This document shows, in pieces, positions 1 to 57,472 of a stretch of 57,472 nucleotides of DNA (its first letter is position 1; each line of letters begins with the position of its first letter). The notes under the pieces are model-generated. The model did not search any database. It saw only the letters and a program-made list of their open reading frames with translations, and had not been told where the DNA came from. The stretch is taken from positions 1-57,472 of the forward strand of contig CALPMC020000003.1 in assembly GCA_943324565.2 (NCBI GenBank), read 5' to 3'. This stretch comes from Chitinophaga pinensis. GTDB taxonomy: Bacteria > Bacteroidota > Bacteroidia > Flavobacteriales_D > Crocinitomicaceae. The translations under genes and the position numbers were made by a program.

Positions 1-97
1 AATTAATAACAGACCAAGAAAAAGGTTTGGATATGAAACCCCTATATTTGTAATGGAAAATTTATTGTTTAACCCAAAAGTTGCATTTGTTGCTTGA
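1..97 (+). mobile_element. C-terminal tail of an IS30-type transposase, cut by the window edge
   Basis: Frame 2 is open from the window edge to a TGA at 95-97 and encodes about 31 residues, beginning INNRPRKRFGYETP and ending in KVAFVA. The NNRPRK-(x)-GY-x-TP motif is the hallmark of the C-terminal end of IS30-family transposases (DDE integrase core). Only the tail is visible, so whether the element is intact to the left cannot be judged. The 190 bp that follow are very AT-rich and hold no other gene. A terminal inverted repeat probably lies just after the stop codon, but its partner is outside the window. The family assignment rests on this short motif only. Confidence 0.7.
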
Positions 98-288
98 ATT
101 CAGCTTTTCAAAAAAATATTTTTTTTTAATTTTGCTTAGAAATATCATTAAAACAACAAATTAAATTTATTTAATAATTTGAAATCTCAATATAATAATA
201 CATTAATATTAAAATAATAATTACATTTAATGTAGTTCAAAATCTAACACAATTAAATCAAAAAAATCAAAAATAAAGAAAAAACAAA

Positions 289-1125
289 ATGAAAACTTTA
301 AATAAGAATGAGCTAAAACTTACAAATAAAATTATATTTATTCAAGTGATATTATTAGGTTTTTTTTTAACCTCATGTTCTCATTTGTATTTCGATAGCA
401 TTCAACCCCGAGGAGGCGAATTACAAAATGAAATCCCCATTCAAATCCAAGGAAATTATTCAAAATGGTGTTTTTCCAATGAAGATGGTACGCAAATTTG
501 TTACGATGAAAAGGAGTTGTTTTCAACTGACTCTGTTGCATTAAAAAGTTTAGTTACCAAGGACACAAACATCATTAATTCGATGTTTTTTAAAATAGAC
601 TCAAAAACCATAGATATTAAATCACTCATGAATACTGATATGGATGGCATTCATAAGTTAAATGAGGATATTTTTTTATCAAGGATAAACAATTTTTATA
701 TTCTTAATTTTAAAGTTGATTCTAAGCAATATACCAAACAGAATGGCAAGGCACTTAAAAATGAGTTGTATGAATGTTTTGCCTTTGAATTAGATAGTTC
801 TGGTGTTACTCAAATATTTTTTATTGATCAATCTGTTCCTTTATTGAAAAAAGCGAAAACAATTATCCCTTCTGGCAGCGGAGAAGCAGCCTATATCTCG
901 AAGAAATCTCTTACAAAAAGAAATTTAGCAAAAGTAATGTATGCGCATCCTTTACGCTATATCCTTTTAGATAAGGAGAACGGTTCTGTAAATCGGATTG
1001 AACTGAATGAAGATGCAGGCATGGAATGTGGTGAATCTCGAAGAATTGGTTTAAAGTATAGAATGAGGAAAGTGAAAAAAAGTGAGTCAAAAGAGAATAC
1101 TGAATTGAAGCCTCTCAAATTCTAG
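289..1125 (+). CDS. hypothetical lipoprotein, 278 aa
   Basis: I do not recognise the family. Residues 1-13 are polar and charged; residues 14-29 form a hydrophobic segment ending in the lipobox LTSC, with Cys30 as the predicted lipidation site. This indicates export and anchoring in a membrane, probably the outer membrane as is common in Bacteroidota. The mature part is mixed alpha/beta in composition, has a basic C-terminus rich in Lys and Glu, and shows no catalytic motif that I can name. The n-region is longer than usual, but no better internal start precedes the hydrophobic segment. It stands alone between an IS30 tail and the convergent cyanophycin synthetase gene, so context gives no functional clue. 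Confidence 0.6.
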   Translation: MKTLNKNELKLTNKIIFIQVILLGFFLTSCSHLYFDSIQPRGGELQNEIPIQIQGNYSKWCFSNEDGTQICYDEKELFSTDSVALKSLVTKDTNIINSMFFKIDSKTIDIKSLMNTDMDGIHKLNEDIFLSRINNFYILNFKVDSKQYTKQNGKALKNELYECFAFELDSSGVTQIFFIDQSVPLLKKAKTIIPSGSGEAAYISKKSLTKRNLAKVMYAHPLRYILLDKENGSVNRIELNEDAGMECGESRRIGLKYRMRKVKKSESKENTELKPLKF

Positions 1126-1159
1126 TTTAAACTCGACATTTTTGTTTCTTAACTTTTGG

Positions 1160-1279
1160 ATGTTCTTTGTTTTTAAAATCATTTATTTATTAAAATCAAC
1201 ATATTCCGCAAAAATCGACGCACCATCACCACTGGATGAGAAACAACTGAAAGAATTGGGGATTAAGTTGAGAGGGTAA
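1160..1279 (+). pseudogene. 39-codon open frame, possible C-terminal gene scrap
   Basis: A short frame runs from an ATG at 1160 to a TAA at 1277. The first part is low-complexity hydrophobic sequence. The last 20 or so residues (SAKIDAPSPLDEKQLKELG, then IKLRG) read like the conserved end of a real protein, with a Pro-Ser-Pro turn followed by an amphipathic helix. It lies 35 bp after the lipoprotein gene and about 1 kb from an IS30 end, so it could be what was left after an insertion or deletion. I cannot name the parent protein, and a chance frame is possible. Confidence 0.25.
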
Positions 1280-1360
1280 ATTGTTTTGATCTTGAAATCA
1301 TATCAATCACCTAAATTCTAAAAATTATTGAGCTAGCATTTTTTAGTTTTATAATACAAA

Positions 1361-1385
1361 AAAACGGGTCATTACAACCCGTTTT
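1361..1385 (-). terminator. intrinsic terminator of cyanophycin synthetase
   Basis: A 9-bp perfect stem (AAAACGGGT / ACCCGTTTT) with a 7-nt loop lies 22 bp beyond the stop codon of the minus-strand gene. Read on the minus strand it is followed by a T-run, giving a standard factor-independent terminator. Confidence 0.75.
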
Positions 1386-1407
1386 CAATATATATGAGAT
1401 TAAAAAA

Positions 1408-4035
1408 TTAAGCAATCACACCTTGTTCTATTTCTGAGTCTAAATACGATTGAACGATATCAATTGCGTTATCGATTACATCACTTAAAGCAACGATGAA
1501 CGTTCCTTCTTCTGCCAAAGAAATAGCGTGGCGAATAGCTTCCGTTTCTAAAGTAACGACTTCGTAAGTTGATTCTTTGTCAGCACTTGCAATTCCTTCC
1601 AAAATCAATCCGATGATTTCTTCCTCTGTTCTTCCACGTAAATGTTTTTCTTGACGAATTACAATGTGGTCAAACATATTTCCTGCGATACGAGCACACT
1701 CACGAATGTCTTCGTCTCTGCGATCTCCAACTCCTGAAATGATTCCAATTTTGCGAGTCGCATCCACTGATTTCATGAAGTCTTCGATTCCTCGGTATCC
1801 GTTTGGATTGTGCGCAAAGTCAATCATTACTTTGAATTTCGAGAACTCAAAAATATTCATTCTTCCAGGTGTTTGAGCTGCTCCTGGTAGGAACGTTGCC
1901 AAAGAGAGTTTGATATCTTCTGTTTTGAATCCATACAAGTAAGAAGCTAAAGTGGCTGCCAATACATTAGCAATCATGAATTTAGCTTTTCCATTCATTG
2001 TCAATGGAATATGCGTTGCACGTTCTACACGGAATTTCCAATCACCTTTTTTGATGGTGATGAAACCATTTTCGTAGATAGCAGCAATTCCGCCTGCTTT
2101 ACAATGTTCCACAATCGCTGGCGCATTCTCGTCTAAGCTGAATAAAGCTACATTACAACTCAACGAATTTGCGATTTCTAAACAGTTTTCGTCTTCTCCG
2201 TTCAATACTGCCCAACCGTCTTTTTTAACGCTATCTACAACCACAGATTTCACGCGTGATAAATCTTTCAAATCGTGAATGTCACTGATTCCTAAATGAT
2301 CTTCTTGAATGTTGGTAATTACACCAATATCGCAACGACTGAAACCTAATCCAGAGCGTAAAATTCCACCACGAGCAGTTTCCAATACAGCAAATTCAAC
2401 ATTTGGATCTTTCAAAATATATTCAGCACTAAATGGTCCAGTTGTATCGCCCTTTTCCATCATGTGGTTTTGGATGTAGATACCATCAGAAGTGGTGAAA
2501 CCTACACGGAAACCGTTGTTTTTTACAATGTGCGATATCAAACGAGTAGTTGTTGTTTTTCCATTAGTTCCAGTAATTGCAATGATTGGAATACGTGAAG
2601 CTTTTCCTGGAGGGTACAACATGTCTATTACAGGAGAAGCAACGTTTCTAGGTAAACCTTCAGACGGTGCTAAGTGCATACGAAACCCAGGAGCTGCATT
2701 CACTTCCAAAATTACGCCACCGTTTTCTTTCAGTGATTGCGTTAAATTATCAGCCATGATATCAATACCACAAATGTCCAAGCCGATTACGCGCGAAATG
2801 CGTTCAGCCATAAAAATATTTTCAGGATGCATTAAATCAGTTACATCGATGGATGTTCCACCTGTACTCAAATTCGCAGTTGATTTCAAGTAAACGATTT
2901 CGCCTTCAGCAGGAACACTATCAACGGTATAATTTAATTTTTCTAATAATTCTAAAGTGTCTCGGTCAACGTCGATTTCTGTTAATACATTTTCGTGACC
3001 GTAACCTCTGCGCGGATCTTTATTTGTTTCGTCAATTAATAATTGAATTGAATCTCTTCCATTTCCAACAACATGTGCAGGAACGCGTTGAGCTGCAGCA
3101 ATTACCTTATTATCAATTACCAAAATACGGAAATCGTAACCAGTGATAAATTTCTCAACGATAACGCGACGCGAATATTTTTTAGCATATTCCAAACCAG
3201 CAACTGCGTCTTCCCAATTTGTAACGTTGATTGAGGCTCCTTTTCCATGATTTCCATCCAAAGGCTTCAAAACAATTGGATAACCGATGGATTTGATTGT
3301 TGCTTCTAAGTCTTCTTCATCTACAACGATATCTCCTTTTGCAACTGGAATCGATGAAGCGTCGAGCATTTTTTTCGTTTGTTCTTTATTACACGCAATG
3401 TCCACAGCGATGTTAGATGTTTTGCACGTAATTGTAGCTTGAAAACGCATTTGGTTAATTCCATAACCTAGTTGAATTAAGGAATTTGTTCCTAAGCGAA
3501 TCCAAGGAATATCGCGGGCAACAGCCTCGTCTACAATACTTCCGGTACTTGGCCCAAGGCGAACTTTTTCACGAATTTCACGCATTTTTTGAATGTCTGC
3601 TTGTAAATTGTAATCTGTTCCTGCAATTAAGGCCTCAGCAATATTTACTGCAGATTCAGCAGCAAACAATCCAACTTTTTCTTCAATGTAATTGAAAACA
3701 ACATTGTAAACTCCTGGTGTTTTTGTTTCGCGTGTTCGACCAAAACCAACTTCCATTCCTGCAAGCGTTTGAATTTCGAGTGCAACATGTTCAATTACGT
3801 GCCCCATCCAAGTACCGCGATCGACACGTTGAAAGAATCCGCCTTTACAACCTTCCGAGCAACGGTGGTCAATTAAAGTTGGAAGCAATGCTTCAATGCG
3901 TTCTCTAAATCCTGGTATCAGGTTGGTTGGGCGCTCTTCCATTTCCTCTAAATCGAGGCGCATTTGAATTAATTTTTTGCGTGTAATGCTCCAAATGTTT
4001 GGACCGCGAAGGGCTTGAATTTTTAATATCTTCAT
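1408..4035 (-). CDS. cphA: cyanophycin synthetase
   Basis: This enzyme polymerises aspartate and arginine, using ATP, into the nitrogen reserve cyanophycin (multi-L-arginyl-poly-L-aspartate). The 875-residue length is typical of the family. Three parts are visible: an N-terminal domain with the family-specific stretch around HRCSEGCKGGFF (near residue 60); an ATP-grasp domain with VLKPLDGNHGKGASI near 255; and a Mur-ligase-like half with the P-loop GTNGKTTTT near 485 and the substrate-region motif DFAHNP near 740. It is preceded by a TACCTTCA element resembling the phylum's -7 box and followed by a clear terminator, so it is probably transcribed alone. No cyanophycinase (cphB), second CphA or isoaspartyl dipeptidase lies nearby in the window. 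Confidence 0.95.
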   Translation of the reverse strand: MKILKIQALRGPNIWSITRKKLIQMRLDLEEMEERPTNLIPGFRERIEALLPTLIDHRCSEGCKGGFFQRVDRGTWMGHVIEHVALEIQTLAGMEVGFGRTRETKTPGVYNVVFNYIEEKVGLFAAESAVNIAEALIAGTDYNLQADIQKMREIREKVRLGPSTGSIVDEAVARDIPWIRLGTNSLIQLGYGINQMRFQATITCKTSNIAVDIACNKEQTKKMLDASSIPVAKGDIVVDEEDLEATIKSIGYPIVLKPLDGNHGKGASINVTNWEDAVAGLEYAKKYSRRVIVEKFITGYDFRILVIDNKVIAAAQRVPAHVVGNGRDSIQLLIDETNKDPRRGYGHENVLTEIDVDRDTLELLEKLNYTVDSVPAEGEIVYLKSTANLSTGGTSIDVTDLMHPENIFMAERISRVIGLDICGIDIMADNLTQSLKENGGVILEVNAAPGFRMHLAPSEGLPRNVASPVIDMLYPPGKASRIPIIAITGTNGKTTTTRLISHIVKNNGFRVGFTTSDGIYIQNHMMEKGDTTGPFSAEYILKDPNVEFAVLETARGGILRSGLGFSRCDIGVITNIQEDHLGISDIHDLKDLSRVKSVVVDSVKKDGWAVLNGEDENCLEIANSLSCNVALFSLDENAPAIVEHCKAGGIAAIYENGFITIKKGDWKFRVERATHIPLTMNGKAKFMIANVLAATLASYLYGFKTEDIKLSLATFLPGAAQTPGRMNIFEFSKFKVMIDFAHNPNGYRGIEDFMKSVDATRKIGIISGVGDRRDEDIRECARIAGNMFDHIVIRQEKHLRGRTEEEIIGLILEGIASADKESTYEVVTLETEAIRHAISLAEEGTFIVALSDVIDNAIDIVQSYLDSEIEQGVIA

Positions 4036-4212
4036 GGGTTTCTGAGTTGAAAATTTAGTTTAGAAACTTGAAGGTAAAAAAAAGATTTAAAACTTGAAAT
4101 ATTCTATCAAATTTATATTCAAAGAAATTTATTTAGACATAAAAGAAATAAAAAAAAAATAATTTTTAAAATTAATTTAAAGAGGTAAAGTGTTGAAATA
4201 CAGAACTAATAA

Positions 4213-4764
4213 TTATGAACTAAATTGACATTTTTCTTTACTAATACTTTTACGAACTTCTTCATTTGATAAATGAAGAAAATCAGATTTTAGTATAGTT
4301 CGCTTTTCTTTAGAAAGTTTTTTGATTGTCATTCCTTCAGCGAAACGTCTGATTTGTTCGTCGTTCTCCAAAATAATTCCGGGCGCTTCTACCAATTCTC
4401 CATTTTCGTTTTTCGCTGCCATAGTAAAGTAACAAGAATTAGTGTGTTTTACAACTCCTGTTTTAGGATTTAAAGCTTCAATCCGCATTCCGATTATCAA
4501 GGAAGTTTTACCAACGTAATTCACAGATGCTTTCAATGAAACTAATTCTCCAACTTCAACTGGATTTAAAAATTCAACACCATCCACTGCAACAGTTACC
4601 GCGTAGTTACCACAATGTTTAACAGCTGTTACATATGCCACTTTATCCATTAATGATAATAAAATCCCCCCATGTACTTTTCCTCCAAAATTGGAATAAC
4701 TTGGAATCATGAGTTCAGTTAGTATGGTTTCAGAATCGGATACTTTTTTAAAAGAAGTGTACAT
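4213..4764 (-). CDS. acyl-CoA thioesterase, hotdog fold
   Basis: The protein is 183 aa. A single hotdog domain occupies roughly residues 10-125. The motif GGKVHGGILLSLMDKVAY (about residues 27-44) is the helix and active-site region of the YciA/BFIT-type acyl-CoA hydrolases, with the conserved His-Gly-Gly and an acidic residue in the following helix. The family hydrolyses acyl-CoA thioesters to free acid and CoA in the cytoplasm as hexamers. The last 50 residues are a charged extension found in many Bacteroidota members. Chain-length preference cannot be read from the sequence. The gene appears monocistronic, with gaps of 177 and 133 bp around it. Confidence 0.88.
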   Translation of the reverse strand: MYTSFKKVSDSETILTELMIPSYSNFGGKVHGGILLSLMDKVAYVTAVKHCGNYAVTVAVDGVEFLNPVEVGELVSLKASVNYVGKTSLIIGMRIEALNPKTGVVKHTNSCYFTMAAKNENGELVEAPGIILENDEQIRRFAEGMTIKKLSKEKRTILKSDFLHLSNEEVRKSISKEKCQFSS

Positions 4765-4897
4765 TTTAGTTGAATTTAATCCGGAAAGTAATAATTTCTA
4801 ACCTTTAAACTGAAGCGATATTATTTGGTATAACTTCATTCATGGTCTTCTGCTTTGAAAATAGGGGATAGTGGTTGTTATAATTAATACATCTTTT

Positions 4898-5308
4898 TTA
4901 TATCAATAGCACACCTTTTCGTTTAAAAGCCTCTAAGTATTTAAAGTTTTCTTCGATCAAGGATTCCGCTGGAAAAACAAATCGTTTGTCATAAAGAACG
5001 TCTTCCACCCAAAAACTCACCCAATATTCATTAGCCAGCCCAAAAATATCAGGCATTATTGGTTCAATTTTAGCAATTTCATTCGGCAACAACACCTCAA
5101 TTCCGTGGCGCAAAGTAGAGGTTTTTATTTTTTCACCAGTCGCTGTGTTTTCACCGTAACCTGTGCTAGCAACGATGATTCCCTCCATTATATCATCTCG
5201 CAAACTAATTAGGTAAACTGTATATTCCTTCTCATTATCCTCGTTAATACTTTGAATAACAGCAACACCTACATTTTCAACTTTTGGTCCTAAAAGCTCC
5301 TCTTTCAT
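4898..5308 (-). CDS. conserved hypothetical protein, 136 aa
   Basis: A soluble, acidic small protein without signal peptide or membrane segment. I do not recognise a named domain. The first half looks like a beta-rich domain (VGVAVIQSI, YTVYLISLRD, EGIIVASTGYG), and the second half contains YWVSFWVEDVLYDKRFVFP followed by a short helix and KRKGVLLI. The start codon follows the stop of the upstream serine-hydrolase gene without a gap, and it is the last gene of a four-gene run with the sugar-phosphate isomerase and lipB, so translational coupling is likely. Its role is unknown. Confidence 0.65.
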   Translation of the reverse strand: MKEELLGPKVENVGVAVIQSINEDNEKEYTVYLISLRDDIMEGIIVASTGYGENTATGEKIKTSTLRHGIEVLLPNEIAKIEPIMPDIFGLANEYWVSFWVEDVLYDKRFVFPAESLIEENFKYLEAFKRKGVLLI

Positions 5309-6544
5309 TTACTTTTTAATTTTATTCGCTATTCGTTCACCCATTGTTAGGTAATAAAAAATGTCCCAAGAATGTCCTACTCTTTGATCGTTCACTTTAC
5401 AGAATGATTTATCGTCTTTCTTTGCTTTCGGTATAAGATAATTAGTAGTTTTTCTATGTCCTAAACGCACAATCATTCTTCCTGTTTTAGGCATTACCAT
5501 AATGTATTGCCCGCCTAAACCTCTGTAGTAATGAACCGGATTTCCGAAGTTTGGATACACCCAAGTTTGAAATCCATAACGCGTATTTACAATTCCTTCT
5601 TCGGTTTGAATAGGAGGTGTTTTAACCATTTCTTGCATGTACCATTCAGGAACGATTTGTTTTGAACCGATTTTCCCTTGATTTAATAGTAAGAATCCTA
5701 GCAATGCAAAATCTCTTGGCGATGCGTACAAACAACAATATGCTTTTTCGTCACCATTTTCTTTATCCAAACTCCAGTAGGCTGTTTGTCCTGCTCCCAT
5801 TGGTTTCCAAAGCCAATCTTCCGTTAATTCAGCTATGGTTTTTCCTGTTGCTTTCTTTAAAACAAAAGCTAAAATTTGTGTGTCTCCACTTTGATAATTG
5901 AAAATTGTTCCCGGTTGTACCACTACTTTCTGACGAGTTACTAAACCGTATAAATCATCTGTGTAATAAGCTTCTGCTGTTTCGGACAAAGGATTTACAC
6001 CACTTTCTTCCCAGTCAAATCCTGCAGCCATTAACAACAAATGACGAATAGTTACTTTGTCTCTACCGTTTTCTTTGAATTCAGGAATGTAGTTGCCAAC
6101 TGGTTCTTCCACGCTTTTAACAAAACCTTTTTCAATCGCAATACCTATTAATAAACTGATAACAGTTTTTCCTGCGGAGAAAGAATTTGAAACCGTTTCG
6201 CGATTGTGAATTCCCCAATATTTTTCAAATAATAAAGTGTCATTTTGAAATACTAAGAATGCTTGTGTTTTCCATTTTTTGTGGAATTTTTCCTCATTTG
6301 CAGTAAAACTTGCTTTGTTGAAATGAGCATGTTCCTTCCATTGAAATGATTTGTCAGCAGTTTCAATTGTTGCCTTCGGAAAAACATCTAAATCGTAAAT
6401 GGTTGGACCAGTTTTCCCAATCAAATATGTATTTGCAAGACCACTGTATAAATAGTAACGACCCGTTAAGACTATAAATAAATTTCCTCCAATGAGCACT
6501 ACTAAAATGAAGTAAATCAGGTAACGCAACAGTTTTTTAAGCAT
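5309..6544 (-). CDS. serine hydrolase, class C beta-lactamase / penicillin-binding fold
   Basis: The protein is 411 aa with an N-terminal membrane anchor (residues about 8-27) and a beta-lactamase-like domain facing the periplasm. The nucleophile motif SxxK is seen as S123-A-G-K126. The second motif is YQS within FNYQSGDTQ near residue 215. An HYYRGLGGQY segment near 337 sits where the third motif (KTG or HxG) is expected. The family contains esterases, DD-peptidases and amide hydrolases; true beta-lactamase activity should not be assumed. It starts 3 bp after lipB and abuts the downstream hypothetical gene, so it is co-transcribed in the isomerase-lipB operon. The substrate is unknown. Confidence 0.85.
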   Translation of the reverse strand: MLKKLLRYLIYFILVVLIGGNLFIVLTGRYYLYSGLANTYLIGKTGPTIYDLDVFPKATIETADKSFQWKEHAHFNKASFTANEEKFHKKWKTQAFLVFQNDTLLFEKYWGIHNRETVSNSFSAGKTVISLLIGIAIEKGFVKSVEEPVGNYIPEFKENGRDKVTIRHLLLMAAGFDWEESGVNPLSETAEAYYTDDLYGLVTRQKVVVQPGTIFNYQSGDTQILAFVLKKATGKTIAELTEDWLWKPMGAGQTAYWSLDKENGDEKAYCCLYASPRDFALLGFLLLNQGKIGSKQIVPEWYMQEMVKTPPIQTEEGIVNTRYGFQTWVYPNFGNPVHYYRGLGGQYIMVMPKTGRMIVRLGHRKTTNYLIPKAKKDDKSFCKVNDQRVGHSWDIFYYLTMGERIANKIKK

Positions 6545-6547
6545 ACA

Positions 6548-7246
6548 TTAAAGTTTAAATTCAAACAATTCTGAAAGATGATTCAAGAGTTTTGTGCTAA
6601 CTTCTTCTATGTCGACTTTACGCTGTAGCTCTTGTTGCATTGAAGTTACAGCTTTATCATCAATCCCACAAGGAATTATATTAGAAAAATAATTTAAATC
6701 TGTATTTACGTTAAAACCTATGCCATGCATTGTGACCCAACGCGAGCATTTAACGCCCATTGCACAGATTTTTCGAGCTCTTTCGGTTGTACCATCAATC
6801 CAAACACCAGTGAGGCCTTCAACCCTTCCGCTTTCAATTCCGAAATCAGCCAATGTTCGAATGACAGCTTCTTCCAAAAAGCGCATATATTTATGGATGT
6901 CGGTGAAAAATTGTTCTAAGTCGAAAATCGGATAAACAACCAACTGACCTGGACCATGATAGGTAATGTCGCCACCACGATTGATTTTGTAATAACACGC
7001 CTCTTTTTCGGCAAGTTGTTCTTCATTAAGCAATAAATGCTCTATTTTGCCACTTTTACCCAAAGTATAAACGTGTGGATGCTGACAAAACAGTAAATAA
7101 TTGTGTGGAATTTCGGTTGTTTGACCGTTGCGAAAGGCAATCTTTAAATCAACTGCTTCTTTTAATAATTTTTCTTGATAATCCCAGGCCTCTTTGTAAT
7201 CAACGAGACCTAGGAATTCACAAGTAACTTTTTTTGGTTGATTCAT
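6548..7246 (-). CDS. lipB: lipoyl(octanoyl) transferase
   Basis: LipB moves the octanoyl group from octanoyl-acyl carrier protein to lipoyl domains of 2-oxoacid dehydrogenases and the glycine cleavage system; this is the first step of lipoate assembly. The 232-aa length fits. The signature RGGDITYHGPGQLVVYP lies near residues 92-108. The catalytic Lys lies in AMGVKCSRW and the catalytic Cys in IIPCGI, both typical of the family. The start abuts the stop of the isomerase gene upstream and the stop is 3 bp before the serine hydrolase, so the gene is part of an operon. No lipA is in the window. Confidence 0.95.
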   Translation of the reverse strand: MNQPKKVTCEFLGLVDYKEAWDYQEKLLKEAVDLKIAFRNGQTTEIPHNYLLFCQHPHVYTLGKSGKIEHLLLNEEQLAEKEACYYKINRGGDITYHGPGQLVVYPIFDLEQFFTDIHKYMRFLEEAVIRTLADFGIESGRVEGLTGVWIDGTTERARKICAMGVKCSRWVTMHGIGFNVNTDLNYFSNIIPCGIDDKAVTSMQQELQRKVDIEEVSTKLLNHLSELFEFKL

Positions 7247-8230
7247 TTAGAATTTAGCCATTTCTCCTTTTAAGTAATCAATTATTGCGATGTCGATAAT
7301 GTCAGCACCGTTCAAATTACATAAGTAGTAAGAAGCCCAATCAACTACGTTTATCAAGTACAAAGAACGTTGGATGAATGTGTCGCCTTTTGCTTCCAAT
7401 TTGTAGATTTTACCACAGATTTTCTCAACGTGCGCCATCGTTATTTCCAAACGTTTTTGGTTTCTCGGGTGCAAATCTCCTGTACAGAAGAATAGTGGTG
7501 CAAAACGTGCATCTCCACCTGTCCAACCAACTAATTCGTTGTGGTTCATTTCAGGAATTGTGTGATGCCATCCTAAATATTTTGAATTTTCATTGAATTG
7601 TTGACGTGCACGAACGATTACTCCTTCGTATTTAGTTTCAGCATAATAAATACCAACTTTACCATATAAGAAGTCAGCGATTTCTTTTGCTTTTTCGTGA
7701 ATTTCAGTGTTGTCAGCATTTAACAAATCAACTGCACTGCGCATTTCATCAATATTCGATGCAGAAGTTAATCCCAATTTTGCTAAAATATCCAACAATT
7801 GAACTACAGAAAATGCTAAAGCACTTCTTGGTGGATTTCCACCAGGAACGATAACGTAGTCATAGCTATTTTCTTCGCAGAAAGAAGCCAAATGTCCACC
7901 GCTACAAATTCCGATGATGTGACATCCAATTTCTTTTGCTTCAGCGATACTCATAGTAGTTTCTTCTGTATTTCCAGAATAAGAAGATCCGATTACAAGC
8001 GTGTTTGCATCTACAAAAGCAGGTAACGAATATTCGTTGCTAATGATGATTGGAACTTTAATTTCGTCTTGAACCCAGTTTGAAACGATTTTCGCTCCGA
8101 TTCCAGATCCACCCAATCCACAGATTAAGATGTTTTTAATTTCGTTTTTTGGTTGTTGATAGTTTTTCCCACTTGCGATTGCAATTGCATCAACGATGTT
8201 TTGCGGGAAGGCTTCGATTAGTTGTTTCAT
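7247..8230 (-). CDS. bifunctional phosphoglucose/phosphomannose isomerase
   Basis: The 327-aa protein carries an SIS sugar-phosphate-binding fold. The phosphate-binding loop ICGLGGSGIGAK is at about residues 36-47 and a second Ser/Thr-rich loop, GSSYSGNTEETT, at about 81-92. EMNHNELVGW near 225 matches the C-terminal catalytic Glu region of the bifunctional PGI/PMI family, known from archaea and many Bacteroidota. The predicted reaction interconverts fructose-6-phosphate with glucose-6-phosphate or mannose-6-phosphate. It is the first gene of a tightly spaced operon with lipB, a serine hydrolase and a hypothetical protein. Dual specificity is inferred from family membership. Confidence 0.87.
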   Translation of the reverse strand: MKQLIEAFPQNIVDAIAIASGKNYQQPKNEIKNILICGLGGSGIGAKIVSNWVQDEIKVPIIISNEYSLPAFVDANTLVIGSSYSGNTEETTMSIAEAKEIGCHIIGICSGGHLASFCEENSYDYVIVPGGNPPRSALAFSVVQLLDILAKLGLTSASNIDEMRSAVDLLNADNTEIHEKAKEIADFLYGKVGIYYAETKYEGVIVRARQQFNENSKYLGWHHTIPEMNHNELVGWTGGDARFAPLFFCTGDLHPRNQKRLEITMAHVEKICGKIYKLEAKGDTFIQRSLYLINVVDWASYYLCNLNGADIIDIAIIDYLKGEMAKF

Positions 8231-8326
8231 TTTTTTTGTTTTGATATTAGGATTTTTGGACTTTAAGATATTAGGACTTTATGAGAGAATGACTTTTGTT
8301 ATTTTGTTCAAAGTAAGATTCGAGCC

Positions 8327-8400
8327 TCCCCCTTTGAAGGGGGACTGAGGGGGATGACATTAATAAACATCACCTCCCTCAATCCCTCCTCAAGGAGGGA
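8327..8400. repeat. G/C-rich inverted-pair intergenic repeat (REP/BIME-like)
   Basis: Two related half-units face each other. Each is itself a palindrome: TCCCCCTTTGAAGGGGGA at 8327-8344 and TCCCTCCTCAAGGAGGGA at 8383-8400. Each is followed, reading inward, by a TGAGGG(G/A)G(A/G)TGA stretch, so the whole 74 bp folds into one long imperfect hairpin with a short AT centre. It stands out strongly from the AT-rich background and lies between the carboxyltransferase and isomerase genes. Such units recur in intergenic DNA of many Bacteroidota. It may act as a terminator or mRNA end. Confidence 0.75.
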
Positions 8401-8444
8401 AGAAATTCACTTTTAACTTTCAAGTCTACATTTTTCATTCTTAA

Positions 8445-9986
8445 TTATAACGGGATATTCCCATGTTTTTTCATTGGTAAGGTTTCAGCTTTTTTCTCCA
8501 ACATTTTGAAGCCAGCAATCAATTTGGCTCTAGTTTCCTCAGGAAGAATGACGTCGTCAACGATTCCACGTTCTGCAGCACGGTAAGGATTTGCGAACAT
8601 TTCAGCGTATTCAGCTTCTTTCTCTAGCCATTTTGCTTGCGGGTCTTCAGCTGTTGCAATTTCTCTTTTAAAAATAATTTCCGCTGCACCTTTTGCTCCC
8701 ATCACAGCGATTTCTGCTGTTGGCCACGCAAAATTTAAGTCAGCACCGATACTTTTTGAATTCATCACATCAAAGGCGCCACCGTAAGCTTTACGAGTAA
8801 TCACCGTAATTCTCGGAACGGTAGCCTCTGAAAAAGCGTACAATAATTTTGCACCATGCGTGATGATACCTCGCCATTCTTGATCCGTTCCAGGTAAGAA
8901 TCCAGGTACATCTTCAAACACTAAAAGTGGAATGTTGAAAGAATCACAAAAACGAACGAACCGCGCTCCTTTTCTTGACGCATCGATATCTAAAACACCC
9001 GCCATTGCTGCCGGTTGATTGGCAATCACACCAATTGTTCTTCCTTCGATACGTGCGAATCCAACAACAATGTTTTTAGCATAATCGGCTTGAACTTCAC
9101 GGAAACTATTGTCATCAATTACGCAATCCACTACTTTGCGGATGTCGTAAGGGATGTTTGTATTGTCAGGCAGAATTTTTCCAATCTGCTCTAATTTTGC
9201 TTTATTAAATTCGTAAATACTTGGTTGCGGTGCTTGCTCATAAGCATTTTGCGGGAAGTAAGTTACCAAATCACGCACTTGTTTCAAGCATTCAACATCA
9301 TTGCTCGACGTAAAATGATTTACACCCGATTTTTCAGCGTGCGTTTTTGCGCCACCTAAATCTTCGGAAGTAACTTCTTCGTGTGTTACAGTTTTCACAA
9401 CATTTGGACCGGTCACAAACATGTAAGAAGTTTCTTCTACCATAAAAATGAAATCGGTCAATGCAGGCGAATAAACCGCACCACCAGCACAAGGTCCCAT
9501 GATTACTGAAATTTGTGGAATCACACCAGAAGCGCGTGTATTTCTGTAGAAAATATCCGCATAACCAGCCAAAGAAACCACACCTTCTTGAATACGTGCA
9601 CCACCCGAATCATTCAATCCGATAACTGGCGCACCGTTTTTCATTGCTAAATCCATGATGCGACAAATTTTTGCGGCATGTGTTTCAGAAAGTGAACCTC
9701 CCAAAACGGTGAAATCTTGAGAAAACACATACACTAATCTTCCATGAATTGTTCCGTAACCTGTGATGACACCATCTCCAGGAAAACGCGTTTTATCCAA
9801 GCCAAAAGCATTGGAACGGTGTTCAACAAAAGCACCAATTTCTTGAAAAGAATTTTCATCCAAAAGCACTGTAACGCGCTCTCTTGCAGATAATTTTCCT
9901 TGTTGATGTTGTTTGTTGATGCGCTCAATTCCTCCTCCGAGTTTGGCGTCTTCTCTTCTATTGAGTAAATCTTGGTTTCTATCCAT
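8445..9986 (-). CDS. acyl-CoA carboxylase carboxyltransferase subunit (propionyl-CoA carboxylase beta type)
   Basis: The 513-aa protein transfers a carboxyl group from biotin to an acyl-CoA, or the reverse in methylmalonyl-CoA decarboxylase. It has two crotonase-like halves. The first has the acyl-CoA oxyanion region [11 protein letters not shown] at about 125-135 and [13 protein letters not shown] near 175-188. The second has [19 protein letters not shown] and [11 protein letters not shown], the matching biotin-side motifs. The length and motifs fit PccB/MmdA. No biotin carboxylase or biotin carrier gene is next to it, so the substrate (propionyl-CoA is most likely) and direction cannot be fixed from context. 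It is flanked by a repeat element on its 3' side. Confidence 0.9.
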
Positions 9987-10023
9987 AATTAATGTACTTT
10001 ACAAAAATAAGGATTATTGTTAA

Positions 10024-10082
10024 TGGTTAACCTAACTGCTTATTAATTGCGAACTTAATAATTACGAATTGCAAACCGAGAT
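10024..10082 (-). repeat. remnant of the beta unit of the modular repeat family
   Basis: The stretch around GCTTATTAATTGCGAAC (10038-10054), followed by AATTACGAATTGCAAAC, matches the reverse complement of the 51-bp beta unit found at 33727-33930 and 45223-45368, with several substitutions. It is a single decayed copy in the gap between the carboxyltransferase gene and the HsdR_N gene. Confidence 0.6.
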
Positions 10083-10141
10083 GAAAGAATAATTAGGGGT
10101 TGTAAATAAGATAATTACACCTATTTTAAAACAAAAATAAA

Positions 10142-11167
10142 TTACTCAGCAAAACATCCTTTTGTTATATCAAGAATCTGTTTACTAAGTGCTACAATGT
10201 TCTCGAGTTCATCAACTTGAACTTTTATTCCACTACCACCAACTTCAATAAAATGCTTATCCTTAACAGATGTAATTTTTGCAATTAATTTACGCTGATT
10301 ATCATCGACTAAAATATTGAAACTGTTTTTTTGGTCTCTGTATGAGATTCGAGAAAAATCAATTTTTTTCATTGAATTAATTATAATTGTTTTGACAGCA
10401 TGATAGATTTTTAACTCTTCACTTGTTGTAATAATTATATTTCCACTTTTCGATTCTTCTTCAATTAATTTTGGCAATGCTAATTGGATAGAATTGGAAT
10501 TTATTAAACTACGTAATTTATCTTTAATGTTGTCATTCATTCTTTTGCCAGCCATTCGTGAAAATATGGCTTTAATAAAGTCATCTGAAGGATTCAATAA
10601 TTCTTCAGATAAAGCATCGTTAAAACCTTCTAAAAAGAAAAAATCTTGGGCTTCTTCTAAAATAATCTTAATATCTGTAATGCTTTTATGAAACTGAGCA
10701 AATTGCTCAATTTTTACATCATCAATTTCAGAAAAATCAATAGTTAAAAAAGGATTTGAATGTAGTTTGTTCTTTTCCTCATATTCAGCATAGAAACGCC
10801 AATCTGTTCCATTTGTTAAAATTCCTATTTTTGAGCCCTCTGTATTGTTAAAATATCCATTTAATTGAGACGCTTCTTTATCCGTAAGTTTTTTGCCAAG
10901 TTTTTTACATTCAATTATTATTTCCGGTTTTTTGCCTTTTACAATTAATCCTAAATCTGCATAACCATTTTTTTGTCCCCAACCTGCATTAATTTCTGTC
11001 AACATGTCCTTATCATCGATTCTACTATAGCCCAAAATTTCTAACATTGGTTCAATTAAATACAATCGAGTTTGAGCTTCATTGGTACATTTTTCTTCTA
11101 ATCTAGAAAAATCAAACTTTGAAAACGATTTCTTAACAACGGCTAGAACTTTTTTATCTACAATCAT
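10142..11167 (-). CDS. solitary HsdR_N-type restriction-like protein
   Basis: The 341-aa protein has an N-terminal type I restriction HsdR_N-like nuclease domain. PD-(D/E)XK active-site candidates are Glu30 (NEAQTR), Asp71 in GYADLGL and the EXK pair Glu86/Lys88 in IIIECKK. There is no helicase part, and no hsdM or hsdS is adjacent, so it is not a complete type I system. The C-terminal 100 residues (ISYRDQKNSFNILVDDNQRK) form a second conserved domain seen in other stand-alone members. It could be a nuclease of a defence or phage-derived system, or have a host role. It has long AT-rich flanks and appears to be transcribed alone. Confidence 0.75.
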   Translation of the reverse strand: MIVDKKVLAVVKKSFSKFDFSRLEEKCTNEAQTRLYLIEPMLEILGYSRIDDKDMLTEINAGWGQKNGYADLGLIVKGKKPEIIIECKKLGKKLTDKEASQLNGYFNNTEGSKIGILTNGTDWRFYAEYEEKNKLHSNPFLTIDFSEIDDVKIEQFAQFHKSITDIKIILEEAQDFFFLEGFNDALSEELLNPSDDFIKAIFSRMAGKRMNDNIKDKLRSLINSNSIQLALPKLIEEESKSGNIIITTSEELKIYHAVKTIIINSMKKIDFSRISYRDQKNSFNILVDDNQRKLIAKITSVKDKHFIEVGGSGIKVQVDELENIVALSKQILDITKGCFAE

Positions 11168-11388
11168 TTGAATATTTTAATGTGGGTTATTCAAAAGTAA
11201 TTATTATCTCTTTAAATGCTAATCATTACCTGTTTTTTGTTTTAAGTTCTAAATTACACAATCAAGGAAAACTTATATTTTCTATAAGATAATCTTGATT
11301 ATTAATTTTAAGAGCAAAAGAAAAAATGCTGTAAAATGCCTTTCAACTCCTAACTTTTCCTTTCCTTTATGTCTTCAAATCTACTACT

Positions 11389-12228
11389 ATGCAAACAGAA
11401 TTTTCGCTTCAAACAACTGATGGATTAAATCTAAGGGGATTTAAACTTGTCCCGAAAGGAAATTGTAAAGCAGTTGTTGCGCTAATCCATGGTATGGGTG
11501 AACACGGTCTGCGTTATGTTCATGTAGCAAATTTTTTTGCAGACAATGGTATTGCAACAATGGGAATTGATTTGCGTGGACATGGTAAATCCGATGGTAA
11601 ACGCGGTCACACTCCCAATTACGAAGCATTGATGAACGATATTGAATCTTTTTTAAAAAAGGTAAAACAAGAATTTTCTGAGCTACCCGTTATAATTTAT
11701 GGTCACAGTATGGGAGGAAATTTAACTTTGAATTATCTCATTAGAAGACGACCAAATTTAAGCGCGGCAATTGTTACTTCACCTTATCTCAAACTAGCAT
11801 TTGAGCCACCAAGATGGAAAGTTGTTTTAGGAAAATTGAGTGCGGGTCTTATTCCAACCTTATCTCAGCCAACTGGACTTGAAACAGCAGCGATTTCAAG
11901 AGATAAAAAAGTGGTTAAGGCTTATGAAGTTGATGAATTGGTACACGACAAAATTACCTCAGCATTTTTTGTGAATGTTCATTTTGCAGGGCCTTATGCA
12001 ATTGAAAATGCACCTAAAATAAAAATGCCACTTTTAGTTATGCATGGTCTAGAGGATCGTTTGACTTCTCCTGAAGGAACAAAAGAATTTATGCAAAATG
12101 CTGGTTCAAATGTCAGCGTAAAATATTGGCCTGGTTTGTACCATGAAATTCATAACGAACCCGAACAGCAAGAGGTTTTCCAAACAGAGTTGGATTGGCT
12201 GATTGAAAATAAGATTATTGGTGTTTAG
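11389..12228 (+). CDS. alpha/beta hydrolase, monoacylglycerol-lipase type
   Basis: The 279-aa cytoplasmic protein shows the full alpha/beta hydrolase plan. The oxyanion region HGMGEHG is at 34-40 and DLRGHGKSDGKRGH at 61-74, a signature of monoglyceride lipases. The nucleophile elbow GHSMGG is at 105-110 with Ser107. The acid is probably in HGLEDRLTSP near 225, and the His in YHEIHNE near 255. The family hydrolyses monoacylglycerols and related esters. The ATG at 11389 is the only good start before the first strand. No signal peptide is present. It stands alone and points away from the HsdR_N gene. Confidence 0.88.
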   Translation: MQTEFSLQTTDGLNLRGFKLVPKGNCKAVVALIHGMGEHGLRYVHVANFFADNGIATMGIDLRGHGKSDGKRGHTPNYEALMNDIESFLKKVKQEFSELPVIIYGHSMGGNLTLNYLIRRRPNLSAAIVTSPYLKLAFEPPRWKVVLGKLSAGLIPTLSQPTGLETAAISRDKKVVKAYEVDELVHDKITSAFFVNVHFAGPYAIENAPKIKMPLLVMHGLEDRLTSPEGTKEFMQNAGSNVSVKYWPGLYHEIHNEPEQQEVFQTELDWLIENKIIGV

Positions 12229-12299
12229 TAATCATTCATTTCACAGACTACTGAAAATAAACTACTATTTAAGTCTAATCTAGAATTGTAATAATAAAA

Positions 12300-12327
12300 A
12301 AAGGCTGCATCTTTCGAAACAGCCTTT
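12300..12327 (-). terminator. intrinsic terminator after the T9SS thioredoxin-like protein
   Basis: An 8-bp perfect stem (AAAGGCTG / CAGCCTTT) with a 12-nt loop lies 19 bp beyond the minus-strand stop codon. It has an A-run on its left, which is a T-run on the minus strand. It could also serve the convergent hydrolase gene in the other direction. Confidence 0.7.
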
Positions 12328-12346
12328 CTTAATTTATTTGAATGGA

Positions 12347-14035
12347 TTATTTGATAACAACTGATTTTGTTGAAGTCACACCATTTGAAGTAATTGAAAC
12401 AACGTAACTTCCTTTAGCAACAGTTGAAGTTGGTAAAGAAATTACTTGTGTACCATTTAAGTTTGTTAAGTTTTGGTTTGCAATTACGCGACCTTGAAGA
12501 TCAATTAATTTCACTGAGTAATTAGCGTTTTTAGCCTCAAAAGAAACATTTACTTCTGTAGAAGCAGGGTTAGGATAAACGTTTAAACTTACTAATTCGT
12601 TTTCACTTAAGCTAGTTGCACTAGAGATATTAATGTTATCAATGTAAAGATTGTTTCCATAATTAGATGTTCCTACGTATTTAACAAATACCTCACTTTG
12701 CCCAACGAAAGCAGCTAATGAAACTGTTTCATTTCTCCAATCTGCTGCAGATGCAGGTGTAAATGAAGTAGTTTGAGTTGCTCCTGTTGACAAAGTTGCT
12801 CCTTGTTTATTATAAACAGAAGTCCAAGTAGTTCCACAATTAGTTGAAACAAATACTTCTAATTTATCCGTTTCAGGAGTTGCAGCTGTATAACCTCTAT
12901 ATGCAACGTCGAAAGATAATGAAGGGTCTACCAAAGAAGAAAGATTTACTGGCTCTATAGATAATTCTCCTTTACTACCATCTGAATAATTGAAACAATC
13001 AAATTTCATAGTACCTGAGCTATATGTCCAATTAGTTCCTGAAGTAGATGAAACTTTGTATTCTGAATATGGGAAATTTGATGCCGTAAAATCTTGTGCT
13101 AATGGTGCTGCAGCTGCAGTGTAAACAGTTAATGCTGTATTAATTACGCCATTTGCTTCTAAAGCATCACCTGATGTTGTAACTGTTGCAACCATTGCTC
13201 CTGAAGAAGGATTTGCAATAGGCGTACAAGTTATTGTTGCAACACCATAAGTTGCTAAGTTACCAGTATAAGTTCCAGTAGAAACAGTATTTCCACCTTG
13301 TGTGATCGTAACAGTTGCGTTAGTTAAGTTACTTGTACCATTATTTTGAATAGTTACCTCTGGTGTATGAGATGATCCTGTACAAATGTAAGTGTCAGCA
13401 TCATAAGACATCATTGTAACATCTGCAAGATCAGATGCTGGTGGAGGACATGTTCCAACAGTAGCGTAAAATTCAGTCGCTGTTAATTGACCAACTTCTG
13501 AGATCACACGATTAGGACAAATTTTATAAATTGTCGGAAAATAAGCAATATTATAACCATTGTTAATTTGATTAGCGGTTGCTGCTATTGGATTTGCCAT
13601 TGGGAAAGGAATTTGACCCAATGTAGCATTTGGCTCTATCCAGTTACCTATTGCACCATTACCATCTAACATTGTAGCATCTGCAGTGGTACCATCTCCA
13701 TCTAACCAAATAACCATAACGTCACTTGTAGTTGTTGGACTAACTCCTAGTTGTCCTGCAGGGCCATGATTGACATAAAGTTCATCCAATGCACCTGTCA
13801 AGTGATGATTCCAACAAGGACCACACCATGTTGCTGAAACATCTAAAATAACTGTGTAACCTGAATCTAAATAATCATAAAGATTAAAAGTTCCATTGTT
13901 GTTAAATCCTGAAGTTGACAACCAAGATTGGTAAGCTGTAACTGTAAAATCAGGGGCGATACTTCCATCTTGTAATTGAGCATTAGAAGAGAAAACAGAA
14001 CCCATCAATAAAGCACTAAGTAAAAGTTTTTTCAT
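12347..14035 (-). CDS. secreted thioredoxin-like protein with T9SS type A sorting domain
   Basis: The 562-aa protein has a signal peptide (residues 1-19, ending SNA-Q). A thioredoxin/TlpA-like domain with the redox pair C71-G-P-C74 in SATWCGPCWNHH follows. Then come a Cys-containing beta-sandwich segment (about 200-300) resembling a CARDB/Ig-like module, a jelly-roll domain of the cleaved-adhesin or choice-of-anchor J kind (about 310-470), and a C-terminal T9SS sorting domain starting at LNVYPNPAS. The protein is predicted to be exported, carried across the outer membrane by the type IX system and attached to the surface or released. The CxxC suggests thiol-disulfide exchange on surface proteins. 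It is divergent from the sirtuin gene. Confidence 0.88.
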   Translation of the reverse strand: MKKLLLSALLMGSVFSSNAQLQDGSIAPDFTVTAYQSWLSTSGFNNNGTFNLYDYLDSGYTVILDVSATWCGPCWNHHLTGALDELYVNHGPAGQLGVSPTTTSDVMVIWLDGDGTTADATMLDGNGAIGNWIEPNATLGQIPFPMANPIAATANQINNGYNIAYFPTIYKICPNRVISEVGQLTATEFYATVGTCPPPASDLADVTMMSYDADTYICTGSSHTPEVTIQNNGTSNLTNATVTITQGGNTVSTGTYTGNLATYGVATITCTPIANPSSGAMVATVTTSGDALEANGVINTALTVYTAAAAPLAQDFTASNFPYSEYKVSSTSGTNWTYSSGTMKFDCFNYSDGSKGELSIEPVNLSSLVDPSLSFDVAYRGYTAATPETDKLEVFVSTNCGTTWTSVYNKQGATLSTGATQTTSFTPASAADWRNETVSLAAFVGQSEVFVKYVGTSNYGNNLYIDNINISSATSLSENELVSLNVYPNPASTEVNVSFEAKNANYSVKLIDLQGRVIANQNLTNLNGTQVISLPTSTVAKGSYVVSITSNGVTSTKSVVIK

Positions 14036-14083
14036 GGTTAAAAATTTAGTATATTAGTGTAAAATTAACAATTAGTTTAACTT

Positions 14084-14776
14084 ATGAAAAAAAATCTGGT
14101 TGTTTTTTCAGGTGCTGGCATGAGCGCAGAAAGTGGAATTAGTACTTTCAGAGATTCTGGGGGACTTTGGGAACAGTTTAATATTGAAGATGTTGCCACT
14201 CCAGAAGCATGGAAAAAGAATCCTGATTTAGTAACGGATTTTTATAATCAACGCCGAAAACAAGTAATTGATGTTGAACCTAATGTTGCTCATAAACTTA
14301 TTGCTGCAATGGAAAATGATTTTTCAGTTCAAGTAATTACTCAAAACATCGACGATTTACATGAACGAGCGGGTTCAACAAACATACTTCACCTTCATGG
14401 CAATATTCGTTTAGCAAAATCTTCTGGACCCAAACAAGAAGAAAAGTACTATCCGATTGAAGGTTGGGAGTTAACAGCAAATGACAAATGCTTCGAAGGT
14501 TTTCGCTTACGACCACATGTTGTTTGGTTTGGGGAGGAGGTACCTGCTTTAAACGATGCTGCTAAAATTATTCAAGAAGCCGATATATTAATTGTTATAG
14601 GGACTTCTTTGCAAGTTTATCCTGCTGCTAGTCTCGTTCACATTGCACCTGATTATTGTAAATGCTATGTTATCGACCCAAATGTTGATGAATTTGATAT
14701 ACCTTCAAATTTCGTAAAACTCAAAGCAAAAGCAAGCGATGGTTTACGAGAATTGACAAATCGAATAGTTGATTAG
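14084..14776 (+). CDS. cobB: NAD-dependent protein deacylase, class III sirtuin
   Basis: The 230-aa protein removes acyl groups from lysines using NAD. The NAD-binding motif GAGMSAESGISTFRD is at 10-24, TQNIDDLHERAG at 87-98, the catalytic His105 lies in HLHGN, and RPHVVWFGE at 143-151. Tyr54 and Arg57 in FYNQRR match the pair that selects negatively charged acyl groups in CobB and SIRT5, so desuccinylase activity is likely. The structural zinc site is degenerate: only Cys136 remains between residues 105 and 145, and no CxxC pair is seen. The start lies 48 bp from the divergent T9SS gene. The stop is 1 bp from the convergent hemD stop. Confidence 0.9.
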   Translation: MKKNLVVFSGAGMSAESGISTFRDSGGLWEQFNIEDVATPEAWKKNPDLVTDFYNQRRKQVIDVEPNVAHKLIAAMENDFSVQVITQNIDDLHERAGSTNILHLHGNIRLAKSSGPKQEEKYYPIEGWELTANDKCFEGFRLRPHVVWFGEEVPALNDAAKIIQEADILIVIGTSLQVYPAASLVHIAPDYCKCYVIDPNVDEFDIPSNFVKLKAKASDGLRELTNRIVD

Positions 14777-14777
14777 T

Positions 14778-15527
14778 TTACTTTTTCTTTAATTGATCTT
14801 TTATAAACAATTCAATTGCCCCAACCATTGATGGTGCTTTTGGATGTGGTGCATGAATGTCTAAACGTAAATTATATTTAACAACTGCGCTTGCTGTTGT
14901 TGGACCAAAAGCTGCGATTGCAGTATCATTTTGTTTAAAGTCGGGAAAGTTTTTCAATAAGGATTCAATTCCCCCAGGACTAAAAAACACTAACATATCG
15001 TAGTAAACATCTTCTAAATCGGACAAATCGGAAGCAACTGTTTTATACAAAACTACTTTTGTAAATGACATTCCTTGTTGTTCTAAAGTAATCGGAATAT
15101 TATCACGAAGAATATCTGTACACGGAAGAAGGAATTTTTCGGCCTTATGCTTTTTCATCACATCTGCCAAATCGTTGATTGTTTGTTTTCCAAAGAATAT
15201 TTTACGTTTTCGATAGGCAACATATTTTTGTAAGTAGAGCGCTACAGCTTCTGAAATACAGAAGTATTTCATTGTTTCTGGAACTTCAAAACGAATTTCT
15301 TCTGCAATTCGAAAAAAATGATCTACCGCCACCTTAGATGTTAAAATGACCGCTGAATGGTCAGCTATGTTTACTTTTTGTGCACGAAAATTCTTCCCAT
15401 CAACTCCTTCTACTTTGATGAAAGGGCGAAAATCAATTTTCAATTTGTACTTTTCAGCCAAATCAAAATAAGGGGACTTTTCTCCTTCGGGCTTAGGTTG
15501 AGAGACCAGTATAGTTTTTATTGCCAA
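14778..15527 (-). CDS. hemD: uroporphyrinogen-III synthase
   Basis: HemD closes hydroxymethylbilane to uroporphyrinogen III with inversion of ring D, on the way to haem and sirohaem. The 249-aa length fits. The sequence is divergent, as usual for this family, but the typical features are present: the N-terminal SQPKPEGEKSPYFDLAEK opening of Bacteroidota members, AVILTSKVAVDHFF, and the C-terminal VFFSPGGIESLLKNFPDFKQ with FGPTTASAV. It follows the DUF4271 membrane protein by 29 bp, an order common in this phylum. The other haem genes are not in the window. Confidence 0.9.
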   Translation of the reverse strand: MAIKTILVSQPKPEGEKSPYFDLAEKYKLKIDFRPFIKVEGVDGKNFRAQKVNIADHSAVILTSKVAVDHFFRIAEEIRFEVPETMKYFCISEAVALYLQKYVAYRKRKIFFGKQTINDLADVMKKHKAEKFLLPCTDILRDNIPITLEQQGMSFTKVVLYKTVASDLSDLEDVYYDMLVFFSPGGIESLLKNFPDFKQNDTAIAAFGPTTASAVVKYNLRLDIHAPHPKAPSMVGAIELFIKDQLKKK

Positions 15528-15556
15528 TTTTAGACGATTTTAATATAATTCAACCA

Positions 15557-16249
15557 TCACATTTCCCATTGAAAATAACCAGACGCAAGTTTTAAAAAAA
15601 TGAAAACTGGTAATATTTCAAGCGCGCAAAGATACAAAATAAAATAATACCATTTTATTCTCTTTTTAAAGGTTAGAAGTAAACCTTTAAAAATTCTTAA
15701 GATTAACATCAGAAATAACAAGATTAAAAAACTATAATTAAATAACTCAGCATGCTTTAAATTCAGTATCCATAGTATAGAAAGCATCAATAAAAGCATT
15801 CCCCCAAATTGCCAAGTATTGCGATTTATGGTGGTAACCGCCTCTGTTATCTCTTTTTCTCCTGATAAAAAAGAAACAAAACGATATCCAAACTGTTGTA
15901 TGAATAAAAAAACGAAAGAAGATATAATTGAAAAAAAAACTGATTCCCATCTTGTCATTTGTTCATTAAAAAAGAGAAAAAAACACAAGCTAAGTGCAAT
16001 GGAAAAATTAATAAATAGTAATAAAGACGAGCCAAAACCAATTTTGAGCGATTCTTTAAACTCTTTTTCTTTCGGGTTTAATCGAAAAAAATTTTTAATT
16101 AATAAATTCAAGAATCCATTGTTGCGCATACCGCTCCAACCGATGAGTATAGAACTAAAAATTGCAATAGACAAAAACAGTGTACTCATTTGTACTTCTC
16201 TCTCAAGTAATTTAAATTCAGGTGAAAGAGGAATTGAAAATAGAATCAT
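15557..16249 (-). CDS. DUF4271 membrane protein
   Basis: The 230-aa integral membrane protein has six or so hydrophobic segments, near residues 22-40, 75-95, 100-120, 145-162, 168-188 and 198-220. The short soluble N-terminus with REVQ just before the first segment is typical of DUF4271, a Bacteroidota-specific family of unknown function usually found directly upstream of hemD, as here (29-bp gap). A second Met at residue 21 is an alternative start, but it would remove the conserved REV stretch. Co-transcription with hemD suggests a link to tetrapyrrole metabolism or simple operon inheritance. Confidence 0.8.
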   Translation of the reverse strand: MILFSIPLSPEFKLLEREVQMSTLFLSIAIFSSILIGWSGMRNNGFLNLLIKNFFRLNPKEKEFKESLKIGFGSSLLLFINFSIALSLCFFLFFNEQMTRWESVFFSIISSFVFLFIQQFGYRFVSFLSGEKEITEAVTTINRNTWQFGGMLLLMLSILWILNLKHAELFNYSFLILLFLMLILRIFKGLLLTFKKRIKWYYFILYLCALEILPVFIFLKLASGYFQWEM

Positions 16250-16279
16250 CGACTACAAAATTAATTAGAATTAGAATGC

Positions 16280-16307
16280 TTTGTCATAAATACAATACTT
16301 ACTTTTG
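16280..16307 (+). promoter_or_regulatory. promoter of the glutaryl-CoA dehydrogenase gene
   Basis: TTTG at 16280-16283 and TACTTTTG at 16300-16307 match the Bacteroidota -33 and -7 elements (TTTG and TAnnTTTG), with a 16-bp spacer, slightly below the usual range. The start codon is 22 bp downstream of the -7 box. Confidence 0.6.
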
Positions 16308-16329
16308 CACCACTTAAAAATAATTTAGC

Positions 16330-17520
16330 ATGAAAACAGATTTGTACACACACCCAGATCATTATGCAATGGACGATTTATTGTCTGACGAGCACAAATT
16401 AGTGCGCGATGCAGCAAGAGCTTGGGTGAAAAAAGAAGTTTCTCCAATCATTGACGAAAACTATGAAAATGCAACGTTTCCAAAACATTTGTTAAAAGGT
16501 TTAGGAGAAATCGGAGCTTTTGGTCCTTATATTCCTGAAGAATATGGTGGTCCGGGTTTAGATCAAATTTCTTACGGTCTTATTATGCAAGAATTAGAAA
16601 GATGTGATTCAGGTTTGCGTTCAACTGCTTCTGTTCAGTCTTCTTTAGTGATGTATCCTATTTGGAAATATGGTTCGGAAGAACAAAAAATGAAATATTT
16701 ACCAAAATTAGCTACTGGCGAAATGATGGGGTGTTTTGGATTAACTGAGCCTGATCATGGTTCAAATCCAAGCGGAATGACTACTAATTTCAAAGATGCT
16801 GGCGACCACGTAATTTTAAATGGTGCTAAAATGTGGATTTCCAATGCTCCTTTCGCAGATATCGCAGTCGTTTGGGCAAAAGATGAAACAGGACGTATAC
16901 ATGGAATTATCGTTGAAAGAGGAATGGAAGGTTTTTCTACTCCTGAAATGCACGGAAAACTTTCTTTGAGAGCTTCTGCTACAGGAGAGTTGATTTTCGT
17001 TAATGTGAAAGTTCCTAAAACGAATATTTTACCGGGTAGGTCTGGACTTGGTGCTCCATTAAGTTGTTTGGATTCAGCGCGTTTCGGTATCGCTTGGGGT
17101 GCATTAGGTGCTGCTATGGACTGTTATGATCAAGCTCTTCGCTACTCAAAAGAAAGAACACAATTCAATGTTCCGATTGGTGCTTTTCAATTAGTTCAGA
17201 AAAAACTAGCAGAAATGATTACTGAAATCACTAAAGCTCAATTGTTAACATTGCGTTTAGGCCAATTAAGAAATGAAGGAAAAGCAACTTCAGCTCAGAT
17301 TTCAATGGCGAAAAGAAATAATGTTGAAATCGCATTAAATATTGCTCGTGAAGCACGTCAAATTCATGGAGGTATGGGTATTACAAGTGAATATTCTATG
17401 ATGCGCCACATGGCAAATTTAGAATCAGTTGTTACTTATGAAGGAACTCACGACATTCACTTGTTAATCACAGGAATGGATATCACAGGAATTCCTGCTT
17501 TCACAAGAGAAATGCCTTAA
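16330..17520 (+). CDS. gcdH: glutaryl-CoA dehydrogenase-type acyl-CoA dehydrogenase
   Basis: The 396-aa flavoenzyme has the usual acyl-CoA dehydrogenase order: an N-terminal helical domain, a central beta domain with GCFGLTEPDHGSNP near 136-149 and MWISNAPFADIAVVWAK, and a C-terminal helical domain with RTQFNVPIGAFQLVQ and QIHGGMGIT. The catalytic Glu sits in YEGTHDIH near residue 373. The ending ITGMDITGIPAF is the form seen in glutaryl-CoA dehydrogenases, which oxidise and decarboxylate glutaryl-CoA to crotonyl-CoA in lysine and tryptophan breakdown. The gene has its own promoter and a strong terminator, so it is probably monocistronic. Confidence 0.88.
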   Translation: MKTDLYTHPDHYAMDDLLSDEHKLVRDAARAWVKKEVSPIIDENYENATFPKHLLKGLGEIGAFGPYIPEEYGGPGLDQISYGLIMQELERCDSGLRSTASVQSSLVMYPIWKYGSEEQKMKYLPKLATGEMMGCFGLTEPDHGSNPSGMTTNFKDAGDHVILNGAKMWISNAPFADIAVVWAKDETGRIHGIIVERGMEGFSTPEMHGKLSLRASATGELIFVNVKVPKTNILPGRSGLGAPLSCLDSARFGIAWGALGAAMDCYDQALRYSKERTQFNVPIGAFQLVQKKLAEMITEITKAQLLTLRLGQLRNEGKATSAQISMAKRNNVEIALNIAREARQIHGGMGITSEYSMMRHMANLESVVTYEGTHDIHLLITGMDITGIPAFTREMP

Positions 17521-17543
17521 AAAAGAAATAGTTAGGGTCAATA

Positions 17544-17583
17544 AAAAAGTTAGGGGGCAATAATTATTGCCCCCTAACTTTTT
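17544..17583. terminator. perfect 40-bp palindromic bidirectional terminator
   Basis: Every base from 17544 to 17583 pairs: A5, then GTTAGGGGGCAATAA on the left, with the exact complement on the right ending in T5. It lies 23 bp after the gcdH stop and overlaps the stop codon of the convergent TPR gene at 17582-17584, so one structure can end transcripts in both directions. Confidence 0.9.
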
Positions 17584-19420
17584 ATAATTCATCATCTTCG
17601 CCTTCTATATTTTTATCTCCTCGCAATACACGTATGCGTTTGCGTGCCTCGGCAGAAAACAAACTTCCTTTGTAATCAATTGCCAATCTACGGTAGAATT
17701 CCAACGCTTTTTCTTTATTTAATAAGACATTATCATTGATGTCAGCCATTCTGAAAAGGGCATCGTCAGCAAGAATATCTTGTCCGTGAAATTTCAATAA
17801 ATCTTCATAATAATCTAAAGCTTTTTCCCAATTTCCTTGCATTTCGTTTGCTTTTGCTTTTCTAAACAAGATTTCATCAGCTAAAGAGTGAAAAGGAAAA
17901 TTCAATTGGATGCTGTCAAACAATTGAAAAGCTTCTGGATATTTATGTTGTTCAATTAATAATTCAGCATTAGCGAACCAAGTCATTACGGTGTAATTGC
18001 TATCCAAACCAAAATTATCAGTAATAAAAACTGACAATTGCATCGCGTCATTAGCAATCAATCGCGATGTTGCTTCCTTTAAAACGTTCAACTGTCCTTG
18101 TGCGAAATCAAACTCGCCATCGAAATAAAACACGCGCGCATTTTTAAACTTTGCTTCTTCTCCAATGGATTCAAATTTAAAATCGGTGTCGATTTGCATG
18201 TATAATAGCGACGCCTCCCAAATATCTCCACCCAAGACGTGAACATCTGCGAGTTGCATTTTTAGTTGTGCTTTTTGGATATCTGTTAAACCAGGAGTTT
18301 GCATTAAATTCGTTAAAACCTCAATTGATTTTTCGGCTTTATTTGCATAGAATGCAAGAATGTGAGCGTATTCTATAATAATTGTAACACTTTGTCTGCT
18401 TTTACCAGTTTTTACAATCGCGTTTTCGTAATCCAATAAAGTGGCGTCAATTTCAGTTTGTGAGTAAGCTCTATTCGTTGTTAATTCAACGTATCTTGTA
18501 TTCAACAATGATTTCAGTGCTTCGAAATATATAGGCCCATTTTCTCCTAAGTTCATCACGTAATTGAAGCATTTTCTTGCGGAAGTGTAATCTTTGTTTT
18601 CAAGGCAAATTAGCCCTAAATCTTGAACTCGAAAACCATCATTTGAAGTACGTTTATCTAAAGCAACAACTTGCGTGTATGCACCTCCAAAATTTTTACT
18701 TTGCACAAAAAGCCAAACAATCATTTCTGAAAAAACAAGGTTGGAATTAGATTTTTGAGCCTTAAGTAATAAAGCCTCTTTTAAAAGGATAAAATCAGGT
18801 TCTTCACTACTAGACAATTTCATGCGTTGATTCATCGCTAGTTGGATGGATTCATACATCGTGGGTTGCGTTTCAACATAATCTAAATACTCTCGCACCA
18901 TTTCCGTTTTGTTTCCTGTTAGTGCATAATAATCAGCATATTGAAAATTGAAAGGGTAATAATTCGCTACTTTTCGGCCTTTGTCTAAGGTTAATTTTGC
19001 GTAATCAAATTTTCCTTTTGCGGCAAAAGCTTGGTAGGTTTGAATAATGACTGATGGATTGTTACCAACGTTTTCGACAATATCTTCATACGCTTTTTTC
19101 GCTTTAGTGGGTTCGTTGGTATCGTCGTAAAACTGACCTAAGATAACTTTCAATTCTAAATCTGTTTTATTATTCGCAATTTGTTTTTTAATCGTTTTCT
19201 CAGCTGTTTTAAAATCCTTTATTTGAACCAAACATTCTAAATAACGATTAAAATATACTTTGGTCGGGGTAGCGTTGTAAATTTTCTCGTAATAACCCGC
19301 TGCTTTGTCAAATTCACCATTAGAATAATAATGTTGTGCTAATTGGATATCTGTTTCTGTTTGCGAAAAGACAGAACTATAATTAATAAGAACGAAAACT
19401 ACGAGCAGAATTTGTTTCAT
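17582..19420 (-). CDS. exported TPR-repeat protein
   Basis: The 612-aa protein has a signal peptide (residues 1-19, SSVFS-Q) followed by helical repeats over nearly the full length. Clear TPR-like units include AQHYYSNGEFDKAAGYYEKI near 28-47, ECLVQIKDFKTAEKTIKKQI near 62-81 and YPEAFQLFDSIQ, WEKALDYYEDLLKFHGQ and KEALEFYRRL-like units near 490-590. The C-terminus is acidic. Such proteins act as periplasmic scaffolds; no enzymatic motif is seen. Its start overlaps the end of the upstream lipoprotein gene by 4 bp, so the two are translationally coupled and probably act together in the envelope. Confidence 0.82.
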   Translation of the reverse strand: MKQILLVVFVLINYSSVFSQTETDIQLAQHYYSNGEFDKAAGYYEKIYNATPTKVYFNRYLECLVQIKDFKTAEKTIKKQIANNKTDLELKVILGQFYDDTNEPTKAKKAYEDIVENVGNNPSVIIQTYQAFAAKGKFDYAKLTLDKGRKVANYYPFNFQYADYYALTGNKTEMVREYLDYVETQPTMYESIQLAMNQRMKLSSSEEPDFILLKEALLLKAQKSNSNLVFSEMIVWLFVQSKNFGGAYTQVVALDKRTSNDGFRVQDLGLICLENKDYTSARKCFNYVMNLGENGPIYFEALKSLLNTRYVELTTNRAYSQTEIDATLLDYENAIVKTGKSRQSVTIIIEYAHILAFYANKAEKSIEVLTNLMQTPGLTDIQKAQLKMQLADVHVLGGDIWEASLLYMQIDTDFKFESIGEEAKFKNARVFYFDGEFDFAQGQLNVLKEATSRLIANDAMQLSVFITDNFGLDSNYTVMTWFANAELLIEQHKYPEAFQLFDSIQLNFPFHSLADEILFRKAKANEMQGNWEKALDYYEDLLKFHGQDILADDALFRMADINDNVLLNKEKALEFYRRLAIDYKGSLFSAEARKRIRVLRGDKNIEGEDDEL

Positions 19421-19971
19421 TTTGTGGATTTAGTATTCTTTTTCAATAAGTCCATTGAGAAAGTGTAAAGCTCATTGTGGAGTTCAAAATAGGTTTTGAA
19501 AACGGATTCTTTTTGTTCCTTGTAGTCGTTTAACAGAACAGTTATCTTAGTGATTTTATCTTTTTCAAAAGTGATGTATTCTTCGTATTTATCGCGTTCA
19601 CCGTATCCATTTTCAATATCTGAGGATAAATTTTTTATCGCTTCACGTATTTCTAAAACACTTTTGTTGACTTTTCCATAAGCCTTGCCTAAAGGACCAA
19701 GAGCTCTTCGCATTCGTTTGTAGGCATCCATTTTTTTCCCTAATTCAATATCCACTTTATCCATGAATAAATTTTGTTTGATGCGCAACTCAACTGTGCT
19801 TGTGGAAAGTTTTAGTTCAGGCAAAGTATCGATTTTTTGTGTTATCAATTCTTTTTCCAACGAATCCAAAGTTTGATTCATTACGTCAATTTTGGCTAAT
19901 TGCTCTTTTTTTTGAAGGTCGGCACACGAGGTAAACAAACCAATTAATGCAACAAAAAATAATAGTCTCAT
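19417..19971 (-). CDS. coiled-coil lipoprotein, 184 aa
   Basis: The signal peptide MRLLFFVALIGLFTSC carries a lipobox with Cys16, followed by helical, charged sequence with heptad-like patterns (QKKEQLAKIDVMNQTLDSLE, LEIREAIKNLSSDIENG, YEEYITFEKDKITKI). It is probably lipid-anchored in the periplasm and forms a coiled coil. I do not recognise the family. It is the first gene of a two-gene unit with the TPR protein, whose ATG overlaps its stop by 4 bp; the pair is likely a lipoprotein-scaffold complex, which is inference only. Confidence 0.7.
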   Translation of the reverse strand: MRLLFFVALIGLFTSCADLQKKEQLAKIDVMNQTLDSLEKELITQKIDTLPELKLSTSTVELRIKQNLFMDKVDIELGKKMDAYKRMRRALGPLGKAYGKVNKSVLEIREAIKNLSSDIENGYGERDKYEEYITFEKDKITKITVLLNDYKEQKESVFKTYFELHNELYTFSMDLLKKNTKSTK

Positions 19972-20124
19972 GGTCTAAAATTAGGAATTTGTCTAAGGAT
20001 TAAAAAAACTCAGCACTTAAATTAACATTTATTTACCTCTCATTAACTGAAAGGCAAGCAAAAGTAATGAATTACAGTAAAGACAAACAAGGAATAAGTG
20101 TAAAACCAAACGGTTTACTTTGAT

Positions 20125-20481
20125 TTAGCGTTTCGAAATTTTATTGTGCGTTATAGTTCGTTGTAAATTACATTTAAAGCGATCAATTTCTGGATTGCGT
20201 GTTTTTGCGTGTTTTGTCTTGCAATTCTCAACACGTTCACGCCACAATTTATAGCTTGAAAATTTCAACTCTTTCTTCATGAGTTTTTTGACTTCCGCTT
20301 CTGACAAACCAAATTGAATTTTAATTGCGTCAAAAGTTGTTCGGTCTTCCCAAGCCATTTCAATGATTCGATCGATTTCAACTTCACTTAGCGTAGTTTT
20401 CGTTTCAACGCTTTCTTCTATATTTATGTAAGCCATCGGAGAAGGTAAATCGCTATAATGGCAATATTCGTCGTTTGTCAT
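20125..20481 (-). CDS. TIGR03643 family protein
   Basis: The 118-aa cytoplasmic protein contains the block LSEVEIDRIIEMAWEDRTTF (about 36-55), followed by DAIKIQFGLSEAEVKKLMKKELK and SSYKLWRERV, which I recognise as the TIGR03643/DUF2805 family. It looks like a small helix-turn-helix domain with a basic C-terminal tail, suggesting nucleic-acid binding, but the function is not established. An N-terminal 30-residue extension precedes the conserved block. It is divergent from mnmE, with an 82-bp shared promoter region. Confidence 0.85.
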   Translation of the reverse strand: MTNDEYCHYSDLPSPMAYINIEESVETKTTLSEVEIDRIIEMAWEDRTTFDAIKIQFGLSEAEVKKLMKKELKFSSYKLWRERVENCKTKHAKTRNPEIDRFKCNLQRTITHNKISKR

Positions 20482-20525
20482 ATTTTAAAAACAATCTAAA
20501 GCGGAAAAATGTTTGAACTGAATTT

Positions 20526-20559
20526 TTTGGAAAGTGAAGTTCTTTTTGAAGTAATTTTG
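20526..20559 (+). promoter_or_regulatory. mnmE promoter, near-leaderless
   Basis: TTTG at 20526-20529 and TAATTTTG at 20552-20559 with a 22-bp spacer match the Bacteroidota promoter. The mnmE ATG starts only 5 bp after the last G of the -7 box, so transcription would start at or within a few bases of the start codon. Confidence 0.7.
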
Positions 20560-20563
20560 CAAC

Positions 20564-21922
20564 ATGCCTCAAAACAACGATACTATTTGTGCTTTAGCAA
20601 CCCCAAACGCAATTGGTGCTATTGCCATTATACGTGTTTCGGGAATCAATTCTAAGCAGAAAACAGAACAATTCTTTAGTAAAAAAATATCTGACAAAGC
20701 TTCTCACACTATTCATTTTGGACTTTTTAAAACAGCGACAGGTGAAACAATTGATGAAGTTTTAATTAGCGTTTTTGATACCGGTAAAAGTTTCACAGGT
20801 GAAGAGAGTGTCGAAATTTCTTGTCACGCTTCTCCTTATATTCAGCAACAAATTCTAGAAACTTTAGTAAGTGCGGCGTGTCGTTTGGCTGAGCCAGGAG
20901 AATTCACAAAGCGTGCTTTTATGAACGGAAAGTTAGACTTGTCACAAGCAGAAGCTGTGGCGGATTTAATTGCTTCTCAATCCAAACAAGCACATCAAAT
21001 TGCCCTTCGTCAATTGCGAGGAAACTTCTCTCACGAACTACACGATTTGCGCGAAAAACTAATTCATTTCGCTTCATTGATTGAACTTGAATTAGACTTT
21101 GCAGAAGAAGATGTTGAGTTTGCCGACCGAACGCAATTGAAAGCTTTAGTGACAGAAGTATTACAAATTGTAAAACGTTTGGCTCAATCTTTTGCACTTG
21201 GAAATGCCTTAAAAAACGGCGTTCCAGTGGCGATTGTTGGTGCACCAAATACAGGAAAAAGCACTTTACTAAATCAATTATTAGGCGAAGACCGCGCAAT
21301 TGTATCGAATATTGCGGGAACAACGAGAGATGTCATTGAAGAAACATTGAATATTGATGGAATTCTTTTTCGATTAATTGACACAGCTGGAATCCGAGAA
21401 ACAACCGAAACAATCGAAGCTTTAGGTATTGAGCGTTCGCAACAAAAAATAGAACAAGCAAGCATTGTTTTATGTATGGCAGACGCAAGCAACCCAGAAA
21501 ATGTGGCGCAAGTTCAAGCTTGGCAAACGGATTTAATGGAGCTTCATCCCGACAAACAGGTATTATTAGTGCTGAACAAAGTTGACATCAACAGCATTGA
21601 AATAGAAAATAGCATAGCAATAAGCGCCAAAAAAGGATTGGGAATTGACCAATTAAAAAGTAAACTCGTAGCACTAATCATTGGAACTTTTGACTTACAA
21701 AGCGAAACAATTGTTGCCAATGCACGCCATCACGAAGCCTTACTGAAAACTGCAAGTGCACTCGAAAAAGCACAATACGATTTAGACAACGGAACTACGG
21801 GAGATTTCATCGCAATGGACATTCGAGAAGCGATGCGCCAACTCGGAAATATCACCGGAGAAATCCAAATTGATAAAGATTTGCTTGGGAATATCTTTAG
21901 TAAGTTTTGTATCGGTAAATAA
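20564..21922 (+). CDS. mnmE: tRNA uridine-5-carboxymethylaminomethyl(34) synthesis GTPase
   Basis: MnmE works with MnmG to add the carboxymethylaminomethyl group to wobble uridine 34 of certain tRNAs. The 452-aa protein shows the N-terminal tetrahydrofolate-binding domain (opening NDTICALATPNAIGAIAIIR and, near 110, PGEFTKRAFMNGKLDLSQAEAV), a helical domain, and an inserted GTPase domain with GAPNTGKST near 225, DTAGIRET near 271 and NKVD near 339. It ends in CIGK with the conserved C-terminal Cys. Its partner mnmG is 4 kb away on the opposite strand. Confidence 0.96.
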   Translation: MPQNNDTICALATPNAIGAIAIIRVSGINSKQKTEQFFSKKISDKASHTIHFGLFKTATGETIDEVLISVFDTGKSFTGEESVEISCHASPYIQQQILETLVSAACRLAEPGEFTKRAFMNGKLDLSQAEAVADLIASQSKQAHQIALRQLRGNFSHELHDLREKLIHFASLIELELDFAEEDVEFADRTQLKALVTEVLQIVKRLAQSFALGNALKNGVPVAIVGAPNTGKSTLLNQLLGEDRAIVSNIAGTTRDVIEETLNIDGILFRLIDTAGIRETTETIEALGIERSQQKIEQASIVLCMADASNPENVAQVQAWQTDLMELHPDKQVLLVLNKVDINSIEIENSIAISAKKGLGIDQLKSKLVALIIGTFDLQSETIVANARHHEALLKTASALEKAQYDLDNGTTGDFIAMDIREAMRQLGNITGEIQIDKDLLGNIFSKFCIGK

Positions 21923-22206
21923 TTATCGCAAATCAAAAATCTATTAATGAAAAGTGTAAAGCCCAATTTACTGTTGTTTTTGAAATATTAATTGTTGTTT
22001 TTTTGATGAATTATATCTTAGCTATGCATCCAACAGTTGAGGTAGATTTTTTAGGTAATTCAGGCTGATATTATGGCATTTAAATTCACTTAAAAACATT
22101 TAAATTTCATTAAATTTCAGTTAATTACTTCAAATATTCATTTCTATTATTAAAGAGTGGTAAGTTTGAATCTAACTTAAGAATAAGTAATAAATTTATT
22201 ATAAAT

Positions 22207-22300
22207 ATGAATCAAATACAATTGATTGCATTGGGGTTTAATTGTTTTTGAATCATGTGGTGGTTCAAACAAACCATCAAAAACAAAAGAAGACAAATAA
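22207..22300 (+). pseudogene. frameshifted remnant of a small lipoprotein gene
   Basis: From the ATG at 22207 the frame reads MNQIQLIALGFNCF and stops. A shift by one base around 22235-22249 opens a second frame reading LIVFESCGGSNKPSKTKEDK to a TAA at 22298-22300. The joined product would be a hydrophobic stretch followed by a lipobox-like ESC and a charged tail, typical of a Bacteroidota lipoprotein start. Only about 20 residues of the second frame remain, so the body of the gene is missing. Chance is possible for such a short stretch. Confidence 0.4.
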
Positions 22301-22302
22301 TC

Positions 22303-22342
22303 TACTATTTTTGATTTAATAATACTATTTTTGATTTAATAA
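22303..22342 (+). repeat. perfect tandem duplication of 20 bp
   Basis: The 20-mer TACTATTTTTGATTTAATAA occurs twice head to tail at 22303-22322 and 22323-22342 without a mismatch. It ends 9 bp before the ATG at 22352. Each copy contains TACTATTTTTG, which includes the -7-like TATTTTTG, so the duplication doubles a potential promoter element. Confidence 0.85.
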
Positions 22343-22351
22343 ATTAAGTTT

Positions 22352-23029
22352 ATGATAAGAATACTTATTTTGATAATCCTAAATTTCGGGTTTAATTACG
22401 TAGTTTATTCTCAGAACAAAGAAAATAATACTGAGAACCAATTCGTCGATTTTCCAATGAAGGGAGAATTTATTTATTATGATTTAAAACATACTACTAA
22501 TAATCTTAATCATGATTTGATTTTTTATTTTGACATGGATCAAAGTGATTTTTACAATAATTTTATAACTAAATCCTTTAATCTGTCAACAAATGCTTTT
22601 TCTAAAGGGACTCAATGTAACATTTCTCCTCCATTCCCAAGGGAAGCCGGAGAATTAAACATTAATTTACCAGCTGGAGTTGCACTACTTGACCAAAATT
22701 TGCTTTTTGCTCTTGTCACATGGAAAAAATTCAAAGTTAAAGAGACTATAGTTTCAGCAGTTGTCAAACTCGAAGTAACCAGTAAAAATTCATATTCACT
22801 GGTTTTTACTAATTTTTTAATTACTTATTATGGTTATGAAGGAGCTAAATGGAAATCTGAAACTTTAGATTTGGAGGTAGTTATTGGTGAATTAAAGCAA
22901 AGTGGAAAATTAGATGGAAAAATGTATGATAAAACCAATAAGAATATGCTTGAAATTCATAGGATAGTGAAGTCTATTGATGAGCTTTTCGAAACTGAAT
23001 TACTTAAAGCAATCAAAAGGGATAATTAA
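22352..23029 (+). CDS. hypothetical exported protein, 225 aa
   Basis: The sequence has a signal peptide (residues 1-20, ending VVYS-Q) and a mature part of mixed beta/alpha composition (KGEFIYYDLKHTTNN, LVFTNFLITYYGYEG, LDLEVVIGELKQSGK). No family is recognised. Base composition is more AT-rich than in the flanking housekeeping genes. The upstream region holds a tandem 20-bp duplication and a lipoprotein remnant. The frame continues in register after the stop, with two more open segments to 23137, so the present stop may be recent. It is probably a lineage-specific envelope protein. Confidence 0.55.
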   Translation: MIRILILIILNFGFNYVVYSQNKENNTENQFVDFPMKGEFIYYDLKHTTNNLNHDLIFYFDMDQSDFYNNFITKSFNLSTNAFSKGTQCNISPPFPREAGELNINLPAGVALLDQNLLFALVTWKKFKVKETIVSAVVKLEVTSKNSYSLVFTNFLITYYGYEGAKWKSETLDLEVVIGELKQSGKLDGKMYDKTNKNMLEIHRIVKSIDELFETELLKAIKRDN

Positions 23030-23137
23030 AAAAGAGTAAAAATTAAAGAAGATGCTAAAGATTAAGCAAGATATTTAGCGGTTACTTTATTTGAGATTGC
23101 CGTTTTTATTATGATTGCTGCTTATGTCGGTCTTTAA
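23030..23137 (+). pseudogene. in-frame continuation with a second stop, ending in a membrane-like helix
   Basis: Directly after the TAA of the 225-aa gene the same frame reads KRVKIKEDAKD, a TAA at 23063, then ARYLAVTLFEIAVFIMIAAY (and VGL) to a TAA at 23135. The last part is a convincing transmembrane helix. Either the upstream gene once ended in a C-terminal anchor and has acquired two stops, or a separate small membrane protein has decayed here. Nothing else is visible in 23138-23384 except a 14-bp perfect palindrome (TAACTTATAAGTTA) at 23165-23178. Confidence 0.35.
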
Positions 23138-23384
23138 AAGATTTTTTGCTTATTTAAAAGGAACTAACTTATAAGTTACTAAACATACCCATTAAAAAAT
23201 TTAAACCACCTTAAGTAATCGTTTTTGTACCTCAGGCATTTACAAAATAGATAAACAAAGGAAAGTTATATTTAGTATCGGGAAGTGAATCTTTGTTAAT
23301 CATTGCTATAAAAACAGACCTAGATTAATGACTCAACAATTTATTCCTAACTTAGAAGCTATTCATTTCTAAATTCATAGTACT

Positions 23385-23849
23385 ATGTCTAAAATTCTCA
23401 TTTTCGGTTTATTTTTAATCCTCAATTTTGGTGTGTTAGCGCTTGGTTCTTTGTTGATGGGCTCCAGTCCGATTGAAAATGAATGGTATGTGCATCTAAA
23501 CAAAGCACCTTGGACGCCACCAGGTTGGGTTTTCGGAGCGGCTTGGACAACGATTATGTTGTTGTTTACTATTTATTTGACCCTTCAGCAGAAGGAAAAA
23601 CTCACAAACAAAAGATTTATTTTTCTTTTTACATTACAGTTTTTAACAAACGTTCTCTGGAATCCAATTTTCTTCTACTTCCATTGGATGTTTCTTGGAA
23701 TGGTTGTTATATTTTTATTATTTGTTTCACTCGTTTTAATGCTCTATTATTTCAAATTAAGTAGTTGGAAATCAGTTTTTTTACTTCCTTATTTACTTTG
23801 GTTGACGGTTGCATTTTCACTTAATGCTTACGGTTGGTTTATGAATTAA
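23385..23849 (+). CDS. tspO: TspO/MBR family protein
   Basis: The 154-aa protein has five hydrophobic segments, near residues 3-22, 45-65, 77-97, 100-122 and 130-150, and the Trp- and Pro-rich loop LNKAPWTPPGWVFGAAWTTI (about 36-55), followed by NVLWNPIFF. These are hallmarks of the TspO/mitochondrial benzodiazepine receptor family, which binds porphyrins and other tetrapyrroles and takes part in stress and light responses in bacteria. Length fits the family. It is preceded by 247 bp without genes and appears to be transcribed alone. Confidence 0.93.
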   Translation: MSKILIFGLFLILNFGVLALGSLLMGSSPIENEWYVHLNKAPWTPPGWVFGAAWTTIMLLFTIYLTLQQKEKLTNKRFIFLFTLQFLTNVLWNPIFFYFHWMFLGMVVIFLLFVSLVLMLYYFKLSSWKSVFLLPYLLWLTVAFSLNAYGWFMN

Positions 23850-24296
23850 ATTGATTCTCTTGAAAAACACCTTTGTTATCAAATTCAACGTTTTTATTGT
23901 GAATTTTTAATTTGAGGCCAAATTTGAAAATAAAGACCTGTTAATTAACACGTTTTAATTTTTAATAAATATAAACCAAAAAAAAAGCCCCAAAACTAGT
24001 GTGCAAATTGCATTTCAGAACAAAAAAACATACTTTCAGAACATTATTTTATAAGGGGCAATCCTCTTAATTATATTTGCAGTGTGATTTGAGAGAGAAA
24101 TCATAATTCTTAAACGTTATATGAGTTTGGTTATCAAAACCTATTGCCGATTTACAAGATTTATCACCAACATCATTGCGTATCCTTCACCGAACTCTGT
24201 CTCTCTTAATTTACATCTAACAGCAATACGTTTTATTAGTAAAGATAAAGCAGTAATATTTTCTATATTTGTGTTTAAGCCTTTTTTGCGTTAATC
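23850..24296 (+). other. 447-bp gene-free stretch with direct repeats and a promoter; possible RNA or leader
   Basis: Two exact copies of TTTCAGAACA start at 24013 and 24034, 21 bp (two helical turns) apart, like a tandem operator. A TATATTTG promoter element follows at 24072-24079. Downstream, TGATTT and AAATCA around GAGAGAG form a small hairpin near 24087-24105. A 57-codon open frame (24121-24294) reads through the rest, but its composition (MSLVIKTYCRFTRFITNIIA...) is not protein-like. The stretch may encode a small RNA or a long leader for the lipoprotein gene. GCCCC near 23987 and GGGGC near 24055 could also pair over a long distance. Confidence 0.4.
24264..24271 (+). promoter_or_regulatory. 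-7 promoter element before the solute-binding-like lipoprotein
   Basis: TATATTTG matches TAnnTTTG and lies 25 bp upstream of the ATG at 24297. No exact TTTG is seen at the expected -33 distance, so the promoter is weaker or regulated. Confidence 0.45.
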
Positions 24297-25232
24297 ATGT
24301 TCAATAACTTTGCTTTTCTTATTACATTTCTAATACTATTTTTAGCGGGTTGTGGTATTGAAGAAGCAAAAATAAGCCACAAAAGTGAACTCGTAATTGC
24401 TTCCGATTTTTTAAAATCAAAAGACACTGTTTTATTTAGAAAATTTTCAACAGCTAACAATATTCATATAAAAATAAGATTTCTTAGTTCAGATTCGATT
24501 CAGAAAAGCCTAAAGAAAGATGGTTTTAATTCCAATTTTGATCTCGTTTTTGTAAAGTCGTTAGAATCTGTAAAAGACTTGCGTTCAACAACTTTTCATC
24601 ATTTATCTCTAAATTTCATCAAAGAATCGCTAACTAATTTTCGGTCGTTTCAAAATAACACATGGTTAGCTGTGGGACTTGATCCTTATGTTTTTTCTTA
24701 TGTTCCAGATACATTAGACGTTCCCACAAGTTATAAAGATCTTACCAAAAACTTCAATTATAGTTGCTTGAATCCATCTGAAAATGCTGTTTTTTTGGCA
24801 AACGTGAAGTATCTAACAAAAAAGAAACCAGGCTATTATACAAATTGGAAAAAACAATTTGAAGGAAATTATTTGCCCTTTAACAAGGGTACAGATAGCT
24901 TGCCTTCTAAGCAGTTTCTTTTACTTAAATATTCGAAATATTTAGAGAACCCAATTTTAAAAAAGAACAAAAGACGAACGATTAATTATACACTTGATAA
25001 CTCAGCGCTTTATGCTGATAGAAAGTGTATTGCTGTTGTTTTGGAAGCAAAAAACTTTAAAAATGCTTGTTTGTTTTTGAGTTTTCTCAACACAAAAAAT
25101 AAAAGCGGATTTTTCTACGAAAAAATAAAAGCTATTCCAATACTTCAAAAAAATGAGACCTATGAGTATGATAAAATTCATGGGATGAGAATTTTAATGA
25201 TTAAAGAAGACTCATTGCTTATGCATTTATAG
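24297..25232 (+). CDS. lipoprotein resembling a periplasmic solute-binding protein
   Basis: The 311-aa protein starts with a signal peptide and lipobox LAGC (Cys19). The mature part begins ELVIASDFLKSKDTVLFRKF, followed by a strand and NSNFDLVFVKS, which is the usual opening of type 2 periplasmic binding proteins of the Fe3+/spermidine kind (strand, helix, then a 'DLVF' strand that lines the ligand cleft). The central part has TWLAVGLDPYVFSYVPDTLD, fitting the hinge region where such proteins name the expected ligand-site residues. No ABC permease or ATPase is adjacent, so transport is uncertain. It could have become a sensor or an orphan binder. DUF4783 follows 46 bp later. Confidence 0.55.
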   Translation: MFNNFAFLITFLILFLAGCGIEEAKISHKSELVIASDFLKSKDTVLFRKFSTANNIHIKIRFLSSDSIQKSLKKDGFNSNFDLVFVKSLESVKDLRSTTFHHLSLNFIKESLTNFRSFQNNTWLAVGLDPYVFSYVPDTLDVPTSYKDLTKNFNYSCLNPSENAVFLANVKYLTKKKPGYYTNWKKQFEGNYLPFNKGTDSLPSKQFLLLKYSKYLENPILKKNKRRTINYTLDNSALYADRKCIAVVLEAKNFKNACLFLSFLNTKNKSGFFYEKIKAIPILQKNETYEYDKIHGMRILMIKEDSLLMHL

Positions 25233-25256
25233 CTGTATTTTAACATTTTACGGCAC

Positions 25257-25264
25257 TATTTTTG
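25257..25264 (+). promoter_or_regulatory. -7 promoter element before DUF4783
   Basis: TATTTTTG matches TAnnTTTG and ends 14 bp before the ATG at 25279, suggesting the DUF4783 gene has its own promoter. Confidence 0.45.
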
Positions 25265-25278
25265 GTAAAAACGCACTT

Positions 25279-25662
25279 ATGAATTCATTATTATCAATCA
25301 TTACGGGAATCCTTATTTTTTTCTATACGACTATTGAAGTTCCATACAATTCCATTCAAAAAGCAATGTCGGCAAACGATGCAAAGGCAATTGTTTTAAT
25401 GGGAAAAGATAAAGTATTGCTCAATATTCTTGGTAAAGAAGGTGCATACAATCATGCGCAAGCCGAAATGGTACTCAATGAGTTTTTTACAAAAAAACCA
25501 AAAGGAACATTTACTTTTGTTTTTAAAGGAAAAGAATCAGCTGATGGTGTTTTTACAATTGGTAAATATACTTTTGGTAAAGAATCATACCGGACAACCT
25601 TTCATTTCAGAGCAGAAAAATCTGAAGCAAAGATGGAAAGTCTTACTATTGAAAAGGAATAA
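25279..25662 (+). CDS. DUF4783 domain protein
   Basis: The 127-aa exported protein has a short hydrophobic N-terminus (1-17) and a single NTF2-like alpha/beta domain. The pattern IQKAMSANDAKAIVLMGKDKV, MVLNEFFTKKPKGTFTFVFKG and SYRTTFHFRAEK matches DUF4783, a Bacteroidota family of small periplasmic proteins of unknown role. Length fits. In other genomes it often lies next to nadC or housekeeping genes; here it lies between a lipoprotein and the convergent mnmG. Confidence 0.82.
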   Translation: MNSLLSIITGILIFFYTTIEVPYNSIQKAMSANDAKAIVLMGKDKVLLNILGKEGAYNHAQAEMVLNEFFTKKPKGTFTFVFKGKESADGVFTIGKYTFGKESYRTTFHFRAEKSEAKMESLTIEKE

Positions 25663-25993
25663 AATCAAATTCTTTTTTTTCGATTTTTGTTTCTCCTATT
25701 ACATTTAAATTTCAAGCTTCATTGTTACAGCGTTTTGATTTTGATTTACAAAACATAAAAAACTTTTTTTACAAAAATTTAGCTTCTGCTTAAAGTTAAT
25801 TTGATAACACAACTTGTTTACAAAAAAACTTGATTATAGATTTTTATTATATATAAAAATAAACCATAACATAAAACAATAACCATATAAAAACACACCT
25901 TTAATAAAGCGTTTTTAATAGGGTTTTACATTAAAAACAAGGTTTATAATAGGTTTGCGTTTGTTCATTTGTTAAATCGCTTTAAATTACGTT
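25663..25993. other. 331-bp AT-rich intergenic stretch between convergent genes
   Basis: No gene is visible. It is very AT-rich, with runs of T and A. The only structure is a 9-bp inverted repeat (GTTTTTAAT / ATTAAAAAC) with a 10-nt loop near 25911-25938, a weak candidate for ending the minus-strand mnmG transcript. No DnaA-box match is seen here. Confidence 0.5.
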
Positions 25994-27865
25994 TTATCTC
26001 CCCAAATAGATCAAAAGTATAGAAACATCGCTTGGTGTGACACCAGAAATGCGTGAAGCCTGTCCAATTGTAGCCGGTTGAATTTTTGTCAATTTTTCTA
26101 CAGCTTCCGAACTCAAACTTTTCAATTGTCTAAAATCAATATCTTTTGGAATTTTCACTTCCTCTAATCTCGTCAATTTTGCTGCTTGTTCTTCTTCGCG
26201 TTCTATATAACCTTCATACTTCAATTGAATCTCTGTTTGTGATACAATTTCAGGATGAATAGATTCCATAGATGCTGCTGCTACTTTTGCTTCAGGTGAA
26301 ACATTTAAAATGTCCTCTAACGAAATGTGTGGACGTGTTATAATGCTTGTTAATTTAACCTGTTGTGTTATCAAAGAAGACTCTTTCTCTGTTAAAACAG
26401 GATTGATTTGCTCTGGTGTAATTCCAATTTGACGGAACTGTTTTTTCAACGTTTCTGTTCCTTGAATTTTCTTGTTTACACGTTCTAATTCTTCATTACT
26501 TGCAATTCCAATTGAATGAGCTAAAGGAGTCAATCGAATATCTGCATTATCTTGACGTAATAAAATACGATACTCTGCCCTACTCGTAAACATACGATAA
26601 GGTTCTTTCGTTCCTTTTGAAATTAAATCATCTATTAAAACACCAATATAAGCTTCGTTTCTGTTAAGAATAAACGCCTCTTTTTCATTATTTTTCAAAT
26701 GTGCATTAATCCCAGCCATCAAGCCTTGACAGCCCGCTTCCTCATAACCTGTTGTTCCGTTAATTTGTCCAGCGAAATAAAGGTTCTGAATAAGCTTCGT
26801 CTCTAGCGTATGTTTTAATTGCGTTGGTGGGAAATAATCATACTCTATTGCATAACCTGGGCGAAACATTTTTACATTTTCAAATCCAGGAATTGTTTTC
26901 ATTGCTGCATACTGAACCTCTTCAGGTAAAGACGTACTGAATCCATTAACATAAATTTCTACCGTATTCCATCCTTCTGGTTCAACAAAAATTTGATGGC
27001 GATCACGTTCTGCAAATCGATTTATTTTATCTTCTATACTCGGACAATACCTAGGACCAGTACTTTTTATAGAACCATTAAACATAGGTGAGCGATCAAA
27101 TCCTGTGCGCAATAATTCATGTGTTTGTGGATTCGTGTAAGAAATATGACACGACAATTGTTTCTTTAAGGGTTCTGTATTTCCGTAACTAAACTTTGAA
27201 GGATTTTCATCTCCTGCTTGTTCTTCCATTTTAGAATAATCCAAAGAACGTCCATCAACACGAGGAGGTGTTCCTGTTTTCATTCTTCCAGCTTCAAACC
27301 CAAGTTCAATCAAATCTTCTGTTATTCCAGTAGAGGCCCTTTCTGCTGCTCTTCCACCACCAAATTGTTTTTCTCCTAAATGAATTAAACCATTTAAAAA
27401 CGTACCATTTGTCAAAATAACTGAAGTAGCATAAATTGGCATTCCAATACTAGTTTTAACACCCACTACCCTATTTTCTTCAACTAAAAGACCTGTGCAC
27501 ATATCCTGCCAGAAATCTACGTTTGGATTCTGCTCTAACAAATAACGCCATTCAGCAGCAAACAACATACGGTCATTTTGAGTTCTAGGCGACCACATTG
27601 CAGGACCTTTTGACATATTAAGCATACGAAATTGTATAGCGCTTTTATCGCTTACAATCCCAGAACCACCACCAAGGGCATCAATTTCTCTAACAATTTG
27701 TCCTTTGGCCACACCACCCATTGCTGGATTACAACTCATTTGAGCGATCGTGTTCATATTCATTGTCACCAACAACACACTACTACCCATTTTAGCAGCA
27801 GCATTTGCAGCCTCACAACCAGCGTGACCTGCACCAACAACTATAATATCGTATTTTTTTAACAT
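25994..27865 (-). CDS. mnmG: tRNA uridine-5-carboxymethylaminomethyl(34) synthesis enzyme
   Basis: MnmG (GidA) is the FAD- and NADH-dependent partner of MnmE in wobble uridine modification. The 623-aa protein opens with the FAD-binding motif VVGAGHAGCEAA (residues 8-19), has KTGTPPRVDGRS near 197 and the conserved EEAGCQG near 379 with a catalytic-region Cys, and ends with the helical C-terminal domain that binds MnmE (SGVTPSDVSILLIYLGR). Sequence and length fit. It is the last gene of a minus-strand run with ybeY upstream. A perfect parS site lies 7 bp upstream of its start codon. Confidence 0.97.
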   Translation of the reverse strand: MLKKYDIIVVGAGHAGCEAANAAAKMGSSVLLVTMNMNTIAQMSCNPAMGGVAKGQIVREIDALGGGSGIVSDKSAIQFRMLNMSKGPAMWSPRTQNDRMLFAAEWRYLLEQNPNVDFWQDMCTGLLVEENRVVGVKTSIGMPIYATSVILTNGTFLNGLIHLGEKQFGGGRAAERASTGITEDLIELGFEAGRMKTGTPPRVDGRSLDYSKMEEQAGDENPSKFSYGNTEPLKKQLSCHISYTNPQTHELLRTGFDRSPMFNGSIKSTGPRYCPSIEDKINRFAERDRHQIFVEPEGWNTVEIYVNGFSTSLPEEVQYAAMKTIPGFENVKMFRPGYAIEYDYFPPTQLKHTLETKLIQNLYFAGQINGTTGYEEAGCQGLMAGINAHLKNNEKEAFILNRNEAYIGVLIDDLISKGTKEPYRMFTSRAEYRILLRQDNADIRLTPLAHSIGIASNEELERVNKKIQGTETLKKQFRQIGITPEQINPVLTEKESSLITQQVKLTSIITRPHISLEDILNVSPEAKVAAASMESIHPEIVSQTEIQLKYEGYIEREEEQAAKLTRLEEVKIPKDIDFRQLKSLSSEAVEKLTKIQPATIGQASRISGVTPSDVSILLIYLGR

Positions 27866-27871
27866 ATTTCG

Positions 27872-27887
27872 TGTTTCACGTGAAACA
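27872..27887. promoter_or_regulatory. parS site, ParB-binding (mnmG-ybeY intergenic)
   Basis: TGTTTCACGTGAAACA is a perfect 16-bp palindrome and matches the bacterial chromosomal parS consensus TGTTNCACGTGAAACA. ParB (Spo0J) binds it and spreads along the DNA to support origin segregation. It lies in the 36-bp gap between ybeY and mnmG. Confidence 0.92.
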
Positions 27888-27901
27888 AAATTAGTGCTTA
27901 T

Positions 27902-28333
27902 CTATGAAAGTGTTTCACGTGAAACATACTTCTCTAAATAAAAACTTTCTTTTGCTCGCATTAATTTTTCATCTTCTGATGACTTATCCTTGTAACCACA
28001 TAAATGCAAAACACCGTGGAAAATTACTCGACAAAGCTCGTTAAAGGAACTTACATTAAACTCTTTAGAATTATCTAAAACTCTATCGAAAGAAATAAAC
28101 AAATCTCCTGAAATAAAGTTTGACTCTGTATAATCGAATGTGATAATATCGGTGTAGTAATCGTGATCTAAATGGGTTTTATTTATTTCTAATAAATACT
28201 CATCAGTCACAAATACAACTGTAATATCACCTTCATCGAAACCTTCTGATGCAACTAAATCAGATAGGCTAGAAACAAAAAATTCCGGTTTAAACTCCGG
28301 AATTTCTATATCTAAAAATTCAAATTCTATCAT
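27902..28333 (-). CDS. ybeY: endoribonuclease YbeY, rRNA maturation factor
   Basis: YbeY is a single-strand RNase needed for 16S rRNA 3' maturation and ribosome quality control. The 143-aa length fits. The metal motif is HGVLHLCGYKD near residues 109-119. The first two His are present, but the third, normally His at the eleventh position (HGxLHLxGYDH), is Asp, a form I recall from other Bacteroidota. DYYTDIITFDY is the family's second conserved block. The C-terminal VSRETLS is encoded by a perfect parS site. The start overlaps the stop of the upstream ATPase gene by 4 bp. Confidence 0.93.
   Translation of the reverse strand: MIEFEFLDIEIPEFKPEFFVSSLSDLVASEGFDEGDITVVFVTDEYLLEINKTHLDHDYYTDIITFDYTESNFISGDLFISFDRVLDNSKEFNVSSFNELCRVIFHGVLHLCGYKDKSSEDEKLMRAKESFYLEKYVSRETLS
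27911..27926. promoter_or_regulatory. parS site inside the 3' end of ybeY
   Basis: A second exact copy of the 16-bp TGTTTCACGTGAAACA, 39 bp from the first. It encodes the VSRET residues at the end of YbeY, so the protein sequence carries the site. Confidence 0.92.
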
Positions 28334-28743
28334 TTAGAAAAATAAATATTAACACTATTTCCTACTCCATCAAACTCTACTTCATCAGCTAGATTTCGCA
28401 TAAGAAAAATACCTCTTCCACTTTCTTTCAAAAGATTTTCAGGTGCTGTAGGATCAGGGAGAGAATCAAAATCAAAACCGACTCCCTCGTCTTTAATTCG
28501 AAAACAAAATTCATTTTCTTTATCACCTACTGCTACATCTACTATTAAACTTGCATTTACGCCATTACCGTGATGTATTGCATTATTGACAGCTTCTGTA
28601 ACCGCAATTAGTACATTCCCATAAGCGTCCTCTTGAACTCCCAAATTGGAGCAAACTTTATCAATCAAATTCTCTACTTCAACAATAGAATTGAATTCTG
28701 AGGGCAATTTCAAATGCTCTATAATTGTAAATCCTTCTTTCAT
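28330..28743 (-). CDS. RsbW-like histidine-kinase-fold ATPase
   Basis: The 137-aa protein is a lone HATPase_c domain of the anti-sigma-factor/serine kinase (RsbW/SpoIIAB) type. The N-box is AVTEAVNNAIHHGNG (about 48-62), the G1 box KDEGVGFDFDSLPDP (about 89-103) and the G2 box SGRGIFLMRNLAD (about 112-124). It has no histidine phosphotransfer domain. Its target is unknown; in this phylum the gene sits next to DUF4175, as here (21-bp gap), and overlaps ybeY by 4 bp. Confidence 0.88.
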   Translation of the reverse strand: MKEGFTIIEHLKLPSEFNSIVEVENLIDKVCSNLGVQEDAYGNVLIAVTEAVNNAIHHGNGVNASLIVDVAVGDKENEFCFRIKDEGVGFDFDSLPDPTAPENLLKESGRGIFLMRNLADEVEFDGVGNSVNIYFSK

Positions 28744-28764
28744 AAATAGTTATAACAAAATTAA

Positions 28765-31700
28765 CTAATTCTGATTGAAATACTGATTCGCTTTATCCTT
28801 AAAATACTTTCTATAATTCGGATCAATCGAACGCAATAATTCAACTTGCTTCAATTTTTCCTTGTTATACTCCTCAAATATAATTTTGTTACCATTATTT
28901 AAATCTTTTCCTGATTTTGACTCTCTTTTCTCTTCAAAACCTCTTTCAAGTAAAGCTTTCTCACTTTCTAAAAGTCGGGTTAGGATATCTCTTTGGCGGT
29001 TGATCGTTTCTCTATTAATAGACTTATTAATCAAACTACGCTCTTGTTCTTCTAACTCTTTAATTAAAGGGTTCAATTTATTACCTAAACCTTTTCCTTC
29101 CTTATTCAAGTCATTACGCATTTGCTCCAACTTCTGACGTATTGCTGTTTGCTCAGCTGCCATTTTAGCAATTTCTTTATTTCCTAATCCTAACATACTT
29201 TGACCAGAATTTCCAGGTTTTCCTCCTGGTTTATCGCCCGGCTTGTCACCCGGTTTGTCTCCTGGTTTATCACCACCTGGATTAGGACCTTTCTGCATTT
29301 GCTCTAACTGCTTCTTAAGCATTTCCTTCATATCTTGATTGTTCAACTGAGATCCTGGTTTCGGACGACCTTTACCTGGTTTATCACAACTACCACTTCC
29401 CTCTTTTTCAGATTGCATTTGTGACTGCATAGACTGTAAAGCTTCATTTAATAACAATGCCAAGTTATTGTAAGAAGTCATAACAATTTGCTGGTATTTA
29501 TTTAATTCTTTCTTTTTGTGATCATCAATAGATTCAATACTTTTTGAATGATTTGATTCAATTGTATTCAACTCTTTATCTACAAATGATGCAATCTTAG
29601 GTTGACGTTTAGCTAACGCAAGTAAACTATCTTTTACAATCTTAGTGTCATCAATAATACGACGCTGACGTTTTCCTAACTTGATATAAGAAGGATCATT
29701 CATATTAACTCTTGCGAAACGATTCATATTCTCTTCTTGATCAAAACTTAAAATCATTAAACTTTCAAGAATTGCTCGTAAAGAATCTATATCCTCTTCT
29801 TCTTGTTTCTTATTAGCATCTTTTTGTTTCTTATCCAATTGATCCGCCATTTTTTTCATTTCATCAGCTGCAGATTGTTGCTTTTCACCAGCTTTTTTAT
29901 CTTTTCCACCACCAAGACTTTCCTTTGAATCTTGCATATCCTTCGAAATTTGCTCCTCCTGCTCTTTTGTATCACCTAACTCCATTGGATTACTCAATTC
30001 CTTATTCAGCTCCTTTAGATCGTTTAAATCCTTCTTTAAATCATCGAATTTCTTATTCAAATCCTCTTGCTTTTTAGTAGCTTCTTCTTTCTCAATTTTT
30101 TTACTTTCTATTTCTTTCTTTAATTCTTCCTGTTCCTTTGCTAAATCTTTAAGTTCCTTTTCAATATCGTCAATCTTTTCATTAACCTGCAAACGTTTTA
30201 ACATTTCCAAACTTCTATCTAACTGCTTTTTCATATCTTCAGCAGACTGATCTAGTTCTTCCATTTTTTCTTTTAACTCTTGTTTATCATTTTTCTCTAA
30301 TAATTTTTTTAAATCATCTAACAATTTTCGTAGTTCATCGTCCATTAACTCTTCCAACAACTTCTCAATCATTTCTTGTTTTTCTAATAACTGTTTATCC
30401 ATTTCCGACAATTGATTTTTCTCTTGCGTACTTTGATCCATTTGTTCTTTAATATCTTGAAGTTTTTCTATTAAATCTTTTTGTTCTTCTTGTAATTGAT
30501 TTACCTGATTCATTTTGTTCCAATCCGAAGACTTAGAATTCATCGTTTCTTTTTTCAATTTCTCAACTTTCTTTTGAAAATCTTCTGTTTTTTTCAGAAC
30601 ATCATTTAAATCTTCTTTCGTTTTCTCTTGATCTAATTCACGTTTTTCGTTTAATTCAGAAAGCGTTGGAAGTTGATAAGAATACGTTTGGCTTCGAGTT
30701 GCTTTACTTCCATTCACACCATCATTATCATAAACCACGAAATAATACTCGATTTTATCTTTCAATTTCAATTCTTCTCTACTAAAATCAACACCAAAAT
30801 CGAATTGTGCTTGAGTAGTTGAAAGCGAACGAACTAAAATTCTATTCTCTTTTTTCTTACCATTTTCACTAATAATCTCATAAACAAAATAGCAAGACTT
30901 TAAACCATAATCATCTTCTACTTGTCCTTTAAATAACCTAACTCCAGATTTGGTACTATCTATATTTTCACTTACGTAAATACTTGGATGTGAATCTTTT
31001 ATAACAGAAATAGAACTAGAAAAAGTATCAATCTTGCTTGTAAATTTATTCGTTAAAGAAAAACGTAATTTCGAGTTATCTTTAAATTTATCAGAAATAC
31101 GAAAGCCAAATTCTGAAACATACCAAACTTTACCTTTCCAACTTAAATCTACTTTCTTAGTGTTTTTAGTGGCAACATTCCAAGTTATTTCCGTCCCTTC
31201 TGGAACAACTAAATCACCAGCATTTTGAATAATTTCATTTTGCTTACCTAAATAAGCTGGATACAATAGTTGAGCCTCCATTTTTCCAACAACAGATTTA
31301 CCAGTCACTGTAATTTTGAAAGGATCACTCTCATATTCATTTGCAACAAAATAAAAATTAGAGGAAGATTTAGGTTTACGAATAAAAGATTTAAAAACAT
31401 TTTTAGACTTTCGTTCCATTAGGAAACGTCCATTTTCGCAAACTAAATAAACTTTATCAGGAAGAAAATTTCCTTTAAGTGTTAACTCAATTGGAACATC
31501 CTCCCCTTCTTCCACTTGTAGATTTGATGTGTTTACATTGAAAGAAAAAGGTGCTTCGATTTTGAACTCTCTATCGTAATTCACTACTCGTTCTGTCCCC
31601 TGAGTTAAAAGTGAAGGAACAAAAATTCCTAAAGCCATTAAAATCAAAATTAAGGGAGCTACAAATTTTAAATACTTTCGATTATCTTTTAAATCAATAG

Positions 31701-32142
31701 CAGAAGTGAAAGGAATTGTTGATAACTGAACAGAACGTTGCTGAACACTTGCGTTTAACAATTCAATGTTTCGTTCATTATTGTGAATCGCATCTTGCAG
31801 CTGGAGTGTATTTTTTAATCTATCGGAAATCTCAGGGAAAAAATTACCAATAATATCAGAAGCTTGGTAGCGATTAATTCTTTTTCCAAAAGCGTATAAT
31901 TTACTCAGCGGAACTAAAATGTATTTGAATAAAATTACCAGGTTTATTCCTAAAAAACTAAAGAAAAGTAGAGCACGTGTAGTAGAACCAAAGCGACCAA
32001 GGTATTCTAGAGAAGTTGTTAGTAAAAAGGAAAAAAGTAAAATGCCAACAAAGAAAAACAAACCTTTGACGATTTCATTTTTATAAAACTTGCGTATGAA
32101 TGCATCAATTTGATCTAACAAACGTTCAAAAGAACTATTCAT
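28765..32142 (-). CDS. DUF4175 family membrane-anchored coiled-coil protein
   Basis: The 1125-aa protein has hydrophobic segments near residues 22-45, 53-75 and 155-176, then a beta-rich Ig-like region (about 190-500) and a very long charged helical region (about 500-870) with heptad patterns dominated by K, E, L and Q. Near residue 960 is a perfect GDKPG tandem repeat, followed by a helical C-terminus. This matches the Bacteroidota DUF4175 family. It is probably anchored in the inner membrane with a long periplasmic or cytoplasmic coiled coil. The gene leads a minus-strand run with the RsbW-like ATPase, ybeY and mnmG. Its function is unknown. Confidence 0.8.
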   Translation of the reverse strand: MNSSFERLLDQIDAFIRKFYKNEIVKGLFFFVGILLFSFLLTTSLEYLGRFGSTTRALLFFSFLGINLVILFKYILVPLSKLYAFGKRINRYQASDIIGNFFPEISDRLKNTLQLQDAIHNNERNIELLNASVQQRSVQLSTIPFTSAIDLKDNRKYLKFVAPLILILMALGIFVPSLLTQGTERVVNYDREFKIEAPFSFNVNTSNLQVEEGEDVPIELTLKGNFLPDKVYLVCENGRFLMERKSKNVFKSFIRKPKSSSNFYFVANEYESDPFKITVTGKSVVGKMEAQLLYPAYLGKQNEIIQNAGDLVVPEGTEITWNVATKNTKKVDLSWKGKVWYVSEFGFRISDKFKDNSKLRFSLTNKFTSKIDTFSSSISVIKDSHPSIYVSENIDSTKSGVRLFKGQVEDDYGLKSCYFVYEIISENGKKKENRILVRSLSTTQAQFDFGVDFSREELKLKDKIEYYFVVYDNDGVNGSKATRSQTYSYQLPTLSELNEKRELDQEKTKEDLNDVLKKTEDFQKKVEKLKKETMNSKSSDWNKMNQVNQLQEEQKDLIEKLQDIKEQMDQSTQEKNQLSEMDKQLLEKQEMIEKLLEELMDDELRKLLDDLKKLLEKNDKQELKEKMEELDQSAEDMKKQLDRSLEMLKRLQVNEKIDDIEKELKDLAKEQEELKKEIESKKIEKEEATKKQEDLNKKFDDLKKDLNDLKELNKELSNPMELGDTKEQEEQISKDMQDSKESLGGGKDKKAGEKQQSAADEMKKMADQLDKKQKDANKKQEEEDIDSLRAILESLMILSFDQEENMNRFARVNMNDPSYIKLGKRQRRIIDDTKIVKDSLLALAKRQPKIASFVDKELNTIESNHSKSIESIDDHKKKELNKYQQIVMTSYNNLALLLNEALQSMQSQMQSEKEGSGSCDKPGKGRPKPGSQLNNQDMKEMLKKQLEQMQKGPNPGGDKPGDKPGDKPGDKPGGKPGNSGQSMLGLGNKEIAKMAAEQTAIRQKLEQMRNDLNKEGKGLGNKLNPLIKELEEQERSLINKSINRETINRQRDILTRLLESEKALLERGFEEKRESKSGKDLNNGNKIIFEEYNKEKLKQVELLRSIDPNYRKYFKDKANQYFNQN

Positions 32143-32849
32143 ATTTTTAATTTCTTAAAGTGTTGATAACTGACAAATAACTAACGAAAAGTTTTTATTT
32201 CTGTTCTAACAAAAAATGTGCAACTTGTACACTGTTACGAAATTAGAATTTATCTCTTGAGTAATCGATTTCACTTAGGATTATTTAACGGTGATATAAA
32301 AGTAATTCAAAAATCCTAAATCGAAAGTTTTCCAAGATTTAGCTTATCTATTATAATATATTTTTTTAAAATTAATTTATAAAGAAATTGGTTGTTATTA
32401 TTAAGGCTGTTCATTTGTGTAAAGAAAAAAAGGTCTTTCCTTGCTTTTAAAAATATTAAAAATGACCGCTTGGTTATGAACAGTTAGAAAGTGGTTTAAT
32501 TGCTTTTAAAACAACTAATTAAATACTAATTAACAATTCGATATTTTTTAGTTAATATGGATAAAAAAAAGTGATTGTTAATAACGTTTTGGTGGATAAA
32601 GTGTGATGAAATCACCCAAAAAAAGAGGCTAACTTTTATTGTCAATTGAATTCAATTTTGGTTTGGAATAATAAATTTAAAAAGCAAGTTTTTCTTTTTA
32701 AAAGTTACGAACGCTTATTAACAATTCACGCACAAAAACTGATAATAACTCATTTTATAGAATCAAGTAAATACAAGGATTTTGAACGGAATGAAAACAC
32801 GTTTTGTTTATAACTAGGTTGAAATGTGGATAAGGGAATTTCACTTGTT
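32143..32849. other. candidate chromosomal replication origin: AT-rich DNA with clustered DnaA-box-like sites
   Basis: This 707-bp stretch has no gene. It holds one perfect DnaA box (TGTGGATAA at 32825-32833), one TGTTGATAA at 32161-32169 (that is, TTATCAACA), three TTATNAACA-type sites (32474-32482, 32576-32584 reversed, 32715-32723) and two single-mismatch boxes (32556-32564, 32591-32599). An A/T-only run at about 32343-32385 could be an unwinding element. It lies 4.2-5 kb from two parS sites and near mnmG, both often close to oriC. Against it: genes on both sides are mostly on the same strand, so no clear switch in coding direction marks an origin. Confidence 0.4.
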
Positions 32850-33120
32850 ATTTTGGAAAAGAAGCGGTATTTATCACGTTGGGGTAAATAAAATTGCTAA
32901 TTACAAACTCAGAATTGCGAACGTATTTCATTTGCGATTTTGGAAAAGAAGTGGTATTCATTTCTTTAAGGTTAATTTAATTGCTAATTGCAAACTCAGA
33001 ATTGCGAACGTTATTCTCTAACGATTTTGGAAAAAAAGGGTATCTTATATTCAAAATTAATAAGCGTTTTGGTTATCCGTTCGCAATTAGCAATTCTTAG
33101 CTCGCAATTAATAAGCGTTA
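32850..33120 (+). repeat. modular repeat array L: alpha, alpha, truncated alpha, beta, partial beta
   Basis: Two 87-bp alpha units (32850-32936, 32937-33023), each starting ATTTTGGAAAAGAAG and carrying CTCAGAATTGCGAACG, are followed by a 31-bp truncated alpha (33024-33054), a 51-bp beta unit (33055-33105, starting AATTAATAAGCG) and the first 14-15 bp of another beta (33106-33120). The TAA stop of the minus-strand four-helix-bundle gene (33118-33120) falls on the last bases of the partial beta. Unit boundaries were counted base by base. Confidence 0.88.
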
Positions 33121-33483
33121 AGCGAGTCCATTTCTCTCTTTTGTTGTTTTTATTATGCTTGTTAACAATCTTAATAGTTCTTCACAGTCTTTTAATAATG
33201 GTTTGGAGGTAGATGAAGATAAATAATCTGTTGCACCTAAAAGTTTAATCCAATAAATAGATTCATTTGCTTCTTTTCGTGAGATTGAAAGCTTGTGTAC
33301 AAAATCTTTAATTGATTGGCTATGTTCAGCTTCAGTTATGTTCGCACCAATTGAAGTTCCAGATCTTAAAAGTTGTTTTGATAAAATAAATTCACGTTTT
33401 GAATTAGTTAATTCCTTGTAGGTTTCAATGATTTGAATTGAAAAATTGAAGCTTTTAGTTTGAATAATACTCTCTGTTTTCAT
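33118..33483 (-). CDS. S23-type four-helix-bundle protein
   Basis: The 121-aa protein matches the 23S rRNA intervening-sequence protein family (TIGR02436). Conserved features are an N-terminal helix, then LRSGTSIGANITEAEHSQSI near 41-60, DFVHKLSISRKEANESIYWI near 62-81 and an amphipathic last helix. The family forms oligomers and includes the avd protein of diversity-generating retroelements, which suggests nucleic-acid binding; its cellular role is otherwise unknown. It sits between two arrays of a modular repeat, with its stop codon at the edge of array L and array R about 70 bp upstream of its start. No rRNA is near. Confidence 0.9.
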   Translation of the reverse strand: MKTESIIQTKSFNFSIQIIETYKELTNSKREFILSKQLLRSGTSIGANITEAEHSQSIKDFVHKLSISRKEANESIYWIKLLGATDYLSSSTSKPLLKDCEELLRLLTSIIKTTKERNGLA

Positions 33484-33555
33484 TACTTTTTTTACATTAA
33501 GATAGTGAAAAAGATAAGTTTTTGAACTTTTTAATGTGAAATATTTGTTCGAGAA

Positions 33556-33930
33556 GTTTAATTAATTGCTAATTACGAACTCAGAATTACGAACGTTTTT
33601 CATTAACGATGCTAGAAAAGAAGTTGTATTCACCACTGTGAGGTTAATTTAATTGCTAATTACAAACTCAGAATTGCGAACGTTATTCTCTAACGATTTT
33701 GGAAAAAAATGGTATCTTATATTCAAAATTAATAAGCGTTTTGGTTATCCGTTCGTAATTTGCAATTCTTCGTTCGTAATTAATAAGCGTTTTGGTTATC
33801 CGTTCGCAATTCGCAATTTTTAGCTTGCAATTAATAAGCATTACGGTTATTCGTTCGCAATTTGCAATTCTTAGCTCGCAATTAATAAGCATTACGGTTA
33901 TTCGTTCGCAATTCGCAATTCTTAGCTTGC
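33556..33930 (+). repeat. modular repeat array R: partial alpha, alpha, truncated alpha, four beta units
   Basis: A partial alpha (about 33556-33608) and a full 87-bp alpha (33609-33695) lead into the same truncated alpha (33696-33726) as in array L. Four head-to-tail 51-bp beta units then follow at 33727, 33778, 33829 and 33880, each starting AATTAATAAGC. They diverge by a few bases (GCGTTTTGG against GCATTACGG), so units 1-2 and 3-4 form two subtypes. The array ends at the stop codon of the next gene, whose TAA (33933-33935) lies in the AATTA that would begin a fifth beta. Confidence 0.9.
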
Positions 33931-33932
33931 AA

Positions 33933-34481
33933 TTATTTTTCTTTCTCCTTCTTCTTCACCTCTCTGTCATTTACCAAAACGAATCTTGCGCTTAAGAAAA
34001 TATTGTTTGCCGGGAAGTAATTAGTTGAACTTTTGCGCATCGGAAACAAAAATTGATAGCCTGTTTGTAAATGAATTTGCCAAACTTTATAACCTAAAAC
34101 GGGCGTGAAACCAAAGCGGTATTTTTCGAAGTTGGTTCTTGCACAAATTGTTGCCCCATAAGTTAAACTTATATTATCTTTACGAAACCAATACCCCATA
34201 TCGTAACCTAAAATAGGGTTCCAATTAGAAAAATCGTATGAATAATTGACTCCGAAGTGAAAAGCATTTGTTGATGGCGATTTTAGTTTTCCTTGTTTCC
34301 GTTGACGTTCCAAACCAATTTCACCGGCATAAAATCGACCACTTTGAACACCAAAATAAGGTCCTGTTTTGACAATTGTTTTTTCAATTTTCTTATCACC
34401 AAAAAGCTGTGCGCTTAGTTGGAAATGAACCAAACTAAAAAGAATAAAAAGACTATTTACCGTATTTCTCATGAATTTCAA
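33933..34481 (-). CDS. hypothetical outer-membrane beta-barrel-like protein, 182 aa
   Basis: A signal peptide (MRNTVNSLFILFSLVHFQLSA-Q) precedes alternating hydrophobic/polar strands with Gly and aromatic residues (GPYFGVQSGRFYAGEIGLE, FHFGVNYSYDFS, PILGYDMGYWF, FTPVLGYKVWQIHLQTGYQF), as in small outer-membrane barrels. The C-terminus is basic and lacks the usual terminal Phe. Two starts are possible: 34481 (MKF) and 34472 (MRN); both overlap the end of cvpA by 20-29 bp, so translation is coupled. Beta repeats begin at its stop codon. No specific family is recognised. Confidence 0.6.
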   Translation of the reverse strand: MKFMRNTVNSLFILFSLVHFQLSAQLFGDKKIEKTIVKTGPYFGVQSGRFYAGEIGLERQRKQGKLKSPSTNAFHFGVNYSYDFSNWNPILGYDMGYWFRKDNISLTYGATICARTNFEKYRFGFTPVLGYKVWQIHLQTGYQFLFPMRKSSTNYFPANNIFLSARFVLVNDREVKKKEKEK

Positions 34482-35085
34482 TTACTGTTTTAACATCTTG
34501 TGCATCTATACCTAATGAATCGGCAATTGTTCTAGCTCTTTGCACTTCATCATAGGTCATTTTGGCTTCGTTGGCTGTTTGTTGAATCTCGATAACGTTA
34601 ATGAGTTCGGTATGTTTCACTCCTGGAAGCGAATATTTTAAAACACCTGTATTAAGCGCATACATAAACGACTTTTCTTTGTTTGATTTCTTAATTATCT
34701 TCTCCTCTTTATCAAAGGAAACTAAGAAAACAAGAACGCAAGCGGTCAAATAAAGCCACTTAAAAACGCCAAGTGTTGCTCCAACAACTTTATTAAAAGC
34801 GGATAATTGTGCGATTTTTAACACTTGCTCAAGTGCTTTTCCTCCAAAATAAACCATTGCACCCACCAATAAAAACAACACAATAAAACTAATAGCTGGC
34901 ATATATGAATGTGCTTCTTTCCCAAATTCCATATACTTTGAAAATTTATCCGAAAAGTTAAAAGCAGCATACAATCCAACAACAAGCGCTAAAATTGTAA
35001 AAAGCTCCATAATAAAACCTTTTTGAAATCCTTTCCAAGCGCCATAAAGCAACGGAAGAACCAATAAGATATCTAAAATTTCCAT
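34453..35085 (-). CDS. CvpA family membrane protein
   Basis: The 210-aa protein has four membrane segments and the family opening MEILDILLVLPLLYGAWKGF with the conserved G-x-x-x-G-F. CvpA family members affect colicin V production or biofilm and cell-envelope traits; the molecular role is uncertain. I place the start at 35085, because upstream in-frame sequence to 35319 is Cys- and Phe-rich, not family-like, and would overlap the divergent tadA gene. The C-terminal soluble tail (about 165-210) is helical and acidic. Confidence 0.85.
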   Translation of the reverse strand: MEILDILLVLPLLYGAWKGFQKGFIMELFTILALVVGLYAAFNFSDKFSKYMEFGKEAHSYMPAISFIVLFLLVGAMVYFGGKALEQVLKIAQLSAFNKVVGATLGVFKWLYLTACVLVFLVSFDKEEKIIKKSNKEKSFMYALNTGVLKYSLPGVKHTELINVIEIQQTANEAKMTYDEVQRARTIADSLGIDAQDVKTVIEIHEKYGK

Positions 35086-35184
35086 AGCGGAAAAATAGGG
35101 TGATTTTCTTTTAAAAAATGAATAGTCGTTATTTCTTCTAAACATTTTTTTGTCAGTTATTAATTTAGTTGTTATTCTTGTGAT

Positions 35185-35634
35185 ATGCTGATCAATCCAT
35201 ACAACGACGAATATTTTATGAAACAAGCCTTGCAAGAGGCAAAAAACGCATTTGAAGAAGATGAAGTTCCTGTGGGCGCAGTGATTGTTTGTAAGAATCA
35301 AATTATCGCACGCGGACATAATTTAACAGAAACCTTAACTGATGTTACTGCTCACGCTGAAATTCAAGCTATCACCGCAGCGGCACAGTACTTAGGTGCA
35401 AAATATTTGAAAGAATGTACGCTTTATGTAACTGTTGAACCTTGTTGTATGTGTGCAGGTGCTTTGTTTTGGTCACAAATTGATAAGGTTGTTTTTGGTA
35501 CGCGCGATGAAAAAAGAGGAGCAGGAACAGTAGGTAAAAGTTTATATCATCCTACAACTTTAGTTGTGAATGGTGTTTTAGAAAAAGAATGTTCTGATTT
35601 GATGAAGGATTTTTTCGGAAAAAAAAGGAAATGA
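35185..35634 (+). CDS. tadA: tRNA adenosine(34) deaminase
   Basis: TadA converts adenosine 34 to inosine in tRNA-Arg(ACG), letting it read several codons. The 149-aa protein has the cytidine/deoxycytidylate deaminase zinc site: TAHAEIQAI near 56-64, with the catalytic Glu in HAE, and EPCCMCAGAL near 87-96 (PCxxC). The C-terminal VLEKECSDLMKDFFGKKRK is typical. A TATTCTTG -7-like element lies just before the ATG. It is divergent from cvpA. Confidence 0.95.
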   Translation: MLINPYNDEYFMKQALQEAKNAFEEDEVPVGAVIVCKNQIIARGHNLTETLTDVTAHAEIQAITAAAQYLGAKYLKECTLYVTVEPCCMCAGALFWSQIDKVVFGTRDEKRGAGTVGKSLYHPTTLVVNGVLEKECSDLMKDFFGKKRK

Positions 35635-35755
35635 CTAAATCAATTTTTTGATTGCAATAAAAACAAAGTCTAATCTTAAAAAACAAGTGTTTAATCGAAG
35701 TGAAATCCATTTAGTTAATGTTTGCAAACTAAATTGGCCTTGAATTTCTAGGTTT

Positions 35756-36262
35756 TCACTTCTTTCTCTTAAAAACAGGCACTGTTGAGCAAGGTTCGCC
35801 ATACATTATAGAAAGAACAACGGGCTGTAATTTATTCAATAAGGTCACCATTGCAAATTCTGGACAACTGATGTCGCTGCAACCTTTAATAATCACTCGT
35901 TTTTCCTTGTAATTTTCCAAATCTAAACCTTGAATATTTTCAGCAATTAACTGTTTTTCAAGGTCTGATTTATTTCCAACGACTATAGTTTTTGTGTTAC
36001 CAATCAATGCGGAAGCTACTAGCATAAAAGCCCACGTTGGCACAATAGCGTCCGCAGAACAATGAATATAAATCGCTTTTTCGGTATATTTTGACCAATC
36101 TTCAGATTGAATCCAAGCACGGAAATCTTTTTCTCGAAGTACAAAACCTTGCCATAATTGACTGGCCAAATCAATTTCAATGATTTCAGTTTTCGGTTTA
36201 AAATCAGCCAAATCCATTTGAACTAAACCGCTTTCTTTGACTTTGTTTTTGATTTCTTCCAT
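35756..36262 (-). CDS. DUF2480 family protein
   Basis: The 168-aa soluble protein matches DUF2480: VQMDLADFKPK and IEIDLASQLWQGFVLREKDF, then YIHCSADAIVPTWAFMLVAS near 69-88 and KGCSDISCPEFAMVTLLNKL near 127-146. The family is common in Bacteroidota and of unknown function. It has three conserved Cys (HCSAD, KGCSD, ISCPE) that could bind metal, and the C-terminus is basic. It stands alone with gaps of 121 and 164 bp. Confidence 0.87.
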   Translation of the reverse strand: MEEIKNKVKESGLVQMDLADFKPKTEIIEIDLASQLWQGFVLREKDFRAWIQSEDWSKYTEKAIYIHCSADAIVPTWAFMLVASALIGNTKTIVVGNKSDLEKQLIAENIQGLDLENYKEKRVIIKGCSDISCPEFAMVTLLNKLQPVVLSIMYGEPCSTVPVFKRKK

Positions 36263-36426
36263 AGTACAAATTTAATGACTACTTGAAAACAAATGCTTGA
36301 GATGTGTTTTATTTTGCAGGTAACAAAAAAACGAAGCTTAAAAAGGCTTTTTTTAAAATAATTGACTTACAATCAGCTCAATTTGAGTATTATTTTTCCT
36401 TTGTTTTGGATTAAGTGAAAAATAAA

Positions 36427-36900
36427 TTAATCTTCATCCTCACCAGCAGAAACCTTGAAAGAATTACTCACTTCCGGATGCGTGATTTCTCCACCTGTTT
36501 GACCAGCAGGGTAGGAGAAGTAAATTACAGCAACACTGATTAACAAAACAATATACATTGAAAGGTCTTTAAATGGATGTTTTTTCCAGTTGAACCAGAA
36601 TGCAACTATTGAAAACAAAGCTAAAACATAAGAGAGCCAAGTAAAAGTTTCGGCTGCTTCTTCATGTTCGTGGATTAAGTCGTGACTACGCTTCAATTCT
36701 TCAACAATCTCCTCGGCTCCTTCACCTGTTGAAAAGGCTATAAATGCAAAGATTCCACTGAAAATAAACATCGCCAACGAAACACGCTTGACAATTTCGG
36801 ACTTGAATGCAATACCAACAATTAAAATAATAAGACCTAATAATGGTAGAAAAATTGGAAAGTGATTTACTAGTAAATGTAAGTGTGCTGCGTTGTTCAT
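36427..36900 (-). CDS. DUF2231-like four-helix membrane protein
   Basis: The 157-aa protein has four hydrophobic segments at about 12-30, 36-57, 85-103 and 112-130. The opening NAAHLHLLVNHFPIFLP carries two conserved His before the first helix, and a His/Glu-rich loop (HDLIHEHEEAAE, near 72-83) follows helix two, as in DUF2231 family membrane proteins that may bind haem or metal. The C-terminus is acidic. No partner gene is adjacent. The start is 90 bp from the divergent asnS. Confidence 0.65.
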   Translation of the reverse strand: MNNAAHLHLLVNHFPIFLPLLGLIILIVGIAFKSEIVKRVSLAMFIFSGIFAFIAFSTGEGAEEIVEELKRSHDLIHEHEEAAETFTWLSYVLALFSIVAFWFNWKKHPFKDLSMYIVLLISVAVIYFSYPAGQTGGEITHPEVSNSFKVSAGEDED

Positions 36901-36978
36901 AATTTTTGTTTTAAGTACTAGTTACGGAAAATAGGAGCAAACGTTACGTTTTATTAAACTTTACAATTGTAAATCCAT

Positions 36979-36986
36979 TATTTTTG
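36979..36986 (+). promoter_or_regulatory. asnS -7 promoter element, near-leaderless
   Basis: TATTTTTG matches TAnnTTTG and its last G lies 5 bp before the ATG at 36991, the same distance as for mnmE and the globin gene. No exact -33 TTTG is seen at the usual spacing. Confidence 0.55.
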
Positions 36987-36990
36987 CAGT

Positions 36991-38439
36991 ATGAAAAGAT
37001 GGAGAATTAAAGAAATTTTAGGCCAAGAAGGTCAATCGCTAATAAACACAGAAATAACAGTAAAAGGTTGGGTGCGTGCATTTCGTTCCAATCGTTTTAT
37101 ACAAGTCAACGACGGATCATGCATGGGAACAATACAAGCCGTTGTTGATTTTGAAAAATTCGACGAAGCTTTACTAAAACGTATCACTACTGCATCATCA
37201 GTAGCTTTAACAGGAAATTTAGTTGAATCGCAAGGCTCAGGACAAGCGGTTGAATTACAGGTAAATACAATTGAAATTTTGGGTGATGCTCATCCAGATG
37301 ATGTTCAAAAAACGGTCATGCAACCAAAACGTCACAGTTTGGATTTTTTGCGTGAACAAGCACATTTACGATTCAGAACAAATACGTTCGGTGCGGTTTT
37401 TAGAATTCGTCATTCGGTTGCTTATGCCATTCATAAATTCTTTAATGACCGTGGATTTTTCTATTTGCACACGCCAATCATCACCGGTTCTGATGCAGAA
37501 GGTGCTGGTGAAATGTTCCATGTTTCGACATTAGACCCTAAGAATCCACCACTAAATGAAGACGGTTCTATCAATTACAAAGAAGATTTTTTTGGAAAAT
37601 CAGTGAACTTAACCGTTTCCGGACAGTTGGAAGCAGAGTTAGCGGCTTTGGCTTTAGGACAAGTGTACACGTTTGGACCAACTTTTCGTGCTGAAAATTC
37701 AAATACTTCCCGTCACTTGGCGGAGTTTTGGATGATTGAACCAGAAGTGGCATTCAACGACTTGAAAGACAACATGGATTTGACGGAAGATTTCTTGAAA
37801 TATATCTGTTCATACATCGTTGATAATTGCGAAGAAGATTTGAAATTCTTAGACGATCGCGACAAACAAGAGCAAGCGCAAAAACCTCAAAATGAGCGCA
37901 ATGAATTGTCTTTAATCGAGCGTTTGCAATTTGTCATCAACAATCCATTCAAACGTTTGACTTATACTGAAGCGATTGACGTGTTGATGAATTCAAACCA
38001 CTACAAAAAGAAAAAATTTAAATATCCTGTTGAATGGGGCATTGACTTACAAAGTGAGCACGAGCGTTATTTAGTGGAAAAAGAATTCAATTGCCCAGTG
38101 ATTTTAACAGATTATCCAGCGAAAATCAAAGCGTTCTACATGCGTTTGAACGAAGATGGAAAAACAGTGGCAGCAATGGATGTTCTATTCCCTGGAATTG
38201 GGGAAATTGTTGGAGGTTCGCAACGAGAAGAACGCTACGACCAACTATTGAAAAAATGCGAAGAGTTTAATATTCCTGCAGAAGAATTATGGTGGTATAT
38301 GGACACGCGTAAATTCGGTACTGTTCCCCACGCAGGTTTTGGTTTAGGCTTCGAACGTATGGTGATGTTTGTTACAGGAATGTCAAATATTCGCGACGTA
38401 ATTCCTTTCCCAAGAACGCCACAAAACGCGGAGTTTTAA
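36991..38439 (+). CDS. asnS: asparagine--tRNA ligase
   Basis: AsnRS charges tRNA-Asn with asparagine. The 482-aa protein has an N-terminal OB-fold anticodon-binding domain (about 18-110; [22 protein letters not shown]) and a class II catalytic core: motif 2 near [26 protein letters not shown] (about 228-253) and motif 3 at [15 protein letters not shown] near 452-466. Length and motifs fit AsnRS rather than AspRS. It is transcribed from its own promoter with almost no 5' leader. Confidence 0.96.
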
Positions 38440-38544
38440 GCAGAAATTTCGATTGAAATAATATACCAATAACTAATTTTAAGTTGTTGTTGGTTTTAAT
38501 CTTGATATACTTTTTACTTTTCCAAACAGTCCGTTCTAAATCCC

Positions 38545-38552
38545 TAAATTTG
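38545..38552 (+). promoter_or_regulatory. -7 promoter element of the MazG-like gene
   Basis: TAAATTTG matches TAnnTTTG and lies 22 bp before the ATG at 38575. It would serve the MazG-like gene and the coupled DEAD-like gene. Confidence 0.5.
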
Positions 38553-38574
38553 CGAGCGCTCAAAAATTTTGCTT

Positions 38575-38910
38575 ATGAATGAAATTACGATCAAGCAAGC
38601 TCAAAAAACAGTTGACGATTGGATTAAAACAATTGGTATTCGCTATTTCGATGAAATGACCAACACTGCCATTTTAATGGAAGAAGTAGGAGAGGTTGCA
38701 AGAATTATGGCGCGCAGATACGGTGAACAAAGCGAAAAAGAAAGTGACAAAAACAAAGATTTGGGAGATGAAATGGCCGATGTTTTATTCGTTCTAATTT
38801 GTCTTGCTAACCAAACAGGAATAGACTTAGAACAAGCTTTGATTAAAAATTTAGACAAGAAAACAATGCGTGATAAAGAACGTCATGCGACTAATCCAAA
38901 ATTAAAATAA
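38575..38910 (+). CDS. MazG-like nucleotide pyrophosphohydrolase
   Basis: The 111-aa protein is an all-alpha NTP pyrophosphatase: the metal site is LMEEVGEVAR near 29-38 and DEMADVLFVLICLAN near 64-78, giving ExxE and ExxD. The family hydrolyses NTPs (often damaged or non-canonical) to NMP and PPi. I choose the ATG at 38575 over an in-frame TTG two codons upstream. Its stop overlaps the ATG of the next gene by one base, so the two are coupled. Confidence 0.88.
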   Translation: MNEITIKQAQKTVDDWIKTIGIRYFDEMTNTAILMEEVGEVARIMARRYGEQSEKESDKNKDLGDEMADVLFVLICLANQTGIDLEQALIKNLDKKTMRDKERHATNPKLK

Positions 38911-39467
38911 TGACAGAATTAAGCTCCAATTACAGCGAACGATTAATCAAAACACTAAAAGCTGGACATTCTGTTTTATCCATAGCTGGTCCAGAAAATT
39001 ACGGTGAATTATTGCCAGAAATTGTAAAACTATTTGTTCCCGAAGCAGCTGAAGGTTCTCCAAGAGCAATCATTTTAGTTGCAAACGATGACGGTGCAAA
39101 AGCTTATCATGAAGCGATGGCAAAGGCTGTAAAAGCGTTAGATTTAACTGTTGATTTGGTTTTCGAAAAAGGAAGTAAACTAAAGCAACGCAACGATTTG
39201 TTTGACGGTACAGAAATAATAATCGGAACTACTCGTCGAGTTTGTGAATTGTATTTTCAAAATGGATTCAATATTGGAAAGTTAAAATTATTTGTAATTC
39301 TTCAAATTGATGAGCAAATTCGTGCTGGAAGCAAAGGATATATTTCTCGATTGGCAGAAAGTTTACCTAAATGTCGTCAGTTGGTCTTTTCAAGAGTGGA
39401 GGATGAAGAAAGATTGAACGATTATATGGAAACGTTTATTGGAAACTACCAAGTGGTGGAAGCGTGA
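38910..39467 (+). CDS. degenerate DEAD-box helicase-like protein
   Basis: The 185-aa protein follows the layout of the first RecA domain of DEAD-box helicases: SPRAIILVANDDGAKAYHEAM (motif Ia region), EIIIGTTRRVCELYFQNGFN near 101-120 (Ib), KLKLFVILQIDEQIRAGSKG near 123-142 where the DEAD motif should be, and CRQLVFSRVEDEE (motif III region). Motif I (GxGKT) is replaced by GPENYGE and DEAD reads QIDEQ. ATP hydrolysis is therefore unlikely. Short helicase-like proteins of this kind occur in other Bacteroidota; it may bind RNA or regulate. It is translationally coupled to the MazG-like gene. Confidence 0.6.
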   Translation: MTELSSNYSERLIKTLKAGHSVLSIAGPENYGELLPEIVKLFVPEAAEGSPRAIILVANDDGAKAYHEAMAKAVKALDLTVDLVFEKGSKLKQRNDLFDGTEIIIGTTRRVCELYFQNGFNIGKLKLFVILQIDEQIRAGSKGYISRLAESLPKCRQLVFSRVEDEERLNDYMETFIGNYQVVEA

Positions 39468-39477
39468 GGGGATAATG

Positions 39478-39562
39478 GATTACAGATTGGAAGATTGCAG
39501 ATTAAAAAAACCCTTAATTGTTGACCGAGGCTCTCGTGTTGACTGAGGCTCTCGAAGGCAAC
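39478..39562. repeat. short intergenic repeats: GATTRCAGATT pair and CTGAGGCTCTCGAAG units
   Basis: GATTACAGATT (39478-39488) and GATTGCAGATT (39493-39503) are spaced by 4 bp. Two tandem copies of a GTTGAC(C/T)GAGGCTCTCG unit then follow from 39520 to about 39562; the second ends AAGGCAAC, which pairs with GTTG at its start. A related hairpin is at 50073-50103. Elements with a CTGAGG...CTCGAAG core are dispersed in many Bacteroidota genomes and may act as transcript ends between convergent genes. Confidence 0.6.
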
Positions 39563-39572
39563 ACCACCCAAT

Positions 39573-42500
39573 TTAAATATCCTGTAAATCAACCATTCGC
39601 ATTGCGATAAATGCTTTTAGAACACGTTCGCCAACACCAGGAACTTCAACGTGAATCAAATACATTCCGGAGGCGATTGGAATATTTGCTTCGTTGGTCA
39701 AAGTCCAATCTTGATAGGTTATCGGACTGTCTTTTTCAAATCTTCTAACTCGTTTTCCGTTACTAGTATAAATCGTAATAGTACAACGTTCTGGCAAGTT
39801 GGTGATTTTTATGCGGTTATCTAAGCGATTTCGTTCGTATTCTGAAAAGGCATTATACGGATTTGGAACGACATTGATTAAATCAAGTGCGTCTTTCAAG
39901 GCATTCACACTTCCAATTAAGGTGCGCTCTGTTTTCATACTCCAAGAATACATTGGTTTTCCTCCGTTTTTTCCTGTGGTAACTAGGTTCTTGTATTCTT
40001 TATTGATGCGAAGTTTAATAATAGCATCTGTTGAAAGTAAACTTTGTCCAGTTCGCAACATTGGATACATCACCCAAGACATACTTCCATAAAGTTCTCG
40101 TTTAGCTTGTGCAGAATTTGTTTCAACTTCTGACCATTTTTGATAGAGAAAGTTACTTGCCGTGTTTTCGGCTTCACTTGGAACATAAGCTGGAAAATCA
40201 AACCCAGGAACATATCCGTTGAGACTTGCTTGCTTGTAACTGAATATATAAATTGGATGAACTCCACCCATTAAAGGCGTTCCAACGTTGCTCACCAATC
40301 GTTCTGTCGGATTCCAAATCATATCCGCGCCATTTTCTCCACCTAAGAATGAATTTTCTCCAAAAGCCATATAAAGTCTAGCACCAGATTCTAAATCAAT
40401 GGCATATCCAGGAAACCAACCCATTCCATTTCCAGTGCCATCAGGTTGACCATTTTTACCCACGCTTGGACTTTTGCGCATTCCACCAGACAGAGCATTC
40501 CCAATATTTAAATTAGCATCTCTTCCTGTTTCAATAACCGGACAACGCGTCCATAAAGATTGATTGGTCGTGAAAACAATATTTACACTTGGTAAAAAAC
40601 TGATGGAAGAATTTGATTTAGCTGAGCCAGGACCAGCTGTAAAATTGTAGTATGATAAAGGCATTTTATCCGCTTGATAACCAACCAAACGATGTGGAGC
40701 AATAATTCCGTCTAATAATCCTTCAAATTTGCTATCGTCATCAACGGTCGTTTCATCTTTGTAATTACAAGGATTTAAATACGTTGGTCCATCAGGTAAA
40801 CAATCTAAGTCTTGGTCGGGAGTATAATCTCCTGAGCGAATCCAATTGGTTGGATAAAAGGCATCGTTGTCTTGAACACCTGTCAACCAACGTTTAGAAG
40901 AATCTGCAAATGTCAAGGAAGACTCAATCATTGTTGTTGTCTTTGATGGTAAACCAGCTGCAGTTGTGAAGAAATATCTTTCTTGGTAAATTTGAACTGA
41001 AATTCCCCATTGCGGAATAATTTGTTCGTTGTCGTTTGCAATTGTTAGTTGTGAGGAAACTGAATCGAGTAGTTCTCCATCTTTTTCATCGTAGCGATAA
41101 ACAATCCAAGAGGCTGTATCAGCAGCGTTTCCAGATGTTCCAGAAGTATAATTTCTAAATTTACATTCAAAATAACCATCTGCAAGGTTTAATGGGTCAA
41201 CGACTTTTACATTGATTGGTGTTTTTCCATTTTTATAAGTTGGTGTGTCAAAGAATCCATTTTCAAGAATTGTCGCAAGCGAATTATCTGTCAATTCTAA
41301 AGCTCGATTTCCATTTCCGTAACCATCTAATCTGGTAATTTCTGGCGACATTCCATATTCCAAATAATGTAAAGTTCCACCCGCTTCTGGTTGCGGATTG
41401 TGAGGGATTGCTTCCATTACTTTCACTTCGCCAACAGCTGCTTTTCTACTTGCGATGTATCTTTTCTTTTGGCCGTCAATCGAACTTGGATCGTCGGGAA
41501 TATATTGCTTGAAATTGTTATGTGCATAAGCAACTGCAATGAAATAATAACGCTTGAAATTTACCAATTTAGGACTTCCCAATGCAAATAAATCCCGTTC
41601 CACTCTGAAACTGTGACGAATTCCTTTGTTATCTCCATTCACGCGTTCAACAGGGATACTTGCGTTCAAATCGTCGCTAAATTCAAAATTGATGATTTTA
41701 CTGATGTTGTCTTTGATATCACATTGAGCGACTAATCTTGCTTTTGCTGGATCGCTCAAGTCAGAAACAGAAGTTTTGTTGTCTTTTAATTGATAAATCT
41801 GATAGCCCTGAAAGCGATAAAAATTGTCAGAATTTGGATTTCCAGAAACAATAAAAGGATCAAACTCAGCGTATTTTTCATTGAAATTATTAGAATTTGA
41901 TGGATTTGAAATCGTTAAAATGACTTCATTACTCAATTCTTGAATTTGTAAATCTGGAGCGTGCGGTCCTTCTAAAACTTTAAAACAATTTTCAAAAAGA
42001 GCTTGTGCTTTGTCATCGGCACGTCTTAAAGATTCAACTGATTCAAAAGGTTCGCCAGTAGTTGAACGAGCCCAAGCAACCCCAACTGTGATATTATTTA
42101 CAGCTCCTGGTTTTAAAACAAAAGGTCCTGCGGATTGCACAAAACGTCGATCGTTTGGAGTATTATTGGCTGTTTGTTCTGTCCAATTTGCTTGTGGTAC
42201 ACCACCAGTTCCCCAGCCAAGTGGGTCGGTTGTCCCTGGAAACATAAAATCACAAGGCACTAATGGATTTGCTTCTGGAGAAGAAATATGTCCACTTCCA
42301 CCGTAAACAAATTTGCTTCCATCTTTCCATATTCCTCTAAGATAATTATAATAATCAGAAGCGCTTGTGGGGTCTGTTTGACTTGGATTAGCACCATTTG
42401 TTGTGTTAGAATAGTACAAAAATCTTCTCATACCAAAGCGCTCATTGTCAATAATATTATCGCCAAAACCAATTCCGTTTAACGCTTCATTATTTCCAAT

Positions 42501-43604
42501 TCCAAAAGCATTATCGATTCCGTCGTTATCTTGATATGGTCCTTCAAAAAAATCAACCCCAACTGCTGGAGGGGAATAACCATAACCTTTATAACCTGCA
42601 TTGTCACCATCAAAATTATCGCCGTTGTAATAATATCCCAAACCTCTGCTTACATCACAACCGGTATAATCATCTTGTGGATCACCAAGCGCTCCGTCAG
42701 TGAAAAATCCGAAATAGGTATTGTAAAGCGTTTGTGTTCCACGATTGATTAATTCATAATTATAAAAAGTCATATTATTGATTTCATCGTTGGAAGAAAA
42801 AGCAAAAGCTTGTGCTCTAATTTCCATCCCAATTGGGTCAGCACCCGTTTCGGTATGAATATTTCCTTTATCATTCATTACCCACCAAAAATTCTGGTCG
42901 CCATAAAGGGAAACCTTACGGTCAACACTACATTCTTTTGTACGTTTCAAGTCATACCAAGGGAAATCACCATCTTGCCAATTGTAGTTTCCATCACTAT
43001 TAAAATCAAAAAAGGGTGCTAAATAATAATCTTGACCTTGCGAAACATCACCGTGAGCAGGCCAATTTTTTATCACTTCTGGAACTTTATAACCTGGAAA
43101 TAATTCACTTTGCGTATTGGTTCCGTTCGTATTATCAGCGATTCCTGCTTCGTACCAAGCGTTAAACTCGCGCACCATATCTTGTGTGGTCACAAAATGT
43201 TTGTCGTATTTTTTACAGTTTTCGTAATTCGTTTCAGCTGTAACGTTTGACAAAGGTCCCGACCAATAATCTTGACCATTTCGATAACGCAATGCTGCCA
43301 ATTTAAGTTGATTGTTTACATCAGTTCCCCCCAACCACAAGGCCGCTGTGAAAAGCGCCATAATCCCAGAATTTTTTGGGATTTCATACATTGAATTATT
43401 TTGATTCGGAATCTGCCAAAGATTTCCTGCTGTATGAATCATAGCACGCACATTGTTCAACTCCATGAAAGTTGTGGTTGTTGGTGGTGCACATCCTGCT
43501 GCTTTTGCTGGTGGAGTTTTTATTTTATAGGTGCCATTGAAAACTTGGGAAAAGCTCACAAGGGTTAGATTAATTGAAATAAAAAAAACTAGAAACCGCA
43601 GCAT
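39573..43604 (-). CDS. large surface protein with T9SS sorting domain, 1343 aa
   Basis: A signal peptide (1-20, VSFS-Q) precedes a long, mostly beta-rich protein with many Asn, Gly and aromatic residues. A Ca-binding-like loop DFNSDGNYNWQDGDFPWYD lies at about 200-218 and a second D/N/G-rich stretch near 330-375. The C-terminal 90 residues form a T9SS type A sorting domain (NVVPNPYNAFSEYE, RIKITNLPERCTITIYTSNG, GMYLIHVEVPG). It is predicted to be secreted by the type IX system and displayed at the surface. No enzyme motif is recognised. The gene is divergent from the globin gene, with 58 bp between starts. Confidence 0.8.
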   Translation of the reverse strand: MLRFLVFFISINLTLVSFSQVFNGTYKIKTPPAKAAGCAPPTTTTFMELNNVRAMIHTAGNLWQIPNQNNSMYEIPKNSGIMALFTAALWLGGTDVNNQLKLAALRYRNGQDYWSGPLSNVTAETNYENCKKYDKHFVTTQDMVREFNAWYEAGIADNTNGTNTQSELFPGYKVPEVIKNWPAHGDVSQGQDYYLAPFFDFNSDGNYNWQDGDFPWYDLKRTKECSVDRKVSLYGDQNFWWVMNDKGNIHTETGADPIGMEIRAQAFAFSSNDEINNMTFYNYELINRGTQTLYNTYFGFFTDGALGDPQDDYTGCDVSRGLGYYYNGDNFDGDNAGYKGYGYSPPAVGVDFFEGPYQDNDGIDNAFGIGNNEALNGIGFGDNIIDNERFGMRRFLYYSNTTNGANPSQTDPTSASDYYNYLRGIWKDGSKFVYGGSGHISSPEANPLVPCDFMFPGTTDPLGWGTGGVPQANWTEQTANNTPNDRRFVQSAGPFVLKPGAVNNITVGVAWARSTTGEPFESVESLRRADDKAQALFENCFKVLEGPHAPDLQIQELSNEVILTISNPSNSNNFNEKYAEFDPFIVSGNPNSDNFYRFQGYQIYQLKDNKTSVSDLSDPAKARLVAQCDIKDNISKIINFEFSDDLNASIPVERVNGDNKGIRHSFRVERDLFALGSPKLVNFKRYYFIAVAYAHNNFKQYIPDDPSSIDGQKKRYIASRKAAVGEVKVMEAIPHNPQPEAGGTLHYLEYGMSPEITRLDGYGNGNRALELTDNSLATILENGFFDTPTYKNGKTPINVKVVDPLNLADGYFECKFRNYTSGTSGNAADTASWIVYRYDEKDGELLDSVSSQLTIANDNEQIIPQWGISVQIYQERYFFTTAAGLPSKTTTMIESSLTFADSSKRWLTGVQDNDAFYPTNWIRSGDYTPDQDLDCLPDGPTYLNPCNYKDETTVDDDSKFEGLLDGIIAPHRLVGYQADKMPLSYYNFTAGPGSAKSNSSISFLPSVNIVFTTNQSLWTRCPVIETGRDANLNIGNALSGGMRKSPSVGKNGQPDGTGNGMGWFPGYAIDLESGARLYMAFGENSFLGGENGADMIWNPTERLVSNVGTPLMGGVHPIYIFSYKQASLNGYVPGFDFPAYVPSEAENTASNFLYQKWSEVETNSAQAKRELYGSMSWVMYPMLRTGQSLLSTDAIIKLRINKEYKNLVTTGKNGGKPMYSWSMKTERTLIGSVNALKDALDLINVVPNPYNAFSEYERNRLDNRIKITNLPERCTITIYTSNGKRVRRFEKDSPITYQDWTLTNEANIPIASGMYLIHVEVPGVGERVLKAFIAMRMVDLQDI

Positions 43605-43650
43605 TTTTATGAATTTGCTATGAATTTAGAAATAAAATACGTGGTAATCG

Positions 43651-43658
43651 TAACTTTG
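43651..43658 (+). promoter_or_regulatory. -7 promoter element of the globin gene, near-leaderless
   Basis: TAACTTTG matches TAnnTTTG and its last G is 5 bp before the ATG at 43663, as for mnmE and asnS. Confidence 0.55.
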
Positions 43659-43662
43659 AATC

Positions 43663-44010
43663 ATGAAAGCACTACTAACAAATACAGACGTTCAATTCTT
43701 GGTGGAGTCGTTCTACGCAAAAGTTTTGAAAGATGTGGATTTAAAACCTTTTTTCAAGCACTTGGATTTTGATGCGCACCTACCAAAAATGATTCACTTT
43801 TGGAGTTTTGTTTTGCTCGATGAACCTGGTTATACGACCAATGTCGTTGAAAAACATTTGAATATGCCACTTGAACCAATTCATTTTCAACGTTGGCTTA
43901 CCTTGTTTAATGAAACTATAGATGAACTATTTGAAGGTGAAAAAGTGGAATTAGCAAAACAAAGAGCTGCTGTTATTGCTTGGACGATTGAAAGTAAAGT
44001 TAAGAAATAA
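43663..44010 (+). CDS. group III truncated haemoglobin
   Basis: The 115-aa protein is a 2-on-2 globin. The B helix has SFYAKVL (Tyr19), the E region FWSFVLLDEPGY near 46-57, and the F-helix proximal His is probably His74 in EPIHFQRWLTLFNETID near 71-87; HxxFxRWLxxF is typical of group III. The family binds O2 or NO in the cytoplasm; the physiological role is unclear. It is monocistronic, with a promoter almost touching the start codon, and divergent from a T9SS protein. Confidence 0.9.
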   Translation: MKALLTNTDVQFLVESFYAKVLKDVDLKPFFKHLDFDAHLPKMIHFWSFVLLDEPGYTTNVVEKHLNMPLEPIHFQRWLTLFNETIDELFEGEKVELAKQRAAVIAWTIESKVKK

Positions 44011-44100
44011 GTAACTTTTAGAATTTCGCTTTTCAGATTAGGGTAGAAATTTTCAATTACTTATTGATTACGAATGTACTTATAGAAGAAATCTACCACT

Positions 44101-44730
44101 TTACCTCAAAAACTCCGATTTTAGAATAGCTGGTTTTCCTCTTAAATCAAGATAGTGAATATCGAATTTTAGAATAGTTCCTTCTGGTAATTTACTGATG
44201 TTTTGTTTGACAACTTCCGATAATTTTGAACCTTTAACCGTAGTACTTGTCGAGTCGTAAGCGATATCAATTTGCGTTATTGTGGTGTTGCTTTCTAATC
44301 CTTCATCGGGAAGTTTTATTTCAAAGTTTAGGTTGTTTGGGTCAATTTTTTCACCTGAAGAAACATTGCCAATATAGAGCGTTTTCCGCGGAGATCCTTT
44401 TAATTTTACGGGAAACTTATCAATTATAACTTTTTCTCGTTCGTTTGTTTCTGGATTTACAAGGTAATCGAACAAAATCATTTCTGCTTCCAAACGCGTA
44501 ACAGTATCCATCATTTGGATTAAATACGTTTTGTGTTTATTGGTACGTTCGACAATAAATGTGCCGTCAAAATTTACTGGAAAACCTTTTTCAGCGTAGA
44601 AAGAATTGGCATATTCTCGGTAGAAAACAGAGTCTTTTTTTCCGTTGAAAAAGTAAGTGTTGTCTAACTGAGAAAATAAATTCCAAGTGTTAAAAAGGAC
44701 AGCGATAAGGAATATAGTTTTTAATGACAT
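44101..44730 (-). CDS. hypothetical exported protein, 209 aa
   Basis: A signal peptide (MSLKTIFLIAVLFNTWNLFS-Q) precedes a beta-rich mature part (GTFIVERTNKHKTYLIQMMD, EAEMILFDYLVNP, KTLYIGNVSSGEKIDP, GTILKFDIHYLDLRGKPAI). I do not recognise the family. The start codon overlaps the end of rpiB by 10 bp, so it is translated from the same message, but this does not explain its role. It is probably periplasmic or in the outer membrane. Confidence 0.6.
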   Translation of the reverse strand: MSLKTIFLIAVLFNTWNLFSQLDNTYFFNGKKDSVFYREYANSFYAEKGFPVNFDGTFIVERTNKHKTYLIQMMDTVTRLEAEMILFDYLVNPETNEREKVIIDKFPVKLKGSPRKTLYIGNVSSGEKIDPNNLNFEIKLPDEGLESNTTITQIDIAYDSTSTTVKGSKLSEVVKQNISKLPEGTILKFDIHYLDLRGKPAILKSEFLR

Positions 44731-45161
44731 CCGATTTTATCAATACGTTTCTGATGGCGACCTCCTTCAAAATCTGTGCTAAAAAATACGTCTACGATTT
44801 CCAAAGCTTCTTCTTCTGTTAAAAAGCGAGCGGGTAAAACAAGAATATTTGCGTCGTTGTGTTGACGAGCTAACTCAGCGATTTCTTTTTTCCAACACAA
44901 AGCACTTCTAATTCCTTGGTGTTTATTTGCGGTCATATTGATACCATTTCCAGAGCCACAAATCAAAATTCCAAACATTCCGTTGTTTGCTTCAACTTTG
45001 CTTGCAACAGGATGCGCATAATCAGGATAATCAATGCTTTCTTCGGAATGACAGCCAAAATCTTCGAGGTGTTTACCTTTTGCGGTCAAGTGTTTGATTA
45101 TGGTTTCTTTAAGCTGAAAACCCGCGTGGTCAGCGCCGATAGGAATAATTTGAGAAGACAT
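44721..45161 (-). CDS. rpiB: ribose 5-phosphate isomerase B
   Basis: RpiB interconverts ribose 5-phosphate and ribulose 5-phosphate in the pentose phosphate pathway. The 146-aa protein has GADHAGFQLKE at 9-19, the catalytic Cys68 in ILICGSGNGINMTANK and RFLTEEEA near 112-119, all typical of the RpiB/LacAB family. Length fits. Its start lies 29 bp from array C of the modular repeat, and the exported 209-aa gene follows with a 10-bp overlap. Confidence 0.95.
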   Translation of the reverse strand: MSSQIIPIGADHAGFQLKETIIKHLTAKGKHLEDFGCHSEESIDYPDYAHPVASKVEANNGMFGILICGSGNGINMTANKHQGIRSALCWKKEIAELARQHNDANILVLPARFLTEEEALEIVDVFFSTDFEGGRHQKRIDKIGCH

Positions 45162-45190
45162 TTGTTTTGTTTTTGTAAAAGTAGGAATAA

Positions 45191-45487
45191 TTGCAAATGG
45201 ATTACCATAACGCTTATTAATTGCAAACGAAGAATTGCGAATGGATAACCGTAATGCTTATTAATTGCGAGCTAAGAATTGCAAATTGCAAACGGATTGC
45301 CATAATGCTTGGTAATTACAAACCAAAAATTGCATATTGCGAACGGATAACCAAAACGCTTATTAATTGCGAATCTAAGATACCACTTCTTTTCCAAAAT
45401 CGTTAGTGAATAACGTTCGCAATTCTTAACTTGCAATTCGCAATTAAATTAACCTCAACGTGATAAATACCACTTCTTTTCCAAAAT
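45191..45487 (-). repeat. modular repeat array C, inverted relative to arrays L and R
   Basis: Read on the minus strand it runs alpha (45401-45487, 87 bp), truncated alpha (45369-45400), then beta units at 45318-45368 and 45267-45317 (51 bp each), 45223-45266 (44 bp, lacking 7 bp of one AATTGC segment) and 45191-45222 (partial). The order matches arrays L and R. The alpha is close to the first alpha of array L. It fills most of the gap between the OmpA-like gene and rpiB. Confidence 0.88.
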
Positions 45488-45517
45488 CAATAGAGAAAAA
45501 GTTTAGCTGTTAAAAAA

Positions 45518-46666
45518 CTACTTAATCAAAATCTCAACGCGTCGATTTGCTTCTTTTTGAAGTGCGTCTTTTGGGTCGGGGTAAACAGGCTTTGAATTTC
45601 CGAAACCAATTGCTGTCAAACGCTTTGGATCGATTCCAGATTCTACTAAAAAGTCTAAGATTCGTAAGGCTCTTTTCTTGGATAAACGAACAGAAAATAA
45701 ACCACTAAATGTTTTATCTTCGTTGACGTGTCCTTGAATTTCTATAGAGATTTTTGGATTCAAAACCATAAAATCGCGTAAACGTTCTATACGCGGATAA
45801 GAATCTTCTAAAATTGTTGCTAATCCCGGAGAAAAGTAAATTTCGTCCAGTTTTGCGGTTGTGCCTCTTTTGAAAGGTAAGAGTTTGATTGTGTCTTTGG
45901 TGTGACCAGCACTTGAGATTTTGTATTCAATTAAATCTTTTGAATTGTAACCTTCCGCATCTATTTTTATAGTGCAATTTTTTAAGGTTTTATTAAGGTT
46001 TAAAAACAAATCGCTCGCAAAATAAGTTCCATCTATCTCCGATTGACATGAAATCGAAATACGAGCTGTTACTGGTTTCTTGGTGATTTCATTGATGACA
46101 TGAATGGAATAAATAGGTTTAGCTTTGTTATAAACCAAATTCATTGTAAGTGTATCAACAAATTCTTTTCCTTTTTCATCGGTTGGCATAAATTTCAATT
46201 CAAAATCAATTTTAGCTTTGCTTTTTTCTTGAGCAATGAAAAGAACAACATATTCAAAACCATCCAATAAATCGACTGTAACATTTTCTAATTCTAAGCA
46301 ACTCGACTTCATTTTCATAAAAACAGGTTCTGCTTTTTTGGTGGCTAAATCGATACAGCTTGAACCAACATTCGTTTTGAAAACAACGATGTGAAAACTA
46401 TCAATTTGTGACTTGCATTTGATTTGAAGTTTACCTCGTTTTCCGGGTTCAAACTTTGTCCAAATTTGATTTTTAGATACACTCATATTTTTGATGTATC
46501 CATAAACTTCTGATTTATCTACGCCTTTTTTTCCTGTGAAACTTAAGCTATAGGGAGTTGCTGAATTTAATTGCACGCTTCCTCTACACACGCTGAAATC
46601 ATTCTTTTGATTGAAAGAAAAAAAACTAACGTGAACTAAAAGGAAAGTAAAAAATAAGTTTCTCAC
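45518..46666 (-). CDS. OmpA-family protein
   Basis: The 382-aa protein has a signal peptide (1-19) and an N-terminal and middle beta-rich part with Ig- or PEGA-like features (ITKKPVTARISISCQSEIDG, EGYNSKDLIEYKIS), then an OmpA peptidoglycan-binding domain at about 275-382. The domain shows EIYFSPGLATI, IEIQGHVNEDKTFSGLFSVRLSKKRA and LTAIGFGNSKPVYP. It probably ties the outer membrane to the wall. The upstream DUF4403 gene ends 15 bp before it, so they are co-transcribed. Confidence 0.85.
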   Translation of the reverse strand: MRNLFFTFLLVHVSFFSFNQKNDFSVCRGSVQLNSATPYSLSFTGKKGVDKSEVYGYIKNMSVSKNQIWTKFEPGKRGKLQIKCKSQIDSFHIVVFKTNVGSSCIDLATKKAEPVFMKMKSSCLELENVTVDLLDGFEYVVLFIAQEKSKAKIDFELKFMPTDEKGKEFVDTLTMNLVYNKAKPIYSIHVINEITKKPVTARISISCQSEIDGTYFASDLFLNLNKTLKNCTIKIDAEGYNSKDLIEYKISSAGHTKDTIKLLPFKRGTTAKLDEIYFSPGLATILEDSYPRIERLRDFMVLNPKISIEIQGHVNEDKTFSGLFSVRLSKKRALRILDFLVESGIDPKRLTAIGFGNSKPVYPDPKDALQKEANRRVEILIK

Positions 46667-46681
46667 AAATCTTTTAACGGA

Positions 46682-48064
46682 CTATTTCATTTTTAGTTTC
46701 AAATCACCACTCAACTGCGTCCTCACAACGATTGAACGCTCACTTAGGTAAACCGTTTTTATTTTAACAACATCAATAATTCCTTTCATTGAAATGTCTT
46801 CGTTAAGATTGGTGCTCAATTGTTCTGAAATCATTTTGCGACTATCTTCCAACATTGGCGTCATTTCAAACACGGCATTTTTCTTGATTTCTGATAAAAT
46901 CCGATCACTAAATAACCATTTCGCAGACTTCAGCAAAACGCTTTTTGTTTCAAGGTCAAAATCCAATTGATCCATATAAAGCACTTGTTTGACTGTGTCG
47001 ATTTGTGGAACACCAGTTAAATATAAAGTTCCCTTTTTCGAGCCTTCAAAAGACATTTTAAATAGCATTTTATTGTCTTGTGTGCCATCGATTCCCAATT
47101 GGGTTACAATTATTTTTTTACCCTTCAAATCTAAGACTTTTCCTTTCATCTGTTTATTTAGAATCGAAGAAAGCGAATCATAGGAAGCTTTAATATCAAT
47201 GGATAAATCGAAGCCTTTTTTCTTTTTGTATTCTTCTAATTTTGGGAGAGAAGTTTCTTTGATTTCGCGGGTATTTGTACTTACAATTGGTGAAACGCCC
47301 AAATTCAAATTTATGCTCACTTTATCTTTGCTAAAAGTAGGTTCACTAAAAGCCATCGATTTTGGAAAAAGGTACATAAATCCGTAGGTATCTAAAGCAA
47401 TTGGTTTTTGCAATTCTTTCCAAACATCTGCTAAGATTGCTTTTAAATCAACACCTTCAATTTGTTTATCGATTTCATCTTCTAACTTTTCAAGTTGCAT
47501 TTTAACTTGCTTTTTCACCTCAGATGTTGCATCGTAACTAAAAACGGTGATTTTACAAGGGTCTAAAATCTCAAACTTTTTCAATTCTGTTTTCGATTGG
47601 AATTTGTAATTACTTGAAATATCGATTCTTGTTCCATAACCAACTTTTACACGACGCATTGGTTCTCCAACGCCACAGCTTGCATACACGCGAGGTATTG
47701 TACACGAGCCACCATCCCATAGTTCGTGACACTTTGGACAGTAGTTTAATTTCAATTCAAATTTACCATCCACTTCGTAGTACAACTCGTTTGGTTTAAA
47801 AGTAAAATCAATCGGTTCTCGCACGAATTTATAAGCAAAACTTATTCCTTCACATTGTTCTTCTTTTCCGTCAAACATTTTGGGTAAAGAGCTTTCAACT
47901 TGCTTTAATTGTTTTTTTAAATCAATTTCAATCGGAATTGCTACGCTAGAGGTAATTGGGTTTTCAATCGGTTTTTCTAAAACACGTTGATTAGGCGCAA
48001 GCGGTTCGATCGGTTTACAAGCTGCTAAAAGGAAAAGAACGAAAACAGAAAAAAGGAAGCGCAT
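46682..48064 (-). CDS. DUF4403 family lipoprotein
   Basis: The 460-aa protein starts at the ATG at 48064 (an upstream in-frame ATG at 48091 overlaps the previous gene and adds a charged stretch before the signal). The lipobox is LAAC with Cys16. The body matches DUF4403 (ETSLPKLEEYKKKKGFDLS, LLSDRILSEIKKNAVFEM-like ends), a beta-rich lipid-binding (TULIP-like) domain family. Unusually, a Cys-rich insert near 110-135 reads NYCPKCHELWDGGSC with further Cys, which looks like a metal or disulfide cluster in the periplasm. It sits between a small exported protein and an OmpA-like gene. Confidence 0.7.
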   Translation of the reverse strand: MRFLFSVFVLFLLAACKPIEPLAPNQRVLEKPIENPITSSVAIPIEIDLKKQLKQVESSLPKMFDGKEEQCEGISFAYKFVREPIDFTFKPNELYYEVDGKFELKLNYCPKCHELWDGGSCTIPRVYASCGVGEPMRRVKVGYGTRIDISSNYKFQSKTELKKFEILDPCKITVFSYDATSEVKKQVKMQLEKLEDEIDKQIEGVDLKAILADVWKELQKPIALDTYGFMYLFPKSMAFSEPTFSKDKVSINLNLGVSPIVSTNTREIKETSLPKLEEYKKKKGFDLSIDIKASYDSLSSILNKQMKGKVLDLKGKKIIVTQLGIDGTQDNKMLFKMSFEGSKKGTLYLTGVPQIDTVKQVLYMDQLDFDLETKSVLLKSAKWLFSDRILSEIKKNAVFEMTPMLEDSRKMISEQLSTNLNEDISMKGIIDVVKIKTVYLSERSIVVRTQLSGDLKLKMK

Positions 48065-48065
48065 A

Positions 48066-48578
48066 TTAGTTGATTTTTTTGAGTTGAACACGTTGAACGA
48101 ATGCAGGAGGGTAGGCGTAAACTTCGGTTATTTCACTAATTCCTGTTGACGATTTTCTGAAATCACTTTTCATACCGCCCATTAGTTCAAAATACAAACC
48201 TTTCTTTTCTTTCGATAGTCGCGATGTAAAAAACATTCCGTTGACTTCATAAAAATCGTAAAGGATATTTCCCATCAAGCGCATATCGATCAAAATACCA
48301 TCTTTTTCGTCTAGTACAAATGTCCAAGAAGCTCCCGTTCGCTTGATTACGTAATCTTTCACCATTGCTTCTTTCCCAAAGGGTTTGTATGTCATAACGT
48401 AGGACCAAGCACTATCTTTTTGAAGTTCTTTCATTTCAAACTCAACAGCAACTTCTTGTTTGCTTTCACCATTGATGATTTCCATAGTGCCCGCATATTT
48501 TCCTGTCCAACCCTCAGGGAAAGCTTGAGAATAGAGTGATGAAAACGAAAGAAGAATAAATAAAAAAGTTAGTCGCAT
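48066..48578 (-). CDS. hypothetical exported protein, 170 aa
   Basis: The signal peptide is MRLTFLFILLSFSSLYS-Q. The mature domain is beta-rich (WTGKYAGTMEII, SWSYVMTYKPFGKEAMV, TWEF-like VLDEKDGILIDMRL, KGLYFELMGGMKSD), resembling a lipocalin-like fold, though I cannot name the family. Its stop lies 1 bp before the DUF4403 start. It follows the icd terminator closely, so it begins a new transcript. Confidence 0.6.
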   Translation of the reverse strand: MRLTFLFILLSFSSLYSQAFPEGWTGKYAGTMEIINGESKQEVAVEFEMKELQKDSAWSYVMTYKPFGKEAMVKDYVIKRTGASWTFVLDEKDGILIDMRLMGNILYDFYEVNGMFFTSRLSKEKKGLYFELMGGMKSDFRKSSTGISEITEVYAYPPAFVQRVQLKKIN

Positions 48579-48603
48579 AAAAAAGGGCTCTAATTGAGCC
48601 CTT
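48579..48603 (-). terminator. intrinsic terminator after icd
   Basis: An 8-bp perfect stem (AAGGGCTC / GAGCCCTT) with a 5-nt loop, followed on the minus strand by T6, lies 5 bp after the icd stop. It ends right at the start codon of the next gene. Confidence 0.85.
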
Positions 48604-48607
48604 AAAG

Positions 48608-49837
48608 TTATTTCATTTTTGCTTTCAAACCATTGTCGAGTGCATCTAAAAATTCTTCGGTGTAAACATAGTGTTCGCCGTGGTTCACTTTGTTACCGTG
48701 AATACAAACCGCTAAGTCTTTTGTCATAACGCCAGATTCAACAACTTCGATACAAACTTTCTCTAATGTGTTACAGAAATCGATTAATTCTTGATTACCA
48801 TCTAATTTCCCTCTGAATGCCAAACCTCTTGTCCAAGCGAAGATAGAAGCGATTGGATTAGTAGAAGTTTTCTTACCAGCTTGGTGGTCTCTGTAATGAC
48901 GTGTAACTGTTCCGTGAGCTGCTTCAGCCTCCATGATTTCTCCGTCTGGAGTGATCAAAACAGAAGTCATCAATCCTAAAGAACCAAATCCTTGTGCTAC
49001 TGTATCTGATTGAACGTCTCCGTCGTAGTTTTTACAAGCCCAAACGAAATTACCGTGCCATTTCAATGCGGATGCAACCATATCATCGATTAAACGGTGC
49101 TCATAAGTGATTCCTGCAGCTTCGTATTTAGATTTATAATCAGCTTGGTAAATTTCTTCGAAAATATCTTTGAAACGACCATCGTATTTTTTCAAAATGG
49201 TGTTTTTTGTAGATAAATACAAAGGCCATTTTTTAGAAAGCGCCATATTGAAGCAGCTGTGAGCAAAACCACGAATCGATTCGTCAGTGTTGTACATTGC
49301 CATTCCTACTCCGTCACCTTTGAAATTATATACTTCAAATGTTTGCGTTTCTCCACCATCTTCTGGTGTGAATGTCATTGTTAATTTCCCTTTTCCTTTG
49401 AAAACAGCATCTGTAGCGCGGTATTGATCACCAAAAGCGTGACGTCCAACGATGATTGGAGCAGTCCAGTTTGTTACCAAACGCGGTACGTTTTGCATAA
49501 CGATTGGTTCGCGGAAAACAGTTCCGTCCAAAATGTTACGAATCGTTCCATTTGGAGATTTCCACATAGATTTCAAGTTGAATTCTACAACACGTTGCTC
49601 GTCAGGAGTAATCGTTGCACATTTGATTCCTACTTTGAATTCTTTGATTGCTTCTGCAGCGTCAATTGTAATCTGGTCATTGGTTTCATCGCGTTTTTCG
49701 ATACCTAAGTCGTAATATTTGATATCCAAATCGAGGTAAGGTAAAATCAATTTGTCTTTAATGAATTTCCAGATGATGCGTGTCATTTCATCGCCATCTA
49801 ATTCTACTACAGGGTTTGCAACTTTTATTTTTAACAT
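48608..49837 (-). CDS. icd: NADP-dependent isocitrate dehydrogenase, eukaryotic-type
   Basis: The 409-aa enzyme oxidatively decarboxylates isocitrate to 2-oxoglutarate with NADP. It opens with [20 protein letters not shown] and contains [33 protein letters not shown] near 90-110, [12 protein letters not shown], and [13 protein letters not shown] and [20 protein letters not shown]. These match the homodimeric eukaryotic type (TIGR00127), which is usual in Bacteroidota, rather than the E. coli type. It is transcribed alone, with a TACATTTG -7 element and a strong terminator. Confidence 0.95.
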
Positions 49838-49855
49838 AGAAATTTTTTATGGTTG

Positions 49856-49863
49856 CAAATGTA
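49856..49863 (-). promoter_or_regulatory. icd -7 promoter element
   Basis: On the minus strand TACATTTG matches TAnnTTTG and lies 18 bp before the icd start codon. No exact -33 TTTG is evident. The rest of the 275-bp gap to queA holds A/G-rich short repeats (TAAAAG-type units at about 49928-49975) and the 50073-50103 hairpin. Confidence 0.5.
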
Positions 49864-50072
49864 GGATTTTTTTTAGTTGGAAAAAGGGAATGGAGTTGAA
49901 AGTTGAAAACGGATAACGGAAAGTTTTGCATTAAAAGTTAAAAGATAAAAGTGAAGAGATAAAAGACAAAAGTGATTTATCGTTTCAACTTGAGATTAAA
50001 AGATAGTTTTTTAAATAATTGATGTTTGTGTTTGAAATAAATCAATAACAAGTTGAAATCAATTTATCGAAC

Positions 50073-50103
50073 AACGATGACTGAGGCCCTCGAAGTCATC
50101 GTT
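50073..50103. repeat. CTGAGG...CTCGAAG hairpin repeat after queA
   Basis: A perfect 10-bp stem (AACGATGACT / AGTCATCGTT) encloses GAGGCCCTCGA. It shares the core GACTGAGG(C/T)(C/T)CTCGAAG with the unit near 39541. It lies 9 bp beyond the queA stop, where it may act as a transcript end or mRNA-stabilising hairpin. Confidence 0.7.
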
Positions 50104-50112
50104 ACTTCCACC

Positions 50113-51348
50113 TCACACTTTCCACAACAAACTGCCGTCGCCGTAGCTTAAAAAGCGGTAGTTATTTGCCAACGCAAAGTCGTAAATTGTTTTCCATTCG
50201 TCGCCCACAAATGCGTGAATCAATAATAACAAAGTCGATTGTGGTTGGTGGAAATTGGTTAGGATTCCATTCACCGTTCGGATGTCGTAACCCGGTGCAA
50301 TTAGCAATTGTGTTTTGGTAATAAAATGTTCTAAATTGTTATTTTGCATCCAAGAAGCAAGTGCTAAAAACGCTTCTTTTTTGGAATAGTTTTGAGGCAA
50401 TTCGTAAGCTTCCCATTGCTGTAAAGCGATAGATTCCATTGAAAGTTGCGGATTAACGATGGTTTTCACTCCCATCCAATACAAGCTTTCTAAAGTGCGA
50501 AGTGACGTAGTTCCGACAACAACAATGGTTGAATCTGTGTTGGCGATTCTTGAAATCAGTTTACGTTTTACATCGATAAATTCGGCGTGCATTTCGTGTT
50601 CACCAAGCGTTTCTGACTTCACAGGTTTGAATGTTCCAGCGCCCACGTGCAAGGTCACAAAATCGTGAGAGATGTTTTTCGTTGCCAGTTTTTCAAAGAC
50701 ATTTTCAGTAAAATGCAAACCTGCAGTTGGAGCTGCAACCGAACCGTCAAATTCCGCATAAACGGTCTGATAAGTTGTTTTGTCTTTTTCTTCGGTGTCG
50801 CGTTTCAAGTAGGGTGGAAGTGGAATAATTCCTGCGTGATGCAAGATTTCCGCGAAGCTACTTTCAGACTTGTTCCACGAAAATTCAATCAAAAACGAAT
50901 CCGATAAACGCTCGATTTTTTTGGCTGTCAAAACGAAAGTTGTAGCATCCACCTCAAAAGTCATTTCCAAATCTTCATCACGCCATTTTTTCGCTCCACC
51001 GACCAAGCATTTCCACAAAACGGTATTCGTTTGCAACATCGCTGAGGTAATATCGGGATAGCTTTCGTGAGGCTCTAAACAGAAAATTTCAATCGTGCTT
51101 CCCGTACTTTTTTTGAATAACAAACGCGCCTCCACGACTTTGGTGTTGTTCATTACCAAAAGTGTGTTTTCCGGCAAATGTTCGTGTAATTTGGAATAAA
51201 TATCGGACTGTATTTCTCCATTTTTATACACCAATAAATTACTGCTATCTCTCGGTTCTAAAGGATATTTTGCAATGCGTTCTTCTGGAAGATCGTAATC
51301 GAATTGTGCAATGGACGTGTTTTGCTCTGCGGTTTTGTTGGTGCTCAT
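50113..51348 (-). CDS. queA: S-adenosylmethionine:tRNA ribosyltransferase-isomerase
   Basis: QueA builds epoxyqueuosine at position 34 of tRNAs by transferring the ribosyl part of SAM. The 411-aa protein opens with FDYDLPEERIAKYPLEPRDSS and has VVEARLLFKKSTGSTIEIF, DGSVAAPTAGLHFTENVF near 209-226 and HVGAGTFKPV near 242-251, all signature stretches. It is longer than E. coli QueA (about 356 aa) with an extended loop around residues 95-135. A TACCTTTG promoter element precedes it. No other queuosine gene is in the window. Confidence 0.95.
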   Translation of the reverse strand: MSTNKTAEQNTSIAQFDYDLPEERIAKYPLEPRDSSNLLVYKNGEIQSDIYSKLHEHLPENTLLVMNNTKVVEARLLFKKSTGSTIEIFCLEPHESYPDITSAMLQTNTVLWKCLVGGAKKWRDEDLEMTFEVDATTFVLTAKKIERLSDSFLIEFSWNKSESSFAEILHHAGIIPLPPYLKRDTEEKDKTTYQTVYAEFDGSVAAPTAGLHFTENVFEKLATKNISHDFVTLHVGAGTFKPVKSETLGEHEMHAEFIDVKRKLISRIANTDSTIVVVGTTSLRTLESLYWMGVKTIVNPQLSMESIALQQWEAYELPQNYSKKEAFLALASWMQNNNLEHFITKTQLLIAPGYDIRTVNGILTNFHQPQSTLLLLIHAFVGDEWKTIYDFALANNYRFLSYGDGSLLWKV

Positions 51349-51366
51349 TCAAAAATTTTCAGAATG

Positions 51367-51374
51367 CAAAGGTA
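51367..51374 (-). promoter_or_regulatory. queA -7 promoter element
   Basis: On the minus strand TACCTTTG matches TAnnTTTG and lies 18 bp before the queA start, the same offset as in icd. Confidence 0.5.
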
Positions 51375-51398
51375 GGGGTAAAAGTTGTTGACAGCGAG

Positions 51399-52403
51399 CT
51401 AAAAAGAACGAATTGGTCTTATTGAGCCATCACTTGATCCCAAACTTTTTGGTCCAAGACCAATTTCAAAAGGAGTATAATAAAAACATTGGTCACTACT
51501 ATATTCTGTTGATGTAAAATAAATTTTTTCATAAGGCATTACTTCGACAGAATTTGGTAACTGTGATAATACTTTATTAACTGTAAACCGATTATTAGCT
51601 AGTAAAAGGATTTCAGTAGTAGATGGCAAATACCAATCATTAAATCCTTCTTCAACTAATTGCAAGCAGACCATTGCAGGACAAGTACTATTTGGAGGGC
51701 CAGGTTGCAATTGAATAGCCAAACTATTTGCCATTCCATTCCAAGTAGAGCGTGCAGTAACTCCAATTCCAAGATTATTAACCTTACCCCAATTTGCCAT
51801 CATAGGTGGCTCATATTTTGAAACGATCAACCCGTGTTCATTTCCTGCTGCATCGCGATAGACGTGAAAAACAATTCCACCACCAAATTCTTCACCAATA
51901 AAATGTGTGTAATCTCCTAAACAAGGTGGTCCTGCGGGTCCAATTGGCCCTTGGGGTCCTGCGGGTCCCGGAGTCGAACTTCCACTCGTTTTTGCATACA
52001 AAGCGTAAGGAACAGCTAACAATTGCGTGACACCAATAAATTGAAAATTACCATTTCCATTTAGGTCGAATTCTGTTTTCAAGAAATACGAAGTGTCGCC
52101 CCAAGGAATTGCAGAAAAAGAACCTTGTACAACAGTTCCTTGACCAATGTTTAAATGAATCAAACCAAATTCCGTTGTGGTCACATTTTGTGTTTCAGCA
52201 TAAACAACTGTCCCATTTACATCACTTGAAAGAATGGATGATTTAATAGTTACGTTTTGATTCGCAATTAAAGTACCACTCACATTTCTAACAACAGCTT
52301 GATATTTAAAGCTTTCAGGAACCTGAGAAACCGCCAAAAATGGAACAATAAACAGAAAAAAGGTGATTGATTTAATCAATTTTAATGATTTTGTATTTTT
52401 CAT
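51399..52403 (-). CDS. exported protein with collagen-like repeat and DUF1566-like domain
   Basis: The start at 52403 (MKNTKSLKL) is preferred over one six codons earlier, because it gives a normal signal peptide. The 334-aa protein has a beta-rich N-domain often found in Bacteroidota surface proteins (PESFKYQAVVRNVSGTLIAN), a collagen-like run of Gly-x-y triplets (PGPAGPQGPIGPAGPP, about 145-160), and a C-terminal DUF1566-like/Fib_succ-type domain (GGGIVFHVY, FNDWYLPSTTEILLL, YFTSTEYSSD). It is probably surface-exposed, possibly a tail-fibre-like adhesin. It overlaps the upstream T9SS gene by 32 bp. Confidence 0.75.
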   Translation of the reverse strand: MKNTKSLKLIKSITFFLFIVPFLAVSQVPESFKYQAVVRNVSGTLIANQNVTIKSSILSSDVNGTVVYAETQNVTTTEFGLIHLNIGQGTVVQGSFSAIPWGDTSYFLKTEFDLNGNGNFQFIGVTQLLAVPYALYAKTSGSSTPGPAGPQGPIGPAGPPCLGDYTHFIGEEFGGGIVFHVYRDAAGNEHGLIVSKYEPPMMANWGKVNNLGIGVTARSTWNGMANSLAIQLQPGPPNSTCPAMVCLQLVEEGFNDWYLPSTTEILLLANNRFTVNKVLSQLPNSVEVMPYEKIYFTSTEYSSDQCFYYTPFEIGLGPKSLGSSDGSIRPIRSF

Positions 52404-52872
52404 TGGTAGGAAGATTATCAATTATTAATGAAACAAAATAAATTCCATCAGGGAATTCGGAAATTTCAAAAACACGTTCTTGGTTTAAAATTAATTCATT
52501 TAGTTTTTTTCCAAACAAGTCAAAAATCTCAAGGGATAGATTTTGATTTATTTCTTCCGTAAATTCAACATTAACTTTACCTTTTGTTGGATTTGGAAAT
52601 AAGGAAATAGAAAAATCGGTTGGGAAAACATTTGTAATTTCAGCACTTCCAATAGATTTAAAACCTTGCTCAAAACCACTATTAACCAAACAAAAATTCA
52701 AATCATAATTTTCAGTCACAAATTCTCCAATATTGAACTGAACTTTTGCATAAGGTGTGTCATAATAGCCGCCACCACTTGATTGAACATCAATAATGAT
52801 GGATTGACCAAACAAGTTTGACCGGAATAAAATCAAAATTAAAACAAAGAAAACATTAGAGTTTAAGGTCAT
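52372..52872 (-). CDS. small secreted protein with T9SS type A sorting domain
   Basis: The 166-aa protein has a signal peptide (1-22, NLFG-Q), a short beta-rich N-part (SSGGGYYDTPYAKVQFNIGE) that ends with a Cys-containing stretch, and a T9SS sorting domain from about 88 (FSISLFPNPTKGKVNVEF, LSLEIFDLFGKKLNELIL, FPDGIYFVSLII). It overlaps the downstream collagen-like protein gene by 32 bp, so the pair is translated together; the second lacks an obvious sorting domain, and how it is anchored is open. Confidence 0.8.
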   Translation of the reverse strand: MTLNSNVFFVLILILFRSNLFGQSIIIDVQSSGGGYYDTPYAKVQFNIGEFVTENYDLNFCLVNSGFEQGFKSIGSAEITNVFPTDFSISLFPNPTKGKVNVEFTEEINQNLSLEIFDLFGKKLNELILNQERVFEISEFPDGIYFVSLIIDNLPTNEKYKIIKID

Positions 52873-52948
52873 AAAAGCAATTCATTTGTTATGAAAAAAG
52901 AGAATTTCAAATTAAAAGTATTGAATGTATTCAAATCTAAAAACTTAT

Positions 52949-53587
52949 TTAAACACTAACTTTCATAAGTGCACTTTCAAAAACACTGTCTTCCTGCGCT
53001 CCAGAAATAGCAAATTGATTATTAATTACAAAAAAAGGTACACCTTTCACACCAATTTGACTAGCGTGGTAAATATCCTCGTCAACCTCATTTGAAAATT
53101 GATTCGATTTTAAAATTGATTCGGCTTCTAACTTGTCTAAACCACTGTTTTCGACAACTTGTAAAATATTTTCTTCTTTCGATAAATCGATTCCATCAGA
53201 AAAATAAGCTTTCATCAACGCTTCTTTCAATTCAGAACTTTTACCCAAATTTTTACTCCATTGCCACAAACGATGTACTTCTATCGTATTAAACGAAAGC
53301 GCTTTTTCGAATTGAAAATCAATTCCATACACTTTTGCTGATCCAGTTAATTGTTGTTGAATAGCATTAATTTGTTCGATGGGATAATTTTTGCGTTGCG
53401 CCAAATAAGTAGAAGATGGAATTGCTTCTCCTTTTGGAAAATCTGGGTCAAGTTGAAAACTATGCCATTCAATTTCAACTTGTTCTGAAAGTTGAAGTTT
53501 GGAAATAGCTTGTTCTAATTTCTTTTTTCCAATAAAACAAAAGGGGCAAACGATATCACTCCAAATGTCAATTTTGATATTTTTCAT
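52949..53587 (-). CDS. DsbA/FrnE-family oxidoreductase
   Basis: The 212-aa cytoplasmic protein has a thioredoxin fold with the redox motif C14-P-F-C17 in DIVCPFCFIGKKKL, an inserted helical domain and the cis-Pro segment GVKGVPFFVINNQFAISGAQ near 180-199, typical of the 2-hydroxychromene-2-carboxylate isomerase/FrnE group. The family performs disulfide exchange in the cytosol. It starts 3 bp after gpmI ends, so they are co-transcribed. Confidence 0.92.
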   Translation of the reverse strand: MKNIKIDIWSDIVCPFCFIGKKKLEQAISKLQLSEQVEIEWHSFQLDPDFPKGEAIPSSTYLAQRKNYPIEQINAIQQQLTGSAKVYGIDFQFEKALSFNTIEVHRLWQWSKNLGKSSELKEALMKAYFSDGIDLSKEENILQVVENSGLDKLEAESILKSNQFSNEVDEDIYHASQIGVKGVPFFVINNQFAISGAQEDSVFESALMKVSV

Positions 53588-53590
53588 CCT

Positions 53591-55108
53591 TTAGTTCGCT
53601 ATTTTCAATAAGGTTTTACCTGTCATTTCAATTGGAGAGGCGATTTGCATTCGGTGAAGAATTGTTGGTGCAACATCTGCTAAAATTCCATCGTTAATTT
53701 GAACGCTTTCGTCCTTGGTTACTAAAACGACGGGCACAGGGTTTAAACTATGCGCTGTATTTGGACTTCCATCCGCATTGATAACAAAATCGGCGTTACC
53801 GTGGTCAGCGATTACTAAAAATTCATAGCCTAATTCTAATCCAGTCTCAACCACTTTTTGTAAACAAGTATCTACTGTTTCTACTGCTTTTACAACTGCC
53901 TCATAAACTCCAGTATGACCAACCATATCTGGATTTGCAAAGTTTAAACAGATGAAATTTGGTAGTTTATCTTGCATAAAAGCAACAATTTTATCACGTA
54001 CCTCAAATGCATTCATTTCAGGCTGTAAGTCGTAGGTTGCAACTTTTGGAGAATTAACCAAAATGCGATCTTCAAGTGGGAAATTCGTTTCTCTTCCTCC
54101 ATTGAAAAAGAACGTTACATGTGGATATTTTTCAGTTTCTGCAATTCTAACTTGCGACATTTCTACTTTTGAAAGCACTTCTCCTAAGGTATTGGTTAAG
54201 TTGTCTTTATCAAAGATAATGTGCATATTTTTAAAAGTAGAATCGTAATTTGTCATCGTGCAATAGTACAAATCCAAAGGATGCATTTCAAATTCAGGAA
54301 AGGCTTTTTGTGTTAAAGCAATCGTTATTTCGCGTGGACGATCGGTTCGGAAATTAAAGTTCACAACGACATCTCCCTCTTCAATTAAACCTTTTGAGTC
54401 GAGCAAACACGGTTCGATGAATTCATCAGTGATTCCATTATTGTAGGAAGCACTCATTGCTTTCTGTGAACTGGAAAAAGATGTTCCAATTCCTTTGGTC
54501 ATAAGGTCATACGCCTTTTTCACTCGCTCCCAGCGATTATCTCTATCCATTGCGAAATAACGTCCAACGATAGTAGCAATTTTCCCTGTAGAAAGCGTCA
54601 ATTGTTCTTCTAATTCTTGCAAAAATCCAAGTCCACTTTTAGGGTCACAATCGCGTCCATCGGTAAATGCGTGAATAAAGACTTTTTGAAGTCCGTGCGC
54701 TTTTGCCATTTCACATAAAGCATATAAATGCTCTTGTGAACTATGAACGCCGCCTTTAGAAACTAAACCTATAAAATGGATTTTTGAATTGCGTTTTTTA
54801 GCTTCTTCCATTGCAGAAAGAAGTGTGCTATTTTGTTGAAACTCTTTGTCGCGAATGGATTTATTGATGCGTGTTAATTCTTGATAAACTATTCTACCAG
54901 CGCCAATATTTAAGTGTCCAACCTCCGAATTACCCATTTGTCCGTCAGGTAAACCGACATCTTCACCACTTGTTTTTAGCGTAGCATTCGGATAATTTTT
55001 CAATAAACTATCCATAAAAGGAGTATTTGCATTTGCAATAGCATCTGATTTTGAGCCATTTCCAATTCCCCACCCATCAAGAATTATCAATCCAAAGTGT
55101 TTCGTCAT
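53591..55108 (-). CDS. gpmI: 2,3-bisphosphoglycerate-independent phosphoglycerate mutase
   Basis: The 505-aa enzyme interconverts 3- and 2-phosphoglycerate using a phosphoserine intermediate and Mn2+. Seen are the opening LIILDGWGIGN, the active-site Ser61 in GQMGNSEVGHLNIGAGR, GGVHSSQEHLYALCEMAKAHG near 117-137, HAFTDGRDCDP near 141-151 and the C-terminal metal site FVIADHGNAD and NTAHSLNPVP. Length fits GpmI. It overlaps the upstream histidine kinase by 4 bp and is 3 bp from the downstream DsbA gene. Confidence 0.96.
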   Translation of the reverse strand: MTKHFGLIILDGWGIGNGSKSDAIANANTPFMDSLLKNYPNATLKTSGEDVGLPDGQMGNSEVGHLNIGAGRIVYQELTRINKSIRDKEFQQNSTLLSAMEEAKKRNSKIHFIGLVSKGGVHSSQEHLYALCEMAKAHGLQKVFIHAFTDGRDCDPKSGLGFLQELEEQLTLSTGKIATIVGRYFAMDRDNRWERVKKAYDLMTKGIGTSFSSSQKAMSASYNNGITDEFIEPCLLDSKGLIEEGDVVVNFNFRTDRPREITIALTQKAFPEFEMHPLDLYYCTMTNYDSTFKNMHIIFDKDNLTNTLGEVLSKVEMSQVRIAETEKYPHVTFFFNGGRETNFPLEDRILVNSPKVATYDLQPEMNAFEVRDKIVAFMQDKLPNFICLNFANPDMVGHTGVYEAVVKAVETVDTCLQKVVETGLELGYEFLVIADHGNADFVINADGSPNTAHSLNPVPVVLVTKDESVQINDGILADVAPTILHRMQIASPIEMTGKTLLKIAN

Positions 55109-56001
55109 ATTGGTAAAGTTACTTCAAAAATACTGCCTTTCGGTTCATTAGCACGATAGGAAATTTGACCGCCTTGCAATTGTACAAATTCACTTACAAT
55201 ATATAAACCTAATCCGCTTCCTTTATTCGTTCGAGTGTCTTCATTTCCGACGCGGTAAAACTTTTCAAAAATTTTATTTTGTTCAGCTGTAACAATTCCA
55301 GGACCTGCATCTTGAACCCCAAAAACAAAACTTTTCGTTATTGCTTTTGCGTAAACTTTTATTTCTCCGTTTTCTCCTGCGTATTTTATAGCGTTTTCGA
55401 TCAAATTAGTTAGAATCGATTCCAAAAGAAATTGGTCCGCGTGAATCAGAGCATCGTTTTTTAAATCCAATTCAATGAAAGGTTTTGCTGTTCGTTTGTG
55501 GAAACGTTCTACTATTTGTTGGGCAAAATTTGAGAATTGAAATTCTGTTAAAATTGGTTTTAGCGCCTTGTTCTCAATGCGAGTTGCGTTTAAAATATTT
55601 TCAATCAATTGTTCCAAACGTGTGTTTTCTTCAATTGCTTTTTGAGTTAAATCAATGCGTTTTTCTTCGGGCAAATTTTGACGTTTAAGTGTTTGCAGAA
55701 ATAATTTTGTAGAGGCGATTGGGGTTTTTAGCTCATGTGTTACAGACAACAGAAAATTAGATTGACGAGCAGACAATTCCATTTCTTTGCGAATCGTGTT
55801 ACGAATGCGCATCAAACCCAATATTAACAAGATAAAAAAAACGGAACCTTCGCCAATGATCATCAACACACGACGATTAAGGTTGTTTGTAGTAGGTTCA
55901 AGTTCTAAACTCAACTGAATTAAATGAAAACCCCACCAAGAAAACTGAAGCACAACATAAATGCTAAGGATGTAAAAAAGAAGATTTGTTTGTTTGCGCA
56001 T
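55105..56001 (-). CDS. sensor histidine kinase
   Basis: The 298-aa membrane kinase has two transmembrane segments (about 8-30 and 46-66) with a very short loop between them, so no obvious external sensor domain. HisKA starts near 80 with H89 in SVTHELKTPIAS; HATPase_c has NLIENAIKYAGENG near 192-205, DAGPGI and KGSGLGLYIVSEF near 258-270. A response regulator is not adjacent; the nearest genes are gpmI and the divergent carbonic anhydrase, so its partner must be elsewhere. It is translationally coupled to gpmI. Confidence 0.9.
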   Translation of the reverse strand: MRKQTNLLFYILSIYVVLQFSWWGFHLIQLSLELEPTTNNLNRRVLMIIGEGSVFFILLILGLMRIRNTIRKEMELSARQSNFLLSVTHELKTPIASTKLFLQTLKRQNLPEEKRIDLTQKAIEENTRLEQLIENILNATRIENKALKPILTEFQFSNFAQQIVERFHKRTAKPFIELDLKNDALIHADQFLLESILTNLIENAIKYAGENGEIKVYAKAITKSFVFGVQDAGPGIVTAEQNKIFEKFYRVGNEDTRTNKGSGLGLYIVSEFVQLQGGQISYRANEPKGSIFEVTLPI

Positions 56002-56212
56002 TTACCTTGTGACGTGATTTAAAACAACACACAAAATTAAGTTATTCTTTTATAATTCGGTCGTTCCGTTTTTTAGAGCTTCTTTAAAAAGGCGAAATTT
56101 AAAGAATTTCATATAGAAAATAGAATAAGTGCTTGTAAAACTTTCTTACTTTTTAAACTTCGCTTTCAAGCTAAATTCTCAATTTTACGTTCTCAATTTC
56201 ACATTTAATACG

Positions 56213-56734
56213 ATGGCTTTAATTAAAGAATGCAGAGGATTTACACCTCAATTTGGTAACGACTGTTGGTTTGCAGAAAATGCAACAATTGTTGGTGATG
56301 TAATAATGGGTAATCAATGTTCCGTTTGGTTCAATGCAGTCGTTCGTGGTGATGTAAACTCCATCCGAATGGGAAATAAAGTGAATATTCAAGATGGAGC
56401 CGTTTTGCATTGCACGTACCAAAAAACAACAGTTAACCTTGGGAACAATGTGTCAATCGGGCACAATGCATTGGTTCATGGTTGTACCGTAGAGGACAAT
56501 GTTTTGATTGGTATGGGAGCAATTGTAATGGATAATTGTTATATCGAAGCAAATTGTATTATTGCCGCAGGAGCTGTTTTATTGGAAGGAACACGAGTGG
56601 AAGAGTGGAGTATTTACGCAGGCGTTCCCGCGAAAAAAGTAAAAACCCTTTCTCCAGAATTATTTGAAGGCGAAGTTCAACGCATTGCAAATAATTACGT
56701 GATGTACTCGGGTTGGTTTAAGGATGAAAAATAG
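56213..56734 (+). CDS. gamma-carbonic-anhydrase family protein
   Basis: The start at 56213 gives a 173-aa protein of family length; an upstream in-frame start adds a hydrophobic, not family-like, 28 residues. It forms a left-handed beta helix of hexapeptide repeats (NATIVGDVIMGNQCSVWFNA, NKVNIQDGAVLHCT, NVSIGHNALVHGCTVEDN). His in LHCT and two more in SIGHNALVHGC match the zinc ligands of gamma-class anhydrases; Arg/Asp RGDVNSIR is also present. Carbonic anhydrase activity is plausible, but many relatives are inactive or act on other substrates. Confidence 0.85.
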   Translation: MALIKECRGFTPQFGNDCWFAENATIVGDVIMGNQCSVWFNAVVRGDVNSIRMGNKVNIQDGAVLHCTYQKTTVNLGNNVSIGHNALVHGCTVEDNVLIGMGAIVMDNCYIEANCIIAAGAVLLEGTRVEEWSIYAGVPAKKVKTLSPELFEGEVQRIANNYVMYSGWFKDEK

Positions 56735-56735
56735 A

Positions 56736-57472
56736 CTACAAACCCTTGATATAACTATCATACATGTCGTTGAAAATCATTCCATTTTCTGTGCGCTTTT
56801 TTGATAGTTGTTTCAATTCAACTAAAGCCCAAAGAATAAATTCTTTCAAAAAGTTAATGTCTTCTCTTGCCACTTTTGACTGATAAACGTTAATTAAATC
56901 GTCTAATGGTTCAATTAAATCTAACGTCGAATTGTAAAGAGAATTTGTTGCTTCGTCCGAAAGTTCGAAATTATTAGCTTGAAAAAACCATTCTAAAACA
57001 GCGTCATAAGGTGTTTTTTGTTCTTCTTTTTTAAGCTTTTCAATTTTTGGAAAATACTTTAAGAATAAGGTTTTAGTCGCTTCACTAATCAATTGATTTG
57101 CCACAAAATAACTTCCTTCCTGTTCGCCTTCGTAAACCAATTCTACTTTTCCAGTGATTGACGGAATCATTCCTAGTAAATCGCTAAAACGCACAGAGGT
57201 ATTTGTTTCTCCATTTAGAAGTGCTCGACGTTCTGCTGTGCTTACTAGATTTTCATAAGCAGTGATGCTCATTCGTGCGCTCACACCACTTTTATGGTCA
57301 ACGAACTCACTTATTCTGGCTTGAAAAGCAATTTGTTCCAAGACATCTTTCGCTAATTCGGGAACATAAACACTGATTGCTCGCGTTTCTAATTTTTCGG
57401 CTTCTTGCGTTGTAATTCGTTTTGCCGTTTCTAGATCGAAGGCATAATGCGTCAAGATTTGGGAACCAATTC
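56736..57472 (-). CDS. C-terminal part of a Mg-chelatase-like AAA protein, cut by the window edge
   Basis: The frame is open to the right edge of the window and reads IGSQILTHYAFDLETAKRIT at the start. Together with RISEFVDHKSGVSARMSITAYENLV it matches the C-terminal part of the MoxR/ChlI-like AAA ATPases annotated as magnesium chelatase in Bacteroidota (full length about 500 aa). The AAA core with Walker motifs lies outside the window. The remaining about 245 residues are helical. The first ATG-like start inside the window would be a TTG at 57453-57455, but the upstream codons are clearly part of the gene. It is convergent with the carbonic anhydrase. Confidence 0.75.
   Translation of the reverse strand, partial: IGSQILTHYAFDLETAKRITTQEAEKLETRAISVYVPELAKDVLEQIAFQARISEFVDHKSGVSARMSITAYENLVSTAERRALLNGETNTSVRFSDLLGMIPSITGKVELVYEGEQEGSYFVANQLISEATKTLFLKYFPKIEKLKKEEQKTPYDAVLEWFFQANNFELSDEATNSLYNSTLDLIEPLDDLINVYQSKVAREDINFLKEFILWALVELKQLSKKRTENGMIFNDMYDSYIKGL

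Follow-up and report, generated by a model that had tools for sequence, protein, structure and literature searches.

Among the closest described systems to the locus reported here is the 23S rRNA intervening sequence (IVS) with an S23 ORF, as in Coxiella and Leptospira, where inverted repeats that pair into a stem enclose the gene for a protein of the same family. For the Coxiella IVS, the accessible portion of one report describes GACAGAT heptamers that lie in tandem ahead of the start of S23 (PMC4990558). The unit described below differs from it in lying between protein genes, in having arms made of several 7-nt words with a dialect of their own, and in the existence of solo arrays. Heptameric repeats are a second point of comparison, having likewise a 7-nt unit and an intergenic position, often between codirectional genes. 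The excerpts consulted give the words GGGAATC for Xanthomonas and GGGGATT for Nostoc (PMC4692102) and TAACTGA for the repeats of Beggiatoaceae (PMC4679880), and count 70 cases of paired inverted heptamer repeats in Xcc and 75 in Xac (PMC4692102). However, one word is used per genome there, whereas here there is one per S23 gene, and in the available parts of both papers (PMC4692102, PMC4679880) the term S23 is absent and no partner protein is named.

Among openly licensed papers, we found none joining S23 with heptamer repeats, the Coxiella heptamers excepted. To our knowledge, the heptamer repeats of Xanthomonas, Nostoc and Beggiatoaceae have no proven partner protein, and we know of no function for the S23 proteins, whose structures were solved about two decades ago. 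REP sequences and their RAYT transposase associate a protein gene with dispersed intergenic repeats, as does the unit of S23 gene and arrays, but S23 matches PF05635 only, and a repeat of the type described here is kept by its period and not as one palindromic sequence. Finally, Avd of diversity-generating retroelements (DGRs), a pentamer, has the same fold, at a TM-score of 0.66-0.75 between our model and the Avd entries 4DWL and 8UB7; it differs in working with a reverse transcriptase and TR/VR repeats, and its Foldseek E-value is 0.04 or worse.

The locus lies in a stretch of 57,472 nucleotides, which is called the window here. Its relevant features are the following:

10016..10079, minus strand: short solo array in the window dialect, recognised by its sequence match to array R
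32838..33120, plus strand: array L, 3' of the S23 gene in the S23 sense, with three five-heptad cores; lag 7 beyond 500/500 shuffles
32892..33119, plus strand: copy 1 of a 228-nt direct repeat, within array L, 91% identical to copy 2
33118..33483, minus strand: S23 (PF05635/TIGR02436) four-helix-bundle gene, 121 aa, from profile matches and a structure model
33540..33940, plus strand: array R, 5' of the S23 gene in the S23 sense, with six five-heptad cores, some 51 bp apart; lag 7 beyond 500/500 shuffles
33564..33791, plus strand: copy 2 of the 228-nt direct repeat, within array R, its start 672 bp from the start of copy 1
33801..33835, plus strand: example repeat core of five 7-nt words, CGTTCGC AATTCGC AATTTTT AGCTTGC AATTAAT
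45188..45500, minus strand: solo array of the window repeat, 82% identical to array R; its neighbours are two minus-strand genes, and no S23 gene accompanies it; lag 7 beyond 500/500 shuffles

An earlier note on this DNA had placed a 121-aa protein of the TIGR02436 type between two arrays of one repeat in the same orientation. The ORF at 33118-33483 (minus strand) bears this out in profile searches against PF05635 (94.3 bits, cut-off 33.8, E 6.5e-27) and TIGR02436 (105.8 bits, cut-off 24, E 1.3e-30), and arrays L and R indeed have the 228-nt stretch in common. The overlap of the stop codon with the end of a repeat was also read correctly, the codon falling on the final 2 nt of the L copy, and array R does begin shortly upstream of the gene, with heptads from about 33561, roughly 80 nt from the start codon at 33483. 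The predicted monomer has four helices (mean pLDDT 95.8) and resembles 2RLD in Foldseek (TM 0.84-0.87, about 50% identity), 2GSC being matched as well. The crystal entries of these two solved relatives contain five chains each, and by analogy the protein is likely a pentamer.

The gene stands in a row of same-strand genes (CvpA-like, hypothetical, S23, DUF4175), with protein genes on both sides and no rRNA gene at the locus. A search of Rfam with positions 32000-34600 at E<=0.1 gave no match to a known RNA family. Concerning a transposase, the gene inside the arrays matches PF05635 only, and no reverse transcriptase was detected among the four window proteins searched against Pfam. An anti-phage defence reading of the locus was dropped, PADLOC giving no match.

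Arrays L and R together contain nine repeat cores, each of 33-35 nt, i.e. five 7-nt words, and lag 7 is the only lag among 3-21 that none of 500 dinucleotide shuffles reached in them. The cores are not copies of one near-perfect unit but degenerate heptads that have mainly AATT in common, and the repeat as a whole is a degenerate heptad array broken up by spacers. The arms are mainly direct repeats (inverted score 29, direct score 260). In the scan described below, the 200-nt flanks of this gene reach z 1.1 and 1.3, under the cut-off of z>=4, the whole arrays being 7-periodic. Elsewhere in the window, a short heptad-like run (AATTCTCAATTTTACGTTCTCAATTTCACATT) is present at 56174-56205, away from any S23 gene.

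Matches to array R occur at 13 places in its own genome, array R included, and 24 of the 25 array places examined lie outside called ORFs. The repeat is local: only 4 of the 41 genus genomes carry it at E<=0.001, and its alpha pattern is missing within 1.5 kb of the four further S23 loci of the same genome (0/4), each of which by eye has separate words; of the three own-genome genes tested besides the window gene, two stay below z>=4 in their 200-nt flanks. An accidental co-location of gene and repeat would account for this restricted distribution. Against it, the repeat-bearing genomes all have 4-6 S23 genes, whereas any S23 gene is present in 13 of the 41 (one genome's S23 being below the family cut-off), and the period counts from the family and from plasmids given below make an accident scarcely credible. 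Kinship may be part of the cause of the co-occurrence among the 41 genomes.

One fixed repeat serving all S23 proteins was rejected, as 0/56 same-genome cross comparisons reached a score of 24 and the loci of the window's own genome differ. Arrays spread all over S23-bearing genomes were likewise hardly seen, few word-like arrays being common to gaps in 400 kb each of G112 and G118. In genomes without S23, the repeats common to gaps in G090 (260 kb) resemble other families, and in G021 (400 kb) no gap-shared repeats were found at 40 bits. The scan of genome contigs gave two loci only, and phage records two matches only.

Some individual sites show arrays in altered states. In the own genome, the S23 copy L002 (G000:C68) has an in-frame TAA and arms with a TGATAACTG-like dialect, and represents a decaying unit. 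Two dialects adjoin in one array at L272:5235-5452 and at L263:4456-4522, with AATTGCG words beside CGGACTT words. In the near relative G118 (L278, G118:C7:12400-12900), the sequences of window 45519 and of window 33898 adjoin each other, and a worn remnant of an array marks the joint; this rearrangement ends at two oppositely oriented arrays, the outcome expected of recombination between them. The reciprocal joint was not found in G118, where the flank of the S23 site on G118:C35 is fused to window 50119 instead. For the window locus, the same genome offers no usable empty site, the two flanks being on different contigs. In G143:C8 (L264:5200-6200), the site of the solo array at 45188-45500 is occupied instead by a short array in that dialect together with a small additional gene.

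TIGR02436 matches are present in 102 of the 120 family genomes. The survey sample consists of 95 loci, namely the 90 best among the matches listed by E-value, own-genome rows being skipped, and five loci of the own genome; it is biased toward model-like S23. These loci contain 97 S23 ORFs, one locus having none (L064) and three having two. The first S23 profile had also caught SufB-like proteins of 481-511 aa (11 of 107 ORFs), none with an inverted score >=30, which were removed from later counts. Left out before the counts were ORFs under 105 aa, including the broken L002, and three S23 ORFs whose protein duplicated that of another one.

Among S23 genes with two called neighbours, 80/90 are flanked by same-strand genes and 77 of these 80 are codirectional with them; for control ORFs the figures are 237/390 and 204/237. 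Several sites are recurrent, which from their sequences we take to be sdhA/sdhB (19), sufB/sufC (13), fadJ/fadA (12), panB/rluD (4), hisH/hisA (3) and dinB/dnaE (3), and 30 contexts occur once. In the S23 tree, each recurrent site forms one clade, fadJ/fadA (11 rows) with weaker support (82/76), and 40 of the 93 rows fall outside any group. The protein is kept under purifying selection, because dN/dS is low in most close pairs: out of 17 pairs tried, 14 gave finite values, of which 12 are <=0.18 and the other two 0.28 and 0.60.

The flanks of these genes are marked by a period of seven. Autocorrelation at lag 7 is 0.394 in S23 flanks against 0.298 in controls, followed more weakly by lags 8, 14, 15, 16 and 21. 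Among 139 S23 flanks of at least 40 nt, 38 have lag 7 as the best one, 15 have lag 8, 13 have lag 15 and 64 have no best lag; the corresponding numbers for 213 control flanks are 4, 3, 2 and 195. In an array scan of 200-nt flanks, with switches between 7 and 8 allowed and a threshold of z>=4, at least one flank has an array in 70/89 S23 genes versus 32/286 control ORFs, and both flanks do in 23/89 versus 4/286. Codirectional spacers give 81/136 next to S23 genes against 9/111 for the other spacers of the same loci. On the same 136 spacers, lags 5/6 and 9/10 yield 0 arrays and 10/11 yields 1, and the scans overlapping 7/8 by one lag yield 51 (6/7) and 22 (8/9). The commonest array length in the family is 35-42 nt (22/106), with a 5-95% range of 22-134 nt.

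S23 genes are thus shown to be associated with 7-nt-periodic arrays whose words, or dialect, tend to vary among the genes. The association is much stronger than earlier proposed, but it goes by period and not by one repeat. The earlier note had suggested a protein-plus-repeat unit, which is partly supported, and had proposed to look for an enrichment of alpha/beta-like repeats near S23 genes relative to random intergenic regions: enrichment holds for a 7-nt period with words that vary by gene, and fails for a shared alpha/beta repeat, given its absence from the other own loci and its presence in few genus genomes.

The same signal was found on plasmids, where S23 loci were collected by tblastn, 10 of 26 and 12 of 39 records being picked by organism before their flanks were viewed. 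At least one array at z>=4 is present in 20 of these 22 loci and two arrays in 16. The array-positive loci come from Bacteroidota, Spirochaetota, Cyanobacteriota, Chloroflexota, Bacillota, Pseudomonadota and Gemmatimonadota, each phylum sampled by one locus except Cyanobacteriota; the ends of the S23 gene were set by hand where unannotated, in Monoglobus, Azospirillum and Gemmatirosa. The two loci without an array at z>=4 are those of Calothrix PCC 7716 and Pseudanabaena PCC 7367. Other gaps of the plasmid loci have arrays in 8/34 cases, and in six of these eight the words by eye resemble those of the nearby S23 gene. Three arrays were counted on pANA02 and three on pEu1, in the first 50 kb of each plasmid, and in both cases two of the three border the S23 gene; the third consists of S23-flank words in pEu1 and of different words in pANA02. 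Other lag pairs yield 0 to 4 arrays on these stretches, and the array count alone is not period-specific on pANA02, because 9/10 also yields 3 there. On the spacer, flank and plasmid-locus counts, chance or artefact was rejected as the source of the association.

Plain replication slippage could also produce heptamer arrays in AT-rich spacers, S23 genes merely tolerating them, and heptamer repeats are stated in the accessible part of one paper to be over-represented in several genomes, with slippage proposed as the origin (PMC4692102). Such a process is very unlikely to be the explanation here, considering the scarcity of arrays in the other codirectional spacers of the same loci and the position of two of the three arrays at the one S23 gene on both plasmid stretches.

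The plasmid S23 genes are found between cas2 and cas1, csx2 and cas1, cas6 and cas4, cas10 and cmr3, or hsdS and hsdR, or after a helicase gene. On cyanobacterial plasmids they lie within CRISPR-Cas gene sets at L283, L284, L285, L290, L292 and L296. As far as the excerpt goes, a published account lists 18 S23 genes in cas loci and records them as an associated function (PMC3936711); insertion of a unit of S23 gene and arrays may instead explain their presence. As a single case, the gap 3' of the DGR avd gene (10186-10539) on pANA02 (L302:9985-10739) has a 7/8-nt array (z 6.0), the 5' flank being at z 0.3. The same plasmid harbors a tandem TCCATATT array with an 8-nt unit at L302:30557-30613, away from its S23 gene.

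The two arms of a locus are inverted more often than direct. Among 72 loci, arm scores of at least 30 are reached in inverted orientation by 30 and in direct orientation by 13, the window among the latter; in the uncleaned first run, an inverted score >=30 was obtained for 50/107 ORFs, 11 of the 107 being false, against 8/539 controls. At sdhA/sdhB, the words vary among genomes, yet 5' arms match their own 3' arms (25.9, against 19.1, sd 1.33, after permutation of the arms inside this site; 0/2000), and the S23 gene is inherited vertically while the words change. Own-arm matching exceeds permutation also at fadJ/fadA (11/2000 permutations) and over all shared sites (29.1 versus 23.3; 0/2000), while sufB/sufC shows no excess (1112/2000 permutations). 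Direct-orientation arm scores over all sites are above permutation as well. Word profiles cluster by S23 clade (0.58 versus 0.17, 0/1000 permutations), with a TAG core in 18/19 sdh loci and AGA in 10/10 fad loci, those of hisH/hisA being unclustered (0.21 versus 0.25). Across contexts, the word is linked only weakly to the S23 sequence (r 0.09, 4/500), and a code of long range was set aside.

The two arms also differ in sequence, the 5' arms leaning to G and TTAG and the 3' arms to C and CTAA, with both leans in 40/72 loci. Upon folding, at least 10 pairs are predicted across the S23 frame with the own arm in 53/72 loci and with a foreign arm in 25/72 (Wilcoxon P 9e-9), and 80 pairs between R and L are predicted in the window even though its arms are mainly direct repeats. 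The predicted fold has the shape of the rRNA IVS, and these pairings suit an mRNA intervening sequence, in which pairing of the arms into double-stranded RNA would put the S23 frame outside a polycistronic transcript, RNase III cutting the stem as in rRNA IVS elements and the protein having no need to contact the repeats. The prevalence of codirectional same-strand neighbours in the family and the persistence of arm matching as words change point the same way, as do the terminal inverted repeats and RNase III cleavage described for the Coxiella IVS in the portion available (PMC4990558). However, a stem requires complementarity and not a 7-nt period, which is the strongest signal; S23 is opposite to both neighbours in 4 of the 20 plasmid loci with both annotated; and direct arms exist, those of the window included. 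We regard this account as possible but rather doubtful.

Two sites bear on how the units come and go. At the orthologous site of G143 (84% complete), an array is present without S23, with both neighbours on one contig, which represents either the state before arrival of the gene or its loss between direct repeats. In G021, which lacks S23, dinB and dnaE are 21 bp apart with no array, this being the sole shared site recovered there with both genes; the junction is too diverged from its S23-bearing relatives for a target-site duplication to be read.

The reading that we prefer, and to which we give an even chance, is that the S23 gene and its 7-nt arrays form a protein-plus-repeat unit in which the likely pentamer binds about one word per subunit. 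A fixed period with free words suggests a ruler, for which a five-fold ring on five-word cores is the simplest candidate. The S23 protein would bind its flanking arrays, one 7-nt word being contacted by each subunit and one pentamer occupying each five-word core. Gene and arrays would move together, mostly into gaps between co-transcribed genes, and the two arms could pair in RNA with the S23 frame looped out. Each dialect would mirror what its own S23 recognises, and a solo array would be a copy deposited at another place. This reading is based on the period counts in the family and in seven phyla, the position of arrays at the S23 gene on both plasmid stretches, the arms that change words together, the word core kept within S23 clades, the purifying selection, the array-only and empty sites and the solo arrays of the same dialect, and also on the five chains of both solved relatives, the five words of the window cores and the commonest array length in the family. 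TRAP offers a working model of an identical-subunit ring matched to evenly spaced short words, as outlined in the available part of a paper (PMC7430163), but it has another fold and 11 subunits, whereas the S23 word varies by gene and S23 binding is predicted.

Several observations count against the protein-plus-repeat unit. The window gene and two of the three other own-genome genes are below z>=4, two of the 22 plasmid loci fail, and controls have arrays too, both ORFs (32/286) and plasmid gaps (8/34). Array lengths are widely spread, sufB/sufC gives no excess of own-arm matching and hisH/hisA no clustering of words, direct-orientation matching is also above permutation, the cross-context link to words is at r 0.09, the samples from relatives gave little sign of a genome-wide spread like that over the 13 places of the own genome, and the heptamer repeats of Xanthomonas and Nostoc prefer four units, not five, according to the excerpt (PMC4692102). 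Because the rRNA location of the IVS, the transposase and fixed sequence of REP and the fixed heptamer unit are not found here, the unit of S23 gene and arrays is set apart as a new kind, with a predicted mechanism.

A further alternative makes the protein the author of its repeats: the ring would mark off 7-nt steps as strands are copied or slip, and the words would be whatever happened to be copied. A fixed period with free words across seven phyla, the joint rewriting of both arms at one site and the mixing of dialects inside one array (L272) are in line with it. It seems improbable to us, as PF05635 has no known or apparent enzymatic activity and the core conserved within clades indicates recognition as well. 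In its broadest form, which we offer as a conjecture with little likelihood of being right, the five-subunit S23 ring would be a molecular ruler that writes, copies and spreads its own array, and would define a new class of elements in at least seven phyla, with the rRNA IVS as its rRNA-borne branch and the heptamers of Xanthomonas, Nostoc and Beggiatoaceae as solo products.

A repeat family defined by its period and not by its sequence would be missed by sequence-based repeat finders. If the link between protein and arrays holds, S23 genes in CRISPR and restriction operons would be passengers and not parts of these systems, and the function of S23 and the heptamer repeats would explain each other.
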